From Halobacterium sp. KA-4 (GTDB taxonomy: Archaea > Halobacteriota > Halobacteria > Halobacteriales > Halobacteriaceae), in assembly GCF_021028995.1 (NCBI RefSeq), contig NZ_JAJJZG010000001.1:1-64000 (forward strand): a DNA stretch of 64,000 nt, given 5' to 3'. This document shows, in pieces, positions 1-64,000 of this stretch. The notes beneath the pieces are model-generated. The model was not told the origin of the DNA, did no database searches, and saw nothing but the letters and a program-made list of their open reading frames with translations. The position numbers and the translations under genes were made by a program. Every line of letters starts with the position of its first letter. The stretch's first letter is position 1.

Positions 1-360
1 GACGAGTCGGGGGCTGACGCCCGCCGACTCGTCGAACACTTCACCACAGTCTGGACAGCAGTCAGAGGTGACCTCGATTTCTCGGTCAGGGTCAGGAGCG
101 TCGCGCCATTCCGGGTCGTGCCCAGGCTTTCGACCAGGCGTGCCACCGTCAGTACGTGGCTGTTCGTCGTCCTCGTCCGATGGGGACGAGGACGACTCCT
201 CTTGGTCCGATTGGTCCTTGCTCGGTGGTGTGTGCGGTCCCTCGTACCACCTGAGCTTTGCTCTAAGGCGCTTGTTCTCCTTTCGGAGCTTTTCGTTTTC
301 TTCTTCAAGCGCAGCAAGACGGTCGAGGATTTCTTCTTTGGTCGGCTCCGAGGAGGTCAT
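1..360 (-). CDS. IS66-family transposase, N-terminal part (runs off the window)
   Basis: The frame is open from an ATG at 360 to the window edge, giving 120 residues. It begins with a charged coiled coil (about residues 8-42, repeated Glu/Lys heptads), followed by the segment HTPPSKD, an Asp/Glu/Ser-rich linker, GRKPGHD and a zinc-finger half CPDCGE near residue 100. This order (coiled coil, PPSKD, acidic linker, zinc finger) is typical of the amino end of IS66-type transposases; the catalytic part would lie outside the window. A perfect inverted repeat sits 14 bp upstream of the ATG. The family assignment rests on the N-terminal motifs only. Confidence 0.75.
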   Translation of the reverse strand, partial: MTSSEPTKEEILDRLAALEEENEKLRKENKRLRAKLRWYEGPHTPPSKDQSDQEESSSSPSDEDDEQPRTDGGTPGRKPGHDPEWRDAPDPDREIEVTSDCCPDCGEVFDESAGVSPRLV

Positions 361-512
361 GAACAGACGAGACGGGATGGTCTCCGGATCGGAGACCATC
401 CCTCCAGGGTGCACTCACTCGCCTGTTGCATCGATCTACGTTATTTGTTTCACGGCCCCTACGAGAGACTACCGAAACCGATCTGGGGCTAAACACGTAC
501 ATTAAAAGAAAG
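361..512. other. Junction between the IS66-type element and the integrase gene
   Basis: This 152-bp stretch holds the inverted repeat at 374-402, the presumed left end of the IS66-type element and the region after the integrase stop. It is AT-richer than the rest of the window (for example 488-512). TATA-like stretches are seen on the minus strand near 440 and 500 and could serve the transposase. The exact terminal repeat of the element cannot be fixed, since the other end is missing. Confidence 0.4.
374..402. repeat. Perfect inverted repeat just upstream of the IS66-type gene
   Basis: Arms GGGATGGTCTCC (374-385) and GGAGACCATCCC (391-402) are exact reverse complements around GGATC. It lies 14 bp before the transposase ATG. 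In transcripts reading in from outside, such a hairpin could hide the translation start, as known for some insertion sequences. Its role here is inference. Confidence 0.7.
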
Positions 513-1523
513 TCAGAGGTGGCTCAGATATTCCCTCCGCTGTTCCATCTTTTCGCGTTCAGTTCGCTGATCATAGTGCCGATCAAGTACCCCCTCCGAG
601 ACGTTAGCTCGATCACTGACCGCGGGTTTCGGCCAATCCTGATTCAGCGCATACGTGATTGCACCTCGCCGAACCGCGTGGGGGCTCCGGCTAGTAGGAC
701 AACTGGATGCACTTCCATAGGCGGTTGCGGGACATGATTCGATATCTCGTTTTTCGGGACACGCTGCATCAATCACGCAGGGGCGAGTATACCGGTAGCA
801 GTCCCCTCGAAGCGTCGTTGTATGCGCTCGCCCTACCTCAGTCGTTAGTAACGGTTGTCGGCCCGACTCCTCGGTGATGTCTTCTCTCGTTGTTTCGGTC
901 CAATCGTTGAGAACCGTACACACCTCCTCGGAAAGTGCGATGAAGCGCTGTCCTCCCTCCTGATTCTTGATCGGTGTCCCAGTCTCGGGGCGATGGACTA
1001 CATGGATATACTGTTCGTCGGGGTCGTAGTCTTCGAGATCAAGCGAGCGAGCAGCACCGACTCGCATCATCGTGTGCCACAACAAAGTCAAGACGACGTG
1101 CGGACGAGAGGCGTACTCAAACTTCGCAAGGAAACTAAGGATTGCTTTTGCTCGATCCGGGTCGAGCATTACCGTTCGGACGTTCTCGTTTTCACCCAGA
1201 GCCGGTGAGAGCACTTTCGTGTGGAGATCTGGACTGACGCCATCGATTGATTCGAGCCATCGAATGAAGACTCGGAGCGTGTCCATCTGCGTCTTTTCGG
1301 TGACCGGTTCCAGATTGCCTTCCTCGCGCCGCCAGAGGCGGTATCGGTGTAGTATTCTGCCGGTCAAGTCGTTTAGATTAGTGATGTCTTCGCGGTCACA
1401 CCAGCGGACGAAGTGTCCGAGACGGGAGCTGTGCGAGTAGATGGTTGCTTGTGATACCTCGTGCTCACGGTCTGTGAGATAGAGGTCGAGTGCTGTTTCA
1501 GGGTCGATTGGTTCGAGTGACAT
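513..1523 (-). CDS. Tyrosine recombinase / phage-type integrase
   Basis: A 336-residue site-specific recombinase of the XerC/D-integrase superfamily. Residues 8-95 look like the SAM-like core-binding domain. The catalytic domain shows Arg154 (MMRVGAARSL), the H282-x-x-R285 box (PHAVRR) and the nucleophile candidate Tyr317 (LDRHYDQ). Between residues 242 and 275 there are five cysteines, a Cys-rich insert common in haloarchaeal integrases and possibly metal binding. The gene appears intact. It is flanked by an IS66-type gene and a tnpB element, and its base composition is less GC-rich than the core genes, so it probably belongs to an integrated element or its remnant. No tRNA attachment gene is visible nearby. 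Confidence 0.88.
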   Translation of the reverse strand: MSLEPIDPETALDLYLTDREHEVSQATIYSHSSRLGHFVRWCDREDITNLNDLTGRILHRYRLWRREEGNLEPVTEKTQMDTLRVFIRWLESIDGVSPDLHTKVLSPALGENENVRTVMLDPDRAKAILSFLAKFEYASRPHVVLTLLWHTMMRVGAARSLDLEDYDPDEQYIHVVHRPETGTPIKNQEGGQRFIALSEEVCTVLNDWTETTREDITEESGRQPLLTTEVGRAHTTTLRGDCYRYTRPCVIDAACPEKRDIESCPATAYGSASSCPTSRSPHAVRRGAITYALNQDWPKPAVSDRANVSEGVLDRHYDQRTEREKMEQRREYLSHL

Positions 1524-1853
1524 AGTCAGTTGGCAGCGAATCCAGTAAGAGCCGCTCAGGTCAGAACCCTCAATTCGGACGCCTCATGGCCTGCAAGGGA
1601 GTTCGTTCGACGGTCGAACTAAAGCCTGCAGCGCCCATTCTTCTACAGACGGAGCAGGCCGAGTGCCTCGGGACTTGACTGCGAGGCGGTTCACGTAACG
1701 CCGTGCATTCCCATCACGGCGTACACCGGGTTTTAAAGCCGGCCTTGGAATTTACTGCGTGCATCTAGCGGTTCCACAGTACCAAGTTACAGGGTCAACG
1801 GCCCCGCGCACGGTGGCGCGGGGCTTGTCAGTGAACTCGGCCTCTACCCCCAA
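1524..1853. other. 330-bp spacer between the integrase and tnpB, with several inverted repeats
   Basis: No credible gene is seen. It contains a palindrome GTTCGAC-g-GTCGAAC (1605-1619), a stem ACGCCGTG/CACGGCGT (1698-1705 and 1715-1722), the tnpB right-end hairpin (1801-1824) and CCCCC-aatta-GGGGG at the tnpB stop (1846-1860). The minus strand of this region is the downstream flank of tnpB, where guide RNAs of such elements usually end. Confidence 0.5.
1801..1824 (-). repeat. Right-end hairpin of the IS1341-type element
   Basis: Eight-bp arms GCCCCGCG (1801-1808) and CGCGGGGC (1817-1824) close an 8-nt loop that contains ACGGTG. It lies 30 bp beyond the tnpB stop. The left-end hairpin at 3137-3158 has the same loop core, as expected for the subterminal hairpins of IS200/IS605 elements. 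On the tnpB strand TTGAC follows at 1798-1794, a possible right cleavage site. Confidence 0.65.
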
Positions 1854-3071
1854 TTAGGGGGACGGGACGAATCCCCGGTTCGGCGTCACTACTCCTGACT
1901 TCAGGGCGAGCTGACTGTCGCCCGTCCGCCGCGACGACTGTAGGCCACGACGGACGTACCGCCATCCAACGTTTTTCGCTCCAACATAGTCCGCATTCGC
2001 CGTTGCATCACACGACTCACACTCAAACTCCGCCTGCCTGACGCGATTCCCCTTGCTCGTGTGGCCACACTCCGGACACCGTCGACTCGTGTTCTCCGGA
2101 TCAACGTACTCTACACAGATGCCTTCCGCGTCAGCCTTGTACTCGACGAGATCCACGAGTTGGCGGTGCGCCCACTGATGGAACTCTTTGACCGGCGGCG
2201 CACGCTCTCGGATGTGTCGGAGGTTCTCGACGGCGATGTACTCGCAGTCGTGAATGAGTGCTTCCTCGATGATATCGTTGGCCACACGATGCAAGACATC
2301 GCGGACGTATCGGGACTCCCTACCGCTCATCTGCTGGATCGTGCGGTGCGCAGACTGCGTGCCGGTCTGTTGGAGATTGCCGCGAATCCGCTCGAACTCC
2401 CGATGCCGGTGCCTGAGTTCCCGACCGGACGCGAAGTACGCTGTCGAGGTGGTGGCGATGTTGACGATCCCAAGGTCAACGCCAAGAACTGTCCTGTCCT
2501 CGTCGTCGCCCTGTCGTTCGACCTGTTTCTCAGGCTTCTGTTTGCGAAAGCCGAGATGCAAGTAGTAGTCGCCATCACGCCGAGAAAGCGTGGATTCGGT
2601 GACCTCCCAGTCCTCGTCTTCGAGGTACTGGTATTGGTAGCCGTCTTCCTCATCCGGCAACGCGAGGTCACACCGAATCCGGTCATCGACCGTTGCGAGT
2701 GAGACTGTCTCGTCGTCGAACAGCGTCATCGTCCGCGTGTCGTATTTCACCGTCTCAGCGGTGAAATTCGGACGCGAGGTTTTGTACTCCTCGTCTAATT
2801 CCTCGAGTTCCTCGACGCCAGAGAGTGCGGCTGCGGCCTGGTGGGCGGCCAGAATTGCGTGTTGACTCCCAAGACGCGTCTTCTCCAACACCGTGTCGTA
2901 GGCGAGGTCTTGGAGGTAGGTTTTCCGCGTTTCACCCGTCCGCCAGCCGATTTGGCTGCTGATGTTGCAGGCGTCTTGCCACTCGCTGATGGTGGTGTCG
3001 AGCAGTTGCTTCTGCTTGTCGGTGAGGATAGGGCGGGTGATTGCGGTACGTCTCAAGTAATCGTCCGCCAC
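1854..3071 (-). CDS. tnpB: TnpB, RNA-guided nuclease-type protein of an IS1341-type element
   Basis: With the GTG start at 3071 the protein has 405 residues. It carries the RuvC-like triad of TnpB: Asp199 in GVDLGIVN, Glu282 in AVENLRH and Asp361 in NADYVGAKN. A four-Cys zinc finger (CPEC at 332-335, CESC at 351-354) lies between the last two. The frame stays open up to a GTG at 3146, but that codon is in the loop of the left-end hairpin, so 3071 (VADDYLRRTAI...) is preferred. No tnpA is present, so the element is of the tnpB-only type. TnpB proteins use a guide RNA from the element's right end to cut DNA; that function is known for relatives and inferred here. Confidence 0.88.
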   Translation of the reverse strand: MADDYLRRTAITRPILTDKQKQLLDTTISEWQDACNISSQIGWRTGETRKTYLQDLAYDTVLEKTRLGSQHAILAAHQAAAALSGVEELEELDEEYKTSRPNFTAETVKYDTRTMTLFDDETVSLATVDDRIRCDLALPDEEDGYQYQYLEDEDWEVTESTLSRRDGDYYLHLGFRKQKPEKQVERQGDDEDRTVLGVDLGIVNIATTSTAYFASGRELRHRHREFERIRGNLQQTGTQSAHRTIQQMSGRESRYVRDVLHRVANDIIEEALIHDCEYIAVENLRHIRERAPPVKEFHQWAHRQLVDLVEYKADAEGICVEYVDPENTSRRCPECGHTSKGNRVRQAEFECESCDATANADYVGAKNVGWRYVRRGLQSSRRTGDSQLALKSGVVTPNRGFVPSP

Positions 3072-3136
3072 GTTCTTCAATAGACGAGTAAGATAGTTAG
3101 TAGTTAGTGATTTGTGGCAGCGAGTGTCGGCTTCCT

Positions 3137-3158
3137 CCCCGCCCACGGTGGGGCGGGG
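3137..3158 (-). repeat. Left-end hairpin of the IS1341-type element
   Basis: Arms CCCCGCCC (3137-3144) and GGGCGGGG (3151-3158) enclose the loop ACGGTG, the same core as in the right-end hairpin. The element therefore spans roughly 1794-3175, about 1.4 kb. The exact left cleavage site was not identified. Confidence 0.65.
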
Positions 3159-3280
3159 AATCTGCCTCGCTACCTAGTTTGAAAGTTGACCGATTGTGGG
3201 GGGTCGATTCTCCGATGCCCGGAATCCATGCAGATACGCGAGCCGCGCCGTTTTTCCGGCAGTACGGCGCGTACTCGTGT

Positions 3281-3595
3281 ATGGCGACACTCGGCACGAA
3301 ACTGGTTCAGATGGACACGGTGCCCGCGGTGTTACACTACGCGGACGGTGGTCAGGATGGTCCACTGGAGATCCAACACGTGCAGGTCGAGGACAACACC
3401 GTGAGCGCGGTGATTCATGTACAGGCAGGCGGAACGCAGTCACTCGCACGGATTACAGGCGGGCTGGACGACGACGAGCTCAAGCTCGAGATTCCGACCG
3501 AGCCCGCGGACTTCGACTCTGTAGAGGCGTTCTTGGCTGCCGACGACATCTTTGAGACTGCGAAAACCATCGTCGACATCCAGACGGACCTCTGA
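3281..3595 (+). CDS. Small acidic protein of unknown function
   Basis: A 104-residue acidic soluble protein without membrane segment or signal peptide. I do not recognise the family. The start ATG at 3281 is chosen because a T-rich TATA-like stretch (3249-3255) lies about 29 bp upstream, as expected for a leaderless transcript; an in-frame ATG at 3215 is less likely. The sequence alternates beta-like segments (residues 5-70) with an acidic helical tail. It is convergent with the TrmB-family gene downstream (25 bp between the stops) and follows the tnpB element, so it may be either the first chromosomal gene or part of the accessory stretch. Confidence 0.7.
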   Translation: MATLGTKLVQMDTVPAVLHYADGGQDGPLEIQHVQVEDNTVSAVIHVQAGGTQSLARITGGLDDDELKLEIPTEPADFDSVEAFLAADDIFETAKTIVDIQTDL

Positions 3596-3619
3596 TTCAA
3601 GTCTGACAAGGACGGGACG

Positions 3620-4432
3620 TTATCCGTCGACCTGTCCTGGGTCACGACTCGGTACGAGTCCCTGCGCCATGAGGCGGCGTGCGACGACGACGAGCCCGTT
3701 CCCGACGCCGGTGCCGAAAATGGCTTGCTCGGTGTGCGTGTCGGGCATGATGGAACTCACGAGGAACGACGACCGGTCGATGAGCATGAGCCGACCGACG
3801 GCAATGTCGTGCTCGGCGTCGGTCTCGCTCCGGAGCCACTCCAGCCCGGAGGTGAACGTCGTGGCTTCCGGCACTGCGTCCTGAATCTCGGTCTGTGCGG
3901 ACCCCGAGACGGCACCGATAGCCAGGCTAACACCGTCTGGAAGGCTGTTCAGGTGTTCGACGAGTTCGTCGGTTAGCAGCTCGTCGTTGCCAACGACGAG
4001 CACGACTTCGTCGTCGGCGTCCTCGACGAGCTCGTTCGTGCGGTTCGCAATTGCGGTCTGCCCGGTTAACGTCCACACCTCTTGTACTGACGATTTCGCG
4101 TCGCTCTCGACGCTTTCGACGGCTTCGAGGGCATCGTGAAGCTGTTCGACGCGAGATTCGTACTGGTCGCGCAACGTCTCGGTGGCCTCCGCCAGCGGGA
4201 CAGCGCGGAACTGCTGAGGACTGGAGTGCTGGATTTCGACGAGCCCCTGCGCTTCCAGGACGCGAATCGCATCGTAGATTCGTGTCCGCGGTACGTCGGT
4301 TATTTCACTGAGCTTTTTCGCCGTGCCAGTCGGAACCCGCGTCAGTCCGACGAAGCACTTGGCTTCGTACTCTTTCAAGCCGAGTTCTTGGAGTACATCG
4401 ATGGCCTCTTCGGCGTTCTCGTTTCTGGTCAT
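3620..4432 (-). CDS. TrmB-family transcriptional regulator (first of a divergent pair)
   Basis: A 270-residue regulator. Residues 8-75 form a TrmB-type winged helix: LGLKEYEAKCFVGL, then PTGTAKKLSEITDVPRTR with the recognition helix, then LEAQGLVEIQ. A short coiled coil (about 80-112) leads to a C-terminal domain of the TrmB-like/PLD-like fold (about 118-265). The ATG at 4432 (MTRNENAEE) is preferred over the upstream in-frame codon at 4441. The second TrmB-family gene is divergent from it, and the proteins share layout and several C-terminal motifs (GRLM near the end, then a GNGLVVV/SNSLVVV segment), so they are paralogues. The ligand and targets are unknown. Confidence 0.87.
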   Translation of the reverse strand: MTRNENAEEAIDVLQELGLKEYEAKCFVGLTRVPTGTAKKLSEITDVPRTRIYDAIRVLEAQGLVEIQHSSPQQFRAVPLAEATETLRDQYESRVEQLHDALEAVESVESDAKSSVQEVWTLTGQTAIANRTNELVEDADDEVVLVVGNDELLTDELVEHLNSLPDGVSLAIGAVSGSAQTEIQDAVPEATTFTSGLEWLRSETDAEHDIAVGRLMLIDRSSFLVSSIMPDTHTEQAIFGTGVGNGLVVVARRLMAQGLVPSRDPGQVDG

Positions 4433-4803
4433 GTGTCCCAACCCGCAGTCCGGTCGAATCCGGGGTTGGCTTCGAATAGCACTGCAGGACGGATAGGCGT
4501 TGTCACTATCATCATCAGTAGTGATGCCAGTTATTCACCCTGTTAGCAACTCTATAAGCCGTATAGCCACGACTCTAGAATCTATTTGTGATTTCTTCAG
4601 TGACAAATCGAAGGGTTTAGCGAGCCGTAATCTCACACTCGATTCGCTTGTGCTCTAGGTTAACCCAATTAATCACAAAACGATTATACGGTCGGCTGAG
4701 AAATTTTACGGATGGCACGTGATCGGTTTGTGTCCCAACCACAACTCCGCGTGCCAGCCTCGCCACACCGTGTGGCGGGGTTTCCGGAGCGGGCAGGCCA
4801 GTC
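4433..4803. promoter_or_regulatory. AT-rich divergent control region between two TrmB-family genes
   Basis: This 371-bp spacer has no gene and is clearly richer in A/T than its surroundings. It holds several TATA-like stretches on both strands (CTATAAG near 4551, GATTATACG near 4682, AATTTTACG near 4702), an imperfect operator-like repeat TCACTA/TAGTGA (4503-4508 and 4519-4524) and the hairpin at 4758-4780. Divergent promoters for both regulators and binding sites for one or both are likely, but no experimentally known TrmB consensus was recognised. Confidence 0.55.
4758..4780 (+). repeat. Strong hairpin 23 nt ahead of the second TrmB-family start codon
   Basis: Arms CGCCACA (4761-4767) and TGTGGCG (4771-4777) are exact, and the stem extends to ten pairs (4758-4780, one G-U) with the loop CCG. 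It is followed by TTTCCGGAG and then the ATG at 4804, so in RNA it would sit just upstream of the ribosome entry site. It vaguely resembles the tnpB-element hairpins but lacks the same loop. Confidence 0.5.
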
Positions 4804-5595
4804 ATGAGTGCTAATTCATCCGACAACGCACGCGCCGTTGCCATCGAACAGCTCGAACAGTTCGGCTTGAGCACGTACGCGGCGCGGACGTTCGTCGCGC
4901 TCGTCGGACTCGGGACTGGAACCGCCAAGGACGTCAGTCGGGTCGCAGACGTGCCCCGAACGCGTGTCTACGACGCCGTCGACGAACTCCGCGACCACGG
5001 GCTCGTCGACGTCCAACAGTCCACGCCCAAGGAGTTCTGGGCCATTTCCTCGGAGACGACCGGACGAAAGGTCGAACGTGAGTGGCAGCACCGTGCGGCC
5101 GTCCTCACAGAAGCGCTGGACGAAATCGAGCCAATCGAGCGGCGGGACGAACAGCGTGGCGTCTGGACAGTCTCCGGCCGGGAGACAGTGACCGATCGCG
5201 TACTGGAGTTCTGCGAGAACGCCGAGGATCGCATCGTCTACATGACTGTCGAGGAATTGCTCACCAAGGACGTCGTCGACGCTCTCGAAGCTGCCACGGA
5301 CCGCGGCGTCGACATCGACCTCGCAGGCGTGTCACCGGAGGTCCAAGAGCGCATCCAGGAGGAGGTACCCGGCGCCGAGCTGTTCGAATCGCTGTGGATG
5401 TGGTCGGACACGCCAGCTGGCCGGCTCATGATGGTGGACGGCGAGACAACACTCGTGAGCGTGCTCGTCGACAACGAGAACGGCCAGCCGACGACACCCG
5501 AGTCGGAGACGGCCATCTGGGGAAGCGGAGAGTCGAACAGCCTCGTCGTCGTGCTGCGGGCGATTTTCACGTGGCGTCTCGACGACTCCAACTAG
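4804..5595 (+). CDS. TrmB-family transcriptional regulator (second of a divergent pair)
   Basis: A 263-residue paralogue of the divergent regulator upstream. The winged helix covers residues 12-82 (LEQFGLSTYAARTF, PRTRVYDAVDELRDHGLV), followed by a coiled segment and a C-terminal TrmB-like domain with PAGRLMMVDGE near residue 200 and SNSLVVVLRAI at the end. The ATG at 4804 comes after a GGAG at 4785-4788 and a hairpin. The stop codon is directly followed, with no spacer, by the convergent stop of the beta-helix gene, so the regulator and the exported-protein operon meet tail to tail. That the regulator controls this operon is possible but not shown. Confidence 0.87.
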   Translation: MSANSSDNARAVAIEQLEQFGLSTYAARTFVALVGLGTGTAKDVSRVADVPRTRVYDAVDELRDHGLVDVQQSTPKEFWAISSETTGRKVEREWQHRAAVLTEALDEIEPIERRDEQRGVWTVSGRETVTDRVLEFCENAEDRIVYMTVEELLTKDVVDALEAATDRGVDIDLAGVSPEVQERIQEEVPGAELFESLWMWSDTPAGRLMMVDGETTLVSVLVDNENGQPTTPESETAIWGSGESNSLVVVLRAIFTWRLDDSN

Positions 5596-8046
5596 CTATC
5601 TCGCGGCAACAGTGAGTACGGCTGCGGTCAATCCACCCCATGCGACAGCGCCGCCGACGGCGAACGTGAGCAGCGCGCCACCCCCAAGGAAGCCGGCGAC
5701 AGCCCACGTGAGTACGCCGACCGCGGCGAGCGCGTGAATCGTCATCACACCAACCGGAGGTTCACGGCCACCGATGGAGAGCCACGTTCCATAGGCACCG
5801 AGCGCGAGCGCGAGCACGTAGGACAGAGCCCCTAGCCCGCCCCACAGCGAGAACAGGCTCGCCAGCAGCGAGTCGCCTCCTCCGTCACTAGAGCCGGGTG
5901 CGGTGGACACGGTCGATCCTGCTGACGTCCGCTGTGTTGGCTGTTGCGCGGGCTCAACGGTGACGTTCACGGCCGCGTCATTGAGGCTGCGGACGCCCAG
6001 TTCGTCCTCGACGACGAGCGAGACCTCGTACGTCCCGGGCTCCTCGAACGCGGTCACGTATGTCGGCGCCACACCGGACCGCCGCTCGTCGTCGATAGTG
6101 AAGTCATAGAGCGCGATAGCGCCATCGTCGGTAGACTGCCGCCCCGAGAACTCGATCGACTCGCCGGACCGAACAGTCGTCTCGTTGGCAGCGAGGACCG
6201 CAATCGGGCGCTCGTAGCGCGGGCCGAACGGCTCGCTCGCGAACGGCATCGGGTCGGCCTTCCCACCGTCAGTGACGACCGCGTCGCCCGCACCGCCGGG
6301 GTTAAGCGTCTCGTGGTAGGGGCCAGACTCGGAACCCCAGTAGTTGTGCTCCGCGACCACGGTTCCCCTGTCGAGAGAGCTACGCAGGCCGACGATGTGG
6401 CCGTAGATATCGTTGTAGATGAGTTCGACGTTCGGCGCATTATTGACAATCACGCCGGTCGCAGCGGCGTCACTGCCGCCGTCGGCCCGCTCGCTGTCGG
6501 CAGTGTTCAACACGACGGCGTTGTTCGCCAGCCGTGCCGGCGTCGGACCGGTAACACGCACGCCGTTCGCGTTCGCCGCGATGGTGTTGTTATGGATTTC
6601 GGTAGTCGTACCCGCGATCTGACCCGCGACATCAACACCGAACTCATCGTTGTCGAGCGCCTCGTTGAATCCAACGGTCACCCCGCCGAGAATATCGCTC
6701 GCCTGAACGGAGAGCCCGTCATCGGCATTCCCAACGAAGCGGTTTCGGAGGGCAGTCACGCCGCGTACGCGGACCGCGGATACGGCGATCCCCGAGCCAC
6801 CGTTCGCCCGCACGACGTTGTCCGCAAACATCGTGTTGTCGACTTGCTGAGTTGCGAACGTCACGCCGCCATCGCCGTTTTCGGCGAAGGTGTTGTTCTG
6901 CACATCGAAGTCATCCACAAAGACGTACTCCGCGGTGGCGTCGACACCGTACCGGTCGTTGCGCACAAACTCGTTGTTCTCGACGGTGAACGTGACGTAC
7001 TGGATGCCGCCGGTCGTCCGTCGCAGCCCGATCCGAAGCCCGTTCCGGGAATCGACGACCGTGTTTCGCGCGAAGCGCACGCGGTCGGCGTCGGTCGCCC
7101 CCTCCACGTGGAAGCCGCTTCCGGACGCGTCCCGGACCTCGCTGTTTACTACGTCGACCTCGTTGAGCGCGCCGCCACGGAACACGACGCCGTCACCGCC
7201 CACGCTCTCGATTCCGACGCGTCGGAGTGTCACGTCCTCAACGCGATGCTCGTTCGTGGCCTGTGGCCGCGCGTCTGTCGACTCAATCTCAAACACCACG
7301 CCAGCACCCGAGACGCCGGCGACGGTAACGTCGGTGAGTCTGATGTTCGAAATCTGCCGGGTACGCACGCGAACGCCGTTCGTACCGGTATTCGCAAAGG
7401 TGGTACCGGAGATTCGCACGTTCCGGACTGCGTCCACATACGGGTTGGTCTCGGGAACCTCGAACGCTATGCCCGTGCGTCCAACGTCGGTGAACCGGGC
7501 GTCCACAACCCGAATCGACGGCGACCCGTCCCGCGTCGTGATGGCCATCCCGTCGCGGACGTGCTCACGAACCGTCGAGTCGGCGAGCCGAATCGAACCC
7601 TCGCTGGAGGTCGCCGTAACCGCGGTCGTGCCGTGTTCGACGACGGTGTGTGTCAGCCGCAGTGTCGAGTCACCGTCACCAGCGTACTCGATGGTCTGCC
7701 ACGTACCCGCGTCCGAGGACGCATCCGCGGTCGTGAACTGAATCGGGTTGGCCGCGGTCCCGGCTGCGACCAGACTACCCTCGACGGTTATCGTGACCTC
7801 CTCGCCGACGTTGACCCGCGTACCGGATTCGACAGTGAGCGTCACGTCGCCAGCAACTGTCAGGTCGCGGCCGACGTAGTACGGGCCATCATCGGCCGTC
7901 CACGTCGTGTTCTCGGTCACGTTACTCTCGACGTACGTCGGCGTCGCCTCCGCGGCCGCCGCTGGCACGACAGCGCTCGCCGCAACACCGGTAGCAACCA
8001 CGCCGATAACCACGATTGCGCCGAGGAGAACCTTTCCTGACGTCAT
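5596..8046 (-). CDS. Exported beta-helix (NosD-like) protein with PKD domain and C-terminal membrane segments
   Basis: An 816-residue envelope protein. The first 33 residues are a signal peptide (MTSGKVLLGAIVV... ending in an Ala-rich stretch). About residues 35-590 are right-handed beta-helix repeats of the NosD/periplasmic copper-binding type, with many recurring Asn/Gly/Val turns such as NTFAENGDGGV and RNRFVGNADDGL. Residues about 615-705 form a PKD-like domain (VRSGESIEFSGRQS, FEEPGTYEVSLVVED). Three hydrophobic helices end the protein (about 730-816). The ATG at 8046 overlaps the stop of the upstream gene (ATGA), so the two are translated from one mRNA. A longer N-terminus (8091) would lie inside the upstream gene and is rejected. 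Likely a carbohydrate- or surface-interacting protein; the substrate is unknown. Confidence 0.85.
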   Translation of the reverse strand: MTSGKVLLGAIVVIGVVATGVAASAVVPAAAAEATPTYVESNVTENTTWTADDGPYYVGRDLTVAGDVTLTVESGTRVNVGEEVTITVEGSLVAAGTAANPIQFTTADASSDAGTWQTIEYAGDGDSTLRLTHTVVEHGTTAVTATSSEGSIRLADSTVREHVRDGMAITTRDGSPSIRVVDARFTDVGRTGIAFEVPETNPYVDAVRNVRISGTTFANTGTNGVRVRTRQISNIRLTDVTVAGVSGAGVVFEIESTDARPQATNEHRVEDVTLRRVGIESVGGDGVVFRGGALNEVDVVNSEVRDASGSGFHVEGATDADRVRFARNTVVDSRNGLRIGLRRTTGGIQYVTFTVENNEFVRNDRYGVDATAEYVFVDDFDVQNNTFAENGDGGVTFATQQVDNTMFADNVVRANGGSGIAVSAVRVRGVTALRNRFVGNADDGLSVQASDILGGVTVGFNEALDNDEFGVDVAGQIAGTTTEIHNNTIAANANGVRVTGPTPARLANNAVVLNTADSERADGGSDAAATGVIVNNAPNVELIYNDIYGHIVGLRSSLDRGTVVAEHNYWGSESGPYHETLNPGGAGDAVVTDGGKADPMPFASEPFGPRYERPIAVLAANETTVRSGESIEFSGRQSTDDGAIALYDFTIDDERRSGVAPTYVTAFEEPGTYEVSLVVEDELGVRSLNDAAVNVTVEPAQQPTQRTSAGSTVSTAPGSSDGGGDSLLASLFSLWGGLGALSYVLALALGAYGTWLSIGGREPPVGVMTIHALAAVGVLTWAVAGFLGGGALLTFAVGGAVAWGGLTAAVLTVAAR

Positions 8047-9185
8047 GTGAGTACGGTTAGGAGCCGTCCCAACGGGTAATGTACCGACCAATCGAACGCT
8101 CCAGTACCGCCCGTAACCGCTGAGTTCTTCGCGTCGTCATTCGGCGTCGTCGGGTCCATGCCACGCAACACTTCCTCGCCGTCCGGAATCCTGTCGGCAT
8201 CCGAGTCAGTCGCAGTCGGATTGGAGCCGTACCGTCGTAGTTCTATGGCGTCTTCGATGCCGTCGTCATCCGTGTCCGCGTCCAACGGGTCTGTTCCCGT
8301 GTCGCGGAACTCGGTCAGGTCGGTGAGCCCGTCGCCGTCCGTATCGCGGTCCTCGGGGTCGGTGCCGAGTTTGACTTCAAGCGGATCCGGAAGTCCGTCG
8401 AGGTCCGCGTCAGCCTCGATAGCGGACGTGTTGGCTGCGAGTTCGGACCGGTCATCAAGGCTATCGGCGTCCGTATCCGCGTCTCCGTAGTCCGTGCCCG
8501 CGCGGACCTCCTCATCGTCGCGAATACCGTCGTCGTCCGTGTCGCGATCGGTCGGATCGGAGTCGAACTGGTGGACCTCGTAGCCGTCTTCAAGTTCGTC
8601 GCCGTCCGTGTCGGCATCGCGGAAGTCGGTGCCCAGCGTGAGTTCGTTGGTGTTCGAGAGCCCGTCGGCGTCAAGATCGCCGCCCTTGTTGATGACGTGG
8701 ACCGTAATTGCCCGGTCGTCGCGGCGCGAACTATCGCCGCTCCGTGAACTGTACATCGTCGCGTACAACGTGTGTCGGCCCGGTTCGAGGTCCTGTTCAC
8801 GGGGTTTGAGCGTGAGGGCGGCGTCGATCGTCGCCAGTTCGCCAAGCGTCACCGTCGTCACATCTAGTGAGGTGTCGAGTGGCTCGTTGTAGCTGGCTTC
8901 CCGGGTTTCGGTCAGCCGGACGTCGTAGTCGGCGTAGTAGGAGTCGGAGTCGTTGAGGTAGTCACCGACGGTCACTTGCACGGTCGCGGGTTCGTCAGCC
9001 CACACGTAGTAGACGTCATCCCGTTCGGTCGCCGCGCCCGCGCCGGTCACGTCGACCGAGAGGACGCCAGAGTCGACCGTAGTGGCGTCAACGGCGCCAG
9101 TCACAAGCGCCGTCGCCGGGCTCGTCGCCAGGAGAGCAACGATGACGGCGACCACGGCGACGCGCGGAGCTGAGCACCGAGACAC
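8043..9185 (-). CDS. Exported calcium-binding protein with thrombospondin type 3-like repeats
   Basis: With the GTG at 9185 the protein has 380 residues and starts with a signal peptide (about 1-28, VAVVAVIVALLATSPATALVTG). A beta-rich domain follows (about 30-165). Residues 170-345 consist of at least eight DxDxDG-type loops (DADGLSN, DTDGDELED, DTDDDGIRD, DADLDGLPD, DTDGDGLTD, DTDDDGIED and variants), spaced 20-27 residues, as in thrombospondin type 3 or dockerin-like calcium loops. A TATA-like box lies 29-34 bp before this GTG, while the longer start at 9281 lies upstream of it. The gene overlaps the beta-helix gene by ATGA, so both exported proteins form one operon. Some loops lack a key Asp/Gly and may bind calcium weakly. 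Confidence 0.85.
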   Translation of the reverse strand: MSRCSAPRVAVVAVIVALLATSPATALVTGAVDATTVDSGVLSVDVTGAGAATERDDVYYVWADEPATVQVTVGDYLNDSDSYYADYDVRLTETREASYNEPLDTSLDVTTVTLGELATIDAALTLKPREQDLEPGRHTLYATMYSSRSGDSSRRDDRAITVHVINKGGDLDADGLSNTNELTLGTDFRDADTDGDELEDGYEVHQFDSDPTDRDTDDDGIRDDEEVRAGTDYGDADTDADSLDDRSELAANTSAIEADADLDGLPDPLEVKLGTDPEDRDTDGDGLTDLTEFRDTGTDPLDADTDDDGIEDAIELRRYGSNPTATDSDADRIPDGEEVLRGMDPTTPNDDAKNSAVTGGTGAFDWSVHYPLGRLLTVLT

Positions 9186-9213
9186 GTACCTCTGTCTTGG
9201 TGTAACGCACTTG

Positions 9214-9219
9214 AATATA
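9214..9219 (-). promoter_or_regulatory. TATA-like box of the exported-protein operon
   Basis: On the minus strand TATATT lies 29-34 bp upstream of the GTG at 9185. This spacing is typical for leaderless haloarchaeal transcripts and supports that start. Confidence 0.55.
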
Positions 9220-9378
9220 GTGGTGAGTCTACCCCGGGTACGAGAACAGTCCAGCCGCCGTCTTGGGTTACGGGGAGTCAAGGAGAACTCCGTCTTTTAG
9301 CGCGGGGAGGATGTCAATCGTAGGGGCGTGACTGCTGGCGGTAGTGTTCAGAGTGGCCTTATGGCGCGAGCGGCGTCG

Positions 9379-9477
9379 CTACCGGTGGAGCGTCTCATAC
9401 ACCTGTGGGAGCAGGTACGCGAACACAGCGAACACCGCGGCGAACAGTAGCGCCAGCAGCAGTTCAACGGGTCCCAT
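9379..9477 (-). CDS. Single-span membrane microprotein, 32 residues
   Basis: An open frame of 33 codons encodes a protein starting MGPVELLLALLF and ending PQVYETLHR. Residues 4-22 form one clear hydrophobic helix, followed by a short polar tail. The reading frame has GC-rich third positions like the neighbours. It is transcribed away from the carboxyltransferase gene (85 bp between the two starts). The family is not recognised. Small single-span proteins are common partners of membrane complexes, but no partner can be named. It lies between the promoter of the calcium-binding gene and the carboxyltransferase gene. Confidence 0.55.
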   Translation of the reverse strand: MGPVELLLALLFAAVFAVFAYLLPQVYETLHR

Positions 9478-9562
9478 GTGAAATTTGTTCTCTACAATAG
9501 GACGTAATCTTTGTGGCCGTCGAAGAGAAAACGGTTTGCCGCCCTACGACTCACGAAAGACC

Positions 9563-11338
9563 ATGAAGGTACGAATCGGTGCTGGCGCGACCGACGAGGA
9601 GGCGCAGGCGGTCGCCGCCGCGCTCGCCGAACACGTCGCCGACGAGGTCGAGGTGTACCTCGGCGAGGCCGACGAGCCCGCAGCCACCCACGCCCCGCTC
9701 GAGCGCTCCACGAGCGACGAACCCGAGGAACGCGACCTCGGGCCCACCGAACGCGAGGAACGGCTCCGCGAGGAAATCGAGGACATCCTCGAAGGCGGCC
9801 CCGAGAAGTACAAAGAACGCCTGAGTGAGCAGGACAAACTGTTCGTGCGCGACCGCCTCGACCTCTGGTTCGGCGAGGACGGTGGGGATGGTACGGGCGA
9901 CCTCCTGTTCGAGGACGGGAAGTTCGCCAACTTCGATTCCTGGCACCCGAACAGCCCGGACGTCGACGACGCCGACCCCGACAGCCGCCTCCCGGCGGAC
10001 GGCCTCATCACAGGGGCGGCGGACTTCGAGGGCCGAGACGTCCACTTCATGGCCAACGACTTCACGGTAAAGGCGGGGTCGATGGCCGAACGCGGCGTCG
10101 AAAAGTTTCTCCGGATGCAGCAGCGCGCGCTCAAGACCGGCCAGCCGGTGCTGTACCTGATGGACTCCTCGGGCGGCCGCATCGACGAGCAGTCCGGGTT
10201 CTTCGCCAACCGCGAGGGCATCGGAAAGTACTACTTCAACCACTCCCGGCTCTCCGGACGCGTCCCCCAGATTTGCGTGCTGTACGGCCCGTGCATCGCC
10301 GGCGCCGCGTACACGCCCGTGTTCGCGGACTTCACCGTGATGGTCAAGGGAATGTCCGCGATGGCCATCGCCAGCCCCCGGATGGTGAAGATGGTGACCG
10401 GCGAGGAAATCGAGATGCAGGAACTGGGTGGCCCCGAGGTGCACGCCCGCCAGTCCGGGAGCGCGGACCTCGTCGCCCGCGACGAGGAGCACGCCCGCGA
10501 ACTCGTCTCGGACCTGATTCAGTACCTCCCCGACAACAGCGACGAGAAGCCGCCGAGCCAGCCCGCGCAGCAGCCCGCGAAACCCACCGAGGGCATCGAC
10601 GGCCTGATTCCCAAGTCCCCGAACCGCGCGTACGACATGCACGACCTTATCGAGCGCGTGGTTGACGGCGACTCCTTCTTCGAACTCAAGCCCGAGTACG
10701 GCAAGGAGATTCTCACGGGGTACGCCCGCATTGACGGTCGCACCGTGGGTATCGTCGCGAACCAGCCCGCCGAGCGCGCGGGCGCCATCTTCCCGGACGC
10801 CGCCGAGAAGGCAGCGGAGTTCGTCTGGAAGTCCGACGCGTACAACATTCCGTTACTCTACCTCTGCGACACCCCTGGCTTCATGGCGGGCTCGCAGGTT
10901 GAGAAGGACGCCATCCTGGAGAAGGGCAAGAAGATGATTTACGCGACCAGCGAGGCCACCGTCCCGAAGCAGTCCGTGGTCGTACGGAAGGCCTACGGCG
11001 CGGGCATCTACGCCATGAGCGGCCCGGCCTACGACCCCGAAGCCACTATCGCGCTCCCCTCCGGCGAAATCGGCATTATGGGCCCGGAAGCCGCCATCAA
11101 CGCCGTCTACGCGAACAAACTGAACGACATCGACGACCCCGAAGAACGAAAGCAACGCGAGCAGGAGCTCCGCGAGGAGTACCGCGAGGACATCGACGTC
11201 CACCGAATGGCCAGCGAGACCGTCATCGATGAAATCGTCCCGCCCTCGGAACTCCGGACAGAACTCGCGAACCGCTTCGCGTTCTACGAGGACGTCGAAA
11301 AGGACCGCCCGTCGAAGAAACACGGCACGATTCTCTGA
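9563..11338 (+). CDS. pccB: Propionyl-CoA / acyl-CoA carboxylase carboxyltransferase subunit with N-terminal extension
   Basis: A 591-residue biotin-dependent carboxyltransferase that moves carboxyl from carboxybiotin to an acyl-CoA, most likely propionyl-CoA. The two crotonase-like halves are evident: N half about 130-340 (LYLMDSSGGRIDEQ, YGPCIAGAAYTPVFAD, SPRMVKMVTGEE) and C half about 380-580 (ANQPAERAG, LLYLCDTPGFMAGSQ, VRKAYGAGIYAMSGP, GEIGIMGPE). Start ATG 9563 (MKVRIGAGATDEE) is preferred; the frame upstream has no plausible coding. Residues 1-100 are unusual: a short alpha/beta piece and a long charged helix, resembling small extra subunits (PccX/AccE type) of other acyl-CoA carboxylases. 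The biotin carboxylase subunit is not in this window; birA is, at 44 kb. Confidence 0.9.
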   Translation: MKVRIGAGATDEEAQAVAAALAEHVADEVEVYLGEADEPAATHAPLERSTSDEPEERDLGPTEREERLREEIEDILEGGPEKYKERLSEQDKLFVRDRLDLWFGEDGGDGTGDLLFEDGKFANFDSWHPNSPDVDDADPDSRLPADGLITGAADFEGRDVHFMANDFTVKAGSMAERGVEKFLRMQQRALKTGQPVLYLMDSSGGRIDEQSGFFANREGIGKYYFNHSRLSGRVPQICVLYGPCIAGAAYTPVFADFTVMVKGMSAMAIASPRMVKMVTGEEIEMQELGGPEVHARQSGSADLVARDEEHARELVSDLIQYLPDNSDEKPPSQPAQQPAKPTEGIDGLIPKSPNRAYDMHDLIERVVDGDSFFELKPEYGKEILTGYARIDGRTVGIVANQPAERAGAIFPDAAEKAAEFVWKSDAYNIPLLYLCDTPGFMAGSQVEKDAILEKGKKMIYATSEATVPKQSVVVRKAYGAGIYAMSGPAYDPEATIALPSGEIGIMGPEAAINAVYANKLNDIDDPEERKQREQELREEYREDIDVHRMASETVIDEIVPPSELRTELANRFAFYEDVEKDRPSKKHGTIL

Positions 11339-11359
11339 GGCAGCGACGTTTCGGGCGCG

Positions 11360-11734
11360 CTACGACATGTGTGCGGTGACGTCGGTCGAGGAAATCATGC
11401 CGACGTAGTCGTCGTCGACCACGGGGAGGTGTTTGATGCCGTACGTCGTCATCATCGCGGCGACCTCCTCCATGTAGAGGTCGGGCGCGGCGGTCTCGAC
11501 CTCGGTCGTCATCACGTCCGCGACCGTCATCTCGGCGACGTCCTGTCCGTCGGCGACGGCGTCGAGGACGTCGGTGCTGCTGATTATCGCGCGCGGCGTC
11601 GTCGTCACGACGAGCGCGCTGATGTCTTTCGCGCGCATCCGCTGTGCGGCCTCTTTCACAGTCGCGTCGGCGCTAATCGTCTCCAGCGGCGTGGACATCA
11701 CGTCCTCAACTGTGGGCTTCTCGGTAGAAGACAT
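11360..11734 (-). CDS. CBS-domain pair protein
   Basis: A 124-residue protein made almost only of two CBS domains: residues 8-60 (VEDVMSTPLETISADATVKEAAQRMRAKDISALVV) and 68-122 (VADVMTTEVETAAPDL, YGIKHLPVVDDDYVGMISSTDV). CBS pairs bind adenine nucleotides and act as energy or ligand sensors. The ATG at 11734 is preferred over an upstream in-frame start because it begins MSSTEKPTVEDVM, the usual N-terminus. It is convergent with the carboxyltransferase gene (21 bp between the stops) and divergent from the MscS gene. The target is unknown. Confidence 0.85.
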   Translation of the reverse strand: MSSTEKPTVEDVMSTPLETISADATVKEAAQRMRAKDISALVVTTTPRAIISSTDVLDAVADGQDVAEMTVADVMTTEVETAAPDLYMEEVAAMMTTYGIKHLPVVDDDYVGMISSTDVTAHMS

Positions 11735-11819
11735 ACGACACCCCACGCACCCCCCTACCAAGGCAGTTTCCCCGTCCGCAGCCACGAACGTTCATGACGC
11801 GCCCGCCGGATACGTCGGT

Positions 11820-12677
11820 ATGGTCGTCCCGCAGTCGGTTCCGGAGTTGACCGCGAAGTACGCGCTCCTGCTCGGACAGGTCGCAGAATTCGTCGCCGTG
11901 ACGCTCGTCGTCTACGTCTTCGGACGGCTCGTCGTCCGGCCGCTCGTCGAGTCGCTGTTCGCCCGCTGGGACCTCGCGCCGACGCTGGAGAACACCGTCG
12001 TGAAACTGCTGCGCGCCGGCGTCCTGCTGGGCGCGGTCGCCGCGGGCGCGTGGGCGGCGGGGTTCGGCGCGTTCCTCGGCGGGTCGGCGCTCATCTTCGC
12101 CGCGCTCACGCTCGCCGTCGGGTTCGCTGCACAGGACGTGCTCTCGAACTTCGTCGCCGGCGTGTTCATCGTTCAGGACCCGAACTTCAACATCGACGAC
12201 TGGATAGAGTGGGAGGACAAGGCGGGCTTCATCAGCGACATCGGGTTCCGCGTGACGCGCATCCAGACGTTTGACAACGAGACCATCACCGTCCCGAACA
12301 CGGAACTTGCGACGAAACCCGTGACGAACCGGATGAGCAACGAGACGCTGCGCATCTCCTACACGGTCGGCATCGGGTACGGCGACGACATTGACGCCGC
12401 GACCCGCATCCTCCTGGACGCGGCGGCCGACCACGACGACATCCTCGACGACCCGGAGCCGTCCGTCCGGGTCGCGGACCTCGACGACACCGCGGTGCTC
12501 CTGCAGTCCCGGTTCTGGATTGCCGATCCCGACCGCGAGGACTTCTCGGTGACGCGCTCGGAGTACATCCAGGACGTCACCGAGCGCTTCGCGGCCGCCG
12601 ACGTGGACCTCTCGACGACCAGCCAGCACGCGCTCTCCGGCGAACTCACCGTCCACGAGCGCCCCGCGGAACCCTGA
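11820..12677 (+). CDS. mscS: Small-conductance mechanosensitive channel (MscS family)
   Basis: A 285-residue membrane protein. Three membrane helices (about 13-37, 60-85, 88-110) are followed by the pore-lining TM3 with alternating Gly/Ala (LAVGFAAQDVLSNFVAGVFI), the hallmark of MscS. The cytoplasmic beta domain starts at about 118 (PNFNIDDWIEWEDKAGFISDIGFRVTRIQTFDNETITVPN) and an alpha/beta C-terminal domain follows. The family releases ions on membrane tension during osmotic downshock, useful for a halophile facing dilution. The ATG at 11820 starts MVVPQSVPELT; the frame reaches further upstream but overlaps the divergent CBS gene. Confidence 0.9.
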   Translation: MVVPQSVPELTAKYALLLGQVAEFVAVTLVVYVFGRLVVRPLVESLFARWDLAPTLENTVVKLLRAGVLLGAVAAGAWAAGFGAFLGGSALIFAALTLAVGFAAQDVLSNFVAGVFIVQDPNFNIDDWIEWEDKAGFISDIGFRVTRIQTFDNETITVPNTELATKPVTNRMSNETLRISYTVGIGYGDDIDAATRILLDAAADHDDILDDPEPSVRVADLDDTAVLLQSRFWIADPDREDFSVTRSEYIQDVTERFAAADVDLSTTSQHALSGELTVHERPAEP

Positions 12678-12680
12678 GTC

Positions 12681-13091
12681 CTACTCGCGCTGCAGCGCGT
12701 CCACGAGCACTGCGAGCGCGAGGCCGGCGAGCCCGACGTCCCGCGCGATTACGTCCCCGAACTGTCCGGTCGTCGCCCAGACGACGGCGAGGTACGCGAC
12801 GGTCACCGCCAGCGAGACGATCGCGACGAGCGCGGCGAACGCAGTGTAGCGGTCCGCGAACAACAGCGCCGCGAACCCAATTTCGAGCATGCCGTTCGCG
12901 AGCATGAACGCCATGGGCGAGACGACGAGCCACGGCGCGAGCCAGTCGGTGACGTAGACCGCCCAAGCGCCCGGGTCGAGGAGTTTGTGGACGCCCGCGG
13001 CGAGTAGCATCGCGCCCAGTCCCCAGCGCGCGAGCGTCCCCGAGTCGGGTGCACCAGCAGCGAGTCGCTCCGCGCGGTCGCGGACAGTCAC
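12681..13091 (-). CDS. DoxX-like four-helix membrane protein
   Basis: A 136-residue protein with four predicted membrane helices. RWGLGAMLLAAGVHKLLDP (about 22-40) is the typical DoxX/DoxD opening, and GMLEIGFAALLFADRYTAFAA lies in the middle. The start is the GTG at 13091, two bases after the stop of the MaoC gene, so the pair is co-transcribed. The open frame extends much further upstream, but only as antisense of MaoC sense codons. DoxX-like proteins are quinone-linked or stress-related membrane proteins; the role here is unknown. It is convergent with mscS (3 bp between the stops). Confidence 0.78.
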   Translation of the reverse strand: MTVRDRAERLAAGAPDSGTLARWGLGAMLLAAGVHKLLDPGAWAVYVTDWLAPWLVVSPMAFMLANGMLEIGFAALLFADRYTAFAALVAIVSLAVTVAYLAVVWATTGQFGDVIARDVGLAGLALAVLVDALQRE

Positions 13092-13093
13092 AG

Positions 13094-13558
13094 TCAGTCC
13101 TCGGCGTGTTCGCGCTTCAGCGAGAGTGCCGTGCGGTCGAACTCGCAGACCAACTCGTCGTCGCGGTTCACGGCGAACGCCTCGACGTGGAAGGTGACAA
13201 TACCGCGCTCGCCGTCGCTGGTCTCGCGCTTGTCGGTGACCGTCGACTGCGCGCGAATCGTGTCGCCGTGGAACACCGGCACGGGGTGTTCGACGTCGTC
13301 GTACGAGAGGTTCGCGACGATGGTGCCGTCGGTTGTGTCCGGGATGGTGAGGCCGACGGCGAGGCTGAGCGTGTAGAGGCCGTTGACGACGCGCTCGCCG
13401 AACTGCGTGTCGGCGGCGAATTCGGCGTCGAGGTGCAGCGGCTGCTGGTTCATCGTGAGGTCGCAGAACTGCTGGTTGTCGGCCTCCGAGACGGTGCGGC
13501 GCTTCTCGTGTTCGATAGTTTCGCCGACGTCGAACTCCTCGTAGTAGCGTCCCGCCAT
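13094..13558 (-). CDS. MaoC-like (R)-specific enoyl-CoA/mesaconyl-CoA hydratase family protein
   Basis: A 154-residue hot-dog-fold protein. YYEEFDVGETIEHEKRRTVSEADNQQFCDLTMNQQPLHLD (residues 5-44) is the usual N-terminus of MaoC-type dehydratases; the Asn-x-x-x-Leu-His motif (about 37-42) matches the active-site region of the hydratase family, and GERVVNGLYTLSLAVGL follows. A TTTTAA box 28 bp before the ATG at 13558 suggests a leaderless mRNA. Members hydrate enoyl-CoAs; some haloarchaeal ones hydrate mesaconyl-CoA in the methylaspartate cycle. The CitE-like lyase and glutamate dehydrogenase nearby would fit that cycle, but its mutase and ammonia lyase are not in the window. Confidence 0.83.
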   Translation of the reverse strand: MAGRYYEEFDVGETIEHEKRRTVSEADNQQFCDLTMNQQPLHLDAEFAADTQFGERVVNGLYTLSLAVGLTIPDTTDGTIVANLSYDDVEHPVPVFHGDTIRAQSTVTDKRETSDGERGIVTFHVEAFAVNRDDELVCEFDRTALSLKREHAED

Positions 13559-13668
13559 GGGCGAGTGGGGTCGGCCCCAATCCTTAAAACCGCCGAAACC
13601 GCGGCCAGCAGGCTTTTACTCGGGAGATGGCCATCACCATTTTTCAGTCGGCAGGCGAGGTTGGGGAT

Positions 13669-14973
13669 ATGTCAGGGGACTACGTCCGTGCAGAGGTACT
13701 GGTGGCTGTCGTTCTCGTGGCTGCCGTGTTCGCCGGTGTGACGACAGCAGCGACGGGTGGCTCGATAGCAGCATCGCCGAACGACCCGAACACGACCGCG
13801 ACACACACCGCGAGCGTAGTCGTCGACGGGAACGCCGTCGGTGGGTCGTGGACGAGTTTTCAGGTTGAGTACCAGGCGACCGACGTGAGCAACGTCGGGC
13901 AGAACGACGTGGTGAAAATCGGTATCGACCGCGACAACGACGCGCCCGGTGACACCATCGACGTCGACGTCTCCGACGACCTCAGCAGCGCCGGCGCGGA
14001 TAACAACGGTCACACGCTGGACGTCGGACTCGGTGGGAACTACGGCCTCCAGCAGAACGACGAGCTCGTCGTCGTCTACGAGAACGCCCAGAACCCGAGG
14101 GCCGGCGACTACGATGTCGCGCTCCACGTGAACTACCAGAGCGCCGACGAGACGGATACGGCGACGCTCTCGATTTCGGCGGACACGACGACTACGCAGA
14201 CGGCGACCGCGACCGCGACGGCCACGCAAACGGCAACTGCGACCGCAACGAGCACACAGACGGCGACCGCCACGCCGACGGCGACGACGACTGACTTCGG
14301 TGGGAGCGATACCACCACGACGTCGGACGGCAGCGACGGAGGCGACGACACGTCCGACATCGTCTCCTGGGCGTCCGTGAACGCGGACCCCGCGGAGCCG
14401 AGCATGAATGCGACGCACACGACGATTGCCACGGTCGACAACGAGACTGCGCGCGACTCGTGGAACGGGCTCGTCGTCAACTACAGCGGGACGGGGACGA
14501 ACGTCAGCGGGGTCGGGCAGGGTGACGTGGTGAAAATCGGCATCGACCGCGGCGGCGACGCGGGCAACGACACCGTCGACGTGAACGTCTCCGACGACCT
14601 CAGCAGCGTCGACGCGTCGAACGACGGCGAGACGCTGACTGTCGGCCTCGGTGGGAACTACGACCTCCAGTACGGCGACGAGGTGGTGGTCGTCTACGAG
14701 AACGTCCAGAACCCCTCGGAGGGCATCTACCAAGTGCCGCTGGACGTAAACCACCAGAGCAGCGGCGGCACGGGAACCGCGTCGCTCGTCCTGCTGACGA
14801 ACGACCAGACGACCGAGACCGCGACGCCGAACACCGAGACCGTGACCGAGACCAGCGAGTCGCCTACTTCGCCGACCACGACGGCGGAGTCGACGCCGTC
14901 GACGTCGCCCGGATTCGGCACCATCGCAGCAGTCGTCGCGCTCGCCGCGGCCGCGCTGCTCGCGCGTCGATAG
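13669..14973 (+). CDS. PGF-CTERM surface protein with two tandem domains and a Thr-rich linker
   Basis: A 434-residue exported protein. A signal peptide covers residues 1-29. Two copies of a roughly 120-residue domain (about 33-165 and 240-370) share QNDVVKIGIDRDND / QGDVVKIGIDRGGD, DVDVSDDLSS, LDVGLGGNY and ELVVVYENAQNP / EVVVVYENVQNP. Between them lies a linker rich in Thr-Ala and Thr-Gln (about 170-225), a likely O-glycosylation site. The C-terminus is SPGFGTIAAVVALAAAALLARR-like, the PGF-CTERM signal handled by archaeosortase A. The ATG at 13669 fits a GAGG seven to ten bases upstream and a TTTTA box at 13612; the earlier ATG at 13627 would lie before the expected transcript start. Function unknown, probably cell-surface. 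Confidence 0.82.
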   Translation: MSGDYVRAEVLVAVVLVAAVFAGVTTAATGGSIAASPNDPNTTATHTASVVVDGNAVGGSWTSFQVEYQATDVSNVGQNDVVKIGIDRDNDAPGDTIDVDVSDDLSSAGADNNGHTLDVGLGGNYGLQQNDELVVVYENAQNPRAGDYDVALHVNYQSADETDTATLSISADTTTTQTATATATATQTATATATSTQTATATPTATTTDFGGSDTTTTSDGSDGGDDTSDIVSWASVNADPAEPSMNATHTTIATVDNETARDSWNGLVVNYSGTGTNVSGVGQGDVVKIGIDRGGDAGNDTVDVNVSDDLSSVDASNDGETLTVGLGGNYDLQYGDEVVVVYENVQNPSEGIYQVPLDVNHQSSGGTGTASLVLLTNDQTTETATPNTETVTETSESPTSPTTTAESTPSTSPGFGTIAAVVALAAAALLARR

Positions 14974-14984
14974 ACATACAAGCG

Positions 14985-15003
14985 GCCGGGGAGACGCCCC
15001 GGC
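14985..15003 (+). terminator. GC-rich hairpin directly before citE
   Basis: GCCGGGG (14985-14991) and CCCCGGC (14997-15003) pair around AGACG, ending exactly at the citE ATG and 12 bp after the surface-protein stop. It could end transcription of the surface protein or act in citE control; no T-run follows, so a terminator role is uncertain. Confidence 0.4.
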
Positions 15004-15870
15004 ATGGCTCGACGCAGCGTCTTGTTTTCGCCGGGCGACCAGCCGGAGTTACTGCGGAAAGCGCCGGAGACGGGCGCGGACGTCGTCGTCTTCGACCTCG
15101 AAGACGCGGTCGTTCCCGCGCGGAAGACGGAGGCGCGGACCGCCGTCCAGTCAGTGCTCGCGGACCCCAACTTCGACCCAGACTGTGAGGTCTGCGTGCG
15201 CGTGAACCCAATCGGAGCGGGCGCTCGTGACGACGTGGAGACGGTGCTCGCCGGGGAGAACCCGCGGCTGGACGCCGTCGTCCTCCCGAAAGCGCGGTCC
15301 GCCGACGAGGTGACGACGCTCGGCCGGCTGCTCGACGAGCGCGCGTTCGACGTCCCCGTGCTGGCGCTCGTGGAGTCCGCACGCGGCGTCCTGCACGCCG
15401 AAGAAATCGCGGACGCCGGACCGACGGACGCGCTCGTGTTCGGTGCGGAAGACCTCGCGGCGGACGTCGGCGCGACGCGGACCGACGACGGAATCGAGGT
15501 CCTCCACGCGCGCGAGCAGGTCGTGCTCGCTGCGGGTGCCGCGGGCGTGGACGCCATCGACACCGTCTACACGGACATCGAGGACACGGAAGGACTCACC
15601 GAGGAGACCGAATTCGCGGCGCAGTTGGGCTACGACGGGAAACTCGCGATTCACCCCTCGCAGGTCGACCCCATCAACGACGCGTTCACGCCCGCAGCGG
15701 AGGACGTGGAGTGGGCGAAGCGGGTTCTCGACGCCCAGGAGGAGGCCGACGAAGCGGGTCACGGGGTGTACCGCGTGGACGGCGAGATGGTGGACGCACC
15801 ACTAGTGGCGCAGGCCGAACGCATCCTCGAACGGGCGCGGGCCGCCGACGGTGGCGACGCCGACGAGTAA
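15004..15870 (+). CDS. citE: CitE-like lyase (malyl-CoA / beta-methylmalyl-CoA / citramalyl-CoA lyase family)
   Basis: A 288-residue TIM-barrel lyase of the HpcH/HpaI-CitE superfamily. Motifs: [13 protein letters not shown] (4-16), [17 protein letters not shown] (24-41) with the metal-binding region, CVRVNP (61-66), [10 protein letters not shown] (94-104), [10 protein letters not shown] (119-129) with the metal-ligand Glu, [11 protein letters not shown] (144-154) with the second metal Asp, and [10 protein letters not shown] (209-218). It cleaves or forms 3-hydroxyacyl-CoA thioesters of malate type; the precise substrate is not settled by sequence. A TATA-like box is seen about 27 bp upstream. 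Glutamate dehydrogenase follows 65 bp downstream in the same direction. Confidence 0.85.
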
Positions 15871-15935
15871 GCGGGCGAACGACTACGATTACAGGTTCCG
15901 CCACGCTTTTGCTGAGCGACAGAGTCGGTCGGTGT

Positions 15936-17189
15936 ATGGCGGACGCTAATCCCTTCGAGAGCCTGCAGGAACAACTCGACGACGCGAGCGAGTATCTCGA
16001 CGTCCGAGAGGACGTCCTCGACCGACTCAAACAGCCCGAGCGCGTGCTCGAACTCACGCTCTCCGTGGAGATGGACGACGGCACCATCGAGACGTTCGAC
16101 GCGTACCGTTCGCAATTCAACGGCGACCGCGGCCCGTACAAGGGCGGCATTCGCTACCACCCGGGCGTCACCCGCGACGAAGTGAAGGCGCTCTCCGGAT
16201 GGATGGCGTACAAGACGGCGGTCGTCGACATCCCCTACGGCGGCGGCAAGGGCGGCATCGAACTGGACCCCAGCGAGTACTCCGAGAGCGAACTCGAGCG
16301 CATCACGCGGTCGTTCGCCAAGGAGATTCGCCCGTTCATCGGCGAGGACAAGGACGTGCCCGCGCCCGACGTGAACACGGGCCAGCGGGAGATGAATTGG
16401 ATCAAAGACACCTACGAGAAGCTGGAGAACACGACCGCGCCCGGCGTCATCACGGGGAAAGCCCTCGAAAACGGCGGCAGCAAGGGTCGCGTCGAGGCGA
16501 CCGGTCGCTCGACGATGTTCGCCGCTCGCGAGGTCTTCGACTACCTCGACAAGGACATGGAGGAAGCCACGGTCGCCGTGCAGGGGTACGGGAACGCCGG
16601 CTCCATCGCCGCGCGGCTCCTCGAAGACCTCGGCGCGAACGTCGTCGCCGTCTCGGACTCCTCGGGCGCCATCTACAACCCCGAAGGATTCGACACCCGC
16701 CACGTCAAGGAGTTCAAACGCGACACCGGTAGCGTCGCCGGCTACGACGGCGCGACCGAGGAGTTCGGCAATGACGACCTGCTCACGCTGGATGTCGACC
16801 TGCTCGTGCCCGCGGCCCTGGAGAACGCCATCGACGGCGACCTCGCGCACGACGTCGAGGCGGACGTCGTCGTGGAGGCTGCGAACGGCCCGCTCACGCC
16901 GGACGCGGACGAGGTGCTCGCGGAGCGCGGCGTCTACGTCGTCCCGGACATCCTCGCGAACGCCGGTGGTGTCACCGTCTCGTACTTCGAGTGGGTGCAG
17001 AACCGCCAGCGCTTCCAGTGGACGGAAGAGCGCGTCAACGAGGAACTGGAAGCCGTCATCACGGACGCGTTCGACGCGATGATCGACGCCTACGAAGCCA
17101 ACGACCTCCCGAGCCTCCGCATGGCCGCGTACGTCGTCGCCGTCCAGCGCGTCGTCGACGCCTACGAAGGCAGCGGTAGCTGGCCGTAA
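15936..17189 (+). CDS. gdhA: Glutamate dehydrogenase
   Basis: A 417-residue Glu/Leu/Phe/Val dehydrogenase, the normal length for the hexameric archaeal type, interconverting glutamate and 2-oxoglutarate plus ammonium. The N-terminal catalytic domain has [16 protein letters not shown] (about 50-66), [15 protein letters not shown] (about 96-111) with the catalytic Lys, and VPAPDVNTG (about 142-150). The nucleotide-binding domain follows with [17 protein letters not shown] (about 217-233). The ATG at 15936 lies 26 bp after a CTTTTG box, consistent with a leaderless transcript; the frame extends upstream into citE only by chance. Coenzyme specificity cannot be read with certainty. Confidence 0.95.
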
Positions 17190-17217
17190 CTCCTCGAAAA
17201 GAGCCGCTCGTTCGGCG

Positions 17218-18360
17218 CTACAGGTAGCCTTCTTCCGCGAGGCGCTCGACTGCTTCTTCGAGCCGTTCGGTGCTCGCCGCGTACGAGATGCGCGCGTAGC
17301 CCGGCGTGCCGAACGCGCTGCCGGGGACGGTCGCGACGTGGGCGTCCTTCAGGGCGTCCTGGCACCACTGCTGGTCGTCCTCGTCCACCGGGACCATCAC
17401 GTAGAACGCGCCGTCCGGCTCCGGGACGTCGGTGCCGTGCTCGGCGAACAGTTCCAGCAGGCGGTCCTTCCGGGACTCGAACGCCTCGACCATCTCCTCG
17501 ACCGCTTCGTCCGTGTTCTCGATGGCTTCGACGCCGCCGTGCTGGACGAAGTTCGTGGCCGAGGAGACGGAGTGCGAGTGCACCTTCCCCGCCTGGTCGA
17601 TGAGTTCTTCGGGCCCCGCGAGGTAGCCCAGGCGCCAGCCCGTCATCGCGTAGGCCTTCGAGAAGCCGTTGATGGTGACGGTACGCTCGAACATCCCGTC
17701 GAGGGCGGCGAGGCTCACGTGCTCGCGGCCGTAGTTGATGTGCTGGTAGATTTCGTCCGAGATGACCGTGATGTCGTGCTCGACGGCGAGGTCACGGACG
17801 CTCTCCATGGCTTCACGCGAGTACACCGAGCCCGTGGGGTTGCTCGGGGAATTCACGACCAGCAGTTCGGTGTCGTCCGACACCGCGGCGGCGAGTTCGT
17901 CCAGCGCCGGCTCCAATTGGAAGTCGTGCGGCGAGAGGTCCACGCGAGTCAGTTCCGCGCCCGCGATTTTCGCCATCGCCTCGTAGGACACCCACGCGGG
18001 GTCCAGCAGCGCGACCTCGTCGCCGTCGTCGACGAGCGCCTGGAACGTCTCGAACAGCGCCTGCTTCGCGCCCGGCGTGACGATGACGTTGCCCGCCTCG
18101 TAGTCGATGCCGTCGCCGCGGAGCTTCGCCGCGATGGCCTCCCGCAGTTCCGGGATGCCGTTCGAGGACGTGTAGCCGGTTTCACCGGCTTCGAGGGCGT
18201 CCTCGGCGGCGTCCTTGACGTTCTGCGGCGTGTCGAAGTCGGGTTCGCCGACCGAGAGGTCGATGACGTCCTTGCCCTCGGCTTCGAGTTCGTTCGCGAG
18301 GTTGCTGACCGCGAGCGTCGCGCTCGGTTCTACTCGTCGTACCCTGTCGGTGAAGTCCAT
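17218..18360 (-). CDS. aspC: Class I PLP-dependent aminotransferase, aspartate aminotransferase-like
   Basis: A 380-residue aminotransferase of the Igamma aspartate type. Key features: LSVGEPDFDTP (34-45), GYTSSNGIPELREAIA (60-75), TPGAKQALFETFQAL (92-106), NSPSNPTG (165-172), SDEIYQHI (196-203) with the PLP-binding Asp and Tyr, and the Schiff-base lysine in NGFSKAYAMTGWRLGY (about 226-241). Near the C-terminus GYARISYA contains the substrate-carboxylate Arg. It is downstream of ribH with one base between (18361), hence probably co-transcribed, and convergent with gdhA, whose glutamate/2-oxoglutarate pair it would use. Confidence 0.92.
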   Translation of the reverse strand: MDFTDRVRRVEPSATLAVSNLANELEAEGKDVIDLSVGEPDFDTPQNVKDAAEDALEAGETGYTSSNGIPELREAIAAKLRGDGIDYEAGNVIVTPGAKQALFETFQALVDDGDEVALLDPAWVSYEAMAKIAGAELTRVDLSPHDFQLEPALDELAAAVSDDTELLVVNSPSNPTGSVYSREAMESVRDLAVEHDITVISDEIYQHINYGREHVSLAALDGMFERTVTINGFSKAYAMTGWRLGYLAGPEELIDQAGKVHSHSVSSATNFVQHGGVEAIENTDEAVEEMVEAFESRKDRLLELFAEHGTDVPEPDGAFYVMVPVDEDDQQWCQDALKDAHVATVPGSAFGTPGYARISYAASTERLEEAVERLAEEGYL

Positions 18361-18361
18361 C

Positions 18362-18763
18362 TTAGAGTTCCTCCGCGAGGTGAATCGCGCTGTCTACGGC
18401 TTCCGCTCCCTTCTGTACTCGTTCGCGGGCTTCCGCGCCCGACATCCCCGGCCCGGCGACGCCGAACGCCACCGGCGTGTCGCGGTCGAGGCTGACGTCG
18501 GTGAGCTTCTGGGCGGTCGCGTGTGCGATGACCTCGTCGTGGTCGGTGTCGCCCGTGACGATTGCGCCGACGACCGCGACGGCGTCAACGTCGTCGCGGC
18601 GCGCGAGCCGGTCGGCGGCCAGCGGCGCGTCGTACGCGCCCGGCACGCGGACCAACTCGACGACGTTGGCGTCCGCGTCGTCGGCCGTCTCCACGGCCGC
18701 CGACTCCATCTGTTCGGTGACGCTGCGGTTGAACTCCGCAACGACGAGCCCGAGCTCTACCAT
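18362..18763 (-). CDS. ribH: 6,7-Dimethyl-8-ribityllumazine synthase
   Basis: A 133-residue lumazine synthase, the penultimate enzyme of riboflavin synthesis, condensing the ribityl-pyrimidine with dihydroxybutanone phosphate. Visible landmarks: VVAEFNRSVTEQM near the N-terminus (substrate binding), VPGAYDAPLAADRL (about 40-53), GAIVTGDTDHDEVIAHA (about 66-82) with the catalytic His in the TDHDEV segment, and PVAFGV (about 96-101). The ATG at 18763 is chosen because an ATAAAG/CTTTAT box is centred 27 bp upstream; an ATG two codons earlier (18769) is also possible. It shares its promoter region with the divergent Agl23-type gene. Confidence 0.9.
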   Translation of the reverse strand: MVELGLVVAEFNRSVTEQMESAAVETADDADANVVELVRVPGAYDAPLAADRLARRDDVDAVAVVGAIVTGDTDHDEVIAHATAQKLTDVSLDRDTPVAFGVAGPGMSGAEARERVQKGAEAVDSAIHLAEEL

Positions 18764-18861
18764 ACTCATTGGGTCTCCCGGGGCGGATAAAGGCCTACCG
18801 TTACGGACAGTTCCCGCGAACCCACAAGTTTGTATGCACCCCGTTCCGTTTGGCGAACGAA

Positions 18862-20568
18862 ATGCCCTCCTTCGGACGCCGCCGAACTACGGCGCTCGCG
18901 GTCGCCCTCGCGGTGCTGGCCGCGCTCGCCCTCCGGTTCGTCGCGCTCGGCGACCGCATCTTCCACTGGGACGAGGCCCGGGTCGGCTACTGGGTACTCC
19001 AGTACGCCGCGACCGGCGAGTGGGCGTACCGCGCCATCGTCCACGGGCCGTTCCTCTTCCACGTGAACGAGTGGCTGTTCAGCGTCCTCGGGACCAATGA
19101 CGCCGTCGCGCGAGCACCCGTCGCGGTCGTCGGCGCACTCCTCCCCGTGACGGCGTGGCTGTTCCGTACGCGCCTCGACGACGTGGAAGTCACGGCGCTG
19201 GCCGCACTGCTCGCGCTCAATCCCGTGCTCGTCTACTACTCGCGGTTCATGCGCAGCGACGTGCTCGTCGCGGCGTTCAGCGTCGCCGCGCTCGGCCTCG
19301 CGGTACGCGCGCTCGACACCCGGCGCGGCGGCTACCTCGTCGCCGCCGGCGCGATGCTCGGACTCGCGTTCACGACCAAGGAGAACGCGCTCGTCTACGT
19401 CGCGATGTTCGTCGGCGCGAGCGCACTCCTGCTGGACGAACAACTGTTCACGGCCCGCAAGCGCGACGAATCCTGGGAGCGCGTGCTCCACGAGAACCTC
19501 CAGCGCGTCGGGAGCGGCCTGCTCGCGTGGCGGCGCGCCATCGCGGGCGGCGCGCTCGCGTTCCTTGTCATGGTCGTCGTCTTCTACGCACCCCGGCCAG
19601 AGTTCTACGCGGCGTTCACGAACCCGACGCAACTACCGGGCGTCATCGCTGCGGGGACGGCCGGCGCGTGGGCGGAGTTCTGGAGCACATGGGGCGTCAG
19701 CGGCAGCGCCTCCCGTCAACACAGCTACGTCGCGTTCCTCGCGGACGCGCTACGGACGCTCGGCGCGGCGTCCCTGATGCTCGTCGCTGCCGCAGTCGTC
19801 GGCTTCCTCGCGGAGCGCTACGTCGCCGACGAACCCCGTGACCTCGTGCTGTTCGCGGGCTACTGGGCGGTCGCGTCGGTCGTCGTCTACCCCGCGATTA
19901 CGGACATCTCCGGACACTGGTCGGTCGTGCACGCGGTGGTTCCGCTGGCAATTCCCGCAGCCGTCGGCGTGCGCGTAGTCGTGGACCGCGGCCGGTCAGC
20001 CTACCGGAGCGACGACCGTATTGGCGTCGCGCTCGCCGCGCTCGTATTGCTCGCGGTCGCCGGGCAGATGGGGGCCGTAACCGCGGAAACGTCGTACCTG
20101 ATGCCCCAGGACGAGGATAACGTACTCGTCCAATACGGCCAGCCCGGCAGCGACATGCGCGCGACGCTCGACCGAATCGAGCGCATCGCCCCCGAGAACG
20201 AAGGCACGGACGTGCTCTACTACGGCAGCCACTTCCACGTCGCGAGCGAGTACGGCGTCGTGGACCCAGTTAGCGCCGCGGAGACGAACTGGTCCAATCG
20301 ACTCCCGCTCCCGTGGTACACGGAACGCGCGGGCGCGGTGACCGACTCCACGACGCGACTGTCCAAACCGACGGTCGCCGGGAACAAGACGGTCAGCGTC
20401 AAGACCACGGACGCGCCGGTCGTCGTGACGCAGGCGAAACACTACCAGGACGTCCGCGAGCGCCTCGGCCCCGAGTACGAGGGGTGGACGTACGAACTCA
20501 CGGCGACGAACACGATAATCGTCGTCTTCGTGGACACCGGTACACCGGGCTTCGCCGAACCCGAGTAA
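18862..20568 (+). CDS. Agl23-type polytopic membrane protein (TIGR03663/GT39-like)
   Basis: A 568-residue membrane protein. RIFHWDEARVGYWVLQYAATGEWAYRAIVHGPFLFH (about 26-62) is the typical first loop of GT-C type proteins with acidic residues after TM1. About ten more membrane helices run to residue 410, followed by an extracytoplasmic domain (about 415-565) with GSDMRATLDRIERI and VLYYGSHFH. The family is linked to N-glycosylation and lipid flipping in haloarchaea (flippase-associated Agl23). The ATG at 18862 lies about 30 bp after TTTGTATG, suggesting a leaderless start. It is divergent from ribH and precedes purK by 69 bp. Confidence 0.8.
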   Translation: MPSFGRRRTTALAVALAVLAALALRFVALGDRIFHWDEARVGYWVLQYAATGEWAYRAIVHGPFLFHVNEWLFSVLGTNDAVARAPVAVVGALLPVTAWLFRTRLDDVEVTALAALLALNPVLVYYSRFMRSDVLVAAFSVAALGLAVRALDTRRGGYLVAAGAMLGLAFTTKENALVYVAMFVGASALLLDEQLFTARKRDESWERVLHENLQRVGSGLLAWRRAIAGGALAFLVMVVVFYAPRPEFYAAFTNPTQLPGVIAAGTAGAWAEFWSTWGVSGSASRQHSYVAFLADALRTLGAASLMLVAAAVVGFLAERYVADEPRDLVLFAGYWAVASVVVYPAITDISGHWSVVHAVVPLAIPAAVGVRVVVDRGRSAYRSDDRIGVALAALVLLAVAGQMGAVTAETSYLMPQDEDNVLVQYGQPGSDMRATLDRIERIAPENEGTDVLYYGSHFHVASEYGVVDPVSAAETNWSNRLPLPWYTERAGAVTDSTTRLSKPTVAGNKTVSVKTTDAPVVVTQAKHYQDVRERLGPEYEGWTYELTATNTIIVVFVDTGTPGFAEPE

Positions 20569-20637
20569 CCACGGTCGTGTACACTCCATCGGTTCATTCG
20601 GCAATTCTTATGCAGGAGTAGGCGGAAGTCGCGGGTG

Positions 20638-21792
20638 ATGACGGTACCCGTTCCCGGAGCGACAGTCGGGGTCGTCGGCGGCGGCCAATTGGGCCGGATG
20701 CTCGCGGAAGCCGCGAGCCCGCTGGGCGTCGACGTGGTCGTCCTCGACCCAACGCTGGACTGCCCGGCGTGCCCGCCCGCCGCCGACCAAATCGTCGGTG
20801 GATTCGACGACCGCGACGCCATCCGCGAGCTCGCCGAGCGCGCGGACGTGCTCACGTACGAAATCGAGCTCGCGGACCCCGCGGTGCTCGCGAACGTGAG
20901 CGACGAGTACGACGTGCCCGTCCACCCGTCCCCGGGGACGCTGGAGACGATTCAGGACAAACTCGTGCAGAACCGGGCGTTCGAGGACACGGGCGTGCCG
21001 GTCCCGCCGTTCCGCGCGGTCGACGACGCCGACGACCTCGAAGCCGCCTTCGAGGAATTCGGCCGGCCGCTGATGCTGAAGGCGCGCACCGGCGGCTACG
21101 ACGGCCGCGGGAACGCGCCCGTGAAGTCGGTCGCGGAGGCTCGCGAGACGTTCGACGGCCTCGACGGCATGGTCGCCGAGAAGCTCGTGGACTTCGAGCG
21201 CGAACTCTCGGTCATCGCGGCCAGCGGCGACGGCGAGACGGCGACGTTCCCGGTCGCGGAGAACGTTCACGAGGCCGAGATTCTCCGCGAGTCGGTCGTG
21301 CCGGCGCGCGCCAGCGAGCGCGTCCGCGAGGAGGCTACCGAGGTCGCCCGCGACGTGCTCGACGCGCTCGACGGCCGCGGCGTCTTCGGCGTGGAACTGT
21401 TCGAGGTGGACGGCCGGATTCTCGTTAACGAGGTCGCGCCCCGCCCGCACAACTCCGGGCACTACACCATCGAGGGCTGTCACACCTCGCAGTTTGAGCA
21501 GTTCGCCCGCGCGCTCTGCGGGCTGCCACTCGGGGACACGACGCTCCGCCAGCCGACCGTGATGGCGAACGTGCTCGGCGACCCCGACGACGAGGAGCGC
21601 CCCGCCGAGTTGGCGGGCGTGTCGAGTGCGCTGCGGGACGACCGTATCGCCTTCCATTGGTACGACAAACGCGATGTCCGCCCGCTCCGGAAGATGGGCC
21701 ACGTCACAGTCGTCGGCGACGACCGCGGCGAACTCCTGATGCGTGCTCGCGCCGCCCGCGACGCGCTCTCGTTCACTCCCTCAGACTCATGA
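20638..21792 (+). CDS. purK: N5-carboxyaminoimidazole ribonucleotide synthase
   Basis: A 384-residue ATP-grasp enzyme that converts AIR, ATP and bicarbonate to N5-CAIR in purine synthesis. GVVGGGQLGRMLAEAASPLG (about 12-31) is the N-terminal Rossmann part. The ATP-grasp core has TIQDKLVQNRAFEDTGVPVPPF (about 103-124), LMLKARTGGYDGRGN (about 144-158) with the Gly-rich loop, VAEKLVDFERELSV (about 178-191), VFGVELFEVDGRILVNEVAPRPHNSGHYTIEGC (about 248-281) with the Mg/ATP ligands. The stop overlaps the purE start (ATGA), the usual purK-purE coupling. ATG 20638 is preceded directly by an in-frame GTG. Confidence 0.95.
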   Translation: MTVPVPGATVGVVGGGQLGRMLAEAASPLGVDVVVLDPTLDCPACPPAADQIVGGFDDRDAIRELAERADVLTYEIELADPAVLANVSDEYDVPVHPSPGTLETIQDKLVQNRAFEDTGVPVPPFRAVDDADDLEAAFEEFGRPLMLKARTGGYDGRGNAPVKSVAEARETFDGLDGMVAEKLVDFERELSVIAASGDGETATFPVAENVHEAEILRESVVPARASERVREEATEVARDVLDALDGRGVFGVELFEVDGRILVNEVAPRPHNSGHYTIEGCHTSQFEQFARALCGLPLGDTTLRQPTVMANVLGDPDDEERPAELAGVSSALRDDRIAFHWYDKRDVRPLRKMGHVTVVGDDRGELLMRARAARDALSFTPSDS

Positions 21793-22400
21793 CTACAGTA
21801 GCAGACCTCGTCGAGTTGTTCGAATCGGAAGCACAGCGGGACCGTCCCAGCGAGCAGACGCCCGACGTCGGGATTATCATGGGCAGCGACAGCGACCTCG
21901 ACGTGATGGCGGGCGCGCACGACGCGCTCACCGACCTCGGCTTCGCGGAAGTCACGGACTACGACGACCCGCCTTCGGGGTACACCTTCGAGTCGTGGGT
22001 CGTCTCCGCACACCGGACACCGGACCTGATGTACGCGTACGCGGAGACCGCCGCCGACCGCGGGCTCGACGTCATCATCGCGGGTGCCGGCGGGAAGTCC
22101 GCGGACCTCCCGAACATGACCGCGTCGCTTGCGTACCCGATTCCGGTCGTCGGCGTCCCCGTGCAGGAGAAGTCCGTCGACTCGGTCATCGGAATGCCGA
22201 CGGGCGCACCCATCACGGCCGTCGACGCCGGGAAGTCCTACAACGCCGGGCTGTCGGCCGCACAGTTCCTCGCGACCAGCGACGACGAACTCGCCCAGCG
22301 GCTCCGCGACCTCCACGCCGAACGCCGGGACGGCGTCGCGGACGTCTCCCGCGAACTCCACGAACGCGGGACGCCAAGCTTTCGGGCGAGTCGCGACTGA
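21789..22400 (+). CDS. purE: N5-carboxyaminoimidazole ribonucleotide mutase
   Basis: A 203-residue PurE, moving the carboxylate of N5-CAIR to carbon 4 to give CAIR. The conserved core starts at about residue 27 (VGIIMGSDSDLDVMAGA), then VVSAHRTPDLMYAYAETA (about 71-88) with the catalytic His, IIAGAGGKSADLPNMTAS (about 96-113) and GMPTGAPITAV (about 137-147). It is longer than bacterial PurE at both ends, with an acidic N-terminal helix. It overlaps purK by four bases, and its product works directly on the purK product. The complex I operon begins 133 bp downstream. Confidence 0.95.
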   Translation: MTTVADLVELFESEAQRDRPSEQTPDVGIIMGSDSDLDVMAGAHDALTDLGFAEVTDYDDPPSGYTFESWVVSAHRTPDLMYAYAETAADRGLDVIIAGAGGKSADLPNMTASLAYPIPVVGVPVQEKSVDSVIGMPTGAPITAVDAGKSYNAGLSAAQFLATSDDELAQRLRDLHAERRDGVADVSRELHERGTPSFRASRD

Positions 22401-22486
22401 CCGGACACTCCCGGACGCCCGAACGCCGCAGTCGCCCTGAAACCCTCGAATTCTCCCGCCTGCGGGCGTGCGGGCATAAATCAACG

Positions 22487-22525
22487 TTTATGGGCGTGGG
22501 GTCCAAACTCCCGCTCGTCACGGAG
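22487..22525 (+). promoter_or_regulatory. Promoter and Shine-Dalgarno of the complex I operon
   Basis: TTTATG at 22487-22492 is a TATA-like box; a start site about 27 bp on would give a short leader of about 18 nt carrying GGAG (22522-22525), eight bases before the nuoA ATG at 22534. This differs from the leaderless pattern seen at many other genes in the window. Confidence 0.5.
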
Positions 22526-22533
22526 ACACTCCT

Positions 22534-22938
22534 ATGAATCCATGGATCGCCATCGGTATGTTGGCGCTCGTGGGCATCCTCATCCCCGCATCGATGATGG
22601 TGGTGTCCTCGCTACTGCGCCCGACCGTACCTGAACAAGGGAAGCGAGCCACCTACGAGAGTGGCGAGGTTCCGACGGGGGACGCGCGCGTCCAGTTCAA
22701 CATCCAGTACTACATGGTCGCGCTGCTGTTCCTCGTGTTCGACATCGAGACCGTTCTCATCTTCCCGTGGACCGTCATCTACCAGGACGCCGTCCAGTCC
22801 GCCGGCCTGACGCGGGCACTGCTGCCGATGCTCGTCTTCATCGGCGTGCTCGTCGTCGGCCTCGCGTGGGCGTGGCGCAAGGGCGTCGTTCAGTGGGTGC
22901 GGACACCACGGCACGGAGGAAAACCACATGAGCAGTGA
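22534..22938 (+). CDS. nuoA: Complex I (NADH-quinone oxidoreductase-like) subunit A
   Basis: A 134-residue membrane subunit with three helices (about 5-28, 62-85, 92-116). The loop has the conserved YESGEVPTGDARVQFNIQYYMVALLFLVFDIETVLIFPW region (about 40-79), with the acidic residues of the quinone-site loop. First gene of an eleven-gene operon; it overlaps nuoB by 11 bp. The cluster lacks nuoE, nuoF and nuoG, as in other archaeal complex I forms, so the electron donor is not NADH through the usual input module. Confidence 0.94.
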   Translation: MNPWIAIGMLALVGILIPASMMVVSSLLRPTVPEQGKRATYESGEVPTGDARVQFNIQYYMVALLFLVFDIETVLIFPWTVIYQDAVQSAGLTRALLPMLVFIGVLVVGLAWAWRKGVVQWVRTPRHGGKPHEQ

Positions 22939-23635
22939 CCAACCACGCGACAGTATTACGGGAACCAGCGAACCGCTGACGGACACCCGCGAAGCCCGAA
23001 TGGGGGAGGGCGTCGACAGCCGGTTCAACTCGAAGCTCCGCGAGGCGTTCGGCTCGACGCCGTTCATCCTCACGAAGTTCGACAAATTCATGAATTGGGT
23101 TCGCGGGTCGAGTATGTTCATGCTGCAGTTCGGTATCGCTTGCTGCAGCATCGAGATGATGCACACGTACTCAGTCAAACACGACCTGGACCGCTTCCAC
23201 GCCGGCGTCCCCCGCGCGTCGCCGCGGCAGGCCGACGTGATGATCGTGCCGGGGACTATCGTCTCGAAGTTCGCCCCGCGCATGAAGCGCGTCTACGACC
23301 AGATGCCGGAGCCGAAATTCGTCGTCAACATGGGGAACTGTTCGACCTCCGGCGGCCCCTTCCAGGAAGGATACAACGTCGTGAAGGGCGCCGAGGAAGT
23401 CATCCCGGTCGACATCCACATCCCGGGCTGCCCGCCCCGCCCCGAGGCGCTCGTCTACGGCGTCGCGAAACTCCAGGAACGCATCGCCAACGGCGAGTCA
23501 TCGCCGGTCACGGTCAAGCCCTACGAGCTCGAACAGTTCGGGGACCTCGACCGCGACGAGATGGTCCAGAAGCTCGCCGACGACATCGACGAGGAGACCC
23601 TCGTCATGCGCTACAACTGGGCTGATTCGCCATGA
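22928..23635 (+). CDS. nuoB: Complex I subunit B (cluster N2 subunit)
   Basis: A 235-residue peripheral-arm subunit with the four cysteines that hold 4Fe-4S cluster N2: the CC pair in FGIACCSIEMMHTY (about 78-84), one Cys in VNMGNCSTSGG (about 138), and one in HIPGCPPRPEAL (about 168). N2 passes electrons to quinone. The first 35 residues are a polar acidic extension typical of haloarchaeal members. The C-terminal tail is also acidic. Overlaps nuoA (11 bp) and nuoCD (ATGA). Confidence 0.95.
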   Translation: MSSDQPRDSITGTSEPLTDTREARMGEGVDSRFNSKLREAFGSTPFILTKFDKFMNWVRGSSMFMLQFGIACCSIEMMHTYSVKHDLDRFHAGVPRASPRQADVMIVPGTIVSKFAPRMKRVYDQMPEPKFVVNMGNCSTSGGPFQEGYNVVKGAEEVIPVDIHIPGCPPRPEALVYGVAKLQERIANGESSPVTVKPYELEQFGDLDRDEMVQKLADDIDEETLVMRYNWADSP

Positions 23636-25308
23636 GTACGTACGAAGAGCGCAACGTCGAACCCCCGACGACCGAGTCGGGCGACGTCGACGGTGACGCC
23701 ATCGAAGCGCTGCTCGGCGACCACGTCCTCGACCGCGAGGAACACCTCAACGCCGACGCCTACGTCGTCCGCGCGGACGCCGTCCAGGACGTCCTCCAGA
23801 CGCTAAAGGACGACGCCGGCTTCGACCACCTCTCGTGTGTCACCGCCGAGGAGCACGAGGACCGCTTCGAGAGCATCTACCACCTCAAGCAGTACGACGA
23901 CCCGACCAACGAGGTCAGCATCGTCGTACCGACGTCCCGCGAGGAGCCGGTCAGCGAGAGCGCGGCCCCCGTCTTCCGCACTGCCGACTGGCACGAGCGG
24001 GAGGCCTACGACCTCGTCGGCGTCCAGTACGACGACCACCCGAACCTCGAACGCATCCTCCTCCCCGACACGTGGCAGGGCCACCCCCTGGGTCTGGACT
24101 ACAACCAGGACAAGCCCCAGATTGTCACGTTCGAGGAGAACAAGAACCCCCTGGAGGACCACGCCCGCGGCGGCGAGGACTCGGACACGATGTTCCTCAA
24201 CATCGGTCCCCACCACCCCGCCACGCACGGCGTCCTCCACGTCGAGACGGTGCTGGACGGCGAACAGGTCGCGGACGTCAACCCCGACATCGGCTACCTC
24301 CACCGCTGCGAGGAGCAGATGGCCCAGAAGGGGACGTACCGCTACCAGATTATGCCGTACCCCGACCGCTGGGACTACGGCCCGGGCGGCATCATCAACG
24401 AGTGGGCGTACGCCCGCGCCGCCGAGGACCTCGCGGACATCGAGGTCCCCGAGTACGCGCAGGTCATCCGGACGATGGGCTCGGAGATGTGCCGCATCGC
24501 CTGCCACCTGCTCGCCACCGCGACGTTCGCGCTGGACCTCTACGGCGACTTCACCGCCATCTTCATGTACGGCATGCGGGACCGGGAAATCGTCCAGAAC
24601 CTCCTGGAGGACCTCACCGGCCAGCGCATGATGTTCAACTACCTCCGCCTCGGCGGGGTCGTCTGGGACATCCCCGAACCCCGCGACGAGTACTTCGAGA
24701 ACGTCCGGGACTTCCTCGACGACCTCCCGGCGAAGCTCGACGAGTACCACGACCTCATCACGGAGAACGAAATCTTCCAGTCCCGGTGTGTCGACACCGG
24801 CTACCTCGACCCCGAGGTCGCGAAGAACTACGGCGTCACGGGCCCGGTCGCCCGCGGCTCCGGCATCGACTACGACCTCCGCCGCGACGACTCCTACGGC
24901 TACTACGACGAATTAGAGTGGGACGTCGTCACGGAGGACGGCGGCGACAACTTCGCGCGCCTCCTCGTGCGGATGCGCGAAATCGAGCAGTCCGCCCGCA
25001 TCATCGAGCAGTGCGTCGACCTGCTGGAGGACTGGCCCGAGGACGAGCGCAATATTCAGGCCAACGTCCCGCGCACCCTCAAGCCCGAAGCCGGCAAGGA
25101 GACGTACCGCGCCGTCGAGGGCGCGAAGGGCGAACTCGGCATCTACATCCGCGCGGACGGCACCGAGAAGCCCGGGCGCTTCAAGATTCGCAGCCCGGCG
25201 TTCTCGAACCTCTCCGCGCTCAAGGAGATGTCCACCGGGGAGTACATCCCCGACCTCGTCGCCACGCTCGGCAGCCTCGACGTGATTCTCGGGGAGGTGG
25301 ACCGATAG
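23632..25308 (+). CDS. nuoCD: Complex I fused subunit C-D
   Basis: A 558-residue fusion. The NuoC part spans about 20-165, ending with the 30-kDa signature WHEREAYDLVGVQYDDHPNLERILLP (about 121-146). The 49-kDa NuoD part starts near 180 (MFLNIGPHHPATHGVLH) and contains GYLHRCEEQMAQ, YQIMPYPDRWDY, LYGDFTAIFMYGMRDRE, VTGPVARGSGIDYDLRRDDSYGYYDE and the C-terminal DVILGEVDR. Together they form the quinone site with NuoB and NuoH. The fusion is seen in many haloarchaea and some bacteria. It overlaps nuoB by ATGA, and its TAG is immediately followed by the nuoH ATG. Confidence 0.95.
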   Translation: MSTYEERNVEPPTTESGDVDGDAIEALLGDHVLDREEHLNADAYVVRADAVQDVLQTLKDDAGFDHLSCVTAEEHEDRFESIYHLKQYDDPTNEVSIVVPTSREEPVSESAAPVFRTADWHEREAYDLVGVQYDDHPNLERILLPDTWQGHPLGLDYNQDKPQIVTFEENKNPLEDHARGGEDSDTMFLNIGPHHPATHGVLHVETVLDGEQVADVNPDIGYLHRCEEQMAQKGTYRYQIMPYPDRWDYGPGGIINEWAYARAAEDLADIEVPEYAQVIRTMGSEMCRIACHLLATATFALDLYGDFTAIFMYGMRDREIVQNLLEDLTGQRMMFNYLRLGGVVWDIPEPRDEYFENVRDFLDDLPAKLDEYHDLITENEIFQSRCVDTGYLDPEVAKNYGVTGPVARGSGIDYDLRRDDSYGYYDELEWDVVTEDGGDNFARLLVRMREIEQSARIIEQCVDLLEDWPEDERNIQANVPRTLKPEAGKETYRAVEGAKGELGIYIRADGTEKPGRFKIRSPAFSNLSALKEMSTGEYIPDLVATLGSLDVILGEVDR

Positions 25309-26361
25309 ATGGCGACGGCGACGCCACTCCCCGACACCATCCAGGACATCCTCGGCATCGGCGGCTTCGCCGGGGAACTGCTCTCGATGCTGCTGGGCGC
25401 GGCGCTCGTCGGCACCATCATGCTGACGATGACCGCGTTCGCGGGCCCGTGGGCGAAGCGCAAAATCACCGCGGCGTTCACGGACCGCATCTCCGTCAAC
25501 CGCATCGGCCCGATGGGGCTGGGGACCATCATCGTCGACGCAGTCCGCCTGCTGTCGAAGGAACTCATCATCCCCGAAGGCGCCGACCGGCCCGCGTACG
25601 ACATCGCGCCGGTCGTGCTCGCGGGCTCGGCGCTGCTCGCGTTCGCCGTCATCCCGATGGGCAACGGCATCCACCTCGCCGACCCCGAGACCGGACTCGT
25701 GTTCGTGTTCGCAATCGCGTCGATTGCGAGCCTCGGCCTCCTGATGGGCGGGTACGCGTCGAACAACAAGTACAGCCTCCTCGGCGGCCTACGCGCCGTC
25801 GCCCAGAACATCGCCTACGAGATTCCGCTCGTCGTCACCGCGGCCTCCGTCGTGCTGTTCACGGGGTCGCTCCAGATGAGCGAAATCGTCGCCGCCCAGA
25901 CCGTGGAACTGGTGACCATCGCCGGCATCCGGATTCCGGCGTGGTTCGCGTTCGTCAACCCGTTCGCGTTCGTGCTGTTCATGATCGCGAACCTCGCGGA
26001 GGTAGGCCGCAACCCCTTCGACACGCCCGAAGCGCCGACCGAAATCGTCGGCGGCTACCAGACCGAGTACTCCTCGGTGTACTTCGTGCTGTTCTACCTC
26101 GGCGAGTTCGTCCACATCTTCCTCGGCGGCGCCATCATCGCGACGCTGTTCCTCGGCGGCCCGGCGGGACCGTTCCTGCCCGGGTTTGTCTGGTTCACCA
26201 TCAAAATCTGGGCGGTGTTCCTGTTCACGCAGTGGTGCCGGTCGGCGGTCCCCCGCGTGCGCATCGACCAGATTATCGAGATTGGCTGGAAGGGCCTGCT
26301 GGTCCTCTCCTTCGCTAATCTCCTGCTCACCGCAGTTATCCTCGGGGTGCTCGGACTATGA
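25309..26361 (+). CDS. nuoH: Complex I subunit H
   Basis: A 350-residue membrane subunit with about eight helices, linking the peripheral arm to the membrane arm. Conserved signatures: DRISVNRIGPMGLGTIIVDAVRLLSKE (about 57-84), QNIAYEIPLVV (about 166-176), and NLAEVGRNPFDTPEAPTEIVGGYQTEYSS (about 227-255), which carries the acidic residues of the quinone chamber entrance. It abuts nuoCD and overlaps nuoI by ATGA. Confidence 0.95.
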   Translation: MATATPLPDTIQDILGIGGFAGELLSMLLGAALVGTIMLTMTAFAGPWAKRKITAAFTDRISVNRIGPMGLGTIIVDAVRLLSKELIIPEGADRPAYDIAPVVLAGSALLAFAVIPMGNGIHLADPETGLVFVFAIASIASLGLLMGGYASNNKYSLLGGLRAVAQNIAYEIPLVVTAASVVLFTGSLQMSEIVAAQTVELVTIAGIRIPAWFAFVNPFAFVLFMIANLAEVGRNPFDTPEAPTEIVGGYQTEYSSVYFVLFYLGEFVHIFLGGAIIATLFLGGPAGPFLPGFVWFTIKIWAVFLFTQWCRSAVPRVRIDQIIEIGWKGLLVLSFANLLLTAVILGVLGL

Positions 26362-26819
26362 TTGGACTACTCAAAGGGATGGCAACGACGATGAAACACG
26401 CCCTCGACGGTGAGACGTTCACCGTCGAGTACCCGGAGGAAGCGCCCGAAGTCAGTCCGCGCTTCCGCGGGGTGCACAAATTCAGCCAGGAGCGCTGCAT
26501 CTGGTGTCGCCAGTGCGAGAACGTCTGCCCGAACGACACCATCCAGATTGTCACGGACAAACAGCGCAACGGCGAGCAGTACAACCTCCACGTCGGACAG
26601 TGCATCTACTGTCGGCTCTGCGAGGAGGTCTGTCCGGTGGACGCGATTCTCCTCACGGAGAACTTCGAATTCACCGGGGACACGAAACACGACCTCGTGT
26701 TCAACAAAGAACAGTTGAAGAACGTGCCGTGGTACAACGACCTCGACCCGCTGGCGTCCCGCGAACCCGACCGGGGTTCCTGGGTCGGCGAAGGCGAAGG
26801 CGAGGTCGACTACCAGTAG
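26358..26819 (+). CDS. nuoI: Complex I subunit I (two 4Fe-4S ferredoxin-like)
   Basis: A 153-residue subunit carrying clusters N6a and N6b. The two CxxCxxCxxxCP motifs are seen at about 49-60 (CIWCRQCENVCP) and 88-99 (CIYCRLCEEVCP). Short N-terminal amphipathic helix and an acidic C-terminal tail (EGEGEVDYQ). It overlaps nuoH. Without NuoEFG, these clusters are probably where electrons enter from an unknown donor or adaptor; ferredoxin or F420H2 feeding is known for other archaeal complexes, but nothing here decides between them. Confidence 0.95.
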   Translation: MIGLLKGMATTMKHALDGETFTVEYPEEAPEVSPRFRGVHKFSQERCIWCRQCENVCPNDTIQIVTDKQRNGEQYNLHVGQCIYCRLCEEVCPVDAILLTENFEFTGDTKHDLVFNKEQLKNVPWYNDLDPLASREPDRGSWVGEGEGEVDYQ

Positions 26820-26877
26820 TTGCGCGCCCGTCTCGAAACCTACAAAGGGCGTATTTGCGAACCACAAGGTGACTGAA

Positions 26878-27147
26878 ATGACGACCGAAACAATCGCGTT
26901 CGGGCTGTTCGCGCTGCTCACTGTAGCGTGCAGTCTCGGCGCTGTCCTGGTGCGGGACGTGTGGCACTCCGCGCTGCTGCTCGGCGGCTCGCTGATGAGC
27001 TTCGCCGTGCACTACGTGATGTTACAGGCGGAGTTCGTCGCCGCGATGCAGATTCTCGTCTACGTCGGCGGCGTCCTCATCCTCATCACGTTCGCAGTGA
27101 TGCTCACGCGTCAAACTGGAGGTACAGGAGAGGTGACTAACGCATGA
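26878..27147 (+). CDS. nuoJ1: Complex I subunit J, N-terminal half
   Basis: An 89-residue protein with three hydrophobic helices, equal to the first half of bacterial NuoJ. The conserved segment AVHYVMLQAEFVAAMQILVYVGGVLILITFAVML (about 43-76) includes the TM3 region with the pi-bulge that takes part in coupling. The ATG at 26878 is preferred over a GTG three codons upstream. It overlaps nuoJ2 by ATGA. A 58-bp gap after nuoI is the largest within the operon. Confidence 0.9.
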   Translation: MTTETIAFGLFALLTVACSLGAVLVRDVWHSALLLGGSLMSFAVHYVMLQAEFVAAMQILVYVGGVLILITFAVMLTRQTGGTGEVTNA

Positions 27148-27458
27148 CGACGCGACCACGACTGCGCGACCCGTCGACGTTCGCGACGGGCGTCGTCGCG
27201 GTCGCGTTGTTCGCGGTGCTCGCAGCTGTGTTCCTCGGCGCCGGGTTCGAGGGCGCGGCCGGGTTCGCCGGCGACGCGAACCTCACGGCGACCATCGGCT
27301 ACGCGCTGCTGGGCCTGATGGACGTCGCGGGCGAGAACACGGTCGCCAGCGAGGGCTTCCTCGCAGCGTTCATCATCGTCGCGTTGCTGCTGGACGCCGC
27401 GCTGGAGGGCTCGGTGCTGCTCGCGAGCCGCGACAACGAAGGGGGTGACGGCGAGTAA
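27144..27458 (+). CDS. nuoJ2: Complex I subunit J, C-terminal half
   Basis: A 104-residue protein with two helices (about 15-37 and 70-90) that corresponds to the second half of NuoJ. It starts in the ATGA overlap with nuoJ1 and its stop TAA shares a base with the nuoK ATG. The sequence between the two helices is Gly/Ala-rich. NuoJ is thus split into two coupled genes instead of one, a pattern known in haloarchaea. Recognised chiefly from position and helix layout. Confidence 0.82.
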   Translation: MTTRPRLRDPSTFATGVVAVALFAVLAAVFLGAGFEGAAGFAGDANLTATIGYALLGLMDVAGENTVASEGFLAAFIIVALLLDAALEGSVLLASRDNEGGDGE

Positions 27459-27763
27459 TGGCGGTCGCCGTCGAGTACTACCTCCTGTTGTCCGCGGCCG
27501 TGTTCTGCACGGGTGTGTTCGGCGTGCTCACGCGCGAGAACGCGCTCATGTTCCTCATCAGCGTCGAGCTGATGCTGAACTCGGCGAACATCAACCTCGT
27601 GGCGTTCTCGCACTTCTACGGGAACGCGACGGGCCAGGTGTTCAGCCTGTTCGTGATGGCGCTGGCCGCGGCGGAGGTCGCCGTCGGCCTCGGCATCGTG
27701 CTCGTGTTGTACCGGAACTTCGACGAAGTCGACGTGCGCAACGCGACGACCATGAGGTGGTAA
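27458..27763 (+). CDS. nuoK: Complex I subunit K
   Basis: A 101-residue three-helix membrane subunit, the normal size. The MrpC-like core is evident: YYLLLSAAVFCTGVFGVLTRENALMFLISVELMLNSANINLVAFSHF (about 6-52), with the conserved membrane Glu in SVELMLN and a second acidic residue in AAEVAVGLGIVLVLYRN. These glutamates belong to the proton path along the membrane arm. Overlaps nuoJ2 by one base (TAATG). Confidence 0.95.
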   Translation: MAVAVEYYLLLSAAVFCTGVFGVLTRENALMFLISVELMLNSANINLVAFSHFYGNATGQVFSLFVMALAAAEVAVGLGIVLVLYRNFDEVDVRNATTMRW

Positions 27764-27764
27764 G

Positions 27765-29843
27765 ATGGTAGGTGCATTCGACTTCACTCCGGCCATTCCG
27801 CTACTACCGTTCGCCGCGTTCCTCGTGGCGATGCTCGTCGGCCACTTCGCGCCGCGGCTGCTGCCGAAAGGCGGCGCGATTCCCGGCATCCTCGCGACCG
27901 CCGGGTCGCTGCTGTTGTCCATCTGGACGTTCCTGACGGTGAGTGGCGGCAGCTACCACGCACAGGATATCTACACGTGGGTCGTCGGCCAGAACACGTT
28001 CAGTCTCCACTTCGGCATCCTCGTCGACCCGCTGTCGGCGATGATGCTGGTCATCGTGTCGCTGGTCGCGGTCCTCGTGCACGTGTTCAGCCTCGGCTAC
28101 ATGAACGACGAGGGCGAGACCGGCCTCCCGCGGTACTACGCCGGCCTCGGCCTGTTCACGTTCTCGATGCTGGCGTTCGTCGTCGCGGACAACCTCCTGA
28201 TGGCGTTCATGTTCTTCGAGCTGGTCGGGCTCTGCTCGTACCTGCTCATCGGGTTCCACTTCCGGGAGCCCGGCCCGCCGAGCGCCGCGAAGAAGGCGTT
28301 CCTCGTCACGCGCTTCGGGGACTACTTCTTCCTCATCGGCGTCGTCGGCATCCTCGCGACGTTCGGCACCGCGCGGTTCGTCGCCGTCGGTGACGGCGTC
28401 CACAGCTTCCCGCACCTCGCCGAGCAAGCGCTCGCGGCTGCGGGCGGCGAGGGAACGATGCCCGAACACGTCGCGCACTTCCTCGACGTCATCGGCATGA
28501 ACGCCGAGACGTGGTTCGCGATTCTCGGCCTACTCGTGCTCGGCGGCGTCGTCGGCAAGTCCGCGCAGTTCCCGCTGCACACGTGGCTGCCGGACGCGAT
28601 GGAGGGCCCGACGCCCGTCTCCGCGCTCATCCACGCCGCGACGATGGTGGCGGCCGGCGTCTACCTCGTCGCGCGCATGTACGGCTTCTACGCGCTGCTC
28701 CCGACCGTCCTCGCGATTATCGCGCTGGTCGGCGGGTTCACCGCGCTGTTCGCCGCGTCGATGGGTGTCGTCAAGGACGAGCTCAAGCAGGTGCTGGCGT
28801 ACTCGACCATCAGCCAGTACGGCTACATGATGCTCGGCCTCGGCACCGGCGGCTACATCGCTGCGACCTTCCACCTGATGACCCACGCGTTCTTCAAGGC
28901 GCTGCTGTTCTTGGGCGCCGGGTCGGTCATCATCGCGATGCACCACAACGAGGACATGTGGGACATGGGCGGCCTCCGCGAGAAGATGCCCGTGACCTAC
29001 TACACGTTCCTCTCCGGCAGCCTCGCGCTCGCCGGCATCGTGCCGTTCTCGGGCTTCTGGTCGAAGGACGAAATCCTCTACGAGGCGCTCATCTACGGCG
29101 CCGGCGACAGCCCGATTCTGCTCGCCGCGTACGCGATGGGGCTGCTCGCGGTGTTCTTCACGGGCTTCTACACGTTCCGGATGGTGTTCCTCACCTTCCA
29201 CGGCGAACCCCGTAGCGACACCGCCCGCGACCCCCACGGCGTCCGCTGGAACGTCAAGCTCCCGCTGGTCGTCCTCGGGATTCTCGCGGCCACCGTCGGC
29301 CTCGTGAACATGACGCCCGTCGCGGAGCTCACGGGCCTCCACATCGAGTATCTCCACCAGTGGCTGGTGATTCCGGAGGCCAGCGACTTCGCCGCGCTCG
29401 GCTACGACAACTACCACCACCTGCTCGAACAGTTCGCCGGCTACCACGCCGCGGACATCGGCCCGCTTGCGCCGGGCGCCGTCTCGCTGGCGCTCGCGCT
29501 CGGCGGCGCCGGCCTCGCGTGGGTGCTGTACAACGTCGACTCGCCGACCGAGCACACCGAGAAGCTCGGCGGCGTCAAGACCGTACTGTACAACAACTAC
29601 TACCAGGACGAGTACCAGGTGTGGCTCGCGCAAGGCGTCACGCTCCCGCTCGCCCGCGCCGCCGACACGTTCGACCAGGGCATCGTCGACGGCGTCGTCA
29701 ACGGCGTCAGCAGCGTGAGTCTGTTCGCCGGCAGCCGCGTCAAGCGGATTCAGGACGGCCTCGTGACGCACTACGCCGCCCTGTTGACGCTGGGTCTGGT
29801 CGTCCTCCTGGTGGCCTTCGGCCTCCTCGAGGGGTGGTTCTGA
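27765..29843 (+). CDS. nuoL: Complex I antiporter-like subunit L
   Basis: A 692-residue subunit with 14-16 membrane helices, homologous to MrpA. Signatures: SLVAVLVHVFSLGYMNDE (about 90-107), FFELVGLCSYLLIGFHFREP (about 149-168) with the membrane Glu, GVVGKSAQFPLHTWLPDAMEGPTPVSALIHAATMVAAGVYLVARM (about 263-307) with the conserved Lys and His, and KDELKQVLAYSTISQYGYMMLGLG (about 337-360). A long C-terminal amphipathic segment and last helix follow, as expected for the lateral helix of NuoL. The ATG comes one base after the nuoK stop. Confidence 0.95.
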   Translation: MVGAFDFTPAIPLLPFAAFLVAMLVGHFAPRLLPKGGAIPGILATAGSLLLSIWTFLTVSGGSYHAQDIYTWVVGQNTFSLHFGILVDPLSAMMLVIVSLVAVLVHVFSLGYMNDEGETGLPRYYAGLGLFTFSMLAFVVADNLLMAFMFFELVGLCSYLLIGFHFREPGPPSAAKKAFLVTRFGDYFFLIGVVGILATFGTARFVAVGDGVHSFPHLAEQALAAAGGEGTMPEHVAHFLDVIGMNAETWFAILGLLVLGGVVGKSAQFPLHTWLPDAMEGPTPVSALIHAATMVAAGVYLVARMYGFYALLPTVLAIIALVGGFTALFAASMGVVKDELKQVLAYSTISQYGYMMLGLGTGGYIAATFHLMTHAFFKALLFLGAGSVIIAMHHNEDMWDMGGLREKMPVTYYTFLSGSLALAGIVPFSGFWSKDEILYEALIYGAGDSPILLAAYAMGLLAVFFTGFYTFRMVFLTFHGEPRSDTARDPHGVRWNVKLPLVVLGILAATVGLVNMTPVAELTGLHIEYLHQWLVIPEASDFAALGYDNYHHLLEQFAGYHAADIGPLAPGAVSLALALGGAGLAWVLYNVDSPTEHTEKLGGVKTVLYNNYYQDEYQVWLAQGVTLPLARAADTFDQGIVDGVVNGVSSVSLFAGSRVKRIQDGLVTHYAALLTLGLVVLLVAFGLLEGWF

Positions 29844-31394
29844 ATGTTGATTGAAGCACTCATCGCCGTCACGTTGGTTTCGGCGTTCGTCGTCATGCTC
29901 GCACCCGACGAGGTCGCGGGCAAACTGGCGTTCGCCCTGAGTCTGCTCCCCGTCGCGGGGAGCCTCTGGATGTTCGGACAGTTCGACGCGAGCGGTAACG
30001 CGCTCTTCGAGAGCGGGAACCTCGCGTTCGAGACGACTGCACGCTGGATTAGCGTCGGCCCGTACGCGCTCAACTGGCACGTCGGCCTCGACGGCATCAG
30101 CATGCCGCTGGTCGTCCTGTCGACGCTGCTGACGTCGCTCGCCATCGTGAGCGCGTGGACGCCGATTCAGGAGCGCCAAAGCCAGTTCTACTCGCTGATG
30201 CTGTTCATGCTGGCGAGCCTCCTGGGCGTGTTCACGGCACTGGACTTCTTCGTCTGGTTCGTCTTCTGGGAGTTCGTGCTCGTGCCGATGTACTTCCTCA
30301 TCGGCATCTGGGGCGGCCCCCGGCGGAAGTACGCGGCAATCAAGTTCTTCGTCTACACGAACGTCGCCAGCCTGGTGATGTTCATCGGATTCGTGGCGCT
30401 CGTGTTCGCGCTCCCGGTGCAGACGATGGACCTGCCGGCCATCGCGGCCGCGCTCGACGCCGGCAACTTCCAGACGACGTACGGCCTCGGCGCCGAGACC
30501 CTGAAGGTCGTCGCGTTCTTCGCGATGTTCCTCGGGTTCGCGGTGAAGGTGCCGCTGGTCCCGATGCACACGTGGCTGCCGGACGCCCACGTGCAGGCCC
30601 CCACGCCGGCCTCGGTGATGCTGGCTGGGGTGCTCCTGAAGATGGGGACGTACGCACTGCTCCGGTTCAACTTCACGATGCTGCCGGGCGTCGCGCGCGA
30701 CTACGCGGTGCTCATCGCTATCTTCGCCGTCGTCTCCGTGATTTACGGCGCGATGCTCGCACTCGCCCAGCAGGACCTCAAGCGCATCGTCGCGTACTCC
30801 TCGGTATCGTCGATGGGGTACGTGATTCTCGGGCTCGTGGCGTACAACGTCTACGGGCTCGGCGGCGCGACCTTCCAGATGGTCGCCCACGGCCTCATCT
30901 CGGGGCTGATGTTCATGTGCGTCGGCGTCATCTACAACGTTGCCCACACGCGCATGGTCGGTGACCTCTCCGGCATCGCCGACAAGATGCCGGTGACCGC
31001 CGCGGTGTTCGTCGCCGCGGCGTTCGGCTACATGGGCCTGCCGCTGATGGCGGGCTTCGCTGGCGAGCTGTTCATCTTCCTCGGCGGCTTCAGCGCCACC
31101 TTCCCGTACGCGCAGCTGTTCACGGCGCTGGCGATGTTCGGCATCGTCGTCGTCGCGGGCTACCTGCTGTTCGCGATGCAGCGCGTCCTCTTCGGGCCGT
31201 TCAGCGCGGACACGGACTACGACATCGTGCCCGCAGCGCCCCACGACGCGGCAGCCATCGTCGTGCTGGTGTTGCTGGTCGTCGTGCTCGGGACGGTCCC
31301 CGAGGTGTTCTATGGCATGATTCAGGACGCGGTCAACCCGATGGTGGACTCGCTGCCGGAGGCAACTGCCTTCCTCACCGGGGGTGAGCTCTGA
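29844..31394 (+). CDS. nuoM: Complex I antiporter-like subunit M
   Basis: A 516-residue proton-pumping membrane subunit with about 14 helices. WHVGLDGISMPLVVLSTLLTSLAIVSAW (about 76-103), FWEFVLVPMYFLIGIWGGPRRKYAAIKFFVYT (about 141-172) with the conserved Glu, GFAVKVPLVPMHTWLPDAHVQAPTPASVMLAGVLLKMGTYALLRF (about 232-276) with the channel Lys, and QDLKRIVAYSSVSSMGYVILGL (about 310-331). Abuts nuoL and overlaps nuoN by TGATG. Confidence 0.95.
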   Translation: MLIEALIAVTLVSAFVVMLAPDEVAGKLAFALSLLPVAGSLWMFGQFDASGNALFESGNLAFETTARWISVGPYALNWHVGLDGISMPLVVLSTLLTSLAIVSAWTPIQERQSQFYSLMLFMLASLLGVFTALDFFVWFVFWEFVLVPMYFLIGIWGGPRRKYAAIKFFVYTNVASLVMFIGFVALVFALPVQTMDLPAIAAALDAGNFQTTYGLGAETLKVVAFFAMFLGFAVKVPLVPMHTWLPDAHVQAPTPASVMLAGVLLKMGTYALLRFNFTMLPGVARDYAVLIAIFAVVSVIYGAMLALAQQDLKRIVAYSSVSSMGYVILGLVAYNVYGLGGATFQMVAHGLISGLMFMCVGVIYNVAHTRMVGDLSGIADKMPVTAAVFVAAAFGYMGLPLMAGFAGELFIFLGGFSATFPYAQLFTALAMFGIVVVAGYLLFAMQRVLFGPFSADTDYDIVPAAPHDAAAIVVLVLLVVVLGTVPEVFYGMIQDAVNPMVDSLPEATAFLTGGEL

Positions 31395-32878
31395 TGGTGG
31401 AACTGCCACCGCTGACGCCCCAGATTCTGCTCGGGCTGACGGCCATCGTGCTGTTCGGCATCGACATTATCGCGCCCGACACCCGGAAGAACGGGCTGCT
31501 GGCGTCGGTGAGCGCCATTGGCACCGTCGCCGCCGCCGCGACTGCGGTGTGGTTCCTCGCGGCCGGCTCGGGCGATTACCGGTTCGTGCAGTTCGACGGC
31601 GCGCTCGTCGTGGACGCGTTGAGCCTGTTCTTCGCGTTCGTCGTCGCAAGCGTCGCCACGCTCGTCGTGATCGGGAGTTACGACTACATCGAGGGCGAGG
31701 AGCACGTCTCCGAGTACTACTCGCTGGTGCTGCTGGCGGCGACCGGCATGTCGCTGATGGCGGCCGCCAACAGCCTCGTGACCGTGTTCGTCGCGCTGGA
31801 ACTGGCGAGCCTCCCGTCGTACGCGCTCGTCTCGTTCCTGAAGACCGACCGTGGCAGCGTCGAAGCCGGCCTGAAGTACTTCCTCATCGGTGCGCTGTCC
31901 TCCGCCGTGATGGTGTACGGCATCAGTCTGGTGTACGCCACCACGGGGACGCTCCTGCTGGACGACATCGCGGCCGAAGTCGCCGGCAACCAGTTCGGCG
32001 GCGTGCTTGGCCTCGGCATCCTGATGCTCGCCGGTGGGTTCGCGTTCAAGACGGCCTCGGTGCCGTTCCACTTCTGGGCGCCGGAGGCCTACGAGGGCGC
32101 GCCCGCGCCGATTAGCGCGTTCCTCTCGTCGGCATCGAAGGCAGCCGGCTTCGCGGTCGCGTTCCGCGTGTTCACGACCGCGTTCCCGCTCGACGCGGTG
32201 GCCGCCGTGGCCATCGACTGGTCACTGCTGTTCGCCGTGCTCGCGGTGGTCACGATGACCCTCGGGAACTTCGCGGCGGCCACGCAGAACGAGGTCAAGC
32301 GGATGCTCGCGTACTCCTCCATCGGGCACGCCGGCTACGTGCTGATGGGGCTGGCCGCGCTCCAGAGCGGCGCCGCGGAGGCGAACGCCTTCGTGCTCGG
32401 CGCGTCGATGACCCACCTGCTCGTCTACGGCTTCATGAACACGGGTGCGTTCCTGTTCGTCGCGCTCGTCGAGTACTGGGACGTGGGCCGCACGTTCGAG
32501 GACTACAACGGCCTCGCGACCCGCGCCCCCGTGGCGTGTGTCGCGATGACCGTGTTCATGTTCAGCCTCGCCGGCCTCCCGGTCGGCGGCGGCTTCCTCT
32601 CGAAGTACCTGCTGTTCGCGGGGACCGTCCAGGCTGGCTTCGCGTGGCTCGCGGCCATCGCGGCTATCAACAGCGCACTATCGCTGTACTACTACTCGCG
32701 AGTCGTCAAGGCAATCTGGATCGAGGACCCCAGCGACGACCTCTCGCTGGCCGGGACGCCGACCGGCCTCTACACCGCCGTCGTCGCGGCGGCGGTGGCG
32801 ACGGTCGTCCTGCTGGTGGCGTTCGACCCGGTCGCGCAGACCGCCGTCCACGCTGCCGACGTCCTGTTCGCGCTGTAA
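31394..32878 (+). CDS. nuoN: Complex I antiporter-like subunit N
   Basis: A 494-residue proton-pumping subunit with about 14 helices, last gene of the operon. ELASLPSYALVSFLKTDRGSVEAGLKYFLIGALSSAVMVYGISLVYATTG (about 136-185), GFAFKTASVPFHFWAPEAYEGAPAPISAFLSSASKAAGFAV (about 216-256) with the channel Lys and His, and NEVKRMLAYSSIGHAGYVLMGLAAL (about 299-323). The next gene starts 57 bp later with its own likely promoter (CCTTTTAG near 32900). Confidence 0.95.
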   Translation: MVELPPLTPQILLGLTAIVLFGIDIIAPDTRKNGLLASVSAIGTVAAAATAVWFLAAGSGDYRFVQFDGALVVDALSLFFAFVVASVATLVVIGSYDYIEGEEHVSEYYSLVLLAATGMSLMAAANSLVTVFVALELASLPSYALVSFLKTDRGSVEAGLKYFLIGALSSAVMVYGISLVYATTGTLLLDDIAAEVAGNQFGGVLGLGILMLAGGFAFKTASVPFHFWAPEAYEGAPAPISAFLSSASKAAGFAVAFRVFTTAFPLDAVAAVAIDWSLLFAVLAVVTMTLGNFAAATQNEVKRMLAYSSIGHAGYVLMGLAALQSGAAEANAFVLGASMTHLLVYGFMNTGAFLFVALVEYWDVGRTFEDYNGLATRAPVACVAMTVFMFSLAGLPVGGGFLSKYLLFAGTVQAGFAWLAAIAAINSALSLYYYSRVVKAIWIEDPSDDLSLAGTPTGLYTAVVAAAVATVVLLVAFDPVAQTAVHAADVLFAL

Positions 32879-32935
32879 GCGAACGGGGCACAACGGTACC
32901 TTTTAGCGGATTCGGGAGCTATCACGGGTCAACGA

Positions 32936-34345
32936 ATGGTTTCTCGGCTCGTGCTCGGCTGCGGCACGACCGGCCACGCCCTCGTCGAACACCTCTCACA
33001 GCGCCGCGGCGAGCTGTTCGTGCTCGACAGCGACGCGAGCCGCGTGGAGTCGCTACGCAACGAGAAGGTCGCCGCCGAGGTCCGGGACGTCACCGACCCC
33101 GACGAGATTAGCGGGCTGGAGCGCGACGTCGACGTGGTCCTGGTGGCGACCGACGGGGCCGCCGCCAACCGGCTGGCCGCGGAGGCCGCCCGCGAGGTCT
33201 ACCCGGACGCCGAACTCGTGGCGTACCTCGGATTCGAGGCGACCAGCGACGACCGCGAGGCGCTAGGCGCGGTTGCCGACCGCGTTATCGACCCCGGGGC
33301 GGCGATACTCGACCACATCGAGGAGGTCGCGACCGCCGAGGGCTCCGAGAGACTGCAGGCACTACGCACGACGCTCGAAGCCATCGACGGGACGATAGGC
33401 GTGTTCATGCACGACAACCCCGACCCTGACGCCATCGCGACGGCAGTCGGACTGTCGCGCATCGCCGCGGAGTTCGGCGTCGAGACGGAGGCGTGCTACT
33501 TCGGGGAGATCTCCCACCAAGAGAACCGCGCGTTCGTCAACCTCCTCGAACTCGAGGTCCGGAACGTGGAAGTTGGCGAGGAACTGGACTTCGACGCCAT
33601 CGCGCTCGTTGACCACTCCGCACCCGGCGTCAACGACCAACTCGACCCCGAGACGAAGGTCGACATCGTCGTCGACCACCACCCGCCGAACGACGACGTG
33701 GAGGCCGACTTCGTAGACATCCGCCCCGGGCTGGGCGCGGCAAGCACTATTCTCGTCGAGTACATTCGCGGGTTCGGTCTCGACGTCGAGACTGAGGTCG
33801 CGACGGCGCTGTTATACGGTATCCGCGTGGACACCGACGACTTCGCCCGCGAGATTACGACCGACGACTTCGAGGCGGGCGCGTGGCTGCTGGACCGCGC
33901 GGACACGGACGTCTTGGAGCGCATCGAGAGCCCGTCTGTGAGCGCGGACACCCTCGACACCATCGCGCGGGCCATCCGCAACCGCGAACTCGACGGGTCC
34001 GTGCTGGCATCCTGCGTCGGTGCCATCTCCGACCGCGACACGCTCGCACAGGCCGCCGACCGCTTGCTCGCGATGCGGGGCGTGACGGTAACGTTTGTCT
34101 ACGGCTATAGCGAGGGTACCATCTACGTCTCCGCGCGGTCGCGGGGCAGCGACGAGGACCTCGGCGCGGTACTGCGGTCGGCGTTCGACGAGATGGGGAG
34201 CGCGGGCGGCCACGCGGACATGGCGGGCGCACAACTCCCACTGGGGCTGTTCGACGATGTCGGCGAGGAAGCCGAGCAGACGCTCACGGAGATGGTCGAG
34301 GACGTGGTAGCGACGCGGTTCTTCGAAGCGATTCGCGGGGGGTGA
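32936..34345 (+). CDS. RCK(TrkA-N)-DHH-DHHA1 fusion protein, putative cyclic dinucleotide or oligoribonucleotide phosphodiesterase
   Basis: A 469-residue three-domain protein. Residues 1-125 are a TrkA-N/RCK Rossmann domain (LVLGCGTTGHALVEHL, the GxGxxG box). The DHH phosphoesterase domain (about 145-320) shows MHDNPDPDAIATAVGL (motif I), LVDHSAPG (motif II) and VDIVVDHHPPND (the DHH motif). A DHHA1 domain (about 355-465) has FVYGYSEGTIYVSARSRG and GSAGGHADMAG. DHH-DHHA1 enzymes hydrolyse cyclic di-AMP, pApA or short RNAs using two metal ions; RCK domains bind NAD(H) or cyclic di-AMP and occur in potassium transport regulators. The combination suggests a nucleotide signal-degrading enzyme, but substrate is inference. 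The CBS-ParB gene follows in the same direction. Confidence 0.87.
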   Translation: MVSRLVLGCGTTGHALVEHLSQRRGELFVLDSDASRVESLRNEKVAAEVRDVTDPDEISGLERDVDVVLVATDGAAANRLAAEAAREVYPDAELVAYLGFEATSDDREALGAVADRVIDPGAAILDHIEEVATAEGSERLQALRTTLEAIDGTIGVFMHDNPDPDAIATAVGLSRIAAEFGVETEACYFGEISHQENRAFVNLLELEVRNVEVGEELDFDAIALVDHSAPGVNDQLDPETKVDIVVDHHPPNDDVEADFVDIRPGLGAASTILVEYIRGFGLDVETEVATALLYGIRVDTDDFAREITTDDFEAGAWLLDRADTDVLERIESPSVSADTLDTIARAIRNRELDGSVLASCVGAISDRDTLAQAADRLLAMRGVTVTFVYGYSEGTIYVSARSRGSDEDLGAVLRSAFDEMGSAGGHADMAGAQLPLGLFDDVGEEAEQTLTEMVEDVVATRFFEAIRGG

Positions 34346-34377
34346 GTTTTTCCCGGTCGACGCGTAACGGGCACGTG

Positions 34378-35181
34378 ATGGACTCGGCCCTCGACCACAA
34401 CGGCGCGAAACCCACGGTCGACGACTACATGACCCGTGACGTCGCGACCGTCTCCCCCGACGACACGGTACGCGACGTCGCGACCCGTATCTCCGAGAGC
34501 GAACACAACGGCTTCCCGGTGACCGAGGGGCGACGTGTCGAAGGGTTCGTCTCCGCGCGGGACCTCCTCCTCTCCGACCCCGACGAACTCGTGTTCAAGG
34601 TGATGAGCGACGAGCTCATCGTCGCCCATCCCGAGATGAAGGTGACCGACGCCGCCCGCGTCATCCTGCGATCGGGCATCCAGAAGCTCCCAGTCGTCGA
34701 CGACGCGGGCAACCTCGTCGGCATCATCTCGAACTCCGACGTCATCCGCTCGCAGATCGAGCGCGCCACCCCCGAGAAGGTCGGGAAGCTCAAGCGCACG
34801 CTAGAGACGATTCACGGCATCGAAGCCAGAGAGGAGCGACGCACTGTCCAGTTGGACGAGTTGGTGCCGACACAGGGGAAGGTGTACGCCGACGAATTAG
34901 AGGGGCGCCAGTATGAACTCGAACACGGCCTCGCGGAGCCGCTAGTCGTCATCGATAACGGCGGCGTCGAACTCCTGCTGGCGGATGGCCACCACCGCGT
35001 GATGGCCGCCGAACGCGCGGGCATCGATGAAATGGACGCCTACGTCATCGTCCTGGAGCGCCGCGTCGATCTAGGGATGGCCCGTACCGCGGACAAGGAG
35101 GGCCTGGAGTCGATTTCTGACATCCACGTCGTGGACTACGCCCACCACCCGCTCGTAGAGACAATCGAGCGCCTCCAGTAG
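34378..35181 (+). CDS. Two CBS domains fused to a ParB/Srx-like domain
   Basis: A 267-residue protein. Residues 13-65 and 75-130 are CBS domains (VDDYMTRDVATVSPDDTVRDVATRI, HNGFPVTEGRRVEGFVSARDLLLS; then VMSDELIVAHPEMKVTDAARVILRSGIQKLPVVDDAGNLVGIISNSDV). Residues 155-245 resemble a ParB/sulfiredoxin domain, with LDELVPTQGKVY, GLAEPLVVIDNGG and LLADGHHRVMAAERAGIDEMDAYVI. ParB/Srx domains bind nucleotides and some hydrolyse or use NTPs. The ATG at 34378 is preferred over a GTG at 34342 that overlaps the previous gene. Placed 32 bp after the RCK-DHH gene, it may sense a nucleotide related to that enzyme. Confidence 0.83.
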   Translation: MDSALDHNGAKPTVDDYMTRDVATVSPDDTVRDVATRISESEHNGFPVTEGRRVEGFVSARDLLLSDPDELVFKVMSDELIVAHPEMKVTDAARVILRSGIQKLPVVDDAGNLVGIISNSDVIRSQIERATPEKVGKLKRTLETIHGIEAREERRTVQLDELVPTQGKVYADELEGRQYELEHGLAEPLVVIDNGGVELLLADGHHRVMAAERAGIDEMDAYVIVLERRVDLGMARTADKEGLESISDIHVVDYAHHPLVETIERLQ

Positions 35182-35189
35182 CCGGACGC

Positions 35190-35513
35190 CTACACCTCGT
35201 TGACGGCCAGCGTGTCGTCAACCCGCAACGTCACGTCGTCGCCATCGACGGTGACTGTGACTTCAACAGCCGTCGCGTCGGCCGTGAGGTCGGCGCTGTC
35301 CGGATCCCACACGAACGACAGGCTTGCAGGGAGTTCACGCTGCACGTCAACGCCATGGTCGTAGTACAGCGGGACGACTGCCGGTGAACCCATGACCGCG
35401 GCCCGCGTCATCAGCGACAGCCAGCAGTTCTCGCAGGCAAACGTGGCGTTGACATGACCGTCCTCGATTTTCTCAAACCCTCGACGGCGACCGGCGCGGA
35501 GCAAACGAAGCAA
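35190..35513 (-). pseudogene. Remnant of a haloarchaeal winged-helix regulator (C-terminal ligand domain only)
   Basis: The 107-codon frame encodes FACENCWLSL, AVVPLYYDHGVDVQ, FVWDPDS and VTVTVDGDDVTLRVDDTLAV, a zinc-knuckle plus beta domain like the C-terminal half of haloarchaeal ArsR-like regulators (DUF7351 type). The winged helix that should come first is missing; upstream lies an unrelated frame on the other strand. Truncation is therefore likely. The family link is from memory of such proteins and moderate in certainty. It is convergent with the CBS-ParB gene (8 bp between the stops). Confidence 0.45.
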
Positions 35514-35863
35514 AGTTCGCGGAGGGGAGCAACGCGGACGGGGTCAAAGAGCACTCCGAACGCGTCGGCTTCGTCTTCGGCAGGCTTGCCATCCGCTTCA
35601 AGCGCATCGAGAGCCCCCTCCAACTCGTACAGTTCGTGTTCATCGGGCTCATCGCCGTCCCCGTCGCACAGTACCCGCTGCTGAAGTGGCTTCCGCTCGC
35701 CCAGGGTGACAATCTCCTGCGGACCGCGATGCAGGACGTCGTCGCGCTTTGGAACCTTCCGCCCACCGAACCCGGCATCCTCGTCGTGACGGGTGTGGGC
35801 TACCTCGTCGCCGGCTACGCTGCCTTCCATTACTGCCACAGTGGACGCGCCGTGAAGGCGTAA
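35454..35863 (+). pseudogene. Frameshifted gene for a small membrane protein
   Basis: From an ATG at 35454 a frame starts MTVLDFLKPS with G/C third positions until about 35505; from there the good codon pattern moves to the -1 frame, which continues to a stop at 35863. The second part reads FGRLAIRFKRIESPLQLVQF and then two hydrophobic helices ending AGYAAFHYCHSGRAVKA. That frame has no start codon before a GTG at 35636. Either one base is missing or extra near 35505-35515, or only the 75-residue piece from 35636 is made. Its first 60 bp overlap the opposite-strand remnant. The family is not recognised. Confidence 0.5.
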
Positions 35864-35967
35864 TGGGGCACTACTGACTGGTTTGACGCTCGCAATAAGG
35901 TGGCCGCCTGGCGTCGTCCACCCATCCGACCGGTTCCTTCATTATTCTCCCGGCAAGATTTGAGGGC

Positions 35968-37671
<1,704 letters not shown>

Positions 37672-38451
37672 TTAGAGGTACGCCGAGTCCCACCGTGTCG
37701 CCTTCCGCTTGTTCCCGCACTCGCTGCACTCCACGCGCCCCATCGCGTCCATCGAGGTGTCCAGCGACCCGCAGTTCGCGCAGTAGAAGCCGTAGCGGTC
37801 CGCGCGGTCGGGCGTGTTGTAGGCCGCGTAGAAGGGGGCCTTCGAGCCGCGCTCGCGCTCGTCGTACGCCACGAAGACGGTGCCACCGTCGACCTCGTGT
37901 TCCTCCGTGAGTTGCGCGGCCTCGTCCGCGGGGAGGTTGACGTAGAGGTGTTCGGTGTACGTCTCCCCGGCGATGTCGAGCGTGCGCTTGCCGGTGCGCG
38001 CGTAGCCGCTCGCCTGGTAGAACTCGTTGCCCGCACGGTTCGCCGCGAGCACGCGGCCCTCCACGCGGTTCGCGCCCCGCTCCAGGAGTTCGGTCTCGGT
38101 GTGTTCGAGCAGCCGACCGCCGAGTCCCCGGTCTCGGTGGTCGGGGTGGACGTGTAGCCACTGGATGGCCGCGACGCCGGCCGTGGAGGCCGACGACTGG
38201 TCGCCGTCGGGCTGGCGGACGTCCAATTCGCTCTCGGAGAACGCGACCACGCTGTCGTCGTCCACGACGACGAGGTAGACGACGTCGTCGGCGTCGAGGC
38301 GGCCGGCGAGGCGCTCCGCGCCGTACCACTCGTCGGCCGCGGCCGCGACAATGTCCTCGCCGAGCTGGCCGGCGTACGTCGCTTCGAGAGACGCCTCGGC
38401 CACGCGCCGGATGCCGTCCGCGTCGTCGTGAGTGGCTTCCCGAATCTTCAT
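37672..38451 (-). CDS. GNAT acetyltransferase fused to a C-terminal zinc ribbon
   Basis: A 259-residue protein. The GNAT domain covers about 1-160: IREATHDDADGIRRVAEASLEATY, then IQWLHVHPDHRDRGLGGRLLEHTETELLERGANRVEGRVLAANRAGNEFYQASGY, which contains the acetyl-CoA loop R-D-R-G-L-G-G. After a beta-rich linker, residues 222-250 form a zinc ribbon (CANCG and CSECGNKRKATRWDSAYL). The ATG at 38451 is preferred because a TATTAG box is centred 28 bp upstream; an ATG four codons earlier (38463) is possible. Its stop abuts the mutase stop with no spacer. Substrate unknown. Confidence 0.85.
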   Translation of the reverse strand: MKIREATHDDADGIRRVAEASLEATYAGQLGEDIVAAAADEWYGAERLAGRLDADDVVYLVVVDDDSVVAFSESELDVRQPDGDQSSASTAGVAAIQWLHVHPDHRDRGLGGRLLEHTETELLERGANRVEGRVLAANRAGNEFYQASGYARTGKRTLDIAGETYTEHLYVNLPADEAAQLTEEHEVDGGTVFVAYDERERGSKAPFYAAYNTPDRADRYGFYCANCGSLDTSMDAMGRVECSECGNKRKATRWDSAYL

Positions 38452-38504
38452 GTCCGTTGGCATGTGGTTCCATCCACTAATACCTACCCGCGGTCCACGA
38501 ACGG

Positions 38505-38795
38505 TCAGGCGTCGGCGCGCTCGGAGACGAAAATGATAGCCAGGAGGCCGATTCCGAGCAGAATCCCCACGGAGACGACCCCGAACAGCGCGAGGTTCAG
38601 CGGGTTCAACTGGAACGTAATCGGGCCGACGGCACCGTAGGCTGCGCCCGACCCCTCCACGAGCGGCCCGGAGGGGCCGCCGCCGTCCCCGTAGACGATG
38701 ATGCCGAGCACGTAGCCGAACAGCCCGGCGACGGCGACCGCGGAGGCGTACATCCACAGCACCACTCGTCGGCCGCGCGTGTCGCGTTCGCTCAC
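38505..38795 (-). CDS. Two-helix membrane protein of the Cox cluster
   Basis: A 96-residue protein from a GTG at 38795. Two membrane helices (about 12-34 and 66-91) enclose a Gly/Pro-rich loop. The start is set by the polar N-terminus SERDTRGRR just before the first helix. It resembles small haloarchaeal proteins that accompany cytochrome oxidase genes (DUF7520 type, from memory). It lies between the GNAT gene and coxA on the same strand as coxA, and may be an accessory or assembly factor. Confidence 0.7.
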   Translation of the reverse strand: MSERDTRGRRVVLWMYASAVAVAGLFGYVLGIIVYGDGGGPSGPLVEGSGAAYGAVGPITFQLNPLNLALFGVVSVGILLGIGLLAIIFVSERADA

Positions 38796-38855
38796 ACGCG
38801 GTCGTAGGCAGCGGAGTGGGTAGCCTTTTGCGGTGTCGCCGCCAACAAGCCGGGT

Positions 38856-38942
38856 ATGGAAGACAAGGAGCTCATGTTCGTGGTGCTGGCGGGTATCGCA
38901 CTCCTGATGTTCCTGACCGGCTTCGTACTCGTTCTCGCGTAA
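38856..38942 (+). CDS. Single-span membrane microprotein of the Cox cluster, 28 residues
   Basis: ATG at 38856 starts MEDKELMFVVLAG; the stop is TAA at 38940-38942. After five charged residues nearly all of the 28 residues are hydrophobic, ending GFVLVLA, so it is one membrane helix with an acidic cytoplasmic cap. It sits between two coxA-direction genes but on the opposite strand, 16 bp from the coxA stop. TTTTGCGG about 30 bp upstream may be its TATA box (38826-38833). Tiny single-helix subunits are known in some heme-copper oxidases (for example subunit IIa of Thermus ba3); a link here is inference. Confidence 0.55.
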   Translation: MEDKELMFVVLAGIALLMFLTGFVLVLA

Positions 38943-38958
38943 AGAAGAGCCGTGCGTC

Positions 38959-40692
38959 TCAGTCCGCGGACTGGGCGTCGTCGGGTTCGCCGCCGTCCGT
39001 CGCCGGGACGGGCGAGTCGCGCTGTTGCTCGTACCACTCCCAGTCGTTGGTAAGCTGGCCCGTCTCGTCGAGGTTCCACGGGTCGCCGCTGTCGACCTTG
39101 GGGCCCTCCTTCCAAGAGACGACCATGTTCCACACCCACAGCAGGGTGCTGATGCCGATGAGGAACGCGCCGACGGTCGCAATCTGGTGGGCGGTGACGA
39201 ACTGCGGGAGGTACGTCGCGTACCGCCGCGGCATGCCGCCGTAACCGAGCCACAGCATCGCGAGGAAGGTCAGGTTCGAGCCGACGAGGCCGAGCCAGAA
39301 GTGCGCGTGCGCGAACCGCTTCTGGTACATCCGACCGGTGACCATCGGGAACCAGTAGTAGGTGCCCGCGAACAGCGCGAAGCCGATGGCCCCGTAGACG
39401 ATGAAGTGGAAGTGACCGACGACGTAGTAAGTGTCGTGGAGGATGAGGTCGACGGGGATGGCGGCGAGGAAGATGCCGGTGACGCCGCCGATGATGAAGT
39501 TCTGGACGAAGCCGATGCAGAACAGCATCGGCGCGGTGAGCCGGAGCTTGCCGTTCCACATCGTGGTAATCCAGTTGAACACCTTCACGGCGGATGGTAT
39601 CGCAATCGCGAGTGACACCGCCATGAAGCTCGCGCGGAGCCGCGGGTCGATTCCCGTGGTGAACATGTGGTGGGCCCACACGCCGAACGAGAGCACACCG
39701 ATGGCCAGCGTCGAGTAGACGACGAATTTGAACCCGAACAGCTTCCGCCCGGAGAACTTCGGCAGCACGAGGCTGACGATACCCATCGGCGGTAGCACGA
39801 GAATGTACACTTCTGGGTGGCCGAAGAACCAGAACAGGTGTTGCCAGAGAATCGGGTCACCACCGGCGACCGTGAAGAAGGTCGTGCCGAAATTCCGGTC
39901 GAGCAGCAGCATGACGAGCGCGCTGCCCAGCAGCGGGAACGCGAACAGAATCAGGCCGGACTGGGTGAGCATCGTCCACGAGAAAATGTCGAGACTCGGC
40001 CAGCCGACGTCGTCGCCGCGCTCGGTGAAGATTGTCGCGATGAAGTTGACCGCGCCCATCGTCGCCGAGACCCCCGTGAGGTGGAGGCCGAGCAGCATCA
40101 TGTCGATGGCGGGGCTGGTCATCTGGATGGACAGCGGCGTGTACATCGTCCAGCTGGTCTGGGCGGTCGCGATGCCCGGAATCAGGAAGCCAGCCCAGAC
40201 GAGGAGCGCGCCCGGCGGCAGCAGCCAGAAGGCGATGGCGTTGATTCGCGGGAACGCCATGTCGTCGGCGCCGATGAGCAGCGGGATGAAGTAGTTCCCG
40301 AACGCCGCAATCATCGGCGTCCCGAACAGGAACAGCATCGTGATGCCGTGACTGGTCAGGAGCCCGTTGTACAGCGCTGGCCCGATGACGTCCGTCGCGG
40401 GCGCGGCGAGTTCGATGCGCATGAGGAGCACGGCGAGGCCGCCCCAGACGAACGCGATGGCACCGTACGTGCCGTAGAGAATCCCGATGTCCTTGTGGTC
40501 GACCGTCGTGAGCCACCGGACGACGCCGCCCGGCTTCTCTTCGTGTCCGTGTTCGGTGCGCTCCCCGAGCGCACCGCCGACGTCGCTGAGAGGCGTGTAC
40601 GACCGCCAGTCCTCGAGACGAGCGAGGGAAGCAGCCACCGCAACGAGAAGCACGCCCATCAGCACGGTTAGCACCAGTGATGACGAGGCCAT
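38959..40692 (-). CDS. coxA: Cytochrome c oxidase-type subunit I (heme-copper oxidase)
   Basis: A 577-residue catalytic subunit with 12 core helices plus an extra N-terminal helix. Heme and copper ligands are visible: LLTSHGITMLF (His of the low-spin heme), FWFFGHPEVYILVLP (CuB His and the cross-linked Tyr), WAHHMFTTG (two CuB His), and VVGHFHFIVYG (heme a3 and low-spin heme His). The Glu of GHPEVY and the Tyr/Ser/Thr set in YSTLAIGVLSFG fit an A-type oxidase with K channel. The N-terminus before WLTTVDHKDIGILYG is longer than usual. CTTTAC centred 26 bp upstream suggests a leaderless mRNA. It reduces oxygen to water and pumps protons. Confidence 0.95.
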   Translation of the reverse strand: MASSSLVLTVLMGVLLVAVAASLARLEDWRSYTPLSDVGGALGERTEHGHEEKPGGVVRWLTTVDHKDIGILYGTYGAIAFVWGGLAVLLMRIELAAPATDVIGPALYNGLLTSHGITMLFLFGTPMIAAFGNYFIPLLIGADDMAFPRINAIAFWLLPPGALLVWAGFLIPGIATAQTSWTMYTPLSIQMTSPAIDMMLLGLHLTGVSATMGAVNFIATIFTERGDDVGWPSLDIFSWTMLTQSGLILFAFPLLGSALVMLLLDRNFGTTFFTVAGGDPILWQHLFWFFGHPEVYILVLPPMGIVSLVLPKFSGRKLFGFKFVVYSTLAIGVLSFGVWAHHMFTTGIDPRLRASFMAVSLAIAIPSAVKVFNWITTMWNGKLRLTAPMLFCIGFVQNFIIGGVTGIFLAAIPVDLILHDTYYVVGHFHFIVYGAIGFALFAGTYYWFPMVTGRMYQKRFAHAHFWLGLVGSNLTFLAMLWLGYGGMPRRYATYLPQFVTAHQIATVGAFLIGISTLLWVWNMVVSWKEGPKVDSGDPWNLDETGQLTNDWEWYEQQRDSPVPATDGGEPDDAQSAD

Positions 40693-40821
40693 GGACCACA
40701 GTCAGTACCGGACCGTAAAGAAAGCTTAGGATTGGGCGCGCCAGCGCGCGCACCGAGAATCGCGGGACGCCGCGCAGATTTCGCGCGGGAGCGAGCGTGG
40801 AGTCGAACGGGTGGTCGACGT

Positions 40822-41064
40822 TCAGTGCGGGCCGACTTCTTCCTCGCCGGTCTCGATGCGCTTGGCGGCGACGTACGTGAGGATGGAGAGCCCGACCAGC
40901 ATCCAGCCGACGAGGATGAATTGGATGACGCGTTCGAGCGTAAAGCCCGACCCCCACGGGTTCACGGCCACGAAGGCCACGAAGAAGAACGCGAGGATGG
41001 CCAGCGGGACGATGTTGACCGTGAGGTCGAGGAGGGTATCCTTGTCGAAGATGGTGGAACTCAT
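40822..41064 (-). CDS. Two-helix small membrane protein of the Cox cluster (DUF6684-like)
   Basis: An 80-residue protein with two membrane helices (about 16-37 and 45-66) and a charged C-terminal tail ending GEEEVGPH. The conserved piece VNPWGSGFTLERVIQFILVGWMLVGLSILTYVAAKRIE fits haloarchaeal proteins coded next to cytochrome oxidase genes. The start is ATG 41064. It reads towards coxA and ends 129 bp before it, with the coxA promoter between. Function unknown, probably oxidase related. Confidence 0.72.
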   Translation of the reverse strand: MSSTIFDKDTLLDLTVNIVPLAILAFFFVAFVAVNPWGSGFTLERVIQFILVGWMLVGLSILTYVAAKRIETGEEEVGPH

Positions 41065-41122
41065 TAGCGGGAGTTCGGAGCGGCGGACAAATATAGGTTG
41101 AGGATTCAGCGCCAGCCCCGGG

Positions 41123-41485
41123 CTACAGACGCCCGGTTTCGAGGAGGAACAGCGCGACCGCGGCGGCGACGACGACGATGCCCGTGCCGCCGAGCGCGAG
41201 GCCGCGCGCGGTCGCGGACGTGGCGACGTAGAGGGCGGCGCCGGCTGCCCCGAACAGCACGCCGACCGCCAGCGCGGGCTGGTACAGCGTGGACGCGAAC
41301 CCGGATTCGCGGAGGATGCCGACGACGCTGCCCGCGAGCAACACCAGGCCACCGACCGCGACGGGGAGCAGCCCGTCGAAGAGGATGCCGATTTCGGAGA
41401 TGACGAGGCCCAACACGAGCGGAATCGGCCACGGGCTGGCGCGCGGGTACTGGTCGCTCAGTCCCTGCTCCGTTTGCTCGACCAT
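41123..41485 (-). CDS. Four-helix membrane protein of the Cox cluster (DUF7541-like)
   Basis: A 120-residue protein with four hydrophobic helices (about 22-40, 43-60, 68-88, 92-115) after a polar N-terminus with the segment LSDQYPRASPWPIPLVLGL. The ATG at 41485 begins MVEQTEQG. Same direction as coxA and the neighbouring small genes. No catalytic residues are visible. Its place suggests an accessory role in oxidase assembly or stability; the family name is from memory. Confidence 0.68.
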   Translation of the reverse strand: MVEQTEQGLSDQYPRASPWPIPLVLGLVISEIGILFDGLLPVAVGGLVLLAGSVVGILRESGFASTLYQPALAVGVLFGAAGAALYVATSATARGLALGGTGIVVVAAAVALFLLETGRL

Positions 41486-41529
41486 ACCACGACGTTCGGC
41501 GCGGTGGGTTAGAAAGCCATCGCTTCCGT

Positions 41530-41784
41530 TCAGACGGCGACCACGGCGTACGTCATCAGGAAGCCGAAGTACAGCGCGACGAGCACGGCGAGCGCGCGCA
41601 GCCGGAACGACCGGAGGTCCTCGCTCTCGTCGTGGTAGGCGTCCTCGAACGCCTCGCGCTCGTCGTCGTCGAGGCGCTCGTGGTGTTCGAGCCCGCGGTG
41701 GAGCGCGCGCAGGCGCTCGGTCGGGAACGGCTCGCCGCAGTACGAGCACCGGGGTGCGTCGTCGGGAGCGGTGGTGTCGGTCAT
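41530..41784 (-). CDS. C2H2-type zinc-finger protein with one membrane helix, Cox cluster
   Basis: An 84-residue protein. The N-terminal half has CSYCGEPFPTERLRALHRGLEH, a C-x2-C-x12-H-x4-H zinc-finger pattern (about 13-34), followed by an acidic helix and one membrane span at the C-terminus (about 62-82). The ATG at 41784 lies in an ATGA overlap with the stop of the twelve-helix gene upstream, so the two are translationally coupled. A membrane-anchored small zinc finger is unusual; it may bind metal or protein partners during oxidase assembly. Confidence 0.75.
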   Translation of the reverse strand: MTDTTAPDDAPRCSYCGEPFPTERLRALHRGLEHHERLDDDEREAFEDAYHDESEDLRSFRLRALAVLVALYFGFLMTYAVVAV

Positions 41785-43154
41785 AGGAACGGTGGTTCGG
41801 CGGCCGGCTGGCCGATTATCCAGAGGCTGGTCATCGTGTAGAACACCATCACGAGCGTGAGCGTGTACTGGCTGCGAATCGCCTGCAGGCGGCCCGGGAG
41901 TTCGTCGTAGGCGGTGGCGTGGGCGACCCAGATGGCGAGCAGGTGGCCGAGCAGGACCGCGGCGACGCCGACGCCGGAGAGCCAACTCGGGAGCACGAGC
42001 GTGCGCGCGACCGGCGGGTCCAGCGGCGCGAGCAGCGCACCGAACAACGACGGGGACAGCGACAGCGCGTACACGAGGTAGTGCGCGAGGTGGTAGCCCG
42101 CGGCGATGGCGAGCAGCGACGGCGCGAACCGGCGCGCGAGTACGGCGGCGTCCGTGTACGTCGGCGCGACGTCGCGGGCTTTCCGGGCGGCCCACCAGTA
42201 GAGCCGGTGGAAGCCGAGGAAGCCGACGAGGAGCGCAGCCGGGTAGAGGACGGGCGCGGGGACGCCGGCGTCGACGACCGAGCGCGCGAACGACGCCCAC
42301 GCGGGCGTGCCGACGAACCCGTCGTAGGTCGTCCCCCAGACGAGCGCGACGACGAACGCGACGCCGCCGTTCGTAGTGACGACGTCGTCGGTCAGCCGCA
42401 TCGCTGGTAGTCGGAGTTCGAGGCCGTCGTCGGTGCGCTGGAGTGGCGCGACCGAACCGTACATCGCGAACAGTCGCGAGAGCGGGTCGACTTCCTCGAA
42501 CCACTGGTCGTGGCCGACCGCGACGACGCCGACCACGGAGAGCGCGAGGTAACCGAGCGCGGCCGCGGCCAGCATCCGTGGTTCGTCGGCGAGCGGGCTG
42601 ACGACCTCGAACCAGACGAGTGTGAGCAGGAACGCTGTCGACGCCCACGACGCGCGACCGGGCGGGAGCGCGACGTCGCGGCCGTCGAGCACCCACGCGA
42701 CCGGGCGCGTGAGCGTCCGGAACGGGTTCACGGCGGGCCACGAGTTCCCGACGAGGTACGTCGACATCGCGAACACCGCCCACCAGCCGACCCAGACGAG
42801 CACGATGGCACCGTTCCGGAGCGGCTCGGTCGGCCCCACGAACCCGGTGAGCAGGACGAACACGAGCCCCGCGAGACCGACGGCGTGGCCGACCCACGCG
42901 AGCACGCGTCGGGGCGCGGGAACGTGGCGGTGCCACTCGTGGACGGCCGCGACGAAGGCGCGGTCCGTGACGAAACTCGCCAGCAAGAACGACGCGCCGA
43001 CGACGGCGCCACCCGTCGAGAGGAACAGCCACGTCGGTACCGCCAATTCCTGCCCGCTGGCGTCGCGGAGGCTGCCGCCGTGCGCGGCGGCGACGCCACA
43101 GACCGCGACGAGGCCGACGACGGCACCGAGCACACGCGCGCCGCGACGAGACAT
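41781..43154 (-). CDS. Polytopic membrane protein of the Cox cluster, unknown function
   Basis: A 457-residue integral membrane protein with about 11-12 helices and an N-terminal segment that looks like a signal anchor (VLGAVVGLVAVCGVAAAHGG). Conserved-looking pieces are YLVGNSWPAVNPFRTL, HDQWFEEVDPLSRLF, and AIAAGYHLAHYLVYAL, with membrane histidines that could bind a cofactor. The family is not named here, although similar proteins are coded beside haloarchaeal cytochrome oxidase genes. It is divergent from coxC (99 bp between the starts) and overlaps the zinc-finger gene downstream. Confidence 0.78.
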   Translation of the reverse strand: MSRRGARVLGAVVGLVAVCGVAAAHGGSLRDASGQELAVPTWLFLSTGGAVVGASFLLASFVTDRAFVAAVHEWHRHVPAPRRVLAWVGHAVGLAGLVFVLLTGFVGPTEPLRNGAIVLVWVGWWAVFAMSTYLVGNSWPAVNPFRTLTRPVAWVLDGRDVALPPGRASWASTAFLLTLVWFEVVSPLADEPRMLAAAALGYLALSVVGVVAVGHDQWFEEVDPLSRLFAMYGSVAPLQRTDDGLELRLPAMRLTDDVVTTNGGVAFVVALVWGTTYDGFVGTPAWASFARSVVDAGVPAPVLYPAALLVGFLGFHRLYWWAARKARDVAPTYTDAAVLARRFAPSLLAIAAGYHLAHYLVYALSLSPSLFGALLAPLDPPVARTLVLPSWLSGVGVAAVLLGHLLAIWVAHATAYDELPGRLQAIRSQYTLTLVMVFYTMTSLWIIGQPAAEPPFL

Positions 43155-43253
43155 ATCTGGGGGTTACCGGCGGCTCCTCGTGAGGATTGCGGTACGGCTC
43201 CGGCGCGGACGGAGTTGGATGGGTTTTTAGTATTCGCCCCGCAACTCGCTGGT

Positions 43254-44117
43254 ATGACCGTCACGGACGACTCAGAGGACCACGGCCACCACCTGCCGGC
43301 CGTGGAGGACTGGCCGAAGGGCTTCGGCGAGGCCAGCTGGTGGCCGTTCGTCACCGCCGTCGGTGCCGCCGGGTTCTACATCGGCGCCGCGCTGTACGTG
43401 CTCGGACAAAACGAGACGTTCGGGTTCGTCACCCCGATGGTGGGTCCGGCCGTCTTCGTGGGGAGCGTGTTCGTCTTCCTCGCGGGCCTGTACGGCTGGG
43501 TGTACCACGCCTTCGTGAAACATTTCTGGAGCCGGGAGACGACCGGCGGCACCGCGCTCCGCTGGGGGATGATACTGTTCCTCGGCACGGAGATTGCGAC
43601 GTTCGGTGCCGGGTTCGCGTACTACTTCTTCATCCGCGCGGGCTCGCAGTGGTCCCAGGCAGTCCAGCACGTTCCCGAAGGGTTCCTCGGCGCGCTCGTC
43701 CTCGCGAACACCGCCATCCTCGTGGTGTCCAGCATCACGCTGCACTTCGCGCACGTCGCGCTCCGGAAGGGCAACCGCTCGCGGTTCCTCTCGCTGCTCG
43801 TCGCGACGCTCGTGCTCGGCGTGGTGTTCATCGCCGGCCAGGTGTACGAGTACTACGAATTCATCGTCCACGAGGGGCTGTCGCCGACCGGCGGCATCTT
43901 CGAGAGCGCGTTCTTCGGGCTGACCGGCCTCCACGGCCTCCACGTGTCGCTGGGTGCGGTGTTGCTCGCCATCGTCACCGTGCGCGCGTTCAAGGGCCAG
44001 TACTCCCACGAGCGCGACGTCTCCGTGGCCACCGTCTCGATGTACTGGCACTTCGTCGACGCCGTCTGGATCTTCCTCGTCGTCGTGCTGTACGCCGGCG
44101 CGGTCGTCAGCTTCTAA
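43254..44117 (+). CDS. coxC: Cytochrome c oxidase-type subunit III
   Basis: A 287-residue subunit III with seven helices. SWWPFVTAVGAAGFYIGAALYV (about 28-49) opens the fold; RWGMILFLGTEIATFGAGFAYYFF (about 103-126) carries the conserved Glu near the D-channel mouth; GLTGLHGLHVSLGAVLLAIVTVRAFKGQYSHERDVSVATVSMYWHFVDAVWIFLVVVLY (about 222-280) is the C-terminal signature. A TTTTTAGTATTC box is centred 26 bp before ATG 43254. It is divergent from the polytopic accessory gene. Confidence 0.94.
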   Translation: MTVTDDSEDHGHHLPAVEDWPKGFGEASWWPFVTAVGAAGFYIGAALYVLGQNETFGFVTPMVGPAVFVGSVFVFLAGLYGWVYHAFVKHFWSRETTGGTALRWGMILFLGTEIATFGAGFAYYFFIRAGSQWSQAVQHVPEGFLGALVLANTAILVVSSITLHFAHVALRKGNRSRFLSLLVATLVLGVVFIAGQVYEYYEFIVHEGLSPTGGIFESAFFGLTGLHGLHVSLGAVLLAIVTVRAFKGQYSHERDVSVATVSMYWHFVDAVWIFLVVVLYAGAVVSF

Positions 44118-44159
44118 GCGACCGTCGTCTTTTTTCGCGGCTGCCGCGAACCGGTAGTC

Positions 44160-44990
44160 ATGACAGTCGACGCCGACCGGCTGCGCTCGCTCGTCGACGC
44201 GCCGGTCGTCCACCGTGAATCCGTCCCGAGTACGAACGACCTCGCGCGCGCCGAGGGCCGCGAGGGCGCAGCCCACGGCACGTTCGTCGTCGCGGACGAG
44301 CAGTCCGCGGGCCGTGGCCGCACGGGGAATGTGTGGGCGTCGCCGCCGGGCGGCGTCTGGTCGAGTACGCTCGTCTCCCCCGACTTCGACGCGAGCCACG
44401 TCGGCCGACTCACGTTCGCGGGCGGGCTCGCAGCCGCCGAGACCGTCGAGTCGTTCGGAGTGGACGCGGGCCTGAAGTGGCCCAACGACGTGGTCGTCGG
44501 GGACGACTCGCAGAAGCTCTGCGGCGTGCTCACCGAAGCGGTCGTCGACGAGGTGCCGGTCGCCGGCAAGCCCGTCGACGAAGTGCTCCCGGGCACGGAC
44601 CCCACGGACGCGGAGTTGTCGTTCGCGGTGCTGGGAATCGGCGTGAACGCGGCCCTCGACCCGAGCGACCTCGACGTGGACAGGGACGTGACGACGTTGC
44701 GAGCGGAAGTCGGCGACGTGGACGCGACAGAAGTCGCGGCGACACTCCACGAGCGACTGCTCGCGTGGGTCGAGCGCGTCGGGACTGACGACGGGTTCGC
44801 GGCGGCGCTGGACGCGTGGCGCGAGCGCAGTGCGACGCTCGGCGAGCGCGTGCGAGTGGAGACGCGGAGTGGCGAAACGGTCGTCGGCGACGCCACCCGT
44901 GTCACGTCGCGGGGCGCGCTCGTCGTCGACACTGGCGACGAGGACGTCGCGGTCACGGAAGGCGAATGCAGTCGGCTTCGACGCGCGTAA
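44160..44990 (+). CDS. birA: Biotin--[acyl-CoA carboxylase] ligase
   Basis: A 276-residue biotin protein ligase without the regulatory HTH domain. ESVPSTNDLARAEGREGAAHGTFVVADEQSAGRGRTGNVWASPPGGVWSS (about 20-69) contains the biotinyl-AMP loop GRGRTG. LKWPNDVVVGDDSQKLCGVLTE (about 104-125) has the catalytic Lys, and VLGIGVNAAL follows. The C-terminal SH3-like domain covers about 225-275. It would biotinylate the carrier subunit of the propionyl-CoA carboxylase whose carboxyltransferase lies at 9.5 kb. Its position inside the oxidase cluster is probably a matter of local gene order. Confidence 0.93.
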   Translation: MTVDADRLRSLVDAPVVHRESVPSTNDLARAEGREGAAHGTFVVADEQSAGRGRTGNVWASPPGGVWSSTLVSPDFDASHVGRLTFAGGLAAAETVESFGVDAGLKWPNDVVVGDDSQKLCGVLTEAVVDEVPVAGKPVDEVLPGTDPTDAELSFAVLGIGVNAALDPSDLDVDRDVTTLRAEVGDVDATEVAATLHERLLAWVERVGTDDGFAAALDAWRERSATLGERVRVETRSGETVVGDATRVTSRGALVVDTGDEDVAVTEGECSRLRRA

Positions 44991-45044
44991 CTACGTGGCG
45001 AAGCGGAACGGAGGGAGAAAGTAGGCGAAAGAAGCGTCGCGTCG

Positions 45045-45812
45045 TTAAACGTCGATGGTCGTGTTCTCGGGGTCCTCGACCCACTCCTGGTAGGTGTCTT
45101 CCTCGACGACCGCGATGGTGCCGAGCATCTCGGAGTGGCCCTGGCCGCAGAACTCCGCGCAGTAGAGCTGGTAGGTGCCCTTCTCGTTGACCTCGGTGAT
45201 GAGGTAGTTGGTCTGCCCGGGGACGGCGTCGGCCTTCAGGCCGATTTCGGGCGCGTGGAACGCGTGAATCACGTCAGTGGACTTCGTGCGTATCACGAGC
45301 TTCGTGTCCTCCGGGACCACCATCGGTTGGTTGCCGACGTCGACGTCACCGGTCGCAGCGCCGGAGCTCACCGTGAGGTTCTCCTCGGGGTACTCGTAGT
45401 TCCAGTACCACTGGACGCCGACGGAGTCGACGACGACGGTGTCGTCTTCGGCCATCGCCTCTTGGGCGTCGGCCTGCGTCGCGGTGACCGACGGCTGCGC
45501 CATCACGCCGTAGGCGGCGACGCCGACGAACAGGAGGACGACGGCGGTGGCGACGGTCCACGTGATTTCGAGCCGACGGTTCTCCTTGGTCGGTTTCGCC
45601 TCGTCGCTGTTCCGGAACTTCCACACCGTGTAGACGAGGATGCCCTCGACGAGCAGCGTGACCGGGAGCGCGGCCGCGAGCAGCATCGAGTTCAGGTTGC
45701 GGATGAGCTCCTCGGTCACCGACTGGTACTGCTGGGCAGCGACCGGGTCCACGAAGGCGGCGAGGAAGCCGACGGCGGCGACGAGAACGGGTACGAGCCG
45801 CTTGCCTCTCAT
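45045..45812 (-). CDS. coxB: Cytochrome c oxidase-type subunit II (CuA)
   Basis: A 255-residue subunit II. A signal peptide (about 1-26, ending in Val-Ala-Ala-Gln-like site) is followed by two membrane helices (about 41-64 and 82-105). The extracytoplasmic cupredoxin domain has VQWYWNYEYPEENL (aromatic electron entry), DVIHAFHAPEIGLKADAVPG (CuA His) and YCAEFCGQGHSEMLGTI (C-x3-C-x3-H-x2-M). It takes electrons from a mobile copper protein such as halocyanin or from cytochrome. TATTTATGG about 29 bp before ATG 45812 suggests leaderless transcription. Convergent with birA. Confidence 0.95.
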   Translation of the reverse strand: MRGKRLVPVLVAAVGFLAAFVDPVAAQQYQSVTEELIRNLNSMLLAAALPVTLLVEGILVYTVWKFRNSDEAKPTKENRRLEITWTVATAVVLLFVGVAAYGVMAQPSVTATQADAQEAMAEDDTVVVDSVGVQWYWNYEYPEENLTVSSGAATGDVDVGNQPMVVPEDTKLVIRTKSTDVIHAFHAPEIGLKADAVPGQTNYLITEVNEKGTYQLYCAEFCGQGHSEMLGTIAVVEEDTYQEWVEDPENTTIDV

Positions 45813-45920
45813 ACTATCGTGGTCGTTCGGAGCGGTTCCATAAATAGGTGCTGAATCGGTGCGTCGGCGAGTCGGATAGGCTAAGTGGGCCGCGGCGTAA
45901 TCAGCCGACGAGAGACGTTC

Positions 45921-47297
45921 GTGACTCGAAACATCCCCGACCGGTTCACGGCAGTGCTCGCGACGGCCGCGATGGGCGTCTACGCCCTGCTCGTCGTCGG
46001 CGCGACGTCCGCGCTGACGAACGCGGCCGCAGCGTGTCGCTCGTGGCCGGCCTGCGACGGACGCTGGTACGCCCTCGACTCGCTCTCGCTGGCGGTCGTC
46101 TGGGGCCACCGGACCGCAGCCGTCGTCACCGGCGTACTCGTACTCGCCGCCGCGGTGATGGCGTGGCGCCGCGACTCCTCCACGCGCGTCCGCGCTGCGG
46201 TCACCGTCGCGCTGGCCGCCTACCCCGTCCAAATCGCGCTCGGCGCGCTCACCGCGACGACGCCGGCGTCGGCCGCGCTCGGCGGCGCACACCTCGCACT
46301 CGGCGTGCTCATCTTCGCCGGCCTCGTCGCCGCGCTCGCGTGGACGCTGGAACTCCAGACGGGCCACCTCCCCTCGGCGGAGTGGGAGGGCGAACCGAAA
46401 GATGACGACGGCGACGACAGCGTCCCGACCACCGGCCCGCTGGCGACCGCGTACGCGTACTTCCGGCTGACGAAGCCGCGCCTGATGTGGCTGCTCTGCC
46501 TGGTCGCCGCAGCCGGCATGGCGCTGGCCGCCGGGCCGAGCCTCCGCGCCGAGACGGTCGTCGCGACGCTCGGCGGCGGCGTGCTCGCCATCGGCGCGTC
46601 GGGCACGTTCAACCACGTACTCGAACGCGAGAAGGACAAGAAGATGTCCCGCACCGACGACCGGCCAATCGCGACCGACCGCATCCCGAAGCGCAACGCC
46701 ATCGCGTTCGGCGTGACGCTGGCGGCGGCGTCGCTGGCCGCGTTCTACAGCGTGAACCCGCTGACCGCGGCGCTCGGGTTCACCGCCATCGTGTTCTACT
46801 CGGTGGTGTACACGCTCGTGTTGAAGCCCAACACCCGACAGAGCACCGTCATCGGCGGCGCGGCGGGCGCCCTCCCCGCGCTCATCGGCTGGGCCGCGGT
46901 GACGGGTGACGTGGGCGTCGCGGGCCTCGCGCTCGCGACGGTCATCTTCCTGTGGACGCCCGCGCACTTCTACAACCTCGCGCTCGCGTACAAGGACGAC
47001 TACGAGCGCGGCGGCTTCCCGCTGATGCCCGTCGTCAGCGGCGAAGCCACGACCCGCAAGCACATTGTCTACTACCTCGGCGCGACGCTCGTCGCCGCGG
47101 TGGCGCTGTCCGCGCTCGCAGGCCTCGGCGTGCTATACGCGGCGACGACGGTCGTCTTCGGCGGCGTCTTCCTGTACGCCGCGATGCGCCTCCACCGGGA
47201 GCGCGACCGCGCCGCCGCGATGCGCGCGTTCCACGCGTCGAACGCCTACCTCGGCTGCCTGCTGGTGGCGGTCGTCGTGGACGCGATGGTGGTCTGA
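45921..47297 (+). CDS. ctaB: Fusion of a half-size CtaA-like domain and protoheme IX farnesyltransferase (heme O synthase)
   Basis: A 458-residue membrane protein. Residues 1-150 form four helices with the Cys pair of ACRSWPACDGRW, VWGHRTAAVVTGVL and LGGAHLALGVLIF, matching a half-size CtaA/Cox15 heme A synthase domain. Residues 180-455 are UbiA-type heme O synthase: YFRLTKPRLMWLLCLV, FNHVLEREKDKKMSRTDDRPIATDRIP and KDDYERGGFPLMPV hold the metal-diphosphate sites. The GTG at 45921 is preferred, a GTG at 45885 also possible. The fusion would make heme O, and perhaps heme A, for the oxidase beside it. The next gene begins directly after its stop. Confidence 0.9.
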   Translation: MTRNIPDRFTAVLATAAMGVYALLVVGATSALTNAAAACRSWPACDGRWYALDSLSLAVVWGHRTAAVVTGVLVLAAAVMAWRRDSSTRVRAAVTVALAAYPVQIALGALTATTPASAALGGAHLALGVLIFAGLVAALAWTLELQTGHLPSAEWEGEPKDDDGDDSVPTTGPLATAYAYFRLTKPRLMWLLCLVAAAGMALAAGPSLRAETVVATLGGGVLAIGASGTFNHVLEREKDKKMSRTDDRPIATDRIPKRNAIAFGVTLAAASLAAFYSVNPLTAALGFTAIVFYSVVYTLVLKPNTRQSTVIGGAAGALPALIGWAAVTGDVGVAGLALATVIFLWTPAHFYNLALAYKDDYERGGFPLMPVVSGEATTRKHIVYYLGATLVAAVALSALAGLGVLYAATTVVFGGVFLYAAMRLHRERDRAAAMRAFHASNAYLGCLLVAVVVDAMVV

Positions 47298-47954
47298 GTG
47301 GGCGCGTCAGTCTCGCTCTCCCCGAGCCGGTTCCAGCCCACGCGGAAGACGCTGCTGTACGCCGCGCTCCTGCTGAACGGCGAACTCGCCGCCGTCCTGT
47401 TCTACTTCGCGGTGTCGTCGTCGGTCCCCACCGACCCCGTGATACTCGCGTACCCGTTCGTCTGGATCAACGCCTCCATCTGGGCCGTCTCCCGGGTCGA
47501 CCTCCCGGACGCCTCCCGCCGACAGCGCCTGCTCGCGCTCGGCGTCGGGCTCGCGTACTTCCTCCTGTTGGGAGGGGTCGGCGGCATCTACATGTTCCAC
47601 GGTGCCGGCCTCGGCGCGCGCATCTCGTGGCTCTCCCCCGGCTGGGGGCCCGCATTCGTCTACAGCGGCGCGAGCCTCACCGTCAGCCTCCTCCCGTTCA
47701 AGGTCGTCGGCTACGCGACGCTGGCGTACCTCGTCGCCGCCACCGTCCTCGACGCCGCGAAGACCGGCGTCGCGGGCCTGCTCGGCCTGCTCGCGTGCGT
47801 GAGTTGCACGTGGCCGATAGCCGCGACCGTGTTCACGGGTGCGTTCGGCAGCGCGTCCGCGCTCGCGGCCGCCGCGCAGAACGAGCCGTACGGACTCTCG
47901 ACGGTCGTGTTCGTCTCCTCCGTCCTGTTGCTCGTGTGGCGGCCGACGCGGTAG
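47298..47954 (+). CDS. Six-helix membrane protein following ctaB (DUF7546-like)
   Basis: A 218-residue protein with six or seven hydrophobic helices. It starts at a GTG that follows the ctaB stop with no spacer (TGAGTG), so it is translated in tandem with it. VWINASIWAVSRVDLPDASRR and GGVGGIYMFHGAGLGARISWLSPGWGP are distinctive pieces, and LACVSCTWPIAATVFTG includes a C-x2-C pair inside a membrane helix that could bind copper or heme. The family is known to me only as a haloarchaeal membrane protein. Role in heme or copper handling is plausible. Confidence 0.75.
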   Translation: MGASVSLSPSRFQPTRKTLLYAALLLNGELAAVLFYFAVSSSVPTDPVILAYPFVWINASIWAVSRVDLPDASRRQRLLALGVGLAYFLLLGGVGGIYMFHGAGLGARISWLSPGWGPAFVYSGASLTVSLLPFKVVGYATLAYLVAATVLDAAKTGVAGLLGLLACVSCTWPIAATVFTGAFGSASALAAAAQNEPYGLSTVVFVSSVLLLVWRPTR

Positions 47955-48003
47955 CCGGCCGCGTTCCGCAGTGCTTTACGTCCGCGCCCGCCGACTCCAC
48001 AGT

Positions 48004-48912
48004 ATGACTCCCGTAGTCGTCGCCGAGGCCGTCGAGAAGGCCTACGGCGACACCACCGCCGTCGACGGCGTCTCGCTGTCGGTCGGCGAGGGCGAGGTGT
48101 TCGCGCTCGTCGGCCCGAACGGCGCGGGCAAGACGACGCTCGTGCGCTGTCTGACCGGGACGACGACGCCCGACGGCGGCAGCGTCGAGTTGCTCGGCGA
48201 CGAGCCCAGCGAGACCAACGACCAGCGCGTGGGCCTCCTCCCGCAGGACTTCGCGCCACCGGACCGCCTCACCGCGGGCGAACTCGTCGGCTACTACGCC
48301 GGCCTCTACGACGACGCCCGCGACCCCGAGGCAGTCCTCGCGGAGGTCGGCCTCGACCCCGACACGGAGACGTGGTACGGCGACCTCTCGGGCGGCGAAC
48401 AGCGCCGCGCGTGCGTCGCCGCGGCGCTCGTGAACGCGCCGGACGTACTGTTCCTCGACGAACCGACGACCGCCGTCGACCCGGCGGGCCGGCGCGCGCT
48501 CTGGCGCGTGTTCGAGGACCTCGCCGAGTCGGGCACGACAATCTTCCTCACGACCCACGACATGGCCGAAGCACAGCGCCTCGCGGACCGCGTCGCACTA
48601 CTCGCGGACGGGCGGGTCGCGGCGACGGGAACCCCCCGAGAGCTCGTCGCCGAGCACGGCGGTGAGCCGCGACTGGTCGTCGAACTCCCCGAGGAACCAG
48701 CGGAAGCGCCCGACCTTCCCGGGTTCGACCCCGAGGTGACGCGGGAGGGACTCGTCTTCTCGGACGTCGCACCCGAGGCCATCGGCGACGTCGTGACGGC
48801 GCTCGACGACGCCGGGGTCGAGTTCGAAGCACTGTCGTGGCGCGAGCCGACGCTGGAGGACGCGTACCTCGCGCTCGCCGGTGACATCGAGGGCGTGGAG
48901 GTGCAGCGATGA
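48004..48912 (+). CDS. ABC transporter ATP-binding protein
   Basis: A 302-residue ATPase. Walker A GPNGAGKTT (about 36-44), Q-loop LLPQDFAPPD (about 79-88), signature LSGGEQRR (about 127-134), Walker B VLFLDEPTTAVDP (about 148-160) and H-loop LTTHDMAEA. Residues 215-300 form a C-terminal extension like that of drug/NatA-type exporters. It overlaps the permease gene by ATGA, so the pair makes one exporter. Its neighbours suggest a role near the oxidase/heme genes, for example heme or copper export, but the substrate is not evident. Confidence 0.9.
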   Translation: MTPVVVAEAVEKAYGDTTAVDGVSLSVGEGEVFALVGPNGAGKTTLVRCLTGTTTPDGGSVELLGDEPSETNDQRVGLLPQDFAPPDRLTAGELVGYYAGLYDDARDPEAVLAEVGLDPDTETWYGDLSGGEQRRACVAAALVNAPDVLFLDEPTTAVDPAGRRALWRVFEDLAESGTTIFLTTHDMAEAQRLADRVALLADGRVAATGTPRELVAEHGGEPRLVVELPEEPAEAPDLPGFDPEVTREGLVFSDVAPEAIGDVVTALDDAGVEFEALSWREPTLEDAYLALAGDIEGVEVQR

Positions 48913-49652
48913 GCCGGCTGGCTCGCATCCGGGCGGAAGCGACCGCGGCCTACCGGACGTTCCTGCGGCGTCGAACGGCGGTGTTCTTCACGTTCTTCTT
49001 CCCGGTGTTGCTCATCGTCATCTTCGCCGGGCTCGTCCGCACGACGTCGGGCAGCGGCGGGCTGTTCACGGAGCCGACCGCCTACTACGTGCCGGCGTAC
49101 CTCGCGACCGTCGTGCTGTTCACGCCGCTGTCCCGCGTCGGGAGCACGGTCGCGCGCCACCGCGAGGGTAACCGCTTCGAGAAACTCTCGACGACGCCGC
49201 TGACCCGCGCGGAGTGGCTCGCCGCGCACACGCTCGTGAACGTCGCACTCATCGCCGCCGCGTCCGCGGTGCTGCTGGTCGCGCTGCTCGCGACGGGTGC
49301 ATCGTTCGCGCTCTCCCCGTGGCTCGCCGTGCTCGTGCCCGCGACGTCCGTGGTGTTCTGCGGCGTCGGCGCGGTCATCGGGAGCTACGCGGACGGCCAG
49401 GACGGTGCCATCGCCGCGAGCAACGGCATCGCGCTCCCAGTCCTGTTCCTCTCGGAGACGTTCGTCCAGCCCGAACTGTTCCCGGCGTGGTTCCGACCCA
49501 TCGTGGACCTCTCGCCGCTGGCGTACTTCGCGCGCGGCGTCCGCGCAGCCACCACGCAGGGGGGCGACGTGACGACGAACACGGCCATCGTCGTGGTGCT
49601 CGCGGTCGTCGCGTTCGCCGTCGGTACGCTCGCGATTCCGTGGACCGAGTGA
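48909..49652 (+). CDS. ABC-2 type transporter permease
   Basis: A 247-residue ABC-2 permease with six helices (about 26-45, 60-80, 100-125, 132-155, 163-180, 220-243). It shows VFFTFFFPVLLIVIFAGLV early, EGNRFEKLSTTPLTRAEWLAAHTLV in the cytoplasmic loop, and PAWFRPIVDLSPLAYFARGVRAA near the last span. It overlaps the ATPase gene and ends 6 bp before the convergent zinc-ribbon gene. Together with the ATPase it forms a two-gene exporter. Confidence 0.88.
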   Translation: MSRLARIRAEATAAYRTFLRRRTAVFFTFFFPVLLIVIFAGLVRTTSGSGGLFTEPTAYYVPAYLATVVLFTPLSRVGSTVARHREGNRFEKLSTTPLTRAEWLAAHTLVNVALIAAASAVLLVALLATGASFALSPWLAVLVPATSVVFCGVGAVIGSYADGQDGAIAASNGIALPVLFLSETFVQPELFPAWFRPIVDLSPLAYFARGVRAATTQGGDVTTNTAIVVVLAVVAFAVGTLAIPWTE

Positions 49653-49658
49653 GAAGAA

Positions 49659-50036
49659 CTACGCCACGAACCCGGTTCGCTGGGTGACTGCGGCCGCGCC
49701 CGCGACGACCGACAGCACGACCGCGACGGCAGCGACGCCGACCCACAGCGTGAACGCGAGACTCGCCAGCGCGCCCGCGAGCAGCCACTGCGCGACGCCG
49801 AGCGGCACCGCGAGAACGCCAGCGACGGTGGCGGTGCGCGTGGCAATCGTCTTCGCTTGCGCGACGCGGAGCGCGGTGGCGTCCGCCTGCGATTCAGCCG
49901 AGCCGAGAACCGTCTCCGCGCCGTCGCCCGCGACGAACGTCGTGTTCCAGCAGCGCTCGCAGGGCGGGTCGGGATCGGGCTGGCGCGTCCCGCAGGCCTT
50001 GCAGCGCCACACCTGTTCGTCGTCGTCGGCGTCCAT
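49659..50036 (-). CDS. Zinc-ribbon protein with two membrane helices
   Basis: A 125-residue protein. The N-terminus holds a zinc ribbon (CKACG ... CERCWNTTFV, about 12-34), a polar stretch of 30 residues, and two hydrophobic helices (about 66-90 and 93-116). The start ATG at 50036 is chosen at MDADDDEQVWRCKACG; the frame upstream is open but not convincing. Function unknown. The 261-bp spacer upstream carries the structured element at 50136-50254. Confidence 0.7.
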   Translation of the reverse strand: MDADDDEQVWRCKACGTRQPDPDPPCERCWNTTFVAGDGAETVLGSAESQADATALRVAQAKTIATRTATVAGVLAVPLGVAQWLLAGALASLAFTLWVGVAAVAVVLSVVAGAAAVTQRTGFVA

Positions 50037-50135
50037 GCTGGCGTCTTCTCCCGATTCCGCGAGCAAGTAGCTATCGATGCTCCCGTCCTCAACCCATCTG
50101 CTATTGCAGATTAGACAGCCGGTACGGGAGGGAAT

Positions 50136-50254
50136 GAAAGGGGCGGCGGGCTCGCGCTTGCCTGGTCGTCTCGCGACGCAAGCACCGCAGGAACGAGCAC
50201 AGCGAGTGACGAGGAGCACAGCGAGCGAGCGACCGCGAGCCCGCCGGGGCTTTC
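50136..50254 (+). repeat. Structured palindromic intergenic element
   Basis: Outer arms GAAAG (50136-50140) and CTTTC (50250-50254) and inner arms GGCGGGCTCGCG (50145-50156) and CGCGAGCCCGCC (50234-50245) pair over about 17 bp, with a four-by-four internal mismatch. Inside lie a second stem GCTTGC/GCAAGC (50156-50161, 50178-50183) and a 12-bp direct repeat GAGCACAGCGAG (50195-50206 and 50214-50225). This could be a dispersed palindromic element or a folded RNA. No protein is coded. Confidence 0.6.
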
Positions 50255-50297
50255 GAGGAAGCGTAGACGACAGAGAGCGAAACTACTGCAAACGAAC

Positions 50298-50900
50298 CTA
50301 GCGCGGGACCCAGGAGTAGACGTGGTTGAGCATCCAGTAGGTGACGACGCCGAGGAACAGCGACAGCGACCACGCCGTCACGGCAATCCGGCCGTACTTG
50401 GCGTGGCTCGTCTCCCGCAGTTCCGCCGGGGTGTGCGTGAGGCCGAGCGTGATGGCGTAGAGGACGACGGGGACGGCGACGACGGAGAGGACGATGTGGA
50501 TGGCGAGCATCAACAGGTACAGCGGTTCGACGACGCCGGCGTACTGGGCGAGGAACTGGCCTTCTTCGATGACGATGGACTTCTCGAAGCCGCCGCCGAC
50601 TTTCCAGAGGTAGAGCACGAGGAACACGCAGATGAGCGCGAACGCGGTCAGCATGGCGGCGCGGTGCTTCTGGACGTCGCCGCGCTTGATGAAGGCCGCA
50701 CCCACGAGCAGGCTGGTGAGCGCGAGCGTGTTCACGACGGCGATGGCGTCCGAGAACAGGAGGACGGTCTCGTCCGAGAGCGGCGGGAACAGCGGGACGA
50801 CGCCGGAGAAGGCGGCGGCGACGAGCGCGTAGCCGACGACCGAGAGCACGACGGTGACGCGGCGCGGGTTCGCTCGTGCGTAGTCGGAGACGGAGGTCAT
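50298..50900 (-). CDS. DUF420-family membrane protein, cytochrome oxidase-associated
   Basis: A 200-residue protein with five membrane helices. The family signature is visible: SDAIAVVNTLALTSLLVGAAFIKRGDVQKHRAAMLTAFALICVFLVLYLWK (about 48-99) and EPLYLLMLAIHIVLSVVAVPVVLYAITLGL (about 124-153), with His residues in the helices. DUF420 proteins resemble CtaM/YozB, needed for cytochrome oxidase assembly in some bacteria. The ATG at 50900 gives the usual N-terminus. It is divergent from the B12-subunit gene. Confidence 0.85.
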   Translation of the reverse strand: MTSVSDYARANPRRVTVVLSVVGYALVAAAFSGVVPLFPPLSDETVLLFSDAIAVVNTLALTSLLVGAAFIKRGDVQKHRAAMLTAFALICVFLVLYLWKVGGGFEKSIVIEEGQFLAQYAGVVEPLYLLMLAIHIVLSVVAVPVVLYAITLGLTHTPAELRETSHAKYGRIAVTAWSLSLFLGVVTYWMLNHVYSWVPR

Positions 50901-51030
50901 GGGCGGACGTTCGGCCCCGGCCACAAACCCGCTTTCGCTTCTCGCGGGAACAACCGGAGTTTGGGTAGCGCAAGCAGAACTGTAATAGAAGTCCGTTAGA
51001 GTGAAACACGTATGTGGCAAAATTCGGGTT

Positions 51031-51447
51031 ATGAGCCACGAATCCCAGCGGAACATCCGGTGCCTGGTGGCCAAAGTCGGACTCGACGGCCACGACCGGG
51101 GCGCTCACGTCATCACGCGGGCGTTCCGCGACGCCGGATTCGAGGTCATCTACTCCGGGCTCCACAAGGCCCCCGAGGAGATCGTGCAGGCGGCCGTCCA
51201 GGAGGACGTCGACGTGCTCGGCATCTCCATTCTCTCGGGCGCGCACAACACGCTCGTCCCGAAAGTCGTCGAGGGCCTCCAGGAGTACGACGCCTTCGAG
51301 GACACGCTCATCATCGTCGGCGGCATCGTCCCCGACGAGGACCGCGAGGGCCTGAAGGAGGCGGGCGTGGACGCCATCTTCGGGCCGGGGACGCCGATGG
51401 AGGAGACCATCGAGTTCATCCGAGCGAACGTGAAGCGGCGTGACTGA
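51031..51447 (+). CDS. mcmA2: Methylmalonyl-CoA mutase, small B12-binding subunit
   Basis: A 138-residue cobalamin-binding Rossmann domain. KVGLDGHDRGAHVITRAFRDAGFEVIYSGLHKAPEEIVQAA (about 15-55) contains the DxHxxG motif with the cobalt-binding His, and the S-x-L-type segment GISILSGAHNTLVPKVVEGL (about 64-83) and IVGGIVPDED (about 97-106) complete the B12 site. It pairs with the large subunit coded at 35968. The MeaB chaperone gene begins one base after its stop, so this subunit and its chaperone are co-expressed. Start ATG 51031. Confidence 0.95.
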   Translation: MSHESQRNIRCLVAKVGLDGHDRGAHVITRAFRDAGFEVIYSGLHKAPEEIVQAAVQEDVDVLGISILSGAHNTLVPKVVEGLQEYDAFEDTLIIVGGIVPDEDREGLKEAGVDAIFGPGTPMEETIEFIRANVKRRD

Positions 51448-51448
51448 G

Positions 51449-52429
51449 ATGGCCGCCCAGGACGCTCCCGACCTCGTGGACGAACTGCTCGCTGGGAAAC
51501 ACCGGGCGCTCGCGCGCACTATCACGCGCATCGAGAACCGGTCGCCGGGCTACCGCGACCTCGTTGCCGCGCTCTACCCGCACACGGGGAACGCGGACGT
51601 CGTCGGCATCACGGGCAGCCCGGGCTCGGGGAAGTCGACGCTCGTGGACAAGATGGCGAAGGCGTACCGCGACCGCGGGCTCACCGTCGGCGTCATCGCC
51701 GTCGACCCCTCCAGCCCCTTCACTGGTGGCGCGGTGCTCGGGGACCGCATCCGGATGGCGTCCACCGCGACGGACATGGACGTATTCTTCCGGTCGATGT
51801 CCGCACGCGGCAGTCTCGGCGGCCTCTCGACGGCGACCACGGACGCCGTCAAAGCGCTGGACGCGTTCGGGAAGGACAAAATCATCATCGAGACGGTGGG
51901 CGCCGGACAGAACGAGGTCGACGTCGTGAAGACTGCGGACACGGTCGCCGTGCTCGTGCCGCCCTCCTCCGGCGACGACGTCCAGATGCTGAAGGCGGGC
52001 ATCCTCGAAATCGGGGACGTCTTCGTCGTGAACAAGGCGGACCTCGCCGGCTCGGACAAGACCGTCACCGAACTGAAGAACATGCTCGAGATGCGCGAGG
52101 GCGAGGCCGGGGACTGGGACCCCGAAGTCGTCGAGACGATTGCGAACACCGGCGAAGGCGTGACCGAGTTCCTCGACGTGCTCGACGCCCACGCCGACTG
52201 GCTCGACGAGTCGGGCCGCCGCGAGGCCAAGCGCCACCAGCGCCACGCCGAGGAACTACGGAACCTCCTGCGGGAGGACGCGAGCGAGCTCGTCGAGGAC
52301 GAACTCGACGCACGCGGCGGCATCGACGAACTCGTCGAGCGCATCGACGCCGGCGAGACGACGCCGTACGACATCGCCGACGACGTAATCGAGCCACTCG
52401 CGGACTGCCTCGACCAGCAACGCGACTGA
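51449..52429 (+). CDS. meaB: MeaB/ArgK-type GTPase chaperone of methylmalonyl-CoA mutase
   Basis: A 326-residue G3E-type P-loop GTPase. Walker A ITGSPGSGKSTLVDKMAKAYRDRG (about 50-73), VIAVDPSSPFTGGAVLGDRIRM (about 79-100), Walker B/switch IIIETVGAGQNEVDVVKTADTVAVLVPPSSGDDVQ (about 145-179) and NKADLAGSD (about 193-201) for guanine binding. MeaB guards mutase loading with adenosylcobalamin and protects it from inactivation. ATG 51449 is chosen, with an in-frame GTG three codons earlier that overlaps the B12-subunit stop. Confidence 0.95.
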   Translation: MAAQDAPDLVDELLAGKHRALARTITRIENRSPGYRDLVAALYPHTGNADVVGITGSPGSGKSTLVDKMAKAYRDRGLTVGVIAVDPSSPFTGGAVLGDRIRMASTATDMDVFFRSMSARGSLGGLSTATTDAVKALDAFGKDKIIIETVGAGQNEVDVVKTADTVAVLVPPSSGDDVQMLKAGILEIGDVFVVNKADLAGSDKTVTELKNMLEMREGEAGDWDPEVVETIANTGEGVTEFLDVLDAHADWLDESGRREAKRHQRHAEELRNLLREDASELVEDELDARGGIDELVERIDAGETTPYDIADDVIEPLADCLDQQRD

Positions 52430-52472
52430 TTCTGTCACAACGGCTAAGCGACTGGCGGCTGAACCTCCTGGC

Positions 52473-53408
52473 ATGCGACTTCGTAGACTCCTCGCTGGCG
52501 GCGTCGGCACCGTCGCGGCCGCGGACCTCCTCGACCGCGGCCTCCGCGCGAAGGCCGGCGAGTTGCCGCCGGCGCTCGCGGGCGCACAGGACACCTACCG
52601 GTGGCGTGGGTTCGACGTGGCCTACACCGAGGCCGGCGACCCCGACCGCCCGGACGTGGTCTGCCTGCACGGGATTCACGCCGCCGCGTCGAGCCGCGAG
52701 TTCGCGGGCGTCTTCGACGCGCTCGCCGAGGACTACCACGTGATTGCGCCCGACCTGCCGGGGTTCGGGCGGACCGACCGCCCGCCGGTCGCGTACACGT
52801 CCTCGCTGTACGAGGAGTTCGTCGCGGACTTCGTCTCCGAGGTCGCCGACGACCCGGTCGTCCTCGGAACTTCGCTCTCGGGCGCGTGGGCGGCGATTGC
52901 CGCCGGGGAGGCGGACGTCTCGGGGCTGTTGCTCGTCTGTCCGACCGCGGACACCGGTCCGCGCCGACCGTGGTTGCGCGCGCTCCTCCGCTCGCCCGTG
53001 CTCGGCGCGGCGGCGTTCGACGCGCTGACCGCGAAGCCGTCGCTGCGGTTCTTCGACGAGCGCGACGCCTTCTACTACCCCGAGCGCATCCCCGAGGGAC
53101 TCGTGGACTACCAGTGGCAGACCGCCCACCAAGAGGGCGCACGGTTCGCACCCGCGTCGTTCGTCGGCGGCTACCTCGACGCGGACGTCGACCTCGGTGC
53201 CGAACTCCGCGAGCGCGACTGCCCGGTGACGCTCGTCTGGGGCCGGGAAGCCACCATCTCGACGCTCGCCGCCGGCCGGGACGTCGCCGAGGACGCGGAC
53301 ACGCGGCTGGTCGTCGTCGACGAGACACGCCTCCTCCCGCACGCAGAACAGCCCGAGGTGTTCCTCGACGCGGTCCGCGAGGACCTACCGCGGCTCGAAG
53401 ACCACTAA
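52473..53408 (+). CDS. Alpha/beta-hydrolase fold protein
   Basis: A 311-residue alpha/beta hydrolase. CLHGIHAAASSREFAGVFDALAEDYHVIAPDLPGFGRTDRPP (about 67-108) gives the oxyanion region and second strand. The nucleophile elbow is LGTSLSGAW (about 131-139), where the last position is Ser instead of the usual Gly. A catalytic His is likely in LLPHAEQPEVFLDAV near the end. The N-terminus has Arg residues and a hydrophobic stretch (RRLLAGGVGTVAAADLL), possibly a membrane anchor. The last 24 bp overlap the convergent DUF35 gene. Substrate unknown. Confidence 0.85.
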   Translation: MRLRRLLAGGVGTVAAADLLDRGLRAKAGELPPALAGAQDTYRWRGFDVAYTEAGDPDRPDVVCLHGIHAAASSREFAGVFDALAEDYHVIAPDLPGFGRTDRPPVAYTSSLYEEFVADFVSEVADDPVVLGTSLSGAWAAIAAGEADVSGLLLVCPTADTGPRRPWLRALLRSPVLGAAAFDALTAKPSLRFFDERDAFYYPERIPEGLVDYQWQTAHQEGARFAPASFVGGYLDADVDLGAELRERDCPVTLVWGREATISTLAAGRDVAEDADTRLVVVDETRLLPHAEQPEVFLDAVREDLPRLEDH

Positions 53409-53777
53409 CCGCTCGCCCCGCGTCTCCGTCTCGCCGAACCCGGGTTCGACGTCCAGCCCGATTTCGACGTCCTCGACGTCCGCCTGCACCTGCCCCGTGA
53501 GCCGTACGGGGCCGAAGTCCACGACGGCCGTGACGTAGGGTGCGTCGTCGGCGAACGACGGCGCAGGAACGTGAACTCTCGTGTACGTCGCCACCTCGCC
53601 GGAGTCGGGGAGTGGCGTTTCGTCGAGGTCGGCGCTCCCGCACTCCGGGCAGACGCGCCGCGGCGGCAGGCTCCCGTGGCCGTTCGCGCACTCCACGTAG
53701 TAGCCCTCGCCGTCGGCGAGCGCGTCGAGGAACTCGTCGAAGCCCGCGTCGCGCACGGGTTCGTCGTCTTCAGTCAT
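53385..53777 (-). CDS. DUF35 OB-fold/zinc-ribbon acyl-CoA-associated protein
   Basis: A 130-residue protein. The N-terminal zinc ribbon (CANGHGSLPPRRVCPECGS, about 30-48) is followed by an OB-fold (GEVATYTRVHVPAPSFADDAPYVTAVVDFGPVRLTGQV). DUF35 proteins bind acyl-CoA and bridge thiolase and HMG-CoA synthase so that acetoacetyl-CoA is channelled in archaeal isoprenoid synthesis. Its start overlaps the thiolase stop (ATGA), the usual pairing. HMG-CoA synthase itself is not in the window. Confidence 0.87.
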   Translation of the reverse strand: MTEDDEPVRDAGFDEFLDALADGEGYYVECANGHGSLPPRRVCPECGSADLDETPLPDSGEVATYTRVHVPAPSFADDAPYVTAVVDFGPVRLTGQVQADVEDVEIGLDVEPGFGETETRGERLVVFEPR

Positions 53778-54943
53778 TCTGCGACCTCCTCCAGAACGTG
53801 AACGACGGCACTCGCCACCGTCCCACCGGCGTTGTGCGCGACGCCGACGCGCGCCTCGGGAACGTGCTCGCTGTTGACGTGGTCGCCGCGCAGCAGTTTC
53901 GTGAGTTCCGCGACCTGGCTCGTCCCCGTCGCGCCGACCGGGTGTCCCTTCGCCTTCAGTCCCCCGGAGAGGTTCACGGGGAGGGCGCCGTCCTGCGTAG
54001 TTATCCCGTCACGGGCAGCCGTGATTCCCTCGCCGGTCTCGAAGAAGCCCAGCGACTCCAGCGCGAGCACTTCCGCGATGGTGAAGCAGTCGTGGACCTC
54101 CGCGAGGTCCACGTCGTCGGCTGCGACGCCGGCGTCGGCGTAGGCTTCCTCGGCGGCCTCGGTGGCGGCGGGCGAGGTCGCGACGTTCTCGCGGTCCTGC
54201 AGCGCCATCCGGTCGCCGCCCTGTCCCGTCCCGGTAATCGCGACGCCCGCGTCGAGGTCGTTGGTTTCTGCGTAGTCCTCGCTGACGAGGACGACCGCGC
54301 TCGCGCCGTCGGTCACGGGGCAGGCGTCGTAGAGGTGCAGCGGGTCCGCGACCGCCGGCGAGTCCAGCGCAGCCTCCACAGTGATTTCGCGCTGGTACTG
54401 CGCGTGCTCGTTGCCCACGGCGTTGGCGTGGTTCTTCACCGCGACGTGCGCGAGGTCCTCGCGCGTGCCGCCGAACTGCTCGAAGTACGCCGTCGCCATC
54501 ATCGCGTACGCGCCAGGGAACGTGACGCCCGCGCGCACCTCGTACAGTTCGTCCGCGGCGATGGCCAGCGCCTCCGTCGACCCCGCGGTCGAGAGGTTCG
54601 TCATGCGCTCGGACCCACCGACCACGAGCACGTCGGCCTCGCCGTTCCGGACGTCGCGGACGGCCTGCCGGAGCGCCACGCCGCTGGACGCACAGGCGCT
54701 CTCGTAGCGCGTCGCCGGCGCCTGCACGCCAAGCGCCTCCGCCGCGAGCGGCCCCTGGTGGCCCTGGTGCTCGCTCAACTCGCCCATGAAGTTGCCGTAG
54801 TAGACGCCCTCGACGTCGTCGCGGGCGACGCCAGCGTCCTCGATGGCGGTCGCCCCCGCCTCCGCGAACAGGTCGCGGCTCGTGCGCTCGGGGTGGCGGC
54901 CGAACTTCGTGATTCCGGCGCCGGCCACGCGAACCTTCGTCAT
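53774..54943 (-). CDS. Thiolase (acetoacetyl-CoA thiolase / SCP-x-like)
   Basis: A 389-residue thiolase-superfamily enzyme. The nucleophile Cys lies in RYESACASSGVALRQAV (about 83-99). Late motifs EVHDCFTIAEVLALE (about 297-311), GGLKAKGHPVGATGTSQ (about 335-351) with the catalytic His, and VGVAHNAGGTVASAVVHVL with a less typical C-terminus identify the archaeal acetyl-CoA C-acyltransferase group, the partner of DUF35 proteins. The frame extends far upstream but only as antisense of the next genes; ATG 54943 begins MTKVRVAGAGITKFG. It condenses or cleaves 3-ketoacyl-CoA. Confidence 0.9.
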   Translation of the reverse strand: MTKVRVAGAGITKFGRHPERTSRDLFAEAGATAIEDAGVARDDVEGVYYGNFMGELSEHQGHQGPLAAEALGVQAPATRYESACASSGVALRQAVRDVRNGEADVLVVGGSERMTNLSTAGSTEALAIAADELYEVRAGVTFPGAYAMMATAYFEQFGGTREDLAHVAVKNHANAVGNEHAQYQREITVEAALDSPAVADPLHLYDACPVTDGASAVVLVSEDYAETNDLDAGVAITGTGQGGDRMALQDRENVATSPAATEAAEEAYADAGVAADDVDLAEVHDCFTIAEVLALESLGFFETGEGITAARDGITTQDGALPVNLSGGLKAKGHPVGATGTSQVAELTKLLRGDHVNSEHVPEARVGVAHNAGGTVASAVVHVLEEVAE

Positions 54944-54990
54944 ACCACAGGATTGTTCGAGTAGGGTCAAAAGGTGTGGGGAACCCCGGG

Positions 54991-55266
54991 TTACATCCCC
55001 ATGTCCGCAGCCGCGTCCGGCACCGGGAGGTCGTTCGGAGCAACGCCGAGCAGTTCCGCGGCGTGGTCTAGGGCCATGTCGAAACCGTAGTACCGCTCTA
55101 GTTCGTCGCCGTCCGCGGTCGGGCGCACCTTCAACATCGCGTACCCCTCGACGTTCTGCGCGACGGCGGCGGTCCGGCCGTCGCGCTCGAACGCCAGCAC
55201 GCGCTCGGTGTCGGTCTCGTAGTAGCGGGCGGTGACGTCGCCGGCTTCGGCGGTCTCCTCGATCAT
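54991..55266 (-). CDS. Small conserved-type soluble protein (DUF7111-like)
   Basis: A 91-residue protein without membrane segments. ARYYETDTERVLAFERDGRTAAVAQNVEGYAMLKVRP (about 13-49) followed by LERYYGFDMALDHAAELLGVAP suggests an alpha/beta fold. It ends MGM. The ATG at 55266 (MIEETAEAG) is preferred over an earlier one at 55299. It seems to be a small haloarchaeal family of unknown function; the family name is from memory. Upstream, 120 bp separate it from the azlC transcript on the other strand. Confidence 0.72.
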   Translation of the reverse strand: MIEETAEAGDVTARYYETDTERVLAFERDGRTAAVAQNVEGYAMLKVRPTADGDELERYYGFDMALDHAAELLGVAPNDLPVPDAAADMGM

Positions 55267-55386
55267 CGTCGGCGATTCGGCCGGCCGGGGGAAAAACACG
55301 ACGGGTCCGCGCTCGCCGCGGGCGAGCCGGGCGACGGCACCGCCGTCCCCGAATCGTTTTCAGCGCGGCGGGCCTGCGTCGAACTG

Positions 55387-55422
55387 ATGCGAGTCGCCAC
55401 GCGGAGGGGTAGCGTTGGCTGA
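55387..55422 (+). CDS. Upstream mini-ORF overlapping azlC (11 residues)
   Basis: ATG at 55387 codes MRVATRRGSVG and stops with TGA at 55420-55422, eight bases inside azlC. A TTTTC stretch about 30 bp upstream may be its TATA box. The azlC Shine-Dalgarno GGAGG (55403-55407) lies inside it, so ribosomes on the mini-ORF would pass over it. It may couple or control azlC translation. Not demonstrated. Confidence 0.35.
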   Translation: MRVATRRGSVG

Positions 55423-56149
55423 AGGCGAACCGACGACCGAGCACAGCGACAGCGACAGCGTGCAGTCCGTGGACTTCACCGCGGCGGGCGTCCGCGAGGG
55501 GTTCGTCGCGGGGTTCCCGGTGGCGGTCGGCGTCGCGGGCTACGGCGTCGTCTTCGGCGTGGTCGCGCGCCGCGCGGGATTGAGCGTCGCCGAAGCCGGA
55601 CTGATGAGCGCGACCGTGCTCGCGGGCGCCGCGCAGTTGGTCGCCGTCGAACTGTGGGCGGACCCGATTCCCGTGGTCGCGGTGGTCGCGACGACCGCGC
55701 TCGTGAACCTCCGGTACGTGCTGATGGGCGCGGCGCTGCGGCCGTGGCTCCAGCAGCTCACGGTCCCCAGAGCCTACACGAGCGTGTTCTTCTTCGCGGA
55801 CGAGAACTGGGCGCTGTCCATCGGGACGCTGCGCTCCGGGAGCCACAACGGCGCGTTCCTGTTCGGGAGCGGCGTCGTGCTCTGGCTGCTGTGGATTGTC
55901 TCCACCGTCGTCGGCGCGACCGCCGGCGACCTCGTCGGCGACCCCGCAACGTACGGTCTGGACTTCGTCGCGACGGCGCTGTTCCTCACGCTCGCCGCCG
56001 GCTTCTGGGAGGGCAAGGAGTCGCTGCGACCGTGGGTCGTCGCAGCGACCGCCGCGCTCGCCGTGCACGCCGTCGTCCCCGGCGAGTGGTACATCCTCGC
56101 GGGCGCGCTCGCCGGCGCCGCGACCGAGGTGGTGACCTACGATGATTGA
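55415..56149 (+). CDS. azlC: AzlC-type branched-chain amino acid exporter, large subunit
   Basis: A 244-residue membrane protein with seven helices. GVREGFVAGFPVAVGVAGYGVVFGVVARRAGLSVAEAGLMSATVLAGAAQLVAVELW (about 25-81) is the AzlC signature, and LVNLRYVLMGAALRPWL and SVFFFADENWALSIG follow. The start is a TTG at 55415, with a perfect GGAGG seven bases upstream (55403-55407); the next in-frame starts are GTGs at 55460 and 55469. It overlaps azlD by 8 bp. AzlCD proteins export branched-chain amino acids and analogues. Confidence 0.88.
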   Translation: MAEGEPTTEHSDSDSVQSVDFTAAGVREGFVAGFPVAVGVAGYGVVFGVVARRAGLSVAEAGLMSATVLAGAAQLVAVELWADPIPVVAVVATTALVNLRYVLMGAALRPWLQQLTVPRAYTSVFFFADENWALSIGTLRSGSHNGAFLFGSGVVLWLLWIVSTVVGATAGDLVGDPATYGLDFVATALFLTLAAGFWEGKESLRPWVVAATAALAVHAVVPGEWYILAGALAGAATEVVTYDD

Positions 56150-56456
56150 TGCGCTCAGCCTCGACCCGACCGTCGTCGCCGTGATTCTCGCGATGGCCGC
56201 CGTGACGTACGCCACGAAGGCGGGCGGGTTCTGGCTGCTCGGGCGCGTCGACCTCACCGAGCGCGCGGAAGCCGGCATCGACGTGCTCCCGGGCGCGGTC
56301 GTCGTCGCGTTCGTCGCGCCCGCGCTCGCCGAGGGCGGGGTTCCCGAGTGGGTCGCCGCCGTCGCGACCGTCGCCGTCGCGCGCAAGACCGGGAACCTGC
56401 TGGTGTCGCTGGCGGTCGGCGTCGCCGTGGTGCTCGCGGTCCGGAACGTGCTGTAG
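56142..56456 (+). CDS. azlD: AzlD-type branched-chain amino acid exporter, small subunit
   Basis: A 104-residue four-helix membrane protein. AVTYATKAGGFWLLGRVDLTERAEAGIDVLPGAVVVAFVAPAL (about 20-62) is typical of AzlD, with the charged loop between helices 1 and 2. It overlaps azlC and forms the usual two-component exporter with it. About 60 bp separate its stop from the next mini-ORF. No other regulator is visible in the immediate surroundings. Confidence 0.88.
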   Translation: MIDALSLDPTVVAVILAMAAVTYATKAGGFWLLGRVDLTERAEAGIDVLPGAVVVAFVAPALAEGGVPEWVAAVATVAVARKTGNLLVSLAVGVAVVLAVRNVL

Positions 56457-56516
56457 CCGCGGGCCGGCGCCTGCACCACACCTTTTGTGTCGGCTCCCTA
56501 ACGAACCAGTCGAGTG

Positions 56517-56573
56517 ATGGGCGACCACCCGGCGGACCGGCACGGGAGACGCGAGTTGGAGCACGACCGATGA
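56517..56573 (+). CDS. Upstream mini-ORF overlapping the DUF418 gene (18 residues)
   Basis: ATG at 56517 codes MGDHPADRHGRRELEHDR and its TGA overlaps the DUF418 ATG as ATGA (56570-56573). TTTTGTGT at 56483-56490, centred about 31 bp upstream, could give a leaderless transcript starting here. The GGAG for the DUF418 gene (56558-56561) lies inside it. A coupling leader is plausible; the peptide is very charged and has no recognised family. Confidence 0.4.
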   Translation: MGDHPADRHGRRELEHDR

Positions 56574-57772
56574 GCGGCGATGGCGGGCCAACGCCGCCGT
56601 CGGAACGCGTCGTCGGCCTCGACGCGCTCCGCGGGTTCGCGCTGCTGGGGATTCTGGTCGTCAACGTCCGACTGTTCTCGATGCCCGAAGTCGTGCTGTT
56701 GAATCCGACGGCGTACGGCGACTTCGCGGGCGCGAACTACTGGGCGTGGTTCGCCGGCCACGTGCTCGTCGAGCAGAAGTTCATCACGCTGTTCACGCTG
56801 CTGTTCGGCGCCGGCATCGCGCTGTTCACCCGCAACCGCGAGCGCCGCGGCGACCCGGTGCTCGGCCTCCACCTCCGGCGGTCAGTGTTGCTCGTCGCGT
56901 TCGGCCTCCTGCACGCCTACCTGCTGTGGTACGGCGACGTGCTCGTCGCGTACGGCGTCACCGCACTCTGGGTCGTCTCCGCGCGCCACGAGACGGTGCG
57001 CCGGCAGGCAGTGCTCGGGCTCGGGCTGCTCCTCGTGCCGTCCGCGACAGAAGTGCTGTCCGCGCTGTTCTCGGACCTCTCGGCGTTCGCGCAGACGTGG
57101 CGGCCGGCCGAGACAGAGCTCCGCGCGGAAGTCGAAACGTACCGGAGCGGCTGGCTCGCACAGATGGCCCACCGCGTGCCGACCTCGTTCGAGCGCCAGA
57201 CGGCGGGTTACCTCGCGTCGACGGGCTGGCGCGTGAGCGGGTCGATGCTGCTCGGAATGGCGCTGTTCGAGTGGGGCGTCCTGACGAACGACCGCTCGCA
57301 GCGGTTCTACCGGCGGCTCGCCGCTGTCGGCGGCGCCACCGGGCTCGCAATCGCGCTCGCCGGCGTCTGGTACGTCGAAGCCAGCAACTGGACCCCGGCC
57401 GCGGGCCTGCTCTGGCGGCAGTTCAACTACTGGGGGAGCCTCCCGCTCGCCGGTGCGTACGTCGCACTCGTCATGCTGTACGCGCGCCGGCGACCCGACG
57501 GCGTCCTGACACGCACGCTGGCGGGCATCGGCCGCACCGCCTTCAGCAACTACCTCCTCCAGAGCCTGCTCGCGACGTGGATTTTCTACGGGCACGGCCT
57601 CGGGCTGTTCGGCCGCGTGACGCGATTCGAAGCGCTCGGCGTCGTCGCCGCAATCTGGGTCGTGCAGGCCGCCCTCTCGATGCTCTGGCTGCGACGGTTC
57701 CGCTTCGGGCCGATGGAGTGGCTCTGGCGCACGCTCACGTACAGCGAGCGCCAGCCGCTCAGAAGTGACTGA
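56570..57772 (+). CDS. DUF418-family membrane protein
   Basis: A 400-residue protein with about ten helices. VVGLDALRGFALLGILVVNVRLFSMPE (about 14-40) is the N-terminal signature shared with acyltransferase-like HGSNAT/DUF1624 proteins. KFITLFTLLFGAGIALFTRNRERRG (about 69-93) follows, and the C-terminal DUF418 domain (about 240-390) has LAGIGRTAFSNYLLQSLLATWIFYGHGLGLFG. Start ATG 56570 follows GGAG (56558-56561) by eight bases. The function of the family is poorly known, presumably membrane transport or acyl transfer. Its stop abuts the convergent acyl-CoA dehydrogenase gene. Confidence 0.85.
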   Translation: MSGDGGPTPPSERVVGLDALRGFALLGILVVNVRLFSMPEVVLLNPTAYGDFAGANYWAWFAGHVLVEQKFITLFTLLFGAGIALFTRNRERRGDPVLGLHLRRSVLLVAFGLLHAYLLWYGDVLVAYGVTALWVVSARHETVRRQAVLGLGLLLVPSATEVLSALFSDLSAFAQTWRPAETELRAEVETYRSGWLAQMAHRVPTSFERQTAGYLASTGWRVSGSMLLGMALFEWGVLTNDRSQRFYRRLAAVGGATGLAIALAGVWYVEASNWTPAAGLLWRQFNYWGSLPLAGAYVALVMLYARRRPDGVLTRTLAGIGRTAFSNYLLQSLLATWIFYGHGLGLFGRVTRFEALGVVAAIWVVQAALSMLWLRRFRFGPMEWLWRTLTYSERQPLRSD

Positions 57773-58927
57773 CTACTTCAACAGCCGCTGCGCGATGGTG
57801 TTTCGGAGCACTTCGCTGGTGCCCTCGTAGATTTCGTTGAGTTTCGCGTCCCGGTAGTAGCGCTCCACGGCGAAGTCCTTCGTGTAGCCGTAGCCGCCGT
57901 GGATCTGGATGCCCTCGTTGGTGACCTCCCGAGAGATTTCGGAGGCGTACAGTTTGGCCTGCGCGGCGTCCTTGATGAAGTCCTCGCCGCGCATCTTCTT
58001 GTCCGCGGCGCGGTGCATCAGCAGTTTCGCGGACTGAATCTTCGTGTCCATGTCCGCGAGTTTGTGCTGAATCGCCTGGAAGTCGCTGATGGGCTGGTCG
58101 AACTGTTCGCGAGCCTGCGCGTACGTCAGGCTGTCGTCGAGGGCTGCGCGAGCCAGCCCGATGGAGCGCGCGGCGATAGTGATGCGGCCGCCGTTGAGCG
58201 TTTCGAGCGCCTGCTGGAAGCCCTCGCCCTCTTCGCCGAGAAGGCGGTCTGCAGGGATTCGCATGTCGTCGAAGCGCAGTTCCGCGGTCGGACAGCCCTT
58301 GTCGCCGAGTTTGTCCTCCGTGCCTTCGACGTGGAAGCCGTCGTCCTCGTCCGGGCGCACGACGAACGACGAGATGCCGCGGTGGCCGGCGTCGGGATCG
58401 GTCTTCGCGAACAGCACAATCGTGTCGGCGACGCTCCCGTTCGAAATCCAGAGCTTCTCGCCGTCGATGACGTACTCGTCGCCTGCGTGCCCGCTGGCAC
58501 GTTCGGCGGTGGTCTCCATCGAGGGGACGTCCGAGCCCGCGCCCGCCTCCGAGAGCGCGAACGCGCCGATGTCGTCGCCGCGGTTCATCGCCGCGAGGTA
58601 CTCGGACTTCTGGTCGTCGTCGCCGTACTGGTAGAGCATGTTCCCCGCGAGGCTCGTGTGCGCCGCGACGACCGTGCCGAGTCCGCCACTGCCCCGGGAG
58701 AGTTCTTCGAGCGCGATGGCGTACGAGTGGTAGTCCAGGCCCGCGCCGTCGTACTCCTCGAGGAACGGCATCCCCATCAGGCCGAGGTCGCTCATCTCGT
58801 CGATGAGGTCCCGCGGGAACTCGTCGTCGTGGTCGATGTCGTCCGCACGCGGAATCACTTCCTCGTCGACGAAGTCAGAGACCATCTCCTTGATTTGGCG
58901 CTGTTCGTCGCTGAGGCTGAAGTCCAT
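57773..58927 (-). CDS. acd: Acyl-CoA dehydrogenase
   Basis: A 384-residue FAD enzyme of fatty acid and amino acid breakdown. SLSDEQRQIKEMVSDFVDEEVIPRA (about 4-28), FALSEAGAGSDVPSMETTAER (about 123-143) with the flavin-binding region, YVIDGEKLWISNGSVADTIVLFAKTD (about 151-176), REQFDQPISDFQAIQHKLADM (about 271-291), and IQIHGGYGYTKDFAVERYYRDAKLNEIYEGTSEVLRNTIAQRLL (about 338-381) with the catalytic Glu in YEGTSE. Start ATG 58927 gives the standard N-terminus, and a TATA-like AAAAGTAAAG is about 30 bp upstream. Electrons go to ETF. Confidence 0.95.
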   Translation of the reverse strand: MDFSLSDEQRQIKEMVSDFVDEEVIPRADDIDHDDEFPRDLIDEMSDLGLMGMPFLEEYDGAGLDYHSYAIALEELSRGSGGLGTVVAAHTSLAGNMLYQYGDDDQKSEYLAAMNRGDDIGAFALSEAGAGSDVPSMETTAERASGHAGDEYVIDGEKLWISNGSVADTIVLFAKTDPDAGHRGISSFVVRPDEDDGFHVEGTEDKLGDKGCPTAELRFDDMRIPADRLLGEEGEGFQQALETLNGGRITIAARSIGLARAALDDSLTYAQAREQFDQPISDFQAIQHKLADMDTKIQSAKLLMHRAADKKMRGEDFIKDAAQAKLYASEISREVTNEGIQIHGGYGYTKDFAVERYYRDAKLNEIYEGTSEVLRNTIAQRLLK

Positions 58928-59142
58928 GCGTGGAACGTCCGAGTGGTGGGTCTTTACTTTTCTCCCCGGCGTGCCCGAGCAACGCGAGGGCACGGAACGT
59001 CGAGCGGTGAACATCGTGAGTCGCGAGCGGCGTGGCCGAGAGTCCCTGACCATTCCACGAGCATCGCGGCTGGGAATCCGTCGGTTCGCCGAACCGTCCC
59101 CCGTCCCTTTTTGCGCGTGGTCCCCGTAACGGGGGTATAGCG

Positions 59143-60192
59143 ATGGTCGGAGGCCACCCACAGTCCCCCCAGCCCGCGGCCGACGAGCGCGCGTGGTGCC
59201 ACGACGCCGTGCAGAACGTCTCCCGCACGTTCGCGTTGACTATCGACGCGCTCGAGGAGCCGATGGCGACGCGCATCTGCGTCGGCTACTTGTTGTGCCG
59301 CGTGGCGGACACCGTCGAGGACGCCACGTCGATACCGCCCGCCGAGCAGGCCGCGCTCCTGCGGACGTACGACCGCGTGCTCGACCCCGGCGACGAGACG
59401 GACGTCGCGGCGTTCCTGGCGGACGTGGAGCCACACCTGCCGGCCGAACTGGACGCCGACTGGACGGTCGTCGCGGAGGCGGACCGAGTCCTGCGGGCGT
59501 TCGAGAGCCTCGACGCCGACGCGCAGACGGCGATTCGGCCGACCGTCCGCGAGATGACGACCGGGATGGCGTCGTTCGTGGAGCGGTACGCCGAGGACGG
59601 CGGTCTCCGCATCCAGTCCGTGGAGGAACTCGAAGAGTACTGCTGGTACGTGGCGGGGACGGTGGGGGAACTCGTCACGGAACTACTGGCCGCGGACGCG
59701 GCTCGCGAGGAGGCGGCGACAATGCGCGAACACGCGCGCTCGTTCGCGCTGCTCCTCCAGCTCGTGAACGTCGCGAAGGACGTCCGGCCGGACTACCACG
59801 AGGAGAACAACGTCTACCTGCCGGCGTCGTGGCTGGACGAGGCGGGCGTCGACCCGGACGCGGTGGCGGACCCGTCGAACGCGGACGGCGTTGGGAGCGT
59901 CGTCGAGCGCGTCGTCGACCGCGCACGGGGGTACGCGGACGGCGCACAGCGGTGGCTGGAGGCGATGCCGACGACCAGCGGGAACACGCTGGCGGCGTGG
60001 ACGGTACCGTACCTGCTGGCGGTCGGGACGATGCGGGAGCTCCGCGACCGACCCGGAGACGTCGTCGTGGACGGCGACGTGAAGGTCTCGCGCGCGGAGG
60101 TGCACGCGGTGCTGACGCGCGTTACGGACGACTTCGACCGGGCGGCGCTGGACCGCCTGCGCGAGCGCATCGCGAGCCAGTCGCTGGCCTGA
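59143..60192 (+). CDS. Squalene/phytoene synthase family protein
   Basis: A 349-residue trans-isoprenyl diphosphate head-to-head synthase. WCHDAVQNVSRTFALTIDALEEPMATRICVGYLLCRVADTVEDAT (about 18-62) contains the first Asp-rich motif DTVED. LLQLVNVAKDVRPDYHEENNVYLPASWLDEAG (about 205-236) holds the second, with KDVRPDY. It condenses two farnesyl or geranylgeranyl diphosphates to squalene or phytoene; the spacing and the NVYLP loop are closer to squalene synthases, and haloarchaea make squalene. A TATA-like run CTTTTTG lies about 35 bp upstream. Confidence 0.88.
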   Translation: MVGGHPQSPQPAADERAWCHDAVQNVSRTFALTIDALEEPMATRICVGYLLCRVADTVEDATSIPPAEQAALLRTYDRVLDPGDETDVAAFLADVEPHLPAELDADWTVVAEADRVLRAFESLDADAQTAIRPTVREMTTGMASFVERYAEDGGLRIQSVEELEEYCWYVAGTVGELVTELLAADAAREEAATMREHARSFALLLQLVNVAKDVRPDYHEENNVYLPASWLDEAGVDPDAVADPSNADGVGSVVERVVDRARGYADGAQRWLEAMPTTSGNTLAAWTVPYLLAVGTMRELRDRPGDVVVDGDVKVSRAEVHAVLTRVTDDFDRAALDRLRERIASQSLA

Positions 60193-60232
60193 ACCCGGAA
60201 CGCGTTAGTCGCTGCCGACGCCACTGCTTCTC

Positions 60233-60916
60233 ATGGAGACAGTCGCCGACGTCGTCGCGAGCCTCGACGACCCGGACCGACCAGTCGTGCGCGCCGACCG
60301 CGTCCACGACGCCCGCGAGTTCCGGTCGCAGACGTACAAGACCGGGAACGCGCTGCGGCACTGCGGCGTCCGCGAGGAAGCCGGCGTCGCGATTCTGGAC
60401 GTGCCCGCGCCCGCCGCGCTGCAGACGTTCCTCGGCGCGGCGCTGCTGGGCGCGACCGTTGAGTTCGGCCCGGACCGCGTCGTCGAGGCGCGCGTGCTCG
60501 CGGGGCCGACTGCGGAACTCGGCGAGTACGACCTGCCGCCGGGCGGCCAGCGCGTCGGCTGGGGGGAGCCGCCCGCCGACCCGTCGTGGATGTACTTCGA
60601 GCGCGACGTGTGGAGCGAGAACCCGACGTTCCCGGAGCCGTCGGTCACGCCGGAGACCGAACTGCTCGCCGGCGTCACGCACGGCGAAGCGGTCGACGCG
60701 GCGCAGCGGGTCGCCGAGCAGTACGACGCGGACGACCGGGTCGCAGTGCGCGCGCCGTTCGCGGAGCCGGGGACGATTGTCGCGGGCGTGCTCGCGCCGT
60801 TGCTCGCGGGTGCGTCGATAGTGCTGCCGCCCGCCGGGGGCGCGGGGACGGTCGCGGTCGCGACGGGTGACGCGCCCGAGGACCGCGTGGTCGCGCCGGG
60901 CGACGCCGCGCCGTAG
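60233..60916 (+). CDS. AMP-ligase-like protein lacking catalytic motifs
   Basis: A 227-residue protein. FRSQTYKTGNALRHCGVREEAGVAILDVPAPAALQTFLGAALLGATVEFGP (about 31-81) resembles the start of acyl-CoA synthetases, and LLAGVTHGEAVDAAQRVAEQYDADDRVAVRAPFAEPGTIVAGVLAPLLAGASIVLPP (about 143-200) resembles the region around the second conserved strand of the same enzymes. The ATP loop (SSGTTGxPK) and the C-terminal lysine motif are missing, so it is either a remnant or a repurposed binding protein. Codon pattern is normal for the genome, arguing for a working gene. It follows the squalene synthase gene by 40 bp. Confidence 0.65.
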   Translation: METVADVVASLDDPDRPVVRADRVHDAREFRSQTYKTGNALRHCGVREEAGVAILDVPAPAALQTFLGAALLGATVEFGPDRVVEARVLAGPTAELGEYDLPPGGQRVGWGEPPADPSWMYFERDVWSENPTFPEPSVTPETELLAGVTHGEAVDAAQRVAEQYDADDRVAVRAPFAEPGTIVAGVLAPLLAGASIVLPPAGGAGTVAVATGDAPEDRVVAPGDAAP

Positions 60917-60983
60917 GCGACCGTCCGTGAATGAGTACCAATCTCGCGGAACCGCTATTACCCGGGGGTGAAATGGGGGACAC

Positions 60984-61148
60984 ATGCCAGATGCAGTAAT
61001 CAGCTGGGGTGGCCGAGCCTCCACGGGCGCGGCCGAGTCCGAGCGCGCCGACGGCGCCCCCGAGGGCGACGGAGGCACCCAGTGCGGCACGCATCGAACA
61101 GCGGGAGCGAGCGGCAGCGAATCGAGCGGCGACGTGATGAGCGAGTGA
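60984..61148 (+). CDS. Possible 54-residue polar protein
   Basis: ATG at 60984 opens a frame coding a Gly/Ser/Glu-rich, disordered-looking peptide that ends SSGDVMSE. A TATTA box about 26 bp upstream fits a leaderless start. Its TGA overlaps the ATG of the acetyltransferase gene (TGATG), hinting at coupling. There is no recognisable family, and low complexity makes chance likely too. Confidence 0.3.
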   Translation: MPDAVISWGGRASTGAAESERADGAPEGDGGTQCGTHRTAGASGSESSGDVMSE

Positions 61149-61714
61149 TGCCCGGGCCGATACTCGAAGTCGGCGACGACCTCGTCCTGCGGACCGTCGA
61201 GCGCGAGGACGCGGCGTTCCTCCAGCGGCTGTTCACGGACCCGTACGCGCGCCTCGGCCTCCACGCGGGCGGCCACAAGAGCGAGGCGGAGGTCGAGGAG
61301 TTCGTCGAGGAGGAAGTCGAGGACGACTCCAACGCGGCCTACCTCGCGTGCGTGGACGAGGACGACGCGCCCTACGACCACCCGGACGACGAGGAAACGA
61401 CGCCGGTAGCGTTCGTGTTCGCGAGCCACGTCGACCGCGACCGTCCGGGCCTCGTGCTTTGGGTGCCCGAGGAGCACCGTGGCGAGGGCTACGGCGCTGC
61501 CGCAGTCGACCTCGCGCTGAAGGGGCTGTTCCGGACGTACGACGCCCACACGGTCGGCGCGGAAGTGCTCGAGGGTGACGACTACACGCGGGCCGCGTTC
61601 GAGACTGTCGGCTTCGCCGACGAGGGCCGCGGCCGCGAGGTGTGGTTTGCGGAGGGCGAGTACCAGGACGCCATCGAGTACGGCTTGCTCCGCGAGGAGT
61701 GGGAGGACCGATAA
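61148..61714 (+). CDS. GNAT acetyltransferase (first of a tandem pair)
   Basis: A 188-residue RimJ/RimL-like N-acetyltransferase. DDLVLRTVEREDAAFLQRLFTDPYARLGL (about 9-37) is the usual opening; VLWVPEEHRGEGYGAAAVDLALKGLFRTYDAHTVGAEVLEGDDYTRAAFETVGFADEGRGREVWF (about 99-163) contains the acetyl-CoA loop E-H-R-G-E-G-Y-G. An acidic insertion with Asp-rich DEDDAPYDHPDDEE (about 70-83) is unusual and shared with the next gene. The ATG at 61148 overlaps the preceding small frame. Targets are unknown; relatives acetylate ribosomal proteins. Confidence 0.88.
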   Translation: MPGPILEVGDDLVLRTVEREDAAFLQRLFTDPYARLGLHAGGHKSEAEVEEFVEEEVEDDSNAAYLACVDEDDAPYDHPDDEETTPVAFVFASHVDRDRPGLVLWVPEEHRGEGYGAAAVDLALKGLFRTYDAHTVGAEVLEGDDYTRAAFETVGFADEGRGREVWFAEGEYQDAIEYGLLREEWEDR

Positions 61715-62280
61715 TGCCCGGGCCAGTCGTTACCGAGGGCGAGCGCGTCACGTTCCGCACCGTCGAACGCGACGACGCGGCGTTCATCCAGCGCTCCTGC
61801 ACGGACCCCCGCATTCGCTACTCGCTGGGCTCGATTCACCACCGCTCGCGCGCCCAGCAGGAGGAGGGCATGGAGGAGTGGATAGAGAGCGAGGGCACTG
61901 TGACGTTCGTCGCGTGCGACGATGAGGAAGACGCGCCTCGCGGCCACCCCGACGAGGAGGAGACCACGCCCATCGGGAGTTTCAACGCGCGCCACGTGGA
62001 CGGCGACCGCGTGTGGCTGTCCTACTGGCTGCTCCCCGAGTACCACGGCGAGGGCTACGGCCGCGACGTGGCCGAGACGGGTATCGACTACGTCTTCGAG
62101 AACTACGACGTCCACGGCATCACCGCGGGCGCCTACGAGTTCAACGACGCCTCCCGCGGGCTGCTGGAGGCGATGGGGTTCACGCAGGTCGCGCGCCGCC
62201 GCGAGTCCCGGTACATCGACGGCGACTACTACGACGAGGTGCGCTACGACCTGCTGCGCCGCGAGTGGGCTGAACAGTAA
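61714..62280 (+). CDS. GNAT acetyltransferase (second of a tandem pair)
   Basis: A 188-residue paralogue of the previous gene with the same length. Residues 9-37 are ERVTFRTVERDDAAFIQRSCTDPRIRYSL; WLSYWLLPEYHGEGYGRDVAETGIDYVFENYDVHGITAGAYEFNDASRGLLEAMGFTQVARRRESRYIDGDYYDEVRYDLL contains the H-G-E-G-Y-G acetyl-CoA loop. An acidic insertion (DDEEDAPRGHPDEEE) recurs at the same place. The ATG at 61714 overlaps the previous TAA (TAATG), so both are co-translated. A local duplication followed by divergence is the simplest explanation. Substrate unknown. Confidence 0.88.
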   Translation: MPGPVVTEGERVTFRTVERDDAAFIQRSCTDPRIRYSLGSIHHRSRAQQEEGMEEWIESEGTVTFVACDDEEDAPRGHPDEEETTPIGSFNARHVDGDRVWLSYWLLPEYHGEGYGRDVAETGIDYVFENYDVHGITAGAYEFNDASRGLLEAMGFTQVARRRESRYIDGDYYDEVRYDLLRREWAEQ

Positions 62281-62313
62281 TTCTTTTTTGCGCGTGCTCG
62301 GTCGGTGCCGGCA

Positions 62314-62694
62314 GTGACCGAGACGACCGCGCGTTGTCTGATTCGGGAGCTCGACGAACTGTTCGTCGAGGAGGTCGTCGACCCCGACGAGGGTCGGGTC
62401 TACCGGCCGTTCGGCCGTGAGGTCGAACCAGACGAGTCCTCCGAGGAGGCCGTCCGTGTGGCGTTCCGGGAGACGCTCGGCGTGGACCTCTCGTGGGTGA
62501 CCGAATTGGGCGAGTACGACGGCGTGCGCGTCTTCGAGGCGAGCGCCGACCAGAACTGGCTGTACGACGAGACCGGAATTACGGTCTACGACCCCGAGAC
62601 CGGGGAGACGATGCGGCTGGCGTGGCTCCACCGCGAGGACTTCGAGAAGTACGGGGAGACGCTGCGCCCCGCGGGGCTGCTGGCCGACCTCTGA
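62314..62694 (+). CDS. Small Nudix-like protein
   Basis: A 126-residue protein from a GTG at 62314; a T-run (62281-62289) about 30 bp upstream fits a leaderless start, and a GTG three codons earlier (62305) is also possible. FVEEVVDPDEGRVYRPFGREVEPDESSEEAVRVAFRETLGVDLSWVTELGEYDGVRVFEA (about 17-76) resembles a Nudix fold with a partly kept helix (A-V-R-V-A-F-R-E-T-L-G-V) but without the full REUXEE catalytic set. It may be a non-catalytic or strongly diverged Nudix protein. Its stop abuts that of the convergent acyl-CoA synthetase. Confidence 0.65.
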   Translation: MTETTARCLIRELDELFVEEVVDPDEGRVYRPFGREVEPDESSEEAVRVAFRETLGVDLSWVTELGEYDGVRVFEASADQNWLYDETGITVYDPETGETMRLAWLHREDFEKYGETLRPAGLLADL

Positions 62695-64000
62695 CTACTG
62701 GGCGTTCTCGATTGCGTCGATGGCGTCGGGGTTCTCGATGCTGGAGCGGTCGCCGATGTCCTCGTCGGTGTACGCGCCCTCAATGGCGCGGCGGACGATT
62801 TTCCCGGACTGGGTCTTCGGGAACTCGTCGACGAACAGCACCTCGCGCGGGCGGAACGGCTTGCCCAATTCGGCGCCGACCTGCTCGCGGAGTTCCGCAC
62901 GGAGGTCGTCGCTGGGTTCGACGTCGTCCTCCAGAATCACGTACGCGACGACGGCCTCGCCCGTGGTGTCGTCGGGGACGCCGACCGCGGCGGCCTGGTT
63001 GACGGCGTCGTGGTCGATGAGCGCGCCCTCCACTTCGGCGGGGCCGACCTTCCGGCCGGCGACGTTGATGGCGTCGTCCGCGCGGCCGTGCAGGAACCAG
63101 AAGCCGTCCTCGTCGACCTGCGCCCAGTCGCCGTGGTTCCAGACGTCCTCGAAGCGCGACCAGTACTCCTCAAGGTAGCGCTCGTCGCCGCTCCACAGGG
63201 ACTTGGTCATCGCGGGGTTCGAGGAGCGCGCGACGAGGTAGCCACGCTCGTGGGCGTCCTTGATGGAGTTGCCGTCCTCGTCGACGACGTCGATGTCCAT
63301 CCCGAGCCCGGGGCCGCCGAGCGTGCAGGGCTTGAGGGGTTGGATGGGCATCGGCATGAGGAAGCAGCCGAACACCTCGGTACCGCCGGAGATGTTGATG
63401 ATGGGTGCTTCGCCGTTGCCGACGTGCTCGTAGAACCACTCCCAGCTCTCGGGGTCCCACGGCTCGCCCGTCGACCCCAGCAGGCGCAAACTCGAGAGGT
63501 CGTGGTCCTCCAGCCACTCGTCGCCGTATTTCCGGAGCGCGCGAATCGCGGTCGGCGAGATGCCGAATTGGGTGACGCCATGGCGGTCTATCATCTCCCA
63601 GAAGCGGTCGGGCTCGGGGTGGTCGGGCGCGCCCTCGTACATCACGATGGTGCCGCCGAACGCGTGGTTGCCGACGAGCGTCCAGGGGCCCATCATCCAG
63701 CCGATGTCGCTGACCCAGAAGAAGCGGTCGCCGGGCTGCTGGTCGAAGCCGAAGTGAATCTCCTTGGCGGGCTGGACGAGCGTGCCCGCGTGCGTGTGGA
63801 CGATACCCTTCGGCTTCCCCGTCGTCCCCGACGAGTACAGGAGCATGCAGGGGTCGCTGGCGTTCATCTCGCGCGTCTCGAAGTCGTCGAGCTGCGTCTC
63901 GACGGCCTCGCTCCACCACTCGTCGCGGTCGTCGTCCCACGGAATGTCCGCGCCTAGTCTATCGTAGACGATGGTGTGTTCGACGTGGCCGGCTTGTTTG
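62695..64000 (-). CDS. AMP-forming acyl-CoA synthetase (acetyl-/propionyl-CoA synthetase type), start outside the window
   Basis: The visible 435 residues are the C-terminal part of a class I adenylate-forming enzyme. MLLYSSGTTGKPKGIVHTHAG holds the ATP loop (SSGTTGKPKG). WVSDIGWMMGPWTLVGNHAFGGTIVMYEGAPDHPE, LRLLGSTGEPWDPESWEWFYEHVG and INISGGTEVFGCF are the adenylation motifs, followed by HGRADDAINVAGRKVGPAEVEGAL and the C-terminal catalytic lysine in FPKTQSGKIVRRAIEG. The frame is open to the window edge without a start. The length and motifs fit acetyl- or propionyl-CoA synthetase-like enzymes; the acyl specificity cannot be stated. Confidence 0.93.
   Translation of the reverse strand, partial: KQAGHVEHTIVYDRLGADIPWDDDRDEWWSEAVETQLDDFETREMNASDPCMLLYSSGTTGKPKGIVHTHAGTLVQPAKEIHFGFDQQPGDRFFWVSDIGWMMGPWTLVGNHAFGGTIVMYEGAPDHPEPDRFWEMIDRHGVTQFGISPTAIRALRKYGDEWLEDHDLSSLRLLGSTGEPWDPESWEWFYEHVGNGEAPIINISGGTEVFGCFLMPMPIQPLKPCTLGGPGLGMDIDVVDEDGNSIKDAHERGYLVARSSNPAMTKSLWSGDERYLEEYWSRFEDVWNHGDWAQVDEDGFWFLHGRADDAINVAGRKVGPAEVEGALIDHDAVNQAAAVGVPDDTTGEAVVAYVILEDDVEPSDDLRAELREQVGAELGKPFRPREVLFVDEFPKTQSGKIVRRAIEGAYTDEDIGDRSSIENPDAIDAIENAQ

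Follow-up and report, generated by a model that had tools for sequence, protein, structure and literature searches.

A candidate c-di-AMP/pApA phosphodiesterase in Halobacterium and its CBS-ParB neighbor, probably evolving separately

Introduction

Are two adjacent genes of a haloarchaeon, one for an RCK-DHH-DHHA1 protein (ORF1) and one for a CBS-CBS-ParB protein (ORF2), the two halves of a dedicated cyclic di-AMP (c-di-AMP) signaling unit, or are they neighbors that evolve separately? A first-pass annotation of this DNA from Halobacterium sp. KA-4 leaned to the former: a degrader with its own sensor would stand beside a CBS reader of the signal, perhaps in connection with potassium homeostasis.

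The question matters because c-di-AMP is essential in Haloferax volcanii, where its level has to be kept within tight limits (PMC6741144, PMC8646023, PMC8305020), while as late as 2021 its degrading enzyme was described as not yet known (PMC8646023). Three proteins of H. volcanii, HVO_0990, HVO_0756, and HVO_1690, have been predicted to fill this role (PMC8305020), and HVO_0990 and HVO_1690 are among the proteins raised under hypochlorite stress (PMC10294847). The fusion of a Rossmann NAD-binding domain to DHH-DHHA1 was catalogued in 2012 as the uncharacterized arCOG01566 (PMC3307487); neither PMC3307487 nor PMC8305020 reports an experimental characterization of arCOG01566 or HVO_0990. From its gene number near nuo (nuoB is HVO_0979), and matched by number alone, HVO_0990 is probably the orthologue of ORF1.

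The Locus

The window is the whole stretch analyzed, 64,000 nucleotides at the start of contig NZ_JAJJZG010000001.1. Its features of interest are as follows.

27765..32878, + strand: nuoL, nuoM, and nuoN, conserved upstream context outside the unit (Pfam; synteny for nuoN)
32901..32906, + strand: TTTTAG, a TATA-like box that precedes the start of ORF1 by 30-35 bases (sequence and orthologous loci)
32936..34345, + strand: ORF1 (paralogue A), 469 aa, a phosphodiesterase of RCK_N-DHH-DHHA1 type (Pfam, alignment, fold match, tree)
32936..33289, + strand: RCK_N (TrkA_N) Rossmann domain of ORF1, residues 1-118 (Pfam, 47.9 bits)
33395..33823, + strand: DHH catalytic domain of ORF1, residues 154-296, with HDNPDPDA, VDHS, DHH, and RVDT (Pfam, motifs intact)
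33995..34288, + strand: DHHA1 substrate-binding domain of ORF1, residues 354-451, with GGH (Pfam, motif intact)
34347..34351, + strand: T-run TTTTT as TATA-like box, which precedes the likely start of ORF2 by 27-31 bases (sequence and orthologous loci)
34378..35181, + strand: ORF2, CBS-CBS-ParB-fold protein, likely 267 aa (Pfam, alignment, conserved start, fold)
34789..35178, + strand: ParB-CTPase-fold domain of ORF2, P motif GHHR of the form GxxR (profile, ParB-CDP fold match, invariant DGHHR)

By Pfam, the pair lies directly 3' of nuoL-nuoM-nuoN, a context absent from the first-pass annotation, and is followed by a DUF7351 match, a methylmalonyl-CoA mutase, a GNAT-DUF5816 protein, and a COX1-type oxidase subunit. 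The DUF7351 match is a 107-aa frame (35190-35513, - strand) covering only the second half of the profile (88-177 of 177), and it is possibly a truncated or frameshifted gene. No RNA family was found in the window.

ORF1: An Intact DHH-DHHA1 Enzyme

What kind of enzyme is ORF1? The proposed architecture holds: TrkA_N (that is, RCK_N; E=2e-12), DHH (E=1e-12), and DHHA1 (E=2e-15) all score above their Pfam cut-offs, and the four motifs singled out before, DNPDPDA, DHSAP, VDHH, and GGH, are all found. Across an alignment of 19 orthologues, DNPDPDA, DHS, DHH, and GGH are invariant. With both domains present and the DxD, DH, DHH, and GGH motifs intact, ORF1 has the makeup of a DHH-DHHA1 c-di-AMP/pApA phosphodiesterase.

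The sensor is incomplete, and only the RCK_N half is there. In the potassium RCK regulators of KtrA/TrkA type, the c-di-AMP site is RCK_C, and Pfam gave no match to this domain (TrkA_C) in ORF1, which is thus set apart from the c-di-AMP-binding regulators of that type. Nor is ORF1 a GdpP proper, a protein in which a membrane segment, a PAS domain, and a GGDEF-like domain precede DHH-DHHA1: the only Pfam match at its N-terminus is TrkA_N. The suggested potassium link finds nothing to lean on elsewhere at the locus, as no trk or kdp gene occurs among the neighbors scanned (27.8-40.7 kb) and the sole diadenylate cyclase gene of the genome (dacZ) lies on a different contig.

By sequence and fold, the best solved relatives of ORF1 include the catalytic domains of c-di-AMP phosphodiesterases and GdpP, TM1595, and DhhP. 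In the fold search, nanoRNases match the same fold. Moreover, a DHH-DHHA1 enzyme from Pyrococcus acts strictly on pAp, as a phosphatase, and cleaves neither c-di-AMP nor pApA (PMC8268124), and this calls for caution in deducing a substrate from a fold. Taken together, these two facts mean that substrate specificity is unreadable from the motifs of ORF1.

Which other proteins could do the job? A DHH search of this genome returned four proteins: ORF1 (A), its paralogue B, and two RecJ-like proteins with DHH-CID or S1/OB domains. ORF1 is the only one found that is both intact in the motifs checked and not RecJ-like. PgpH-type phosphodiesterases were found in none of seven haloarchaea, this genome included. 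If a DHH-DHHA1 enzyme acts on c-di-AMP or pApA here, then, RecJ-like proteins aside, ORF1 would be the one candidate found with intact motifs. More divergent DHH-like matches also exist, among them L195 in a related genome.

Two Paralogues with Reciprocal Decay

In the DHH-DHHA1 tree, group A (with the gene of the window) is accompanied by RCK-less haloarchaeal groups and other Halobacteriota proteins, and a separate haloarchaeal group forms paralogue B. The member of this genome is located as follows.

G000:C44:86802-88190 (L071:2758-4233): paralogue B, strong in its RCK domain, with DHH changed to DHY and GGH to AGH

Its neighbors (L071:12-2149, - strand) look, by eye, like a KaiC-like ATPase and like a response regulator.

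The two paralogues have worn away at opposite ends. In B proteins from 12 sampled haloarchaea, GGH is changed in all 12 and DHH in 11, whereas the aligned A proteins keep both intact. For DHHA1, A proteins reach 44-61 bits and the proteins of other Halobacteriota 37-52, while B proteins stay at 31 bits or below where they match at all. For TrkA_N the order is reversed: nine proteins of group A reach 31-54 bits, as against 72-85 for seven of group B and 62-102 for eight from other Halobacteriota. The RCK_N of ORF1, at 47.9 bits, is accordingly weaker than that of its non-haloarchaeal relatives; some A proteins (L025, L029) have lost the GxGxxG signature, and in three family f5 genomes no RCK match was detected. 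Decay is therefore reciprocal: A keeps the catalytic motifs with a weakened sensor, B keeps the sensor with degraded motifs. As some metal ligands of B may be kept, its inactivity is a prediction.

This is the most interesting lead of the analysis. One speculative and rather doubtful extension is that haloarchaea split an ancestral sensor-plus-enzyme RCK-DHH phosphodiesterase between A and B, and that B might now be a pseudoenzyme, either a sensor subunit or an antagonist, controlling c-di-AMP breakdown by A.

Losses Shared with the Cyclase

Does the enzyme follow the signal? Profile searches covered 295 Halobacteriota genomes, with the diadenylate cyclase sought as PF02457 and absences taken as the complements of complete positive lists. 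RCK-DHH was found in 267 genomes and CBS-ParB in 183. RCK-DHH and the cyclase occur together in 256 of the 295 genomes and are both missing from 20; the 19 discordant genomes comprise 11 with RCK-DHH only and 8 with the cyclase only (Fisher p ~4e-17, a statistic that ignores relatedness).

Two cases are informative. One is family f33, whose eight listed genomes (99% complete) all lack both genes. The other is genus g59, in which two genomes (G071 and G172) have RCK-DHH and the cyclase and eight have neither. A second search at E 0.001 over ten of the lacking genomes (six of f33, four of g59) together with G071 and G172 gave, in the lacking ones, remote DHH matches at most. There are thus two clear joint losses, in f33 and in part of g59, plus scattered genomes. 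Most discordant genomes are incomplete assemblies; the exceptions among good genomes, G080 (RCK-DHH without cyclase) and G064 (cyclase without RCK-DHH), speak against a strict rule of co-occurrence. Because the cyclase is near-universal within haloarchaea, this evidence concerns the RCK-DHH family as a whole and not paralogue A alone.

This joint presence and absence strengthens the case for ORF1 as a candidate c-di-AMP/pApA phosphodiesterase.

CBS-ParB does not behave in this way. It is retained in g59 genomes that lack both cyclase and RCK-DHH. Families f19, f22, and f24, in which most genomes carry the two, yielded no CBS-ParB. Its presence and absence do not track those of cyclase and enzyme, as would be expected of a dedicated partner, and CBS-ParB is hence separable from c-di-AMP.

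ORF2: A ParB Fold behind Two CBS Domains

The identity of ORF2 as a CBS-CBS-ParB protein is confirmed, with a start that is probably different. Its open frame runs from a GTG at 34342 to 35181 (+ strand), but the first 12 residues are unconserved and are followed by a conserved start, MD-x-A-x-D, so that translation probably begins at the ATG at 34378. Translational coupling of ORF1 and ORF2 through a GTGA overlap was considered and dropped, as the conserved start lies 12 codons downstream.

The two CBS domains are unmistakable in Pfam (E=6e-27), and the only other match is a weak ParB-like one (ParBc_2, below cut-off). The ParB part emerges from more sensitive comparisons: a profile of 18 orthologues against solved structures found ParB (4umk, E=0.0013) and Spo0J (6sdk, E=0.037). 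In the fold model, the CBS half is poor (mean pLDDT 67) and the C-terminal half well predicted; fold matching was for this reason confined to the ParB half, which fits the ParB-CDP structure 6sdk (E=3.5e-4). DGHHR is invariant among the orthologues and is consistent with GxxR, the P motif of ParB folds that bind NTPs (motif from PMC12704722). Fold and P motif together place this half in the ParB-CTPase fold. DGHHR had also raised the suspicion of a SerK, for which no support emerged: SerK appeared neither in the profile hits nor among the 50 fold matches listed. CBS is reported to be the most frequent fusion partner of the ParB fold in archaea, mainly in Methanobacteriota and Haloarchaea (PMC12704722, PNAS 2025). 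Those close relatives of ORF2 that carry a name belong to Halobacterium species.

Outside haloarchaea, CBS-ParB keeps other company. At 19 such loci, no RCK-DHH gene was seen within the roughly 10 kb read, so that none of the other lineages in the sample showed the haloarchaeal pairing. In 8 of the 19, hisE (phosphoribosyl-ATP pyrophosphohydrolase) stands directly behind CBS-ParB, often overlapping it; the family was confirmed for three.

L161, L163, L169, L171, L173, L174, L175, L176 (outside haloarchaea): CBS-ParB directly before hisE

A second CBS protein lies close to CBS-ParB in seven non-haloarchaeal loci (L158, L161, L163, L169, L172, L173, and L174); that of L161, the one scanned, has an HrcA-type winged helix.

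A Real Adjacency with Probably Separate Promoters

Is the pairing then an accident of position? The coordinates of nuoN, RCK-DHH, and CBS-ParB were combined in 59 relatives. The two genes lie on the same strand less than 1 kb apart in 43 of them, a conserved adjacency in haloarchaea, and the full nuoN-ORF1-ORF2 order is kept in 35. Six genomes (G027, G028, G030, G044, G050, and G057) hold the pair intact away from nuoN, which favors some link between ORF1 and ORF2: the adjacency is real and goes beyond what the nuo block alone explains. CBS-ParB also occurs behind nuoN with no RCK-DHH between them, in four genomes that belong to families f2 and f10; in the two from f10, the gap is taken up by other reading frames. 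The fillers behind nuoN in L065 and L066 (G034 and G049) were judged by eye as metallo-beta-lactamase-fold-like and small DUF123-like frames.

A T-rich TATA-like box precedes the RCK-DHH start by 28-35 bases at 23 of 29 orthologous loci and the conserved CBS-ParB start by 28-34 bases at 23 of 26, counts that are non-independent, as many of the loci come from close relatives; the background is 1.5% of random 27-base windows from the same loci. In the window, each gene has its box about 31 bases before the start. A spacing of about 28-35 bases is what near-leaderless transcripts, a common type in haloarchaea, would call for. The two genes are probably transcribed separately, each from a promoter of its own.

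Which Reading Fits Best?

The explanation to which we incline, on balance and by a modest degree, is that ORF1 is a c-di-AMP/pApA phosphodiesterase, while ORF2 is a separately evolving neighbor and no dedicated c-di-AMP unit exists. Its most substantial rival, tentative and rather unlikely in our view, makes ORF1 mainly a nanoRNase or pAp phosphatase of NrnA type, engaged in the turnover of RNA or sulfur nucleotides and tied only indirectly to the cyclase. NrnA and related enzymes do have the fold and motifs of ORF1, and the archaeal precedent from Pyrococcus is strictly a pAp phosphatase (PMC8268124), but the disappearance of the family together with the cyclase in f33 and in part of g59 is then left unexplained.

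The dedicated unit, in which ORF1 degrades the signal and CBS-ParB reads it, draws on the close adjacency in most relatives and on its persistence away from nuoN, and these leave some room for a two-gene signaling unit. We nevertheless judge it improbable. CBS-ParB persists where cyclase and enzyme are gone and is absent from families having both, it adjoins hisE outside haloarchaea, it stands behind nuoN without RCK-DHH in four genomes, and the separate TATA-like boxes predict separate promoters. An operon or two-gene module was for these reasons abandoned as the leading view; of the unit first proposed, the part that stands is ORF1 as a candidate degrader, backed by a published prediction (PMC8305020) and by co-occurrence with the cyclase, and the part that lacks support is CBS-ParB as its reader. 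Still more improbable, by a shade, is an energy-state control of respiration, in which ORF1, responding to NAD(H) or a nucleotide by way of RCK_N, and ORF2, responding to AMP/ATP by way of CBS, would both serve the Nuo complex. The conserved gene order behind nuoN, and the fact that CBS-ParB stays there in f2 and f10 without ORF1, speak for it; against it are a haloarchaeal Nuo without the NADH module (PMC8305020), the separation of the pair from nuo in several families, the predicted promoters of the two genes, and again the hisE neighborhood elsewhere.

Under the preferred reading, with ORF1 as the phosphodiesterase and ORF2 as a neighbor, ORF1 would be a soluble, metal-dependent enzyme, most likely taking c-di-AMP and/or pApA to AMP. 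Its RCK_N may be a weakened regulatory or oligomerization domain for a nucleotide or NAD(H), and the better preserved sensor would reside in paralogue B, whose catalytic motifs decayed. ORF2 could be an NTP-binding module of ParB fold under the control of an adenine-nucleotide-sensing CBS pair. Both genes would be conserved chromosomal neighbors behind the nuo genes, probably under separate promoters.

What is gained is a shorter list of candidates for c-di-AMP degradation: this genome offers one intact non-RecJ DHH protein among those found, its family tends to vanish with the cyclase, and paralogue B, which represents another type of candidate, appears degraded in its catalytic part. There is also a warning, namely that the CBS neighbor should not be read as a c-di-AMP receptor.

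Comparison with Known Systems

Among bacterial enzymes for c-di-AMP or pApA, GdpP, Pde2, TM1595, and DhhP have the DHH-DHHA1 fold and catalytic motifs in common with ORF1, at about 20% identity; where GdpP carries its membrane, PAS, and GGDEF-like part, ORF1 carries RCK_N. The pAp phosphatase of Pyrococcus yayanosii is, like ORF1, an archaeal DHH-DHHA1 enzyme, but no RCK domain is described for it, and it is pAp-specific and inactive on c-di-AMP and pApA (PMC8268124). The same architecture as in ORF1 is found in arCOG01566 (PMC3307487) and HVO_0990 (PMC8305020); descriptions of the losses shared with the cyclase and of the split into A and B were found in neither paper.

As for ORF2, the ADP-dependent serine kinase SerK is likewise an archaeal ParB-fold protein annotated as ParB (PMC5120207), but ORF2 has CBS domains in addition, and SerK is absent from the sequence and fold matches listed. 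Its architecture is that of the CBS fusions of the ParB-CTPase fold (PMC12704722), for which the present work describes the surroundings: in haloarchaea these are nuo and RCK-DHH, and in other lineages hisE.
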